Positions 1-35,586 of a DNA stretch of 35,586 nucleotides are shown here, one piece after another (positions within the stretch are counted from its first letter, which is position 1; each line of letters begins with the position of its first letter). The position numbers and the translations under genes were made by a program. Below the pieces are notes generated by a model, which worked only from the letters and a program-made list of their open reading frames with translations, was not told where the DNA came from and made no database searches. The stretch is from Myxococcales bacterium (lineage in GTDB: Bacteria; Myxococcota_A; Polyangia; GCA-2747355), in contig JAGQIK010000029.1 in the NCBI GenBank assembly GCA_020431405.1, forward strand, positions 1-35,586. Reading direction: 5' to 3'.

Positions 1-2275
1 CGCGTCCCGAGTAGAGCGTCGGGCCGAGCAGGCCCACCGTCGGCAGCCCGCTGGAGGGATCGAGGTCGACGCCCACGTGCTGGCGCGCGCCGCTCACGTC
101 GACGGCGTCGCACAGCAGCCGGTCGGCGATCGCGAGCGCGAGCGTGCGCGGCTCGGCGGCGGGCCTCGAATCGCGGGTCGCGCCGCCGCCGCCGTCCGCG
201 GCAAGCTTGGCGGGTGACGCGGATTCGGCGACGCCGGTTTCGGCCGGGGCGCCATGCAGCCGCTGGCGCGCCGCGCTCGCCGCGTGCAGCGAGGTCTCGA
301 TGAGCGCCGACTGCAGGTGCAGGTCGTCGGGTCCGAGCGCGCGCAGGCCGCGGTGCAGGGCCTGCCAGGGCGCCATCGGCAAGACGTCGCCGGCGATCTC
401 GAGCGGTGCGTGCTGCTCGGCGCCGACGGCGTCGCGCGCGAAGAGGCCGGTGCCATCGGCGCGCGCGAGGAAGCGCGGCACGTCGCCGCGCCACAGCGCG
501 CGGTGCTCGGCGCGCAACACGGGCAGCGCCCAGGGCGGCGCACCATCCTCGAGGGCCGCTGGCGCGAGCCGATCGAAGCTCAGACCGCGCACCACCGCAT
601 CGCGCAACAGCGTGGGGCGACGGCTGTGGCGCAGCAGCGTGTCGTAGGTCGTGGTGGGACGCAGCACCACGCGCGTCCAAGCGCTGCGCAGCGCGGCGAG
701 CGGGCCGCCGTCCTCGCGCGCGAGCGTGTCGGCGTGGGCGGCGAGCGCATCGTAGGTGCAACGGAAGCCTTCGAGCACGCGCGCGCGCCGCTGTGCCGCC
801 GCCTCGCGCGTGCTCGCGCGCGCACCGCCGTCTCGCAGGCGCGGCTGGCTGGCCTGCGAGACGATGCGCTCGGTTGGCACGATGCGCATCTCGTCGCTGT
901 TGGGCGCGCCTTCGAAGCGGTACGCCGTACGCGCCCCGGCAGCTTCGCGCGCGCCGAGGCCGCTGTGGTCGCCGACAAAGCCACCCGGCTCGCGCGACGG
1001 CTGGGGCAGCAAGCCCGTGCGCAGCACCGAGCGGGCGAGGCGGATCGCGGCGTGATCGTCGGCGCTCGCCTCGTCTCCTGCGTCGGGGAGCGCCGGCGCG
1101 AGCAGCGTCTCGTGGTCGACGAGCAGCGGCTGATCGGCGGCGGCGATGAGGTTTTCGTGATGGTAGTCGACGCCCTGCAGCACGTGCACCAGCGCCAGCA
1201 GCGCGCCGCTTCGGCGCTCGAACTGGGCCAGCGCCGCCTCGTCGGGGCACGGCGCGGGCGCGACGCGCTCGACGTAGCCGTACCCGTCGCGCTCGAGCAC
1301 GCGCAGTGCGCGCAGCGCGGGCAGCGGCGCGTCTCGCGCTTCGAGCCACGCCACCAGCGCGAAGAACGCGCGCTCGGTGGTCAGGTCCTTCGGCTTGTAG
1401 ATGACCGCCTGGCCGTCGGCGAAGCGCAGCGCGGCCACCTGCCGCCCGCCATCGTGCGGATCGGAGAGCGACAGGTCGAGGGCGCTGAGCTCGCCGCGCG
1501 CGCCGAAGGTCGCCTCGAGCTGGGCGCGGTCAGCGTCGACCCGCGCCAGCAGCTCGGCGCTGCTCGCGACCCACAGATCGAGGCGCGTCGCCCAAAGGCG
1601 CGCGAGGCACGGATAGCCTGCCAGCAGCGCGGCGGCGCGGGCGCCGTGAAGCTCGGCCACCAGGCCGTCGTAGATCACCGTCGGCGGCGCGCCCTCTGCA
1701 CGCGGCGTGTTCGACGCGGCGCGCTTGGCGTCGAGCTCGCCGAGCAGCGTCTGCGTGCCGGCACGCGCCAGCTCGCGCGCCAGCGCACGAGCGAGCTGAC
1801 GGCGCGGCCGCGCCGCGAGCCTCAGCCAGCGCTCGCCCACCTGTCGCTCGAGCCGCGCGAGCCCAACCCGCACCCACGGCCGGTAGTAGTGCGCGAAGGG
1901 CAGCGGCTCGCTGTCGTCGCCCTCCGCCTCGAGCTCGGCGAGCTCGGCGAGCGTCGGCTCGCCGGTGCCTTCGCGCATGGCGTCGAGCACGTCGCCGATA
2001 ATGTCGAGCCAGGGCGGCCGCGGATAGTCGTCGGCCAGCGTGATCGGCCCCAGCGCCCGCGCGGCGGCGGCGCGATCAAGACCCTCGAGGGCTAGCCGTC
2101 GCTCGAGCGCCGCCTCGCCGCCGAGCAGCGCCTGCCAGCGCCCGAGCAGCGCATCACGGCGCGCCCTCGGCAGCTCGCCAAAGCACTGCGGCTCGCGACG
2201 AAAGAGCGCGAAGCGCTCTACGAGGTCAAACGAGCCGGCGACGAGCCCCAGCCCCGCGCCCTCGCCGCCGCGCAC
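1..2275 (-). CDS. lanM: Class II lanthipeptide synthetase LanM, N-terminal dehydratase part (C-terminus beyond left edge)
   Basis: Translating the minus strand from a GTG at 2275 gives about 758 codons open to the left edge. The frame carries the LanM dehydratase signatures in order. Residues 283-296 (LRFADGQAVIYKPK) match the family block ending YKPR. GYGYVE is near 331-336. YHHENLIA at 371-378 and VDHET at 386-390 match the conserved nucleotide-binding and catalytic region. Later come RPTTTYDTLLRHS and the PRFLARADG block. Enzymes of this family phosphorylate Ser/Thr of a precursor peptide and eliminate phosphate to give Dha/Dhb. A C-terminal LanC-like zinc cyclase normally follows at about residue 700-1000 and would lie outside the window. 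The start is 14 bp after the radical SAM stop with an AGGCGG upstream, so the two are probably co-transcribed. I am sure of the family, less sure of the exact start. Confidence 0.9.
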   Translation of the reverse strand, partial: MRGGEGAGLGLVAGSFDLVERFALFRREPQCFGELPRARRDALLGRWQALLGGEAALERRLALEGLDRAAAARALGPITLADDYPRPPWLDIIGDVLDAMREGTGEPTLAELAELEAEGDDSEPLPFAHYYRPWVRVGLARLERQVGERWLRLAARPRRQLARALARELARAGTQTLLGELDAKRAASNTPRAEGAPPTVIYDGLVAELHGARAAALLAGYPCLARLWATRLDLWVASSAELLARVDADRAQLEATFGARGELSALDLSLSDPHDGGRQVAALRFADGQAVIYKPKDLTTERAFFALVAWLEARDAPLPALRALRVLERDGYGYVERVAPAPCPDEAALAQFERRSGALLALVHVLQGVDYHHENLIAAADQPLLVDHETLLAPALPDAGDEASADDHAAIRLARSVLRTGLLPQPSREPGGFVGDHSGLGAREAAGARTAYRFEGAPNSDEMRIVPTERIVSQASQPRLRDGGARASTREAAAQRRARVLEGFRCTYDALAAHADTLAREDGGPLAALRSAWTRVVLRPTTTYDTLLRHSRRPTLLRDAVVRGLSFDRLAPAALEDGAPPWALPVLRAEHRALWRGDVPRFLARADGTGLFARDAVGAEQHAPLEIAGDVLPMAPWQALHRGLRALGPDDLHLQSALIETSLHAASAARQRLHGAPAETGVAESASPAKLAADGGGGATRDSRPAAEPRTLALAIADRLLCDAVDVSGARQHVGVDLDPSSGLPTVGLLGPTLYSGR

Positions 2276-2289
2276 GACCGCCTGACCGC

Positions 2290-3945
2290 CTACGCGCTGG
2301 CGACCGCCGCGCGCTCGACGCCGGCGAAACGCCGCAGCAGCTTGTCGACCTCGGCTGCCACCTCGGGCCCGCGCGCACGCAGCGTCGCCGCCGGCGTGCG
2401 CTCGACGAACAGCTGCTGGTAGAGCTCGCGTTGCGCGCTGCCGTTGAGCCGCGCCGCATAGGCCTGCGTACGCACCACCGTGCGCGGCTCGCCGGCGATG
2501 GTCACCGCGCGCCGCTCGCCGACCGTCGCCGGCAGCTCGTCGCTGCGCTCGACCAGCACCTCGAAGTAGGTTACCTGCTGCGAGCCGCTCGCCAGCTGGT
2601 CGCCCACGCGGCGGATGAAGTTGGCGTCGGTGAGCGACTCGCCTTCGTCGAGGCACGCGCCGAGGGCGGCGAGCGTCTCGGCGTCGCGCTGGCGGCGCAG
2701 CGCGCGCGTGCGCTGCACGTCGAGGTTGTGATAGGCGTGGCCGTCGTCGATGGTCAGCCGGTAGCGCCGCATCTCCATCGGGATGTCGATCAGCTCGAAG
2801 CGCAGGTCCGGGAACGCCCCGCGCACGTCCTCGAAGGAGCAGCCGTCCAGCGAGTGCGTGCGGTTGATCCACCAGATCGACGACGGCAGCAGGATGCGCC
2901 CCAGGGGACGATCCGCGCGCCGCTCGCGCAGCATCGCCTCGATGGCGGCGATGATGTTGGTCGACGTCAGCGAGGTGGTGAAGCTGGTGGTGCCGCCCAG
3001 CGAGTCCGATACGTCGACCACGTCGATGCCCTCGTCGACCACCAACGCACGCATCATCGGCGCGGCGCCGCGCGAGGTGAAGATCACGTCGCCCGCCCGC
3101 GCCTCGTAGCGGCGCAGCAGCGCGCGCAGCATGTTGCGGAAGCGGAAGACATAGGCGTCGGGCGGCGAGTGCAAGAAGATGTCGGCGAAGCTCTCGTAGC
3201 GCTCGCGATGCTTGACCAGGTACGCCGCCAGCTCGCTGAAGTCACAAGCTTCCTTGGCGAGATCGGCCATATCCTGGCCGTGCAGCTGGTTGTAGTGCAG
3301 GTAGGTAATGATCACCGACGCGCGCTCGCCGCTCTTGGCGACGGCGCCGCGGATCACCTCCAGGTCGGCCAGCGTGCGCTCGAAGCCGAGGTTGAGCATG
3401 TACAGCCGCGGCGCGCGCAGCACGCTGACCAGCTCCGCGAGCTTGGCGCCGCTGACGTAGCGCTTGAATAGACGCGGGCGCATCTCCTCGTCGAAGCTCA
3501 TCGCCGACAGGCCCAGGCGGAACGTGTCGGGGTAGGCCTCGGTGAGGCGCTTGGCGAGCGCCGGCTCGAGGAAGTTGCCCGGCGTCGAGAGATAGAGGCG
3601 CTTGCCACGCGCGTCGTTATTGCCGGCGAGCCGCATGATCTGGTCGTCGCTGAGCCCCTGCACGAACGGGTCGGACATCGACGAGTAGTGCACTGTGCCG
3701 TCGTCGAAATATACCGGCGACACCGGGAAGGCGATCTGTCCGGCGTGCTGCAGCTCGTCCATGTAGTGGTCGAACGAGGCGTCGTCGTAGGTGGGGATCT
3801 TCGCCAGCTTCACCGCCGGAAAGATCTTGTGCATGTGGTACTCGTAACAGAACTTGCAGCCGGCGGGACAAGGCGAGCGCAGGGGCATCACCCCGGCGTC
3901 GGCAGCGGCCTCGAGCAGCGCCAGATGTTCGTCGCCTCGCTTCAT
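2290..3945 (-). CDS. Radical SAM enzyme, probable RiPP tailoring enzyme
   Basis: A 551-residue protein. The CX3CX2C cluster motif for the radical SAM [4Fe-4S] centre is Cys26, Cys30, Cys33 (CPAGCKFCYEY), placed close to the N-terminus. The C-terminal part has very few cysteines, so there is no SPASM or twitch domain with auxiliary clusters. The C-terminal 250 residues, containing DVIFTSRGAAPMM and LLPSSIWWINRTHSLDGC, are a domain I do not recognise. The ATG at 3945 has AGGAG about 9 nt upstream; the same frame stays open far upstream, but that part is antisense to the carbamoyltransferase gene. It is followed after 14 bp by lanM and transcribed away from the carbamoyltransferase gene. Its position suggests a radical modification of the same peptide (inference); the chemistry (epimerisation, methylation, crosslink, other) cannot be read from the sequence. 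Confidence 0.87.
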   Translation of the reverse strand: MKRGDEHLALLEAAADAGVMPLRSPCPAGCKFCYEYHMHKIFPAVKLAKIPTYDDASFDHYMDELQHAGQIAFPVSPVYFDDGTVHYSSMSDPFVQGLSDDQIMRLAGNNDARGKRLYLSTPGNFLEPALAKRLTEAYPDTFRLGLSAMSFDEEMRPRLFKRYVSGAKLAELVSVLRAPRLYMLNLGFERTLADLEVIRGAVAKSGERASVIITYLHYNQLHGQDMADLAKEACDFSELAAYLVKHRERYESFADIFLHSPPDAYVFRFRNMLRALLRRYEARAGDVIFTSRGAAPMMRALVVDEGIDVVDVSDSLGGTTSFTTSLTSTNIIAAIEAMLRERRADRPLGRILLPSSIWWINRTHSLDGCSFEDVRGAFPDLRFELIDIPMEMRRYRLTIDDGHAYHNLDVQRTRALRRQRDAETLAALGACLDEGESLTDANFIRRVGDQLASGSQQVTYFEVLVERSDELPATVGERRAVTIAGEPRTVVRTQAYAARLNGSAQRELYQQLFVERTPAATLRARGPEVAAEVDKLLRRFAGVERAAVASA

Positions 3946-4074
3946 CGTCCGTCTCTCCTGGAGCGGTGCGCAACGGGTCAGCGTACCACGAAGTCTCGAT
4001 GCAGCTTCGCTCCGCGTGTCGCACGCCGAGAGGCGCAGAAAAGCGCTGCGCCCGCTGCTACCATCCTCGGTCAG
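3946..4074. promoter_or_regulatory. Divergent intergenic region between radical SAM and carbamoyltransferase genes
   Basis: This 129-bp gap must hold the 5' ends of both divergent transcripts of the peptide-modification cluster. The only clear element is the AGGAG ribosome binding site of the minus-strand gene next to 3946-3960. No convincing -35/-10 pair is visible in this GC-rich stretch, and no credible precursor-peptide reading frame was found here. Confidence 0.4.
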
Positions 4075-5904
4075 ATGACAAACGCTGCCGACGACAAGGT
4101 CGTATTCGGGGTCAACATCAGCCACGACATGGCGTGCGCCGCCATCGTCGGTGGCGAGGTCAAGGTCGCCATCGCCGAGGAGCGGCTCAACCGCGTCAAG
4201 CACTGCACCGGCGCGACCCAGTTCGGGCGCATCATCCCCTACCGCGCGATCCGCTACTGCTGCGACGTGCTCGGCATCCACCCGCGCGAGGTCGACCTCT
4301 TCGTCGCCAACTCGTGCCGCAGCAACGCGCGCGCGATCCTCGCCTCGCAGCTGATCGGCATCGACGACGAGCGCGTGGTGACCCTGCCCCACCCCGCCCA
4401 TCACCTCGCCCACGCCTACTCGGCGCTCTACTGCTCGCCCTTCCGCGAGGCGGCCGTGCTGATCATGGACGCCAACGGCTCGTTCATGGAGCAGCCTGGC
4501 ACGCGCCCCGACTCGCTGCTGCTGCAGCAGAAGGAGCACTACGCCTGCTTTCGCGGCGACGACGAAGAGCTCGCGCTGGTTCATCGCGAGTTCATCGACC
4601 CCGGCGAGGTCAGCGTCGGCGAGATGTACAACATCTACTCGGCCGCGCTGCAGCTGACGTTCAAAGACGGCACCTACGGCATGGACGATCCGCTCTCGGC
4701 GGGCGGCAAGCTGATGGGCCTCGCCTCGCATGACCTCGGCCGCGCGCCCGCTGCCGAGCTGTGGCCGCGCGGCGAACGCGACGGCGACAGCTGGCGCCAC
4801 CTCGGCGTGCGCACCGACCGCCTCGTCGAGCAGATCGCCAAACACGGCCTCGTCGAGCGCCACGACCGCGGCCTCGATCGCGTGTTCGGTTTCTCCATGC
4901 GGCGCTTCGTCGACTTCGTGCTGCGCGGCGAGCGCAGCCTCTCCGACCCGCGCTACCTCGCGCTGGCCGGCGAGGCGCAGCGCACGCTCGAAGCCGTGCT
5001 GCTCGAGCTCGGCGCGCGGCTCGCGCGCGTCACGGGGCTCTCGAACCTGTGTCTCGCCGGCGGCACGATGCTCAACGTCACCGCGGGCACGCGCATGCTC
5101 GAAGAGCTCGACTTCGAGCGGCTCTTCATCCAACCCGCCGCCAACGACGCGGGCAACGCCATCGGTGCCGGCCTCTATGGCTACCGCGAGCTGCTCGGCG
5201 GGCGGCGCCGCCCCTACCTCGACAAGCCCTACGACACCTGCCTCGGGCGCGTGTACTCGAGCGCCGAGATCGAAGCCGCTATCGAGCGCGCCAAGGCTCG
5301 GCTCGCCAGCGCTGGCTCGGGAGCGAGCTTTTCGGCGCGCCGTTGCGAGCGCCTCGACAGCCGCGCAGAGGCGTTGATGCCGTACCTGCTCGAAGACCGC
5401 GTCATCGCCGTCTTCGACGGGCGCTCCGAGTTCGGGCCGCGCGCGCTGGGCCACCGCAGCCTGCTGGCGCTGCCGCGCGACGCTGCCATGCGCGACCGCA
5501 TGAACGAGCTCAAACACCGCGAGTGGTATCGCCCCGTGGCACCGGCGATCCTCGCCGAGCACTTCGACGAGTACTTCGAGGCGCCCTTTTCCAGCGTGCC
5601 CTACATGACGCTCGCCGCGCGCTGCCGGCCGATCGTCGCCGAGCGCGCCCCCGCCGTGCGCCACGTCGACAACTCGGCGCGCCCACAGACCGTCACCGCC
5701 GAGCAGAGCCCGCTGATGTTTCGCCTGCTGCAGGGCGCCAAACAAGCCACTGGCACGCCGATCCTCGTCAACACGTCGTTCAACGTGCAGGGCGAGCCCA
5801 TCGTCGAGACGCCCGACGAAGCGATCGCCTCGTTTCTCGGCGCGCCGCTGTGCGCAGCGCTGAGCCTCGGCGACTTCGTGCTCGAGAAGGACAATCGTGA
5901 CTAG
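4075..5904 (+). CDS. Carbamoyltransferase, NodU/CmcH/TobZ family
   Basis: A 609-residue protein with both domains of the O-carbamoyltransferase family. The N-terminal Kae1-like domain begins FGVNISHDMACAAIV and has the metal-binding HHLAH at residues 109-113 followed by AYSALYC. The C-terminal YrdC-like domain contains GPRALGHRSLLALP (about 453-466), the EWYRPVAPAI block and NTSFNVQGEP (about 566-575). Family members transfer carbamoyl from carbamoyl phosphate via carbamoyl-AMP to a hydroxyl of a sugar or natural product. The start is the ATG at 4075, where conservation with the family begins; upstream in-frame sequence is antisense to the radical SAM gene. The stop overlaps the YcaO start by 8 bp, so the two are translationally coupled. 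The acceptor could be a Ser/Thr side chain of the peptide or a sugar added to it; this is inference. Confidence 0.92.
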   Translation: MTNAADDKVVFGVNISHDMACAAIVGGEVKVAIAEERLNRVKHCTGATQFGRIIPYRAIRYCCDVLGIHPREVDLFVANSCRSNARAILASQLIGIDDERVVTLPHPAHHLAHAYSALYCSPFREAAVLIMDANGSFMEQPGTRPDSLLLQQKEHYACFRGDDEELALVHREFIDPGEVSVGEMYNIYSAALQLTFKDGTYGMDDPLSAGGKLMGLASHDLGRAPAAELWPRGERDGDSWRHLGVRTDRLVEQIAKHGLVERHDRGLDRVFGFSMRRFVDFVLRGERSLSDPRYLALAGEAQRTLEAVLLELGARLARVTGLSNLCLAGGTMLNVTAGTRMLEELDFERLFIQPAANDAGNAIGAGLYGYRELLGGRRRPYLDKPYDTCLGRVYSSAEIEAAIERAKARLASAGSGASFSARRCERLDSRAEALMPYLLEDRVIAVFDGRSEFGPRALGHRSLLALPRDAAMRDRMNELKHREWYRPVAPAILAEHFDEYFEAPFSSVPYMTLAARCRPIVAERAPAVRHVDNSARPQTVTAEQSPLMFRLLQGAKQATGTPILVNTSFNVQGEPIVETPDEAIASFLGAPLCAALSLGDFVLEKDNRD

Positions 5905-7168
5905 CGCTCGTCCGCTGTTCGACTCGCCGGCGCCCAAGGGCTACGCCACGGGCACCACGCGCACGCGCGCGCCCGCCGAGACGCTGGCGCTGATCGAGCC
6001 GCTGGTGGCGCGCTTCGGCGTCACGCGGCTGGCCAACATCACCGGCCTCGATCGCATCGGCATCCCGGTCTACCAAGCGGTACGTCCCAACGCGCGCTCG
6101 CTGTCGGTCTCGCAGGGCAAGGGGCTCGACGCGCCGAGCGCGCAGGTCTCGGCGCTGATGGAGTCGCTCGAGTCGTACCACGCCGAGCACGCCCGCTGCG
6201 CCGTGCGCCTCGAGAGCCAGCGCGCCCTGGCGCGCGAGGCCCGCGTCGCCGATCCGACGCGCCTTCCGCTGGCGCGCGGCACACACTACCAACCCGACGC
6301 ACCGCTGCCGTGGACCGCCGCGCGCGACCTGCGCAGCGACGAGCCGGTGTTCGTGCCGTTCGAGATCGTGCACGCCAACTTCACCGTGCCGCGCGTGCCA
6401 GGCAGCGGCGCGTTCTCGCCGAGCACCAGCGGGCTCGGCTCGGGCAACCACATCGCCGAGGCCACGCTGCACGGCATCTGCGAGCTGATCGAGCGCGACG
6501 CCGAGACGCTATGGCGAATCGCCGGCGGCGAGGCGGGCAGCGCTTATCGCGTGGCGCCCGAGAGCATCGACTACGCGCCGGCGCGCGCGCTCGTCGAGCG
6601 CTTCAAGGCCGCCGGGCTCGACGTGATGATCTGGGACATGACGTCCGACGTGCAGGTGGCGGCGTTCTCGGTGATCGTCTTCGACCCCGAGTCCGACGCC
6701 GACCTCAACCCATCGCCGGCCGCCGATGGCTCGGGCGCCCACCCCGACCGCGACGTCGCGCTCTGCCGCGCGCTGACCGAAGCGGCGCAGAGCCGGCTGA
6801 CCGCTATCGCCGGCTCGCGCGACGATTTCACGCTGGCGCTCTATCAAGGCACGCAGCGCGCCGAGGTGCTCGATCACTTCCGCACGCTGGCGCGCGCGCC
6901 CGCCGAGCGCAGCTTCGAAGAGGTGCCGGTCTTTCGCGGCGAGAGCATCGACGACGACCTCGAGCACGTGCTCGATCGCCTCGCCGGACGCGGCATGAGC
7001 GAGGTGCTGGTGATCGACCTCTCCAGCCCCGAGCTGGCCGAGACGCCGGGGCTGCGCTTCGCGCGCACCGTGGTGGTAGGGCTCGAGACGTCGATCGCTT
7101 CGCCCTCCTACGCCCCGCGCGAGCGCGCCCTGGCGCGACTGGCGGCGCTCGAGGCGGCCGGCGCATGA
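5897..7168 (+). CDS. YcaO-domain protein, TfuA-associated (probable peptide thioamidation or cyclodehydration)
   Basis: A 423-residue stand-alone YcaO protein starting with a GTG inside the end of the carbamoyltransferase gene. The family ATP/Mg site is visible as Glu-rich helices: MESLESYHAE (88-97), then STSGLGSGNHIAEA (about 176-189) leading into ICELIERDAE with E196 and E199, and RALTEAAQSR near 290. YcaO enzymes phosphorylate a backbone amide oxygen with ATP, allowing attack by a Cys/Ser/Thr side chain (azoline) or external sulfide (thioamide). The C-terminus ends YAPRERALARLAALEAAGA and lacks the PxPxP tail usual in azoline-forming YcaOs. No ThiF/Ocin-type partner is adjacent; instead tfuA overlaps its stop by 4 bp (ATGA). 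That arrangement is typical of thioamide-forming pairs, so thioamidation is the favoured reading. Confidence 0.92.
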   Translation: MTSARPLFDSPAPKGYATGTTRTRAPAETLALIEPLVARFGVTRLANITGLDRIGIPVYQAVRPNARSLSVSQGKGLDAPSAQVSALMESLESYHAEHARCAVRLESQRALAREARVADPTRLPLARGTHYQPDAPLPWTAARDLRSDEPVFVPFEIVHANFTVPRVPGSGAFSPSTSGLGSGNHIAEATLHGICELIERDAETLWRIAGGEAGSAYRVAPESIDYAPARALVERFKAAGLDVMIWDMTSDVQVAAFSVIVFDPESDADLNPSPAADGSGAHPDRDVALCRALTEAAQSRLTAIAGSRDDFTLALYQGTQRAEVLDHFRTLARAPAERSFEEVPVFRGESIDDDLEHVLDRLAGRGMSEVLVIDLSSPELAETPGLRFARTVVVGLETSIASPSYAPRERALARLAALEAAGA

Positions 7169-8214
7169 GCGAGACGCGCAGCAGCGAGACGGTCGTCTTC
7201 CTCGGCCCGACCCTCGCGGCCGAACGCGCCAGCGCGGCGCTCGAGGGCGCCGAGCTGCGGCCGCCGGCGCGCGCCGGAGATGTGCTGCGCGCGCTTCGCG
7301 ACGGGGCGCGGCGCATCGCGATCATCGACGGCTACTTCGACCGCGTGCCCTCCGTCTGGCACAAGGAGATCCTCTTCGCGCTCGAGCGCGGCGCGCTGGT
7401 CTATGGCGCCTCGAGCATGGGCGCGCTGCGCGCGGCCGAGCTTCACAGCTTCGGCATGATCGGCGTCGGCCGCATCTTCGAGATGTATCGCGACGGCGAG
7501 CTCTGCGACGACGACGAGGTCACGATCATCCACGGTCCCGCAGACAGCGGCTACCGCGCGCTCTCCGAGGCGATGGTCAACGTGCGGCATCGTTTGGCCG
7601 AAGCCGTGGCCGCCTCGGTGCTGGCCGCGAGCGCGGCGGCGCAGATCATCGGCGCGGTCAAGGCGCTGCCCTATCGCGCGCGAAGCTACGGCCGGCTGCT
7701 GGCGCTTGCCGCCGATTCGCCACAGCTCGAAGGCGACACCCTCGAACGGCTGCGCGCCTTCGTCGAGACCCCGCACGACAGCCTCAAGACCCTCGACGCG
7801 CTCGCGCTGCTCGAGCGCATGGCGGCAGGCGAGGACGACGCGCCGCGCAGCGAGCGGCCGCGCGTGGAACGCACGGTCTTTCTCGAGCGGCTGCGCCTCG
7901 AGGTGGCGCGCGAAGCACGGCCGCAGGCCAGCGCCAGCAGCAGCGACGGCGACGATGACGACGACGCGCCGCCAGCCGACGAGCGCGCGCTGCTCGAGCT
8001 GCTCGCCCGCCAGCACGCCGACCTCTTGGCGCTGCGCCCCGACGAGCACGCCCTCGAACAGGCCGCGCACGAGCTGGGGCTGCCGCCCGAGCATCCGCGG
8101 GTGCGCGAGCGCTCCTTCGTGCTGCACCTGCGGCGGCTCTACGGGCCCGAGATCGATCAGCGCGTACGCCGCACGAAGACATCGACCTCGTCGAAGTTGC
8201 CGTCGGCCAAGTAG
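7165..8214 (+). CDS. tfuA: TfuA-like protein, YcaO partner
   Basis: A 349-residue protein whose first 120 residues match the TfuA core: VVFLGPTL (10-17), LRPPARAGDV (31-40), IAIIDGYF (51-58), VPSVWHKEIL (61-70), VYGASSMGALRAAEL (79-93), then FGMIGVGRIFEMYRDG and CDDDEVT. TfuA partners are thought to deliver sulfur to, or stimulate, YcaO enzymes in thioamide formation. After the core comes a helical region, an acidic low-complexity linker (SDGDDDDDAPPADE, about 258-271) and a further helical C-terminal segment I cannot assign. The ATG overlaps the ycaO stop (ATGA), indicating translational coupling. The last 58 bp overlap the 3' end of the convergent glycosyltransferase gene, so the Ser/Thr/Lys-rich tail (RRTKTSTSSKLPSAK) may be a run-on extension. 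Confidence 0.93.
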   Translation: MSETRSSETVVFLGPTLAAERASAALEGAELRPPARAGDVLRALRDGARRIAIIDGYFDRVPSVWHKEILFALERGALVYGASSMGALRAAELHSFGMIGVGRIFEMYRDGELCDDDEVTIIHGPADSGYRALSEAMVNVRHRLAEAVAASVLAASAAAQIIGAVKALPYRARSYGRLLALAADSPQLEGDTLERLRAFVETPHDSLKTLDALALLERMAAGEDDAPRSERPRVERTVFLERLRLEVAREARPQASASSSDGDDDDDAPPADERALLELLARQHADLLALRPDEHALEQAAHELGLPPEHPRVRERSFVLHLRRLYGPEIDQRVRRTKTSTSSKLPSAK

Positions 8215-10016
8215 CCGATGCGAAAGCTGCCCACCCGGCGATAGCGGCGCGGTAGAAGCTCGCTGCGCACGCGCCACAAAAGCCGGCTGGCGCCCCACAA
8301 GCGATTGCCGAAGAGCGTGTAGAACGCCGCCGTCGAGCCCTTGGGACCGATCACGATGACCTTGGGCGGGCTGCGCGACAGACGCGCCATGTCGAGCTCG
8401 ACGTAGCGGTCCCAGTACTGATCGATGAATGCGATGGCGCCGGCGAGCGGCGGGCGTGGCCGCTCGAACCAGGCATGCACGTTGGGATCGTCGGGCAGCA
8501 GCAGCACCGACTCGCCGGGGTGTGCGAGCGCTCTCACGCGTGCGACCACCTGGCGCAGCCCCTCGGCGCGCGGCTGCAGCTTGGCGCCGCGCAGGTGGCG
8601 CACCTCCGGCCAGACGCGCGTGCAACGCGACGCCACCTCGACGTTGCCGGCCAACGTCGGCCACGTGCCGAGCACCGCCGCGGCGCAGACGATCGTCACG
8701 GCGACAACGCGCGCGGCGGCGCGTGTCGTGGCGAGCAGGCGGCTGACCGCGAAGAGCTCGGCGACAAACGCGCCCAGCGCGACGACGACCAGCGGGTTGT
8801 TGTCGAAGTACCAGCGAAAGACGTTCGTCGAGAGCGAGTGGCTTACCGCCGCCGGCGCGAGCACCACGAACAGCGCCGCGCGCGCGTCGGCCTGGCGACC
8901 CTCGCGCGCGCGCACGAGGTCCCACGCGCTGCCGAACAGCGCCAAGAAGAAGCCCAGCCACAACAGCGCGTTGACCAGCAGCACCGGATGGGCGCGCGCG
9001 TAGGTGACGACCTTCGAAGCGAGGTCGCTGGCCTGCACGAACAGCGCCGGCGAGAGCAGCGCCGCCACCCACAGCCCCGTCATGGCGACGCTGCTCGCCA
9101 GCAGCGCGCGCGCCGCCGGCCCGTCGCTCACTTGCGCCGGCCGAGCCCGCAAGAGCCGCGCGCGCCGCGTGATCCAGACGATCACCAGCGCCACCAGCCC
9201 GTGCTTGCTCAGCGCGACGGCAAGCGAGCGCGCGTAGATCCCGAGGTTGCGAAGCAGCTCTCCGCTGCCGCCCTTGGGCTCGGCGCCGGTGAGAAAAACG
9301 TCGCGCAAGAGGCCTCGCGGGTCGACCAGCGGCGAGAGCACCAGCACTAGCACGGCGAAGAAGGCGAAGGTCCAGGCGGCGTGGTCAAGCGCGCGCCCTA
9401 GTCGCCAGCGGCGCGGCATCGTGCGCCCCGTCAGCAGGTAGGCGAGCAGCACGCCGAAGGTCAGCCCCGCCGCCGTGCTCTGCTTGGAGAGCATGCAGAT
9501 CGCGTTGAAGCAGGCGCCCAGCACGAACCAGCGTCTGCTCGCCGTGCGCAGCGCGTAGACGACGGCGGCGCAGGTCCAGGCCGCGGCGCACTGCGCGACC
9601 GTGTCGTGGATCGCCATCTTGGGCAGCGCGAAGATCACCGGCACCGCGGCCAGCGCCGCGCACAGCGGCACCGGACGCTCGAAGGCACCGCGAAGCGCCG
9701 TGTAGCCGCCGAGCACCAGCAGCGCCTGCGCGCCGAAGTGCATCGCGCTCTCGGTGAGCCACACGCCCTCGCCGCCGCCGACGAGATACTCCAGCACGTA
9801 CGGGATCGGCGGCATCGGCACGTGCATGCCGTCGGCATAGAGCGGCACGCCATCGGCGAGGCGGTTGGCGACGGCCACCATCCAGCCCTGGAACTCGTGA
9901 TCCATCCAGATCGAGCTCCAGTGGGCGGGGATCAAGCGCACACCGATGGGCGCCATCACCAACAGCAACAGCAGGACATCGAAGACCAGCCACGCGCGTT
10001 CGTTTCGCCCGCCCAT
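8157..10016 (-). CDS. Multi-pass membrane glycosyltransferase, GT-C/PMT-like
   Basis: A 619-residue protein with about ten hydrophobic segments, beginning with one at residues 10-29, and a soluble C-terminal domain of roughly 160 residues. The first extracytoplasmic loop contains D39-H-E41 (IWMDHEFQGW), the acidic motif typical of GT-C glycosyltransferases that use polyprenyl-phosphate-linked sugars. A YADGMHVPMPP block follows. The soluble part has a SVLLLPDDPN and a KVIVIGPKGS segment. It is 8 bp downstream of the JmjC-like gene on the same strand and converges on tfuA with a 58-bp overlap. It could glycosylate the peptide product or be an unrelated envelope enzyme. Fold class is fairly secure; donor and acceptor are unknown. 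Confidence 0.8.
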   Translation of the reverse strand: MGGRNERAWLVFDVLLLLLVMAPIGVRLIPAHWSSIWMDHEFQGWMVAVANRLADGVPLYADGMHVPMPPIPYVLEYLVGGGEGVWLTESAMHFGAQALLVLGGYTALRGAFERPVPLCAALAAVPVIFALPKMAIHDTVAQCAAAWTCAAVVYALRTASRRWFVLGACFNAICMLSKQSTAAGLTFGVLLAYLLTGRTMPRRWRLGRALDHAAWTFAFFAVLVLVLSPLVDPRGLLRDVFLTGAEPKGGSGELLRNLGIYARSLAVALSKHGLVALVIVWITRRARLLRARPAQVSDGPAARALLASSVAMTGLWVAALLSPALFVQASDLASKVVTYARAHPVLLVNALLWLGFFLALFGSAWDLVRAREGRQADARAALFVVLAPAAVSHSLSTNVFRWYFDNNPLVVVALGAFVAELFAVSRLLATTRAAARVVAVTIVCAAAVLGTWPTLAGNVEVASRCTRVWPEVRHLRGAKLQPRAEGLRQVVARVRALAHPGESVLLLPDDPNVHAWFERPRPPLAGAIAFIDQYWDRYVELDMARLSRSPPKVIVIGPKGSTAAFYTLFGNRLWGASRLLWRVRSELLPRRYRRVGSFRIGYLADGNFDEVDVFVRRTR

Positions 10017-10024
10017 GCGGCGCG

Positions 10025-11122
10025 TCAGGCGTAGAGGCGCAGCAGCTCGTCACGCGCGAAGGCGGAAAACGACAGCGTCGGCTCCGCGCGAACGTACGTG
10101 GTGTGATACCAGCCCCCCGGCAGCACGAGCACGTCGCCGGGCTGCATGGTGAACGTGCAGCAGTCGGCGCGAAACGTCTCGTCGTCGATAGACTCGGGAT
10201 CGGGCACGGCGCAGAACTGCGAGTCGAAGCCCACCGCCGCGGGCTGTAGGAAAGGCCCCGAGCGCGGCGGGCTGATGATCCACTTCTTGGTGCCGAGCAC
10301 CTGCCAGGCGATGGCGTCGTGGGCGTGGCGGTGCGGGCGCACCACCAGCGACCAGGGCTCGTCGCCCGTAGCGCAGCCTGCGAAGAGCTTCGGCGCGGCG
10401 CAGCGTTCGGCAAACAGCGGCGGCCGAAAGTCTGCTAGCAAGGCGTCGGGCGTGACCACGCCCATGGCGTAGAGCGCCGCGTGAGGGCTTATCGCCGAGC
10501 GCGCCGGCGCCTCGGGCGCAGCATCCGGCGCAAAGAACGACGCCACGTCGACCCATTCTCCCGTGACCCACGTGCGCGCGGCGCCGTAGCGCGCGATGAG
10601 CTCGTCGTAGCTGATGCCGCGCCAGGGGGCCGGGAAGTCGCTGATCAGCAGCGGCGCGGGCTCGCGCAGCGCACGTTCGGCGGCGCGCCGCGTCAGCTCG
10701 AGATCGGTGTGCTCGAGCCGCTCGAGCGTCCAGGCACGGGGCGCGGCGGCTCCGCGGTCGTCGGCCGACTCGAGCGCCTCGACGAAGTGCGCCAGCGGCC
10801 CCTTGGCGAGCACGAAGATCGCCTCGTGCAGGCGGCGCTCGCCTTCGAGCACGACACCTGCCGCGCGCAGCTGCTGCGCGACGTCGGGCGCGTTGCGCAG
10901 GATCCAGAGCATGCGAAAGAGCGTCATCGCCGACATACGCGCCTGCGCTTGCGGCGCGGCGTCCGATACAACGCGCACGCTGTCTGGCTCGACGGCAAAG
11001 TCGAGCTGCGTGTCGAGGTCGTCGAAGACGAAGCGGTAGACGAAGCCACGGTCCAGCGTCGCCGCACCACGCGCGACACCATCACGCAGGTGAGCGATCA
11101 GCTGGCGTTCGATCTCGCGCAT
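10025..11122 (-). CDS. JmjC/cupin-like (cupin_8) putative Fe(II)/2-oxoglutarate oxygenase
   Basis: A 365-residue protein. The C-terminal half resembles JmjC/cupin_8 oxygenases: a FAGC...PWSLVVRPHRHAHD block (about 247-269), then IAWQVLGTKKWIISPP (271-286, the usual QVxGxKxWxLxPP strand), and PGDVLVLPGGWYHTTY (328-343) with the distal metal His340. The proximal ligand motif aligns as H264-x-H266 rather than the usual HxD, an odd substitution. The N-terminal 150 residues are helical and unassigned. I use the ATG at 11122; a GTG at 11137 would add five residues, and neither has a well-spaced ribosome binding site. It is followed after 8 bp by the membrane glycosyltransferase, with which it probably forms an operon. 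Hydroxylation of a peptide or protein side chain is the likely activity (inference). Confidence 0.75.
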   Translation of the reverse strand: MREIERQLIAHLRDGVARGAATLDRGFVYRFVFDDLDTQLDFAVEPDSVRVVSDAAPQAQARMSAMTLFRMLWILRNAPDVAQQLRAAGVVLEGERRLHEAIFVLAKGPLAHFVEALESADDRGAAAPRAWTLERLEHTDLELTRRAAERALREPAPLLISDFPAPWRGISYDELIARYGAARTWVTGEWVDVASFFAPDAAPEAPARSAISPHAALYAMGVVTPDALLADFRPPLFAERCAAPKLFAGCATGDEPWSLVVRPHRHAHDAIAWQVLGTKKWIISPPRSGPFLQPAAVGFDSQFCAVPDPESIDDETFRADCCTFTMQPGDVLVLPGGWYHTTYVRAEPTLSFSAFARDELLRLYA

Positions 11123-11165
11123 CAAGGGGTGTTTCACGCCCCTAGCATACTCGCCCGATAGGCTG

Positions 11166-12065
11166 CTAGCGACCGAGCAGCAGCACCACGCACCAGCCGC
11201 GGCTCGCGTCGTAGGCGCTGCCGATACCGATACGCGAGAGCTTGTTGTCCGACAGCGGCCAGTGCTTGCCGAAGCGCAGCGCGATCTGCCGTGGGTCGCG
11301 CGCGAGCGCGCAGTAGGTGTCGCGCGCCGCGATGCTGGCGGTGCCAAGCTGCCGCGTGATGTGCACCCCATAACGCCGCCCTGGCTGGGGCGAGCCCTGC
11401 CCGAGCTTCGCGCGGGCGTCAGCGTCGGCCCAATAGTCGAGCGCCGCCACGGCCGACAGCTTGGGGCGCTTGTGCTTGGCGCGCTGCGCGTTGATGCGCG
11501 CGAGCAGCGCGCTGCGCACCATCTGAGCGTTGACCACCCGTCGCGACGGCACCTTGGCCATCACCGTGGGGCGCCACATGATGCGCTGCGCCACACCGTC
11601 GATGGCCTGGCGGATGCCCCACAGCGCCACCGGCGCAGCGCTGCCGTACTCCTGCACGGTCTTGGTCTTGCCGCTGCGGCGCGTGACCGTCACGTAGGTC
11701 GACGATTGGCAGGTCACACGTGCACGGTAGCTGTCGTTGAGCTTGAAGAAGCCGAGGTGCGCGAGCAGCTTGGCGAGCTGCTCGAAGCGCCACGGATGCA
11801 GCGCTCCCTTGTGGTGACCCGTGCGCGGCGCGTAGCTGCGCCCGTGGTAGTCGGCCGTGCCGTCGCGCCGCAAGAGCACGGTGTAGGCCGGGCAGCTGCC
11901 GAAGCACATCGTGCGCCGCAACGCGATGCTGACCACGGGGTCCGGCTTGGGCTTGGCCTTCTGGATCTTCGGCAGGGGTGCGCGCGAGGCGTGCGAGGCG
12001 AGCAGCGTCTCGGGCCACATCGCGGCGAGCGCGAAGCAGGCGATCAGGGTGTGAGAGCGGCTCAT
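11166..12065 (-). CDS. Exported DUF6438 + CAP-like domain protein
   Basis: A 299-residue protein with an N-terminal signal peptide (hydrophobic stretch LIACFALAAMW, likely cleavage after LASHASRA). Residues about 40-150 match DUF6438: RRTMCFGSCPAYTVLL, then DGTADYHG and GFFKLNDSYRARV. The C-terminal part starts RINAQRAKHKRPKLSAVAAL and ends IGIGSAYDASRGWCVVLLLG, resembling the first helix and last strand of a CAP/SCP-like domain. The ATG at 12065 gives a normal signal peptide; a GTG at 12080 in the same frame is possible. It lies 42 bp after pgi on the same strand and could be read through from that operon. Function unknown. Confidence 0.72.
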   Translation of the reverse strand: MSRSHTLIACFALAAMWPETLLASHASRAPLPKIQKAKPKPDPVVSIALRRTMCFGSCPAYTVLLRRDGTADYHGRSYAPRTGHHKGALHPWRFEQLAKLLAHLGFFKLNDSYRARVTCQSSTYVTVTRRSGKTKTVQEYGSAAPVALWGIRQAIDGVAQRIMWRPTVMAKVPSRRVVNAQMVRSALLARINAQRAKHKRPKLSAVAALDYWADADARAKLGQGSPQPGRRYGVHITRQLGTASIAARDTYCALARDPRQIALRFGKHWPLSDNKLSRIGIGSAYDASRGWCVVLLLGR

Positions 12066-12107
12066 CGGTGTGCATGACACCGACGCGCGCGAGTTGTTCC
12101 TGGATCG

Positions 12108-13745
12108 CTAGCGGTGCTTCTTGAACCAGTTGATCAGCCCGTTGGTGGAGCCGTCGTGGCTGCTGACGGCGCCGTCGCCTTCGAGCTCGGGCAGGATCGC
12201 CTTGGCCAGCTGCTTGCCGAGCTCGACGCCCCACTGGTCGAAGCTGTTGACGTTCCAGATCACGCCCTGGGTGAAGATCTTGTGCTCGTACATGGCGACG
12301 AGCTTGCCGAGCATCTTCGGCGTGAGCTTGTCGAAGATCAGCGAGTTGGTGGGGCGGTTGCCGGGGAAGACCTTGTGCGGCAGCAGCTTGTCGAGCGCCT
12401 CGCCGGACAGGCCCTGCGCTTCGAGCTCGGCGCGCGCTTCGGCCGACGTCTTGCCCTTCATCAGCGCCTCGGTCTGCGCGAAGTAGTTGGCGAGCAGCTT
12501 GGCGTGGTGATCGCCCACCGGGTTTTGCGACTTGGCGGGCGCCAAGAAGTCGCACGGGATCAGGCGCGTGCCCTGGTGGATCAGCTGGTAGAAGGCGTGC
12601 TGGCCGTTGGTGCCGGGCTCACCCCAGATGATCGGCCCCGTGGTGTAGTCGACGTCGTTGCCGTCGAGGTCGACACGCTTGCCGTTGCTCTCCATGTCGC
12701 CCTGCTGAAAGTACGCCGCGAAGCGGTGCATGTACTGGTCGTAGGGCAGGATCGCGTGCGACTCGCAGCCGAAGAAGTTGTGATACCAGATGCCGAGCAG
12801 CGCCAGCGTCACCGGCAGGTTCTCGTGCCATGGCGCCGTGCGGTAGTGCTCGTCCATGGCGTAGCCGCCGTCGAGGAAGGCGTCGAAGTTGTCCATGCCG
12901 ATGGTCAGCGCCACCGACAGGCCGATGGCTGACCACGACGAGTAGCGTCCGCCGACCCAGTCCCAGAACTCGAACATGTTCTCGGTGTCGATGCCGAAGT
13001 CCGAGACGCCCTTGGCGTTGGTCGACAGCGCCACGAAGTGCTTGGCGACGGCGGCATCGCTGCCGAGCTTGTCGACGAGCCAGCGGCGCGCCGTGTGGGC
13101 GTTGGTCAGCGTCTCCTGCGTGGTGAACGTCTTCGAGGCGATGATGAAGAGCGTCGTCTCCGGGTCGACACGCTTGAGCGTCTCGGCCATGTGGGTGCCG
13201 TCGACGTTGGAGACGAAGTGCGGCGTGATGTTCGTCCAGTACGAGCGCAGCGCCTCGGTGATCATCACCGGCCCGAGGTCCGAGCCGCCGATGCCGACGT
13301 TGACCACGTCGGTGATCGCCTTGCCGGTGTGGCCTTTGTGGGCGCCGCCACGCACGGCCTCGGAAAACTTGCGCATCTTGGCCAGCACGGCTTTGACCTG
13401 CGGCATCACGTCCTCGCCGTCGACCTCGATGGCGCGCGCGCCGCGGTTGCGCAGCGCCACGTGCAGCACGGCGCGGTCCTCGGTGACGTTGATGCGCTCG
13501 CCGGAGAACATCGCGTCGATGCGGCCGCGCAGCCCGCGCTCGTCGGCGAGCTCGCGCAGCAGCGTCATCGTCTCGTCGTCGATGCGGTTCTTCGAGTAGT
13601 CGAGCAGCAGCCCGTCGTGCTCGAGCGAGTAGCGCGCGAAGCGCTCCGCGTCTTTGGCGAACTGGTCGCGCATCTGCGTCGACGCGATCGCCTTCTGCCG
13701 CGCGACCAACGCCTTCCAAGTATTGCTCTGCGTCAACGTGCTCAT
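12108..13745 (-). CDS. pgi: Glucose-6-phosphate isomerase
   Basis: A 545-residue, full-length phosphoglucose isomerase interconverting glucose 6-phosphate and fructose 6-phosphate in the cytoplasm. The sugar-phosphate-binding motifs are all present: [40 protein letters not shown], the catalytic loop [19 protein letters not shown], and the C-terminal signature [16 protein letters not shown]. The ATG at 13745 has AGGGGA about 8 nt upstream. It is 19 bp downstream of tkt and is the last metabolic gene of the operon; here it would recycle fructose 6-phosphate from transketolase back to glucose 6-phosphate. Confidence 0.97.
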
Positions 13746-13764
13746 ATCTCAGTCCCCTGCGCCT

Positions 13765-15858
<2,094 letters not shown>

Positions 15859-16024
15859 GGGGTCACTCTCTGATGCGCAAGTATATGATTTTACGCGCAA
15901 ATTTAGACGCATTGACAAAACCGCATTCACTCAAGATCTCGCGCAGATCGCCTTCAGGGCGGTTTTGTCAATACGCATAAATTTACGCGTAAAATCATAT
16001 GCTTGCGCATCAGAGAGTGACCCC
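15859..16024. repeat. 66-bp imperfect inverted repeat with 34-nt loop covering the tkt leader and glk 3' end
   Basis: The left arm is 15859-15924 and the right arm 15959-16024. Reversing the right arm gives 61 of 66 identical positions, with mismatches at arm positions 24, 40, 48, 49 and 52. The loop (15925-15958) is unrelated to the arms. The arms are much more AT-rich than their surroundings; each contains TTGACAAAACCGC at the inner end and GGGGTCACTCTCTGATGCGC at the outer end. The left arm is the entire 5' leader of tkt, including its GAGAG ribosome binding site. The right arm is its mirror copy and supplies the last four codons and stop of glk. It could be an inverted duplication of a promoter, a MITE-like element, or a large hairpin that terminates glk transcripts or controls tkt. 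Confidence 0.92.
15982..15993. promoter_or_regulatory. Candidate operator palindrome TTTACGCGTAAA
   Basis: A perfect 12-bp palindrome, TTTACGCGTAAA, sits in the right arm of the glk-tkt inverted repeat. The left arm has the same site with one change, TTTACGCGCAAA at 15890-15901. Two dyad-symmetric AT-flanked sites spaced about 92 bp apart upstream of tkt look like operators for a dimeric regulator. The regulator is unknown and not in the window. Confidence 0.35.
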
Positions 16025-17035
16025 TAGCGCCAGCTCGGCGCGGCGTGCGGCGCCGAGCAGCGCCGTCTTGGGTTCGAGGATCAGGTAGACGGGCATGCGC
16101 TTGGTCATCGCGGCGAAGCGACCCTTGGCGGTGAAGCCGCGCATGAAGTGGCCGTCGCACAGCACGTCGCGCAGCTTGGGCGCGATGCCGCCGCCGATGT
16201 AGACGCCGCCGAGCGCCATCACGGTGAGCGCGACGTTGCCCGCCTCGGCGCCGTAGAGCTCGACGAACAGCTCGAGGGTGGCGCGCGCGAGCTTGATGCC
16301 GTCGACCAGCGCGGCGCGCGAGACGGCGGCGCTGGGATCGTCTTGCTCGATGGCGGCGCGCAGCTCCGGCGGCTCGTGGCCGTGCTCGCCTCGCTCGCGC
16401 AGATACTGATAGATGTTGTAAAGACCCGGCCCCGAGATGACGCGCTCGTAGCTGACGCGGTCGTAGCGCTCCTTGAGGAAGCGCAGCAGCCCGATCTCGA
16501 GCTCGTCGCGCGGCCCGAAGTCGCAGTGACCGCCCTCGCCCGCCACCGGCCTGAAGTCGTGCACGTGCTTGGCGCCCTGCTGCGGTCTCATCAGCAGCGC
16601 CTCGCCGAGGCCGGTGCCAGCCGCGATCAGCGCGCCGTTGCTGCCGATGTGCGCCTCGACGTCGTTGAGCGCGACGAGCTGCTCGGGGCCGAGCGTGGCG
16701 ATGCCCCAGCCGGTGGCTTCGAGATCGTTGAGCAGCACCACCTCGGGCACGTCGATCTGTTTGCTCAGCTCGCCCGCCTCGATAACCCACGGCAAGTTGG
16801 GCGTGGTCACGCGCTGGTCGACGACGGGCCCGGCGATGCCGAAGCACGCCGCGTCGATGCCGTCGTCGGGTCGCCCTACTTCGGCGAGGAAGTGCGCCAC
16901 GACCTCGGCGAGCCCCGCGTGGTCGCGGCTGGCGTAGGTCCGCTCGGCGACGCTCTCGGCCACCGCCCCTTCACCACCTGGACGCATCAGCGCCAGGTTG
17001 GTTTTGGTGCCGCCGACATCGCCCGCTAGGATCAT
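16010..17035 (-). CDS. glk: Glucokinase
   Basis: A 341-residue ROK/glucokinase-type sugar kinase phosphorylating glucose to glucose 6-phosphate with ATP. The phosphate-binding loop is GDVGGTKTNLALM at residues 5-17; other motifs are FGIAGPVVDQRV, NLPWVIEAGEL, LLNDLEATGWGI and AAGTGLGEA. EGGHCDFGPRDELE carries the conserved EGGH block. The ATG at 17035 overlaps the pgl stop by 4 bp (ATGA). The last four residues (GVTL) and the stop are encoded inside the right arm of the inverted repeat, so the natural C-terminus was set by that element. It supplies glucose 6-phosphate for the dehydrogenase encoded upstream in the same operon. Confidence 0.95.
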   Translation of the reverse strand: MILAGDVGGTKTNLALMRPGGEGAVAESVAERTYASRDHAGLAEVVAHFLAEVGRPDDGIDAACFGIAGPVVDQRVTTPNLPWVIEAGELSKQIDVPEVVLLNDLEATGWGIATLGPEQLVALNDVEAHIGSNGALIAAGTGLGEALLMRPQQGAKHVHDFRPVAGEGGHCDFGPRDELEIGLLRFLKERYDRVSYERVISGPGLYNIYQYLRERGEHGHEPPELRAAIEQDDPSAAVSRAALVDGIKLARATLELFVELYGAEAGNVALTVMALGGVYIGGGIAPKLRDVLCDGHFMRGFTAKGRFAAMTKRMPVYLILEPKTALLGAARRAELALGVTL

Positions 17036-17829
17036 GCGTCCGCTCCGTGGTCGATACGCGTGATGTACTCGTGCGTTCGCGGAAGCTCGGCCGCCGCCGC
17101 GCGATCGACGAGGAACGTCAGCTGGCCGTCCGTCGGCGCAACGAGCTGCGAAGGGTACCGCTGCTCGTCGCGGTCACCGACCAGCACCTCACGCAGCGCC
17201 GGCGCCTTGCCCTCGCCGGTGACGATGAAGATCACCTCGCGCGCCGCGTTGATGCAGTGCGCGGTGAGCGTCAAGCGGTGCGCGTCGAGCTTCTCGACGT
17301 AGTTTTCGACGACCACGTCCCCCGGCTGCGCGTCGAGCGCGCGCGTACCTGGAAAGAGCGAGGCGGTGTGGCCGTCGTCGCCCATGCCGAGCAGCACCAC
17401 GTCGATGCGCGGCTGCTCGCCGGCGCCGAGCCCGAAGAGCGCCGCCAGCTCGCGCGCGTAGTCGGCTGCGCCCGCGCGCGGCTCGAGCTCGCCCTTCATG
17501 CGAAACACGCGCTCGGCCGGCAGGTGCCCTGCCTCGGCGAGCGCGTCGAGCATCGCTTCGCGCGCCATGCGGTAGTTGCTGTCGCCGTGCTCGGGCGGCA
17601 CGCAGCGCTCGTCGCCGAACAGCACGTGCAGCTTCGACCACGCCATGCCGTCGGGCGACGCCGCCCACGACTGGTAGAGCGCGCGCGGCGTCGAGCCGCC
17701 GGCCAGCGCCAGCGTGACGATCTCGCGGCGTCCCTGCGCCGCGTCGATGGCGGCTGCGACGCGCGCCGCCGCCGCCGCCGCCACGTCACCCTTGCTCTCG
17801 AAGACTTCGACTCGCGCCTTGCCGGCCAT
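17032..17829 (-). CDS. pgl: 6-phosphogluconolactonase
   Basis: A 265-residue DevB/SOL-type lactonase hydrolysing 6-phosphoglucono-1,5-lactone. Motifs are LALAGGSTPRALYQ, HVLFGDERCVPPEHGDSNYRMAREAML, DVVLLGMGDDGHTASLFPGT and TLTAHCINAAREVIFIVTG. The ATG at 17829 is 2 bp after the opcA stop, and its own stop overlaps glk by 4 bp. The longer open frame upstream is antisense-like shadow within opcA. Second step of the oxidative pentose phosphate branch. Confidence 0.96.
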   Translation of the reverse strand: MAGKARVEVFESKGDVAAAAAARVAAAIDAAQGRREIVTLALAGGSTPRALYQSWAASPDGMAWSKLHVLFGDERCVPPEHGDSNYRMAREAMLDALAEAGHLPAERVFRMKGELEPRAGAADYARELAALFGLGAGEQPRIDVVLLGMGDDGHTASLFPGTRALDAQPGDVVVENYVEKLDAHRLTLTAHCINAAREVIFIVTGEGKAPALREVLVGDRDEQRYPSQLVAPTDGQLTFLVDRAAAAELPRTHEYITRIDHGADA

Positions 17830-17831
17830 CG

Positions 17832-18998
17832 CTATTCCTTGCCCAGCTCGCTGAAGAACGTCAGCACCTGCTTGTAGATGCCGTCGCTGCTGAGCACGGC
17901 CAGCTCGCGGCTGAGCAGCGGGCCTTCGTCCATGCTCTCGGCGCTCACGCGGCGGTCGGGGCTCTGGCTCGCCGGGCTGTCGGCCACCACGTCGAGCTGG
18001 CGCTCGCCCGCGTTGTTGACGGTGAACGTCGCTTCGCCGTCGGAGAGCGTGATCGCCTGCGTGCCGTCGGCGCCGTGCTGCTCGGCGGGCTTGATGCGCA
18101 TCGTCACTGCCTTGCCCGTGGCGGACGAAAGCGAAAGCTCGACCACGCCGTCCTTGCTGCGCGGCGCGCCGACGGGCTGCCAGCCAAGGCGCGACGCCAG
18201 CCAGCCGGCGAGCAACAGCGACTCGGCGCCCACCTCGGCGTGCGCCGCCGCGCCACACTCGGGCGTCAAGCGATCGCACTGGATCTCCACCGACGCCAGG
18301 TTCGGCAGCCGCGCGCGGTGCTCCTCGACATCGAAGACCTCGGCCACCGCGATACGCCACGGCGTGGCGCGCGACCAGGCCAGGTCCGTGACACGCCGAC
18401 TCGCGGGCTGCCCGACTACGGCGCGCGCCAGCTCGATCAGCCCCGCGATGCCGCGCGGCGCGCGCTCGGCGTCGATGATCACGCGCTCGGTGCAATCGGC
18501 CAGCGACTCGAAGCTTGGCTCACCAAAGGCGGGCGCGGCGCGCCACCACATCACCGTCGGCAGGTCGGCGACCAACAGCGGCCGCACCAACGACGGCAAG
18601 TGCTCGCGTCGCTCGTCGCCCACCGCGACCATGATCTGCTCGCAGCAGACCTGCTGGTGCTTGCCCAGCTTGTGGCACTGCGCGGTGACCCACGCCTCGA
18701 GCTCGCCAGCACGATCGCCCGCGCCGTTGGGCAGAAAGACCATGATGCGGCTCGGGTGGTCGATGGTGACGTCCACCATCGCCTGCGAAACCGCCGCTTC
18801 GGCCTCGCCCGCGCTCGCGCCCTGCGCGTCGGGCGCCCAGACCAGCAGGTTCTGCACGCAGGCGCGCATCACCGGGTGGCTCTCTTGCTGTTGCTCGACG
18901 CCGGCGAGCTGCTCCCAGAGGTCACGCAGCTGCGCCTCGATGCCGGCGACGTCTACCGCGCCGGCGACCTCGACGACGCCGTTGGCCCCGCCGCTCAC
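17832..18998 (-). CDS. opcA: Glucose-6-phosphate dehydrogenase assembly protein OpcA
   Basis: A 388-residue protein recognised by the OpcA pattern: an N-terminal helical region, LLVWAPDAQ, the HPSRIMVFLP block (conserved HPSR), EQIMVAVGDERREHLPSLVRPLLVADLPTVMWWRA, and the acidic ERVIIDAER. OpcA binds and activates or oligomerises G6PD (Zwf) and is best known from cyanobacteria and actinobacteria, where it also sits beside zwf. The start is a GTG at 18998 overlapping the zwf stop by 4 bp (GTGA), so the two are translationally coupled, as expected for partners. pgl follows 2 bp later. Confidence 0.9.
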   Translation of the reverse strand: MSGGANGVVEVAGAVDVAGIEAQLRDLWEQLAGVEQQQESHPVMRACVQNLLVWAPDAQGASAGEAEAAVSQAMVDVTIDHPSRIMVFLPNGAGDRAGELEAWVTAQCHKLGKHQQVCCEQIMVAVGDERREHLPSLVRPLLVADLPTVMWWRAAPAFGEPSFESLADCTERVIIDAERAPRGIAGLIELARAVVGQPASRRVTDLAWSRATPWRIAVAEVFDVEEHRARLPNLASVEIQCDRLTPECGAAAHAEVGAESLLLAGWLASRLGWQPVGAPRSKDGVVELSLSSATGKAVTMRIKPAEQHGADGTQAITLSDGEATFTVNNAGERQLDVVADSPASQSPDRRVSAESMDEGPLLSRELAVLSSDGIYKQVLTFFSELGKE

Positions 18999-20554
18999 GG
19001 CCGCCTCCAGTGATCGTCGCCTTCGACGAGATCGTCAGAGACCTTGGGCCCCCACGAGCCGGCGGCGTAGTTCGGAAAGTCAGCGACGTGCGCGGCCCAG
19101 TAATCGATCACCGGCGTGACGAGCTCCCACGACAGCTCGACAAAGTCACCGCGCGCGAAGAGCGTCGAGTCGCCGAGCATCGCGTCGAGCAGCAGCCGCT
19201 CGTAGGCCTCCGGCGAGCGTTTGCCGAACGAGGTGCCGTACTGAAACTCCATGCTCACGGGCCGGATCTGCACCGCCTGTCCCGGCACCTTGGCGCCGAA
19301 GCGCAGCGTGATGCCCTCGTCAGGCTGCAGCCGCAGGATCAGCGTGTTGGACTCGAGCTGCTGGCCACGGAACAGATCGTGCGGCACGCGGCGGAACTGG
19401 ATCGCCACCTCGGTGACGCGCTTGGGCATACGCTTGCCCGAGCGCAGATAGAACGGCACGTCGGCCCAGCGCCAGTTGTCGACGTAGAGCTTGAGCGCCG
19501 CATACGTTTCGGTGTTGCTCTCCGCGTCGACGCCGGTCTCGTCGCGGTAGCCGTTGACAGGCTGTCCGTTGACCGAGCCCTTGGCGTACTGCCCGCGCGC
19601 CGCGTAGTCGTCGACCTGGTCGGCCGGGATGCGCCGCACCGCGCGCAGCACTTTGCTCTTCTCGTCGCGCACGCCGGCCGCATCGAGCGACGACGGCGGC
19701 TCCATCGCCACCAGCGCCAACACCTGCAGCAGGTGGTTCTTGAGCATGTCGCGCAGCGCGCCGGCGCCTTCGTAGTAGCCGCCGCGCGAGCCAACGCCGA
19801 GGTTCTCCGACGCCGTGATCTGCACGTGGTCGATATAGCGCCGGTCCCACAGCGGCTCGAAGATGCCGTTGGCGAAACGCAGCACGTTGATGTTCTGCAC
19901 CGTCTCTTTGCCGAGATAGTGGTCGATGCGATAGACCTGATTCTCGGAGAAGTGCTCGAGCAGATCGACGTTGAGCTGCTTGGCCGATTCGAGGTCGTGG
20001 CCGAACGGCTTCTCGACGATGATGCGCGTCCAGCCGGCGCCCTTGTCGCGCCCGCGCCGGTTGAGCCCCACGCGCGCCAGGTCGCGCGCGATGGGCGTGT
20101 AAAGCGACGGCGGCGTCGACAGGTAGAACAGCCGGTTGCCGCCGGTGCCGCGCTCGCCGTCGATCTTCTCGAGCAGCGCCGCCAGCGCGTCGAAGCTCTG
20201 TGGCTCGCTGCGCCCGTCGGTGGGGTTGTAAAAGAGGCTCTCGGCGAAGGTGTTCCACTGCGCCTCGTCGCCCAGGCCGCCATGACCGTGCTCGGCGACC
20301 GCCTCCTTCATCTCCTGGCGGAAGTCCTCGTGCGAGTACTTGGTGCGCGAGGCGCCGACGATGGCGCAGGCGCCGCCGAGCAGATTCTGCTGATAGAGGC
20401 TGTAGAGCCCCGGCATCAGCTTGCGCTTGGTCAGGTCTCCCGACGCGCCGAAGATCACGATCGTGCACGCTTCGGCGGCGCGCTCGACGCGCAGCCCCTC
20501 GCGGAGCGGGTTTTGCGCGGAAGGCCTCTCCGCGCCAGAGCGGCTGTCACTCAT
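18995..20554 (-). CDS. zwf: Glucose-6-phosphate 1-dehydrogenase
   Basis: A 519-residue G6PD oxidising glucose 6-phosphate to 6-phosphogluconolactone with NAD(P)+. The dinucleotide fold is GASGDLTKRKL (36-46), the substrate-binding EKPFGHD is at 181-187, and the active-site signature RIDHYLGKETVQN is at 209-221 with the catalytic His in the DHYLGK block. Length is usual for the family. The ATG at 20554 directly abuts the gnd stop (20555-20557), and the stop overlaps opcA. It catalyses the committed step of the pathway encoded by this operon, probably assisted by the adjacent OpcA. Confidence 0.97.
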   Translation of the reverse strand: MSDSRSGAERPSAQNPLREGLRVERAAEACTIVIFGASGDLTKRKLMPGLYSLYQQNLLGGACAIVGASRTKYSHEDFRQEMKEAVAEHGHGGLGDEAQWNTFAESLFYNPTDGRSEPQSFDALAALLEKIDGERGTGGNRLFYLSTPPSLYTPIARDLARVGLNRRGRDKGAGWTRIIVEKPFGHDLESAKQLNVDLLEHFSENQVYRIDHYLGKETVQNINVLRFANGIFEPLWDRRYIDHVQITASENLGVGSRGGYYEGAGALRDMLKNHLLQVLALVAMEPPSSLDAAGVRDEKSKVLRAVRRIPADQVDDYAARGQYAKGSVNGQPVNGYRDETGVDAESNTETYAALKLYVDNWRWADVPFYLRSGKRMPKRVTEVAIQFRRVPHDLFRGQQLESNTLILRLQPDEGITLRFGAKVPGQAVQIRPVSMEFQYGTSFGKRSPEAYERLLLDAMLGDSTLFARGDFVELSWELVTPVIDYWAAHVADFPNYAAGSWGPKVSDDLVEGDDHWRRP

Positions 20555-22018
20555 TTACTTGGTCGTCCCGCCGGTGAGGCCGTTCCAGTCGGTGTGTACG
20601 AAGGGGCCGTCCGGATCGTCGACGCGCTGATACGTGTGCGCGCCGAAGAAGTCGCGCTGCGCCTGCGTCAGGTTCTGCGGCAGTCGCGCCGAGCGGTAGC
20701 TGTCGAAGTACGCCAGGCTCGCCGACATCGCGGGCACCGCGATGCCCTGCTCGACGGCGAGGTTGACCACGCGACGCCAGCGCGGCTGCGCCTCGACGGC
20801 CCACTTCTGGAAGTCGGGATCCTGCAGCAGGTTGGGCAGGTCCGGGCGCCGCACGTAGGCGTCTTTGATCTTATCGAGGAAGCGCGCGCGGATGATGCAG
20901 CCGCCCTTCCAGATGCGCGCCACCTCTTTGAGGTTGATGTCCCAGCCGTACTCCTTGGCGCCGGCCTGGATCAGCGCCATGCCTTGCGCGTAGGAGCAGA
21001 TCTTCGAGGCGTAGAGCGCGTCGCGCACGGCGTCGATGAGCTCCTTCTTGTCGCCCTCGAACTTTGGCGCCTGCCAGCCGGCGATCTGCTTGCTCGCCTC
21101 GACGCGCTCGCGCTTGAGCGCGCTCATCACGCGCGCGACGATGGCGGCGTGGATGGTCGGGATCGCGACGCCGAGGTCGAGCGCGATCGACGACGTCCAG
21201 CGGCCGGTGCCCTTCTGGCCGGCCATGTCCATCACCTGCTCGACGAGCGCGCCGCCGCCCCTGTCGTCTTTGACCTGGAAGATCTTGGCGGTGATCTCGA
21301 TCAGGTACGAGTCGAGCAGGCCCTTGTCCCACTCGGAGAAGACGGTGGCCAGCTCCTCGGCGCCGAGACCGAGCGCGTGGCTCATGATGTCGTAGGCCTC
21401 GGCGATGAGCTGCATGTCGCCGTACTCGATGCCGTTGTGCACCATCTTGACGAAGTGGCCGGCGCCGTCGGCGCCGACGTAAGTCACGCACGGACCGTCG
21501 TCGACCTTCGCCGCGATGGCCTCGAAGATCGGCTGCATGCGCTCCCACGCCGTCGACGTGCCGCCTGGCATCAACGACGGCCCCCACAGCGCGCCGGTCT
21601 CGCCGCCCGACACGCCGCAGCCAACAAACGCGAAGCCCTTGTCGCGCAGCGCGCGCTCGCGGCGGCGCGTATCGGCGAAGTGCGCGTTGCCGCCGTCGAT
21701 GATGATGTCGCCCTTCTCGAGGTGCGGCTCGAGCAGCGCGATGGTCTTGTCGGTGGCCTCGCCAGCCTTGACCAGCAGCATGATGGTGCGCGGCGGCTCG
21801 AGCGCGGCGACGAAGTCTTGCACCGTCTCGCAGGCGGTGACCTTCTTGCCCTCGTTGGCCTTGGCGAAGGCGACGGCCTTTTCGGGCGACCGATTCCACA
21901 CCGCCACCGGGAAGCCGTTGCGCTCGACGTTGAGCACCAGGTTCTGCCCCATCACGCCGAGGCCCATCATGCCGAACTTCGCCGAAGACTTCGAAGTCGC
22001 ACTGCCGCCGCTCGTCAT
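20555..22018 (-). CDS. gnd: 6-phosphogluconate dehydrogenase, decarboxylating
   Basis: A 487-residue enzyme giving ribulose 5-phosphate, CO2 and NADPH. The Rossmann motif GLGVMG is at 19-24, with NVERNGFPVAVWNRSPEK following. IIDGGNAHFADTRRRE, CGVSGGETGALWGPSLMPGG and the catalytic VKMVHNGIEYGDMQLIAEAYD are present, and the C-terminus has FFGAHTYQRVD. The N-terminus has about a dozen extra Ser/Ala/Gly/Lys residues before the fold. The ATG at 22018 has GGGAG about 8 nt upstream. It is the first gene of the gnd-zwf-opcA-pgl-glk-tkt-pgi series, so the main promoter probably lies in 22019-22216. Confidence 0.97.
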   Translation of the reverse strand: MTSGGSATSKSSAKFGMMGLGVMGQNLVLNVERNGFPVAVWNRSPEKAVAFAKANEGKKVTACETVQDFVAALEPPRTIMLLVKAGEATDKTIALLEPHLEKGDIIIDGGNAHFADTRRRERALRDKGFAFVGCGVSGGETGALWGPSLMPGGTSTAWERMQPIFEAIAAKVDDGPCVTYVGADGAGHFVKMVHNGIEYGDMQLIAEAYDIMSHALGLGAEELATVFSEWDKGLLDSYLIEITAKIFQVKDDRGGGALVEQVMDMAGQKGTGRWTSSIALDLGVAIPTIHAAIVARVMSALKRERVEASKQIAGWQAPKFEGDKKELIDAVRDALYASKICSYAQGMALIQAGAKEYGWDINLKEVARIWKGGCIIRARFLDKIKDAYVRRPDLPNLLQDPDFQKWAVEAQPRWRRVVNLAVEQGIAVPAMSASLAYFDSYRSARLPQNLTQAQRDFFGAHTYQRVDDPDGPFVHTDWNGLTGGTTK

Positions 22019-22216
22019 GCTTCATCTCCCATCAGCGGACCGACACCTGTCCGTCCGCGTTTGATCAATCACGCGTCGGTATATCGACAACATCTCGGAA
22101 ACAGCGCGCGAGCCTAACACGAACCGCATATCGCAAATGGGGCGCTCTGCAAGCCGCCGGAAAAGGGCTGCAACCCATCGCTCGCTGATTGCCTTACCCA
22201 AACGACGGAGGGCAGC
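22019..22216. promoter_or_regulatory. Divergent promoter region of the gnd operon and the 22217 lipoprotein gene
   Basis: This 198-bp gap is the only place for the operon promoter on the minus strand and the lipoprotein promoter on the plus strand. It holds a perfect TTGATCAA palindrome (22061-22068), a dyad GTCGGTATATCGAC (22075-22088) and, in the gnd leader, a possible hairpin with arms GCGGAC (22035-22040) and GTCCGC (22053-22058). The dyads are operator candidates. No consensus -35/-10 pair is certain. Confidence 0.4.
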
Positions 22217-23587
22217 GTGCGGTTACCCACTATCGTTTGTGCGCTCTTGCTGACAGCGGCGGCGTGCGGCGCCAGGCCGCTCGAAAACGCCGACGGCGCG
22301 GTCAGCCCGGCGACCGACGCGGCGCCGGCGATCGACGTCTCGCGCCTCGACGCGAAGCGCTTGCTCGGCCCCGTACACTTCGATGGCGACGCTGTCTGCG
22401 CGCTGCGCAGCGTCGAGACCAGCGTGCAGGTGCCCGCCTACGCCGACACCGTGCCGTTGGTCATCGAGGTCACCTACCGCACCACCGGCATCATCGGCGG
22501 CGTGCCCGCCGGCGGCGGCGTCGCCATCGGCCTCGGCGACATCTGGCACGAGCTCCCGAGCTGGGAGAAGACGACCACCGAGCGCGTGTGCCTCGGCGCG
22601 GCGGCCTACGGTCGCACCTTGCGCGTGCGCGCGGCGCCCGCCGAGCAGCCTGGCCCCGACTGCCGCGATCGCAACGCGTCACGCACCGTCGACATCGACG
22701 CCGTACGCCTCGTGGCGGCCAAGCCCGGCGAGTGCGTCGCGCCCGGCACCGTGCGCGGCGACGGCTCGGCGCTGTTGCTGAAGATGGCGAACGCCTGCAG
22801 CGGCGCCGTCGCCAAAGCGCAGCTCTCTGCGCCCGAAAGCGGTCCAGACAACAAGCGTGGCGTCGCGCTCGAGCTGCGGCTGCGACGCGGCGACCCAGCG
22901 CTCGAGGCGCGCCTCGCGCTGCAGCTCGACGGCAAACCCTGGAGCAGCGTCGAGGCCGGCGCGAGCTACGACAAGCGCCGCGTCTGTCTGCCGAGCTGGG
23001 CGCTCGGCCGCGTCAGCGAGCTGTCGCTCTCCATCGAGCAGACCGGCAGCAACTGCCTCGCCGTCGACAAGCGCTCCGTGCTCGTCGACAATCTGCGCCT
23101 CGTCGACGACGCCGGCTGTGCGGGCTTTGCTGACGCCGACTTCGAGCTGGCGCGCGATCCGAGCTACGCGCCCAGCTGGCAATTCGACGTGCGCGCGCGC
23201 GCCAACGCCAGCGCGATCCTCGACGCCAACGCCGCGCACGCCGGACAGGGCGTCGCCTCGCTGCGTCTCGAAGGCCCCTGCGATGACGCCAGCGCCAAGC
23301 GCATGGTGACGATCCCGAGCGGCGACGCGCCGGCGCTGCGTTTCTACTACCGCACCAGCGGTACCAGCAACGCGCGCTTCGCCGTGACCCTCGGCGGCAA
23401 TCCGCTGTCGCTCGCCGCCAGCAACAGCTGGCGCCAGGCGCAGCTCTACCTCTCGCGCACGCAAGCCGGCCGCACGCGCCAGCTCGAGATCACGCTCGGC
23501 AGCGGCGGCGGACTCTGCGCCGCCACTCAGCTCGCCACGCTGCATCTAGACGACGTCGAGCTGACCAGCGACGCGAGCTGCCTCTAG
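22217..23587 (+). CDS. Putative lipoprotein with three tandem Cys-containing beta-sandwich-like modules
   Basis: A 456-residue exported protein. The GTG at 22217 has an excellent GGAGG about 6 nt upstream. The signal is LPTIVCALLLTAAAC, with Cys17 a plausible lipidation site although the lipobox is weak. The mature protein holds three modules of about 120-130 residues, each ending in a similar pattern: ERVCL...GRTLRV...C...VDIDAVRLV...C, then RRVCL...GRVSELSLSI...C...LVDNLRLV...GC, then AQLYLS...RTRQLEIT...C...LHLDDVELT...SC. This looks like repeated jelly-roll or carbohydrate-binding-like domains. I do not recognise a catalytic motif. Its stop overlaps the stop of the convergent zinc-ribbon gene. 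Probable role: surface binding; function unknown. Confidence 0.72.
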   Translation: MRLPTIVCALLLTAAACGARPLENADGAVSPATDAAPAIDVSRLDAKRLLGPVHFDGDAVCALRSVETSVQVPAYADTVPLVIEVTYRTTGIIGGVPAGGGVAIGLGDIWHELPSWEKTTTERVCLGAAAYGRTLRVRAAPAEQPGPDCRDRNASRTVDIDAVRLVAAKPGECVAPGTVRGDGSALLLKMANACSGAVAKAQLSAPESGPDNKRGVALELRLRRGDPALEARLALQLDGKPWSSVEAGASYDKRRVCLPSWALGRVSELSLSIEQTGSNCLAVDKRSVLVDNLRLVDDAGCAGFADADFELARDPSYAPSWQFDVRARANASAILDANAAHAGQGVASLRLEGPCDDASAKRMVTIPSGDAPALRFYYRTSGTSNARFAVTLGGNPLSLAASNSWRQAQLYLSRTQAGRTRQLEITLGSGGGLCAATQLATLHLDDVELTSDASCL

Positions 23588-24021
23588 CTGCCGTCGAGCG
23601 TATTCAGGGCCGACGTATGCAGCGCCGAGACGATGCGCGGCAGCTCGCCCTCGTCGAACCACATGCCGCGACAAGCGCCGCATCGATCGTAGAGCACCAG
23701 GAAGCGAACGCGGCTGCGCAGCTTGTCCATCGGCGCGCGGCAGCGCGGGCAGCGGATCTTCAGCGACTCGGCGACGTCCATCGCTTCGGTGTCGGCATCG
23801 AAGCGCCGCGCCACCAACTGCGCCTTCTCGCGCCCGACCATCGGCTCGGCGATGCTCTGCACCAGCGCGCCCACCGACTGCACGGGCACCCAGCTGCCGC
23901 GACACTCGTTGCAGCGCATGCGGTCGAACGCGGCCGACAGCTGCGCGCGATAGGGTGACGCGCCGTCGAGATCGTCCCAGGCGCTCGGCACGAGCGGCTT
24001 GTCGCAACGCGGGCAGTACAC
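23584..24021 (-). CDS. Zinc-ribbon protein, zf-TFIIB type
   Basis: A 145-residue protein with two zinc knuckle pairs. The first is CPRC at 3-6 with CNEC near 37-40. The second is CPRC near 90-93 followed by DRCGACRGMWFDEGEL, the typical zf-TFIIB (PF13453-like) signature. All four Cys pairs are complete. The start is a GTG at 24021. The 3' end overlaps the lipoprotein stop by 4 bp. A paralogue lies at 30305-30739. Molecular function of this family is not established. Confidence 0.78.
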   Translation of the reverse strand: MYCPRCDKPLVPSAWDDLDGASPYRAQLSAAFDRMRCNECRGSWVPVQSVGALVQSIAEPMVGREKAQLVARRFDADTEAMDVAESLKIRCPRCRAPMDKLRSRVRFLVLYDRCGACRGMWFDEGELPRIVSALHTSALNTLDGS

Positions 24022-24060
24022 GCCCTCAGTATAGCGCCTGCCGCGCGCGGCACGCTGCGC

Positions 24061-24705
24061 TCAGGGCTTGGGCGCCTCGTTCGCGTAGTCCGTGACGTGC
24101 GAGTGCGGCGAGTAGATCTCGATGGTGCGCGGCGACGCGTCGCGACCGCGATCGACGTACAAGCACAGCGCGGCGTCACGGGGTGCGCTCTCCGATGGCT
24201 GCACCGGCGGGACGCCGAGCCAACCATGAAACGTCACGCGCGCGGCGAGGTCGCGCAGGAACCTGTCTCGGCAGGCGCCGTCGTCCACGGCGCAGGCGGT
24301 GAGGCCGACCTCCACGCGATCGAAGCTGACGACGCGCGCCGTCGCCGGCTCGCTGCCCTCGATGTCGCCCGCGAGCGATAGGCCGACGAGCATCGAGACG
24401 TAATCCGAAGGACGCTCACCAAAGAGCAGCACGCTGGCGGCGTGCTTGTAGTCGAAGAAGACGTTGCCGATGTTGACCGAGACGTCCGTGGGGCGCCCGG
24501 CCAGCACGCCCTCGCGCGCCATCAGCACCGACTCGCCGTCGACGCGCACGACACGCTGGTGTCCGCGGCAGAACGCCGTCTGAGGCGACGCGTTGCCGCC
24601 GATCTGCCAGGGCTCGAGCTGGGGCACCTCACGGCCGCAGCCGGCAATGCCCAGCAACAGCAACGTCACGAGGATCAGCGCGGCGCGTCTTGGTCTCGGT
24701 CTCAT
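24061..24705 (-). CDS. Hypothetical lipoprotein
   Basis: A 214-residue protein with a clear lipoprotein signal: basic MRPRPRR, hydrophobic AALILVTLLLLG, lipobox LGIAGC. The ATG at 24705 has GAAGGA about 6 nt upstream, which decides this start over an ATG further up at 24729. The mature part has several Cys residues (AFCRG, LTACAVDDGACRD, LCLYVD) that may form disulfides. I recognise no domain. It ends 40 bp before the zinc-ribbon gene on the same strand and may be co-transcribed with it. Confidence 0.7.
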   Translation of the reverse strand: MRPRPRRAALILVTLLLLGIAGCGREVPQLEPWQIGGNASPQTAFCRGHQRVVRVDGESVLMAREGVLAGRPTDVSVNIGNVFFDYKHAASVLLFGERPSDYVSMLVGLSLAGDIEGSEPATARVVSFDRVEVGLTACAVDDGACRDRFLRDLAARVTFHGWLGVPPVQPSESAPRDAALCLYVDRGRDASPRTIEIYSPHSHVTDYANEAPKP

Positions 24706-24799
24706 GGATGTCCTTCCCCGCTCCATCAAGGATGCGGCGTCGAGACGATCTACAAGACGTGTGCCACCAAACGGTGCTCGGAATGTTGCTCGGTTAGCG

Positions 24800-24818
24800 C
24801 GCCCCGCGGTGGGGGGCG
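24800..24818 (-). terminator. Possible hairpin downstream of the amidase gene
   Basis: CGCCCC (24800-24805) can pair with GGGGCG (24813-24818) around a 7-nt loop, about 35 bp past the stop of the minus-strand amidase gene. There is no run of T after it on the minus strand, so it would be at most a weak or factor-assisted terminator. Confidence 0.25.
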
Positions 24819-24852
24819 ACTCGCCAGCTGCGCTCGCGCTACTCGCTGCTCG

Positions 24853-26754
24853 CTACTCGCAGATGTCGATGTAGCTGGCGAGCCCATAGCGGGCGCCGGC
24901 GTTCTGCACGCAGCGCAGGCCGGGCTGACACTCGGCGTCGCTGTCGCAGTCGCCCTGGCCGCGCGCGCAAGGGCAGTTGGCCGAGCAGTAGGCGAAGTCG
25001 AAGAGCTGGCCGACGTGGCAGGCCGACGACTGCTGCGGCGTCGAGCCGTTGTTGTTGGTGCCCGTCGAGCCGCTGCCCGGACGATAGCTCCAGTCCTCGA
25101 ACGGCGAGTAGGTGCAGACCCAGTGGTGCGGGCCGGCGCCGGGGGCGCGGTAGAGCAGATATGCAGAGGCGGCGATGTTGGCTTCGGGGTTGAACGCGTT
25201 GGCGCCGGGGAAGCCCGAGTTGGCCGCGCGCTCGGCCCAGTACTGCGGCAGGTGCTGGAACAGGCCCGAGGCGCCGCCGTTGGGGTTGACCGCGTTGGGG
25301 TTGCCGTCGCTCTCGCAGTCGATGATGTTGAGCGCCCAGGTCACGTGCTCGGGACGGAAGTACTTCTCGACGAGGCTGCGCCAGCGCTCCACGTCGGGCT
25401 TCATCTGCTGGGCCGGCGGGATCGTGTTGTTGGGGCCGGGGTACGTCGCGCTGCCCGAGGTCTTGGGCACCAGGCTCATGCTGGCGTACTGCTGGGCCGG
25501 ACCGACGTAGCGGTGCAGCAGGCCCTCTTCGTAGTTGGCGTGCGAGGCGCGGATCAGGTGGTAGCCCGAGGGGACGTTGTCGATGGCGAACTCGCCGCTG
25601 GCGCCGGTGACGGCGGAGAGCTGCGTGCCGTCGATGCGCACGGTGACGCCGGCGAGGCCGAAGCTCGAGTTGGCGCGCTCGTAGATGCGGCCGCGCAGCG
25701 TGTAGGTACCCTGCGTCGGCGGCAGCGTCGGCGGCTGCGTCGGGTTGATCGCGCCACCCTGCGCGCGCGAGAGCAGCCCCGCGATGTTGAAGCTGCCGCT
25801 GTCGCCGATGCAGCCGTCGGGGCCGTAGTCACGGTGCGTGCGGACGGCGGCGTTGGAGAGCGCGATGCCGTACTGGCGCGCCAGACCGCTGACCAGCGCG
25901 GCGGCCATGTCCACCTGCGCGTTGGTCGGCGGCGCCTCGTCGAAGTTGCCGACGAAGGCGATGCCGATGTTGTTGGTGTTGTAGCCGCTGATGTGCGCGC
26001 CGATGCGCGTCGCCGGGCGGCCTTCCCAGACCTGACCGTCGCGGGTGATCAGGAAGTGGTAGCCGATGTCGCACCAGCCCTTGGTGTTCTGGTGGTAGTT
26101 CTGGATCTGGCGAACGCGCGCGGCGGAGCTGATGCTGTCGTTGTTGGGCGTGGCGGTGTGATGGAAGGTCACCGCGGCCGGCGTGTGTGCTTGCACGCAG
26201 CGCGGCGTCTGCGCGTCCCAGGACACGCGGCTGTTGACGCGCACGGCGCCGACGAGGAACGAAGCGGCCGCGGTGGCGCGGTCGATGGCGGGCGGCGGGT
26301 CGCCGGTCTCGACGAGGCCGGCCGCGTAGTAGAGCGGCGTGAGGCGCGCGAAGGTCGGCATCACGGAGGCGCTCTGCACGCGGTAGTAGCGCGCCGCCTC
26401 GCCCTGCACGATCACCTGGCCGACGAAGCTGGCGCTGTTCTCGGCCTCGACGCCGGAGACAACCGGCTTCTGCCACGACGACCAGGTCTTGCCGTCGGCG
26501 CTGGTGCTGATCTCGATGCTGGCGCCGAGCGGGCCTTCCCAGCTCACGCCGAGGCGGACGAAGGGCTGCTCGATGCGGCGGATGGGAGAGATGGTCAGCT
26601 CGGAGGCGAGCGCCTGTCCCGACAGCGTCGTCCAGGCCGGGCCCGCGTGGTCGCCCAGGTCGCCGTCGGCGCCGCAGCCTGCCGCGATCGCGGCGGCGAG
26701 GATCGTGATCGCGATGCGCTGCAGGGGGCGGCGAAGAAGAGAGCGTCGGGCCAT
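24853..26754 (-). CDS. PGRP-type N-acetylmuramoyl-L-alanine amidase fused to a lysozyme-like domain, Cys-rich C-terminus (lipoprotein)
   Basis: A 633-residue exported protein. The signal ends IAAGC (Cys27, likely lipidated). Residues about 190-330 form an Amidase_2/PGRP domain with zinc ligand candidates His198/199 (TFHHTATP), His307 (RTHRDYGPDGC) and Cys315, plus GYHFLITRDGQVWEGRP. Next are a Pro/Thr linker, a carboxypeptidase-regulatory-like beta domain (350-405; GLAGVTVRIDG, GEFAIDNVPSGYHL), and a transglycosylase-SLT-like domain (about 455-550) with catalytic Glu481 in CESDGNPNAVNPNGGASGLFQ. The last 55 residues are a Cys-rich domain, CHVGQLFDFAYCSANC to DICE. The ATG at 26754 has GGAGA upstream. 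It likely cuts both the glycan and the peptide stem of peptidoglycan outside the cytoplasm. Confidence 0.85.
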   Translation of the reverse strand: MARRSLLRRPLQRIAITILAAAIAAGCGADGDLGDHAGPAWTTLSGQALASELTISPIRRIEQPFVRLGVSWEGPLGASIEISTSADGKTWSSWQKPVVSGVEAENSASFVGQVIVQGEAARYYRVQSASVMPTFARLTPLYYAAGLVETGDPPPAIDRATAAASFLVGAVRVNSRVSWDAQTPRCVQAHTPAAVTFHHTATPNNDSISSAARVRQIQNYHQNTKGWCDIGYHFLITRDGQVWEGRPATRIGAHISGYNTNNIGIAFVGNFDEAPPTNAQVDMAAALVSGLARQYGIALSNAAVRTHRDYGPDGCIGDSGSFNIAGLLSRAQGGAINPTQPPTLPPTQGTYTLRGRIYERANSSFGLAGVTVRIDGTQLSAVTGASGEFAIDNVPSGYHLIRASHANYEEGLLHRYVGPAQQYASMSLVPKTSGSATYPGPNNTIPPAQQMKPDVERWRSLVEKYFRPEHVTWALNIIDCESDGNPNAVNPNGGASGLFQHLPQYWAERAANSGFPGANAFNPEANIAASAYLLYRAPGAGPHHWVCTYSPFEDWSYRPGSGSTGTNNNGSTPQQSSACHVGQLFDFAYCSANCPCARGQGDCDSDAECQPGLRCVQNAGARYGLASYIDICE

Positions 26755-26991
26755 CGCGAGGTCTCCGGATTTCGAACGTCGGTCGGTCACGCGCGTAGTG
26801 TACGCAACCCTCGTACCAGCGGGTGGATTGACCTCATTCCCGTAATTTCGGATGTTTAAGCCGGCACCCGGAGGAAACAAGTGACCCCACTTAGCCGGCT
26901 AGACTAGCTGCCGCGGGCGGTGGCGAACGGCGGTTTCGACAATGGATTCGCGCCGGCGAGCCTTGGCACAGTAGCTGCTGCAGCACGTGGC
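26755..26991. promoter_or_regulatory. Divergent promoter region between the two peptidoglycan hydrolase genes
   Basis: This 237-bp gap separates the minus-strand amidase and plus-strand M23 peptidase genes, so it should contain both promoters. TGGCAC-N5-CTGCT at 26964-26979 resembles a sigma-54 -24/-12 element on the plus strand, but the transcript would begin almost at the M23 ATG (26992). A lower-GC patch at 26830-26860 could serve the amidase gene. Confidence 0.35.
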
Positions 26992-28122
26992 ATGACCAAC
27001 CTGCGCAACGCTCTGATCGTCGCCGTCACTCTCTTCGCCAGCGTCGCCTGCGGCGTCGACGGCATCGTCAGCCAGAGCACCGAAGGCGTCGATCCCGACG
27101 ACCGCGCAGTGGAAGGCGCCTACGGGCGCAGCGCCGCCTTCAACACCAACGACCCGTTCCAGCCCGGCAGCACCGTCAGCGTCTGCAAGACCGACCGCGG
27201 CCTCAACCTGCGCAACGGTCCGAGCACGCTGCACCCCGAGATCATGGGCATGGATCCAGGCCGCACCGCCACCGTGCTGACCTATTCCGGCGGCTGGTAC
27301 GCGCTCGACGTCCCCAACGGCGACCACGTCAAAGACGGCTGGGCCTATGGCTACTACCTCTGCCTCGACTCGGCGCCCGGCAGCACGGTGCCGCCGACCA
27401 CGCAGTCGCTGCCCGGCACGGGCAATCTCGAGCTCGTCACCCCGCGTGACGGCAGCACCTATCGCAACCCCGTCGACATGCGCGCGCAGGCGAGCGCCGA
27501 TATCGCGCGCGTCGAGTACTGGGTCGGCACGATCAAGCTCGGCGAGAGCAGCAACCGCGCCGACCTGTTCCACGTGCGCTACGAGTTCAAGTACCTCACC
27601 TGGCAAGAGGTCTACGTGCGCGGCTTCGCCTCGGACGGCCGCACCGTCGCCGAGCGCAGCGCCCGCATCCAGATCGTCGGCGACACGGGCAGCTCGGGCA
27701 GCACCGGCGGCAACGCGCAGTGCCAAGGCTTCGCGCACCCCGCGTCGGGCTACGGCGTGAGCAACGGCGGCGAGTTCGGCGACTGCCGCGACGGCTGCAG
27801 CCGCCGCCACGCCGGCATCGACCTGCTGACGCCCAACGGCACGGCGATCCGCGCGGCCGACGGCGGCGTGGTGACGTTCGCCGGTTGGAAGAGCGGCTAC
27901 GGCTACACCGTCGACATCGACCACTGCGGTCAGTACACGACGCGCTACGCGCACCTCTCGCAGATGGCCGTGGCCAACCTGCAGACCGTCAGCCGCGGCA
28001 CCGTCATCGGCCGCAGCGGCAAGTCCGGCGGCGACTACGGCTATCACCTGCACTTCGAGATCCGCCGCGGCGCGCGCCCGCCCGGCCCCGGCATCAACCC
28101 GCGCGACTTCGTCTCGTTCTAG
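26992..28122 (+). CDS. M23 family peptidoglycan endopeptidase with SH3b and Ig-like domains
   Basis: A 376-residue exported protein. The N-terminus NALIVAVTLFASVACG is a signal, with Cys20 possibly lipidated. Residues about 60-125 are an SH3b domain (GLNLRNGPSTLHPEIMG, GGWYALDV, DGWAYGYYL). Residues 145-230 form an Ig-like strand-rich domain (VTPRDGSTYRNPVDM). Residues 245-376 are an M23 LytM/lysostaphin-type peptidase with the zinc motif H273-x3-D277 (HAGID) and H352-x-H354 (YHLHFEI). Family members cut cross-links in peptide stems. The chosen ATG starts the signal peptide; the longer open frame upstream is unlikely to be translated. It is divergent from the amidase/lysozyme-like gene, and the two may work on the same substrate. 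Confidence 0.88.
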   Translation: MTNLRNALIVAVTLFASVACGVDGIVSQSTEGVDPDDRAVEGAYGRSAAFNTNDPFQPGSTVSVCKTDRGLNLRNGPSTLHPEIMGMDPGRTATVLTYSGGWYALDVPNGDHVKDGWAYGYYLCLDSAPGSTVPPTTQSLPGTGNLELVTPRDGSTYRNPVDMRAQASADIARVEYWVGTIKLGESSNRADLFHVRYEFKYLTWQEVYVRGFASDGRTVAERSARIQIVGDTGSSGSTGGNAQCQGFAHPASGYGVSNGGEFGDCRDGCSRRHAGIDLLTPNGTAIRAADGGVVTFAGWKSGYGYTVDIDHCGQYTTRYAHLSQMAVANLQTVSRGTVIGRSGKSGGDYGYHLHFEIRRGARPPGPGINPRDFVSF

Positions 28123-28268
28123 CGCCTCGGGCTTCGGGCCTCGGGGGGCAGGCTCGCGCTTCGCGCTTCGCCGCTGCGTGTTGTGGGCATGGTACGGCTG
28201 CCGCTGACTGCGGTTCGCAGCGTGGCTAAGGTGCTGATCTCGTGAGCGCGTTCGGCGGTACGGCGCTT

Positions 28269-28282
28269 GCTCTTTCGAGAGC
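28269..28282 (+). promoter_or_regulatory. UUCG-loop hairpin just upstream of the 28285 start
   Basis: GCTCT-TTCG-AGAGC is a perfect 5-bp stem with an extra-stable UUCG loop, ending 2 nt before the ATG at 28285. Its 3' arm AGAGC occupies the position of the ribosome binding site, so folding could limit translation initiation. Sequence alone cannot show that it acts. Confidence 0.35.
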
Positions 28283-28284
28283 GC

Positions 28285-29490
28285 ATGAAGCGCCTGACCG
28301 TCATTGTAGTCATCCTCGTGCTCTCGCCGCTCGTCGCCCACGCCAACACCTCGCCGCCGAGCGCGAGCAGCTGCATCCGCACCACGACCGGATCGGGACA
28401 CACCGCGACGAGCTTCTGGTCGACGTTTCGCAACGCGTGCGGCACGACGCAGACGGCGACGTTCGACGTGCTGCTGTACTGGTGCGCTGATCAGACGCCG
28501 CCCGGAGGGCAGTGCTTTTTCGATCACGACCTCAAGGTCGACACCGAGGTGACGCTGACCTTCGCGCCGTACCAGACGCGCCGCATCGAGCAGCCCATCC
28601 CGGGCACCGTGCAGTGCGGCTTCTACCAGTGGGACATCAACTTCAAGCCCAACGGCTGCACCAACCACGGCGACTGCTGGACGCGCGCCAAGGGGCTGCC
28701 CGCCACGTCGGGCGAGATCTTCGGCCAGAGCGTCAACTGCCAGACCTGGGTCTGCCAGCCCGGCCAACGCCACGGCTGCTCCTCGGGCTGCGGTGAAGTG
28801 ATCTGCGCGAGCAACGGTCAGTGGGACTCGTCGCAGTGCAGCGGCAAGAACCGCTGCGGCCAGTGCGGCCCCGAGCCGGCGTGCTGCGCCAACGAGACCA
28901 AAGCCTGCGCGTCGGGCTGCGGCACGACGACCTGCGGCGCGGCCGGCGCGTGGGACGCATCGCAGTGCCAGCAGCGCGACGCGTGCGGCCAGTGCCCGGG
29001 ACCGGGCAGCAAGCCGTGCTGTCCCGGCGCGCCGCCCAAGTGCGCCGACTGCGAGCAAGCCGAGTGCACCGACAAGGGCTGGGTCTGCGCGCAGACGCCG
29101 CCGCCCGCTTGCGGCGGCGCGTGCCAGCAGGCCGCCTGCGTCGACGGGAAGTGGGCCTGCCGTAACAAGACGCCGATCTCGTGCGGCCCCTGCAAGCACG
29201 AAAGCTGCGACGGCAAGGACTGGACGTGCGTCAACAACCCCGCGCCCGCCGACGACGTGCTGTGCGGCCCGCCGCCGCAGGACGCGCCGCCGCCCAAGGG
29301 CACACAGCCGCCGCAGCAGCTCGACCCCGACAAGGACGACAGCACGCCGCCGCCACCGCCGCCGACGATGGCCATCGACGGAGGCTGCGATTGCAGCGCG
29401 ACGGGCGCGGGCCCCCCGCAGGCGACATTGATCGCCGTTCAGCTGCTGCTGCTGCTCGGCCTCGCGCTGCGCAGCCGACGCCAACGCTAG
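28285..29490 (+). CDS. Secreted Cys-rich protein with MYXO-CTERM-type anchor
   Basis: A 401-residue protein with a cleavable signal (KRLTVIVVILVLSPLVAHA). A beta-rich N-terminal domain runs to about residue 145. A Cys-rich repeat region follows, with recurring units such as CSSGCGEVICASNGQWDSSQC then CASGCGTTTCGAAGAWDASQC, and later CQQAACVDGKWAC and CKHESCDGKDWTC. A Pro/Asp-rich linker leads to the C-terminal sorting signal: GGCDCS, a hydrophobic helix (TLIAVQLLLLLGLAL) and the basic end RSRRQR. This is the MYXO-CTERM layout, a tail found in Myxococcota and thought to direct surface anchoring or processing. The preceding 28123-28284 gap holds only small hairpins. Function unknown; surface adhesin or binding protein is possible. 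Confidence 0.8.
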   Translation: MKRLTVIVVILVLSPLVAHANTSPPSASSCIRTTTGSGHTATSFWSTFRNACGTTQTATFDVLLYWCADQTPPGGQCFFDHDLKVDTEVTLTFAPYQTRRIEQPIPGTVQCGFYQWDINFKPNGCTNHGDCWTRAKGLPATSGEIFGQSVNCQTWVCQPGQRHGCSSGCGEVICASNGQWDSSQCSGKNRCGQCGPEPACCANETKACASGCGTTTCGAAGAWDASQCQQRDACGQCPGPGSKPCCPGAPPKCADCEQAECTDKGWVCAQTPPPACGGACQQAACVDGKWACRNKTPISCGPCKHESCDGKDWTCVNNPAPADDVLCGPPPQDAPPPKGTQPPQQLDPDKDDSTPPPPPPTMAIDGGCDCSATGAGPPQATLIAVQLLLLLGLALRSRRQR

Positions 29491-29497
29491 CTGCTCG

Positions 29498-30235
29498 CTA
29501 CCTGTCGGCGAGGCGCTCCACGCGCGGGTCGGACAGCGAGCGATCCGAGCGATCGGGAAGATAGATCGACAGCAGCTCGCCAAGGTCCTGCTGCCAGGTC
29601 GGCACGCCGCCCCAGAACGTGTTCGAGCAGAGCCGGCCGCGTTCGCCCAGGGGCATGCAGAAGCGCATCTGCGTGACGATCGGGCCCAGGTAGCGCGGCG
29701 GCTCGAAGCGCCATTGACTGCGCGCGGCCAGCCGCTGCTCGGAGACGAGCCCGGTGGAGCACATCCGCATCACCGCCTCGATCTCGACGAAGCGCCCCTC
29801 GAGCCGCGCCTGCTGCAGCACGAGCAGCGTGCGGTAGTAGGAGGGGATCATCTTCGGCGCGTAGCTGGTGTTCTGGATCAGCAGCACCAGCCGGCCGTCG
29901 CCGTCGTCGATGGTCGCGCGCAGCACCAGACCGATGTCTGGCTCGCGCGCGTCGAGCGGCTCGAGCTCGGGGGCGCGCCCGCAGCGCTCGTCTTTGCAGC
30001 GCAGCCGCACGCTGGCTCGCGTGAGGCCGCTGTCATTTCCAGTAACGGGGATCGTCGTGCCCGACCAGCGAAGGGGGAACCAGCGATGCAGGATGCCGAA
30101 GTCGTAGGCGAGCCGATGGCCTTGCTCGTCGGTGCGAGGCGGTGCAGCCTCGGCGGCGGCGGGAGGCTCGATGGCGGCGGGCGGGACGAAGCAGCTACAC
30201 GCTGCACACCAGAGCAACAGCAACGGACGGCGCAT
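29498..30235 (-). CDS. Hypothetical exported protein, possible lipoprotein
   Basis: A 245-residue protein with a short signal MRRPLLLLWCAACSC; either Cys13 or Cys15 could be lipidated. An Ala/Pro/Glu-rich linker follows, then a domain with LAYDFGILHRWFPLRWSG, a CKDERCGRAPE pair, VLLIQNTSYAPKMIPSYYRTLLVLQQ and RYLGPIVTQMRFCMPLG. I do not recognise the family. It converges on the MYXO-CTERM gene with 7 bp between the stops and is divergent from the zinc-ribbon gene at 30305. Confidence 0.65.
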   Translation of the reverse strand: MRRPLLLLWCAACSCFVPPAAIEPPAAAEAAPPRTDEQGHRLAYDFGILHRWFPLRWSGTTIPVTGNDSGLTRASVRLRCKDERCGRAPELEPLDAREPDIGLVLRATIDDGDGRLVLLIQNTSYAPKMIPSYYRTLLVLQQARLEGRFVEIEAVMRMCSTGLVSEQRLAARSQWRFEPPRYLGPIVTQMRFCMPLGERGRLCSNTFWGGVPTWQQDLGELLSIYLPDRSDRSLSDPRVERLADR

Positions 30236-30304
30236 GCTTCATCTGACGCCGCCTCGCGCCTCAGGTTCCAGGCGCGTTGCCGTTGTGCGCAGTAGAATCG
30301 AGGC

Positions 30305-30739
30305 GTGCACTGTCCACGCTGCCAGACCGAGCTCGTCGTACGTGATGGCGGGCGGCTCGCCTGCGACGGCTGCCGTGGTGTCTTCATCCGGCGCGGGGAC
30401 ATGACGGCGCTGTCGCGCGCGATCGCGGCGAGCCCCGACGGCTTCAGCGCCGCGGCCGGTCCCTATCGTGCTCCTGCCACGCCGCCCAGCGACGCGACCA
30501 TCGCGCCGGACCCGGTGACCTACCTGCGCTGCCCCCTGTGCGGCGAGCCGATGAACCGCACCCGCGCGCTGAGCGACCTGAAGATGGTCGTCGACCGCTG
30601 TCTCGCTGACGGCGTCTGGTTCGATGAGGGCGAGCTCGGTCGCGCGGTCGCACACGTGACGAAGCAGCGGGGCAGCGACGAGTGGGCGCGCGCCATCGCA
30701 GCGATGCTCGACGGCGTGCTGTCCGCGCGCGAGACGTGA
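30305..30739 (+). CDS. zf-TFIIB-type zinc-ribbon protein with an altered second knuckle
   Basis: A 144-residue protein starting with a GTG. The first ribbon is intact: CPRC at 3-6 with CDGC at about 20-23. The second begins CPLC, then MVVDRCLADGVWFDEGEL. Against the family pattern DRCxxCxGVWFDxGEL the last Cys of the pair is replaced, so the second site has only three Cys ligands. A Ser/Pro/Ala linker joins the two halves. It is a diverged paralogue of the protein at 23584-24021. Role unknown. Confidence 0.75.
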   Translation: MHCPRCQTELVVRDGGRLACDGCRGVFIRRGDMTALSRAIAASPDGFSAAAGPYRAPATPPSDATIAPDPVTYLRCPLCGEPMNRTRALSDLKMVVDRCLADGVWFDEGELGRAVAHVTKQRGSDEWARAIAAMLDGVLSARET

Positions 30740-30814
30740 GACCTCGACACCAGTTTCGTACGGATCGCCTCGACGCTGCTGCGTGCCCTGCTAGCAAGGT
30801 CGAGCACTAGCGCG

Positions 30815-31963
30815 CTAGAACTGCAGGCAGCACTGGATGTCGTTGCCGCCTGGGCAGAGGAAGCGCTTGTAGCCGCCGGGGCAGCCGATGCTGTTGGACT
30901 GGCAGACGCCGGGGCGTCCCTCGAAGTTGCACGTCCCCCACTGCGAGGGCGCCGCGGGCACGTTGCTGACCGACGGCGACGGCGGCAGGCAGCACTGGAC
31001 CGTGTTTCCGCCGGGGCAGAGGTTCTGCTCGTAGCGGCCGCTGCAGCTGACGGTGTTGGCCTGGCAGACACCAGTCTGACCGTTGGAGTAGCAGGGCCCG
31101 TAGTTGGTGGGCTGCGTGGGCTGTGTCGGCTGCGACGGCTGCGTCGGCTGCGGGGGCGCCTCGCAGACGTCGACGGTGCTGCCAGCGCCGTACTTCGCGC
31201 CGACGTTGTGCGCGCAGCGCAGGCCTGGCGCGCACTCGCTGTCGTTGTCGCAGTCGCCCTGCCCGGCGCCGCACGGGCAGCTCGCGCTGCAGTACAGCCA
31301 ACCGAAGGGGACGTCCTTGTGACAGCCGTTGTTGTTGGGCTGCGAGGGCTGCGTCGGCTGTGTCGGCTGCGTCGGCGCGCTGCCGCTGCACGGGCCTTCG
31401 GGCGTGTTGGACGCCACCGGGCGCACTTGCACGGCCATACAGTCAGACCAACCGGCGCAGCTCGCGCCGTGCAGGTGCTTGGTGACCAGCGGCGAGACGT
31501 CGAGGATGTAGCCGGTGCCGCCGCACTTGTTCTTGGCCTTGGTCTCGACCCAGCCGGCCGGGCCGTTGTCGACCACGGTGACCACGGCGCACTTGCCGTT
31601 GGCGCGCAGCTCGAGCTTGGAGAAGCAGCCGAACGACCACGCGCCCGTCGAGTACCACCAGTTGCCGTTGGCCTTCTTGCCGCCGCAAGCGACGTTGCTG
31701 TTGTAGGCGCCGCTGTCGCCAGGGCCGCCGTAGCAGGTCAGGTAGTAGGTCCACGGCGCCGTGCCCGAGGGCGGGCCGTGCTTGAAGGCCGCCTGGCGCT
31801 CGCCGTCGGGGGCAGGCTTGTTGGCCGAAGCGCCCGGGTTGAGCTCGGCGGCCTTGTCGTCGTCGTCCCACTCTTCCTCGCCGACGACGCCTGTGCAGCC
31901 GGTCGAGAACGCGAGCGCGAGCAGAGTGGTGCAGATGAATGCAAGAAGGTGGCGGCGGTACAT
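30815..31963 (-). CDS. Cys-rich lipoprotein with double-psi beta-barrel-like domain
   Basis: A 382-residue exported protein; FSTGC with Cys23 is the lipobox. After an acidic linker, residues about 68-185 resemble a barwin/RlpA-like double-psi beta barrel: [14 protein letters not shown] (125-138) and [14 protein letters not shown] (151-164) carry the paired Asp-containing strands. Then come PTQ-repeat linkers around a Cys-rich domain (214-268, [17 protein letters not shown] to DVCE) nearly the same as the C-terminal domain of the amidase at 24853-26754. Two tandem 39-residue CxxxGxxGVCQ...LCPGGN..QCCL modules follow (about 291-326 and 345-380). The ATG at 31963 has GGGGAG upstream. Probably an envelope protein binding or acting on polysaccharide or peptidoglycan; activity not certain. 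Confidence 0.78.
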
Positions 31964-32152
31964 GTCGAGCTCCCCTGTCCCCTCCGATAGCAGGTGCTGT
32001 ACCAGCCCTCGCCAGCTGTCTTTTCAAATGCTTACGCCCCCGGATCGGTGGGGGCCGACGCCCCGATCGACTGGGACGTATTACACGACGGTGCTTTCCG
32101 ATATTGTTCGCGGCTCCCACGGTCGAGGTTCGACAGCAGAAAGGCAGCAGCG
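31964..32152. promoter_or_regulatory. Divergent region between Cys-rich lipoprotein and GH63-like genes
   Basis: The gap of 189 bp is less GC-rich than its surroundings. On the minus strand a TTGAAA lies about 70 bp before the lipoprotein ATG, without a good -10. On the plus strand a stem GATCG (32043-32047) with CGATC (32064-32068), extended by GGGC/GCCC, forms an imperfect hairpin in the presumed leader of the glucosidase gene. Operator and promoter assignments remain open. Confidence 0.3.
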
Positions 32153-34822
<2,670 letters not shown>

Positions 34823-34843
34823 GTCGGGCGGGATTTCAGCGAG

Positions 34844-35033
34844 GGCCACAGGCCACAGGCCACAGGCCACGGGATCGTACGCGAGCACCCTGCCTGCTTC
34901 GCCCACGCATTCGCGCCCTACACCTGGTGCGCGAGGCGGTCGGCCGGTGCGCAGGCGCAACACAAGGGCTTCTGCGAAGCGTGCAAGGCGTTTGCAGTCC
35001 ACGCCTGCGGCCCGTGGCCTGTGGCCCGTGGCC
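34844..35033. repeat. GGCCACA tandem repeats in inverted arrangement between convergent genes
   Basis: Nearly four copies of GGCCACA lie at 34844-34870, and a related inverted block (GTGGCCTGTGGCCCGTGGCC) at 35014-35033. They flank a 143-bp segment with no gene. They can pair as a long GC-rich stem between the convergent GH63-like and transporter genes, and may act as a bidirectional terminator or be a dispersed intergenic repeat of the genome. Confidence 0.7.
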
Positions 35034-35586
35034 TAGTGCCGCGAGCGCCCGCCCACCGCCAGCAGCGCCGGCAGCACCAACAGCGCGCAGAGCATCGTGA
35101 CGGTCAGCCCGATGCTGGCGCTCAGCGCGAGCCGACGCAGGCCCTCGGTCTCGCATATCCAGAGCGCGCCGATGGCGCCGACGCTGGTGGCCGTGGTGGT
35201 GATCACGGCGCGGCCGGAGCGGGCGTAGGCAGCGGCGGCGCCATCGCGCAGCGTCTCGCGCGCGATGTAGATGTGATCGTCGACGCCGTAGCCGATGAGC
35301 AGCGGCGCCAGCAGCGCGGCGTAGAGATCGAGCGAGAGGCCGCATAGCACGAGCAGCGCGCAGAACAGCGCGGCGCTGACGAGCAGCGAGACGAGCACGG
35401 CGAGCACCGCGTAGCCGCGTCGCAAAAGCAGCAGCAGCGCGATGATCACGGCGACGGCGGCAGCGGCGGCGACGACGAGCAGATCGCGGCGCAGCGCCTG
35501 CTCGAGGGCGGCGCTGGCGAGCGGCGCGCTGGTGACGAGCACGTCGAGGCCGCGCGCGGCGGCCAAGCGTGTGACGGCGGCGGCAA
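35033..35586 (-). CDS. RND/MMPL-family transporter, C-terminal part (5' end beyond right edge)
   Basis: The last 184 codons of an RND-superfamily protein; the frame is open through the right edge. It starts in the final part of a periplasmic loop (LDVLVTSAPLASAALEQAL) followed by about six transmembrane segments. DLLVVAAAAAVAVIIALLLLL comes first, and GYGVDDHIYIARE after LLAPLLI matches the MMPL motif with its paired Asp in TM4. The helices TSVGAIGALWI and LALSASIGLTVTMLCALLVLP end the protein. The family exports lipids or hydrophobic compounds. The stop codon falls in the inverted GGCCACA block. Confidence 0.82.
   Translation of the reverse strand, partial: AAAVTRLAAARGLDVLVTSAPLASAALEQALRRDLLVVAAAAAVAVIIALLLLLRRGYAVLAVLVSLLVSAALFCALLVLCGLSLDLYAALLAPLLIGYGVDDHIYIARETLRDGAAAAYARSGRAVITTTATSVGAIGALWICETEGLRRLALSASIGLTVTMLCALLVLPALLAVGGRSRH

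Follow-up and report, generated by a model that had tools for sequence, protein, structure and literature searches.

A candidate hybrid lanthipeptide/thioamide RiPP pathway with a carbamoyltransferase, encoded on two contigs of a Myxococcales genome

The std cluster (StdFGH) of Streptomyces thermodiastaticus encodes a homocitrulline RiPP, in which a YcaO-TfuA pair thioamidates an Asn and a NodU-like carbamoyltransferase turns the next residue, the Lys of SNKEWQE, into homocitrulline (PMC13174530). Thioamide and lanthionine meet in one peptide in the nocathioamides, described as chimeric thioamide lanthipeptides formed via YcaO-TfuA and a lanthipeptide synthetase (Saad et al. 2021, as cited in PMC13174530); no carbamoyltransferase is stated in that citing text, and by its description, rather than gene by gene, they are the closest published product type to the one proposed here. 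Dehydrazoles such as carnazolamide combine a LanMbC enzyme with YcaO (PMC10676384). In the prochlorosin system, unlinked precursors with many diverse cores share one synthetase, ProcM, which is a CCG-type LanM. This system is not known to have thioamide, carbamoyl or radical-SAM enzymes.

Here, we analyse a locus in which such enzymes lie together. The window, that is the whole stretch of DNA analysed (35,586 nucleotides), is the entire contig C23 of an 11.2-Mb assembly in 733 contigs. At its left end lie, in this order, the N-terminal half of a LanM gene, a radical-SAM gene and a divergent set of overlapping carbamoyltransferase, YcaO and TfuA genes:

1..2275, minus strand: LanM class II lanthipeptide synthetase, dehydratase half, running off position 1, with a GTG near 2275 (TIGR03897, DUF4135)
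2290..3945, minus strand: radical-SAM enzyme, 551 aa (CPAGCKFC motif and a sub-threshold Pfam Radical_SAM match)
3946..4074: divergent intergenic region, 129 bp (from the coordinates of the flanking starts)
4075..5904, plus strand: NodU/TobZ-type carbamoyltransferase, 609 aa, stand-alone (PF16861, PF02543)
5897..7168, plus strand: YcaO ATP-dependent backbone-activating enzyme (PF02624, TIGR03266)
7165..8214, plus strand: TfuA, presumed sulfur-delivery partner for thioamidation (PF07812, NF033432)
8157-10909, minus strand: membrane protein and cupin gene, to the right of TfuA

The radical-SAM stop codon is placed 14 nt ahead of the LanM GTG, the carbamoyltransferase and YcaO genes overlap by 8 bp and the adjacent YcaO and TfuA genes by 4 bp, while the 129-bp gap is, judging by the coordinates, presumably a bidirectional promoter. 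Since the frames are long and supported by domains, they are far beyond what chance would give. To the right of the membrane protein and cupin genes follow ordinary pentose-phosphate genes. Coordinates and domains thus confirm what an earlier, sequence-only reading had described at this place, namely LanM motifs, a CX3CX2C radical-SAM gene 14 bp upstream and a divergent carbamoyltransferase-YcaO-TfuA set with overlaps of 4-8 bp. We favour, at a probability of about 0.6, the view that one cluster matures two precursor peptides along a hybrid RiPP pathway, the mechanism of which we infer from the genes.

The sequence-only reading had suggested looking beyond the left end of the window for the LanM cyclase half and a precursor. 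A LanC half, almost certainly the one sought, and a precursor were found side by side at the start of a separate contig, C265:

C265:3-740: LanC (LanM cyclase) half, its frame open from base 3 (TIGR03897 positions 683-929)
C265:757-1095, minus strand: NHLP-leader precursor, convergent to the LanC half (TIGR03793, 1.3e-21)
C265: about 1153-2181, plus strand: proline-hydroxylase-like gene, divergent from the precursor (PF05118)
C265:2191-3696, plus strand: metallo-beta-lactamase-fold gene

Farther along C265 lie genes for a kinase, an S-adenosylmethionine decarboxylase and an M28 peptidase. The whole genome gave a single LanM dehydratase match (on C23) and a single LanC match (at the start of C265); the halves cover positions 3-598 and 683-929 of TIGR03897, and each is broken exactly at a contig end, that of C23 being very GC-rich (76%). 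Since both unique halves are cut at contig ends, they point to one LanM gene of which about 255 bp (about 85 aa) are unassembled. The C265 LanC half is thus almost certainly the missing part of the C23 LanM, the join being deduced from the sequences and not physical, and by this join C265:1-3696 and window positions 1-8214 would form one gene cluster split by the assembly.

The N-terminal half of LanM matches TIGR03897 with 365 bits (model positions 3-598) and DUF4135 with an E-value of 1.6e-97. In the alignment to LicM2 the DxH pair (SDPH), the kinase Lys (YKPK), the DxHxEN loop and the metal-binding Asp are kept, as are the elimination-step residues Arg/Thr, so that the Lys, Asp/His/Asn, Asp and Arg/Thr of a class II dehydratase are all present in its DUF4135; the catalytic residues used for this check are those named for CylM (PMC4550811). 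The cyclase half on C265 keeps WCHG, and has CCG (LCCGRAG) where LicM2 has CHG (LCHG). As CCG is the zinc motif of the ProcM type (PMC10027976), we predict a zinc-type, ProcM-like cyclase.

The radical-SAM protein carries CPAGCKFC (C-x3-C-x2-C) at residues 26-33, and its Pfam Radical_SAM match is weak (2.4e-05, 25.0 bits against a curated cut-off of 29.5); because this score is sub-threshold, the assignment depends on the motif together with a match below cut-off. By reading of the sequence, three scattered Cys are present besides the three cluster Cys near the N-terminus, and with so few further Cys the protein is unlikely to have a SPASM-type auxiliary cluster. No known subfamily was assigned by family matches, and comparison with the PDB gave chance-level matches only. 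The sequence-only reading had named conservation of all five genes across myxobacteria as support, and this failed at the radical-SAM gene, for which no homologue came up among 379 phylum genomes, among plasmids, or among 84,980 species scanned in a way that detects close relatives only. The idea that the C-terminal part is a DUF512 was not supported, as PF04459 gave no match to the protein; nor did it match in this genome or in 28 relatives. Single-sequence structure prediction was uninformative (pLDDT 43). Its link to the cluster would be one of position only, namely its place 14 bp ahead of LanM and the divergent promoter region that the two sides share.

The carbamoyltransferase is assigned by PF16861 (1.9e-57) and PF02543 (3e-27), and in alignments to solved carbamoyltransferases it keeps the HHLAHA, GPRALGHRS / SEFGPRALGHRS and NTSFN motifs; the domain search found solely carbamoyltransferase domains, with no S8/S53 peptidase domain. 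YcaO matches PF02624 (8.4e-71), aligns with MJ1094 and has as its top NCBIfam match TIGR03266 (McrA-Gly thioamidation, 6e-64), while TfuA matches PF07812 (1.1e-45), NF033432 (3.4e-59) and the TfuA structure 6xp8 (1.4e-26).

Two NHLP precursors (TIGR03793) are encoded in the genome, one next to the LanC half, the other unlinked, on contig C200 with no synthetase nearby. The C265 precursor has an NHLP leader, a GG site and a Ser/Thr-rich core with one Cys and a Lys. The cores downstream of GG in the two precursors are ASFGSFSASASKFRKIFSMPTSTQGKECVPW and ALGNFSAASASAATRKLSRQLFTPATQTSGKECVPW, and both end in GKECVPW. Identity between the precursors is 51% over the full length and likewise 51% in the leader, 36% in the core without the tail and 100% (7/7) in the tail; the residues invariant at the C-terminus are a Thr five before the Cys, and Gly, Lys, Glu, Cys, Val, Pro and Trp, with no invariant Asp or Asn in the cores. 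Unlinked precursors that share one synthetase, as may be the case here, are a feature of prochlorosins, but here two cores carry one tail. This tail offers one plausible target each for LanM, YcaO-TfuA and the carbamoyltransferase. The motif is drawn from two precursors, few for a motif, and the tail DNA is about 95% identical between the two genes, so the shared tail could stem from exchange of sequence between the two genes in recent times. A search of 84,980 species for the tail pattern followed by a stop codon gave no other precursor, its one other match being a chance frame.

The std cluster shares the gene order carbamoyltransferase-YcaO-TfuA and has, near the precursor C-terminus, a small residue followed by Lys-Glu. 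It differs in the fusion of its carbamoyltransferase to an S8/S53 peptidase, in an MNIO with its partner and in the SNKEWQE precursor, and it is without LanM, radical SAM and NHLP leader, all three of which are present on C23/C265. Membership of the std family was rejected for the lack of an S8/S53 domain here and for the tail, which has only Lys-Glu in common with SNKEWQE. In the trees, the std-type carbamoyltransferases and YcaO proteins of the host's class fall on branches other than those of the C23 enzymes; the carbamoyltransferase is a long branch, weakly placed, and YcaO groups with the LanM-associated YcaO of locus L061, within a large clade of the class whose resolution is weak. The likeness to std would thus be one of function and not of descent, and the trees do not favour descent of the trio from std clusters, given the weak placement of the carbamoyltransferase.

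Parts of the set occur in other genomes of the class. In support of the sequence-only reading, a LanM-type dehydratase lies with YcaO, TfuA and an NHLP precursor in two genomes (L061 and L096); both loci are without carbamoyltransferase and have cores without Lys, and neither holds the full set. The carbamoyltransferase-YcaO-TfuA order without LanM or radical SAM, which the sequence-only reading had taken as counter-evidence to a joint pathway, does occur in two std-type loci (L094 and L095). Their carbamoyltransferases are, however, fused to a peptidase, accompanied by MNIO and placed on other tree branches, so that the block is not the same. The precursor tails are SSNKEWQE and SSAKEWQD in L095 and, probably, SGKVDPNG in L094. 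Thus, wherever the trio co-occurs among the loci seen, the precursor ends in a small residue, Lys and then four or five residues, a pattern spotted post hoc in a small sample, which we regard as a lead and not as proof. The full enzyme set was found nowhere else among the genomes searched, nor in the open literature searched. No relative has the full set, and co-function is proposed from this one locus. The idea of one hybrid-modified peptide is partly supported and has been refined.

Two further genes may contribute. The nearest structures to the hydroxylase are proline hydroxylases. Relatives of the metallo-beta-lactamase-fold protein lie near LanM in one genome (G450) and near a carbamoyltransferase and an apparent ABC transporter in another (G495), and weakly similar proteins adjoin YcaO-TfuA in L061 and L064; these neighbourhoods support its membership of the cluster. 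No MNIO, peptidase, protease or exporter was found among the cluster genes scanned. The best candidate for GG cleavage and export of both peptides in trans is a C39-peptidase ABC transporter encoded with accessory secretion genes on C11 (651 of 853 bits, below the NHLM-specific cut-off).

In the pathway that we propose, the leader would recruit the enzymes. LanM would dehydrate Ser/Thr and then link the sole invariant Cys of the core with a dehydro-residue upstream of it, giving a (methyl)lanthionine, with the invariant Thr five residues upstream as the most likely ring partner. YcaO would activate the backbone at the invariant Gly preceding Lys, and TfuA would bring sulfur to form a thioamide; the carbamoyltransferase would convert the invariant Lys to homocitrulline, just as StdF acts on Asn-Lys-Glu once StdGH has done so. 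The invariant Pro may be the target of the hydroxylase, since proline-hydroxylase structures are nearest and there is no invariant Asp or Asn, and the radical-SAM enzyme would add a further change. The C11 transporter may then cut after GG and export both peptides. The exact sites are predictions from sequence. The product of the cluster is probably a ringed peptide with backbone sulfur, a urea group on Lys and at least one radical step of undefined kind.

It seems unlikely that LanM, perhaps with the radical-SAM enzyme, makes an ordinary lanthipeptide while the divergent operon independently modifies another, unlinked substrate, either a second RiPP or a protein. McrA in methanogens is a protein substrate of YcaO-TfuA. 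The operon is divergent from LanM, blocks of carbamoyltransferase, YcaO and TfuA are known without LanM, and five other YcaO and three other TfuA matches elsewhere in the genome mean that such pairs are common in it. However, the McrA-specific NCBIfam cut-offs are not reached (216.3 of 365 bits for TIGR03266, 199.8 of 235.2 bits for NF033432), and an McrA-type thioamidation system was rejected on this ground. Separate precursors for the two halves, which the sequence-only reading had counted as a sign of independence, were not seen beside the carbamoyltransferase-YcaO-TfuA half, and around that operon no further ORF resembling a precursor has [GNA]K close to its C-terminus; the NHLP precursor tail itself supplies the Gly-Lys pair. 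Independence is also opposed by the shared 129-bp promoter region and by the recurrence of a LanM-type dehydratase with YcaO-TfuA in two other genomes.

Within one joint pathway, the carbamoyl group could instead go to the hydroxyl of Ser, Thr or hydroxyproline, as first supposed, and/or the thioamide could lie elsewhere. The relatives with solved structures (TobZ, GdmN and the novobiocin carbamoyltransferase) carry out O-carbamoylation, the core is rich in Ser/Thr and a neighbouring gene encodes a hydroxylase, but Lys is the target in the characterised RiPP with the same gene trio (PMC13174530) and is invariant in both precursors, while Lys-free cores occur at loci without a carbamoyltransferase. 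Lys is now the better guess, and we consider the hydroxyl improbable. Far less credible is a dehydrazole-like route as in carnazolamide, with YcaO forming azolines and LanM serving as dehydratase only. DUF4135-YcaO co-clustering and NH-type leaders, which define that class (PMC10676384), are shared with our locus, carnazolamide has a radical SAM, at least one member has TfuA, and L096 resembles a dehydrazole locus with TfuA added. In contrast to that class, with its zinc-free, class III-type cyclase, azoles and dehydrogenase and no carbamoyltransferase described, the zinc ligands WCHG and CCG are kept here, for which membership was rejected; the core has a single Cys, and no dehydrogenase was found among the cluster genes scanned.

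The favoured hybrid pathway resembles a class II lanthipeptide pathway to which a pair of enzymes for thioamidation and a carbamoylation step like that of std have been added. Its enzyme classes are each known already, and the collections searched held this one instance of a lanthipeptide/thioamide hybrid that also has a carbamoyltransferase. Only tentatively do we suggest a new hybrid RiPP family, in which a (methyl)lanthionine ring would enclose a Gly thioamide beside an enzymatic homocitrulline, with a further change made by a radical-SAM enzyme that belongs to a new subfamily, and with a second precursor matured in trans. Enzymes for lanthionine, thioamide and carbamoyl formation and a radical SAM without relatives, gathered around one precursor, are a set unmatched in the genomes and open literature searched. 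If the proposed pathway is true, it would be the second case of enzymatic homocitrulline formation, here by a stand-alone enzyme, and the shared GKECVPW tail would give sharp predictions on the order and site of modification.

The TfuA gene of the proposed hybrid RiPP cluster is convergent with a minus-strand pair, possibly part of the cluster as well, in which a cupin/JmjC-type hydroxylase gene is coupled to the gene for a 619-aa membrane protein. The genome holding the window also carries two other YcaO/TfuA loci.

window 10028-10909, minus strand: cupin/JmjC-type hydroxylase gene
same genome, contig C510, 826-3615 and 4911-7676: two TfuA-YcaO fusions (locus L077)
same genome, contig C501, 8895-10876: YcaO-TfuA pair (L078)

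The two fusion proteins, each of about 925 aa, are closely similar, and a divergent gene lies between theirs. A Nif11-like precursor with a GVAGGA site is located immediately 5' of the YcaO-TfuA pair.

Further gene sets were observed in four other genomes.

G495 C1:6574000-6593500, locus positions 6904-15510: L138 gene set
G467 C414, locus positions 1141-7792: L094, resembling the std cluster (PMC13174530)
G434 C154:24000-43500, locus positions 5672-10349: L061 gene set
G513 C1:4412000-4431900, locus positions 2424-14053: L096 gene set

L138, possibly another RiPP locus, contains two metallo-beta-lactamase-fold genes related to that on C265 (the contig presumed to hold the cluster's other part) and a carbamoyltransferase, together with what seems to be an ABC transporter carrying a cyclic-nucleotide-like domain. 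In L094, a single 1476-aa reading frame combines peptidase, carbamoyltransferase and YcaO, accompanied by MNIO, TfuA and ABC transporter genes; the tail of its probable precursor is SGKVDPNG, not SNKEWQE.

The LanM dehydratase of L061 (512 aa) is devoid of any LanC domain, and the locus also encodes an NHLP-like precursor, YcaO, a convergent TfuA and a metallo-beta-lactamase-fold protein. L096 comprises one SagB dehydrogenase-LanM fusion and two YcaO proteins, of which one is SagD-type and the other is accompanied by TfuA. The core of its NHLP precursor is thiocillin-like, and the locus looks like one for a thioamidated dehydrazole.
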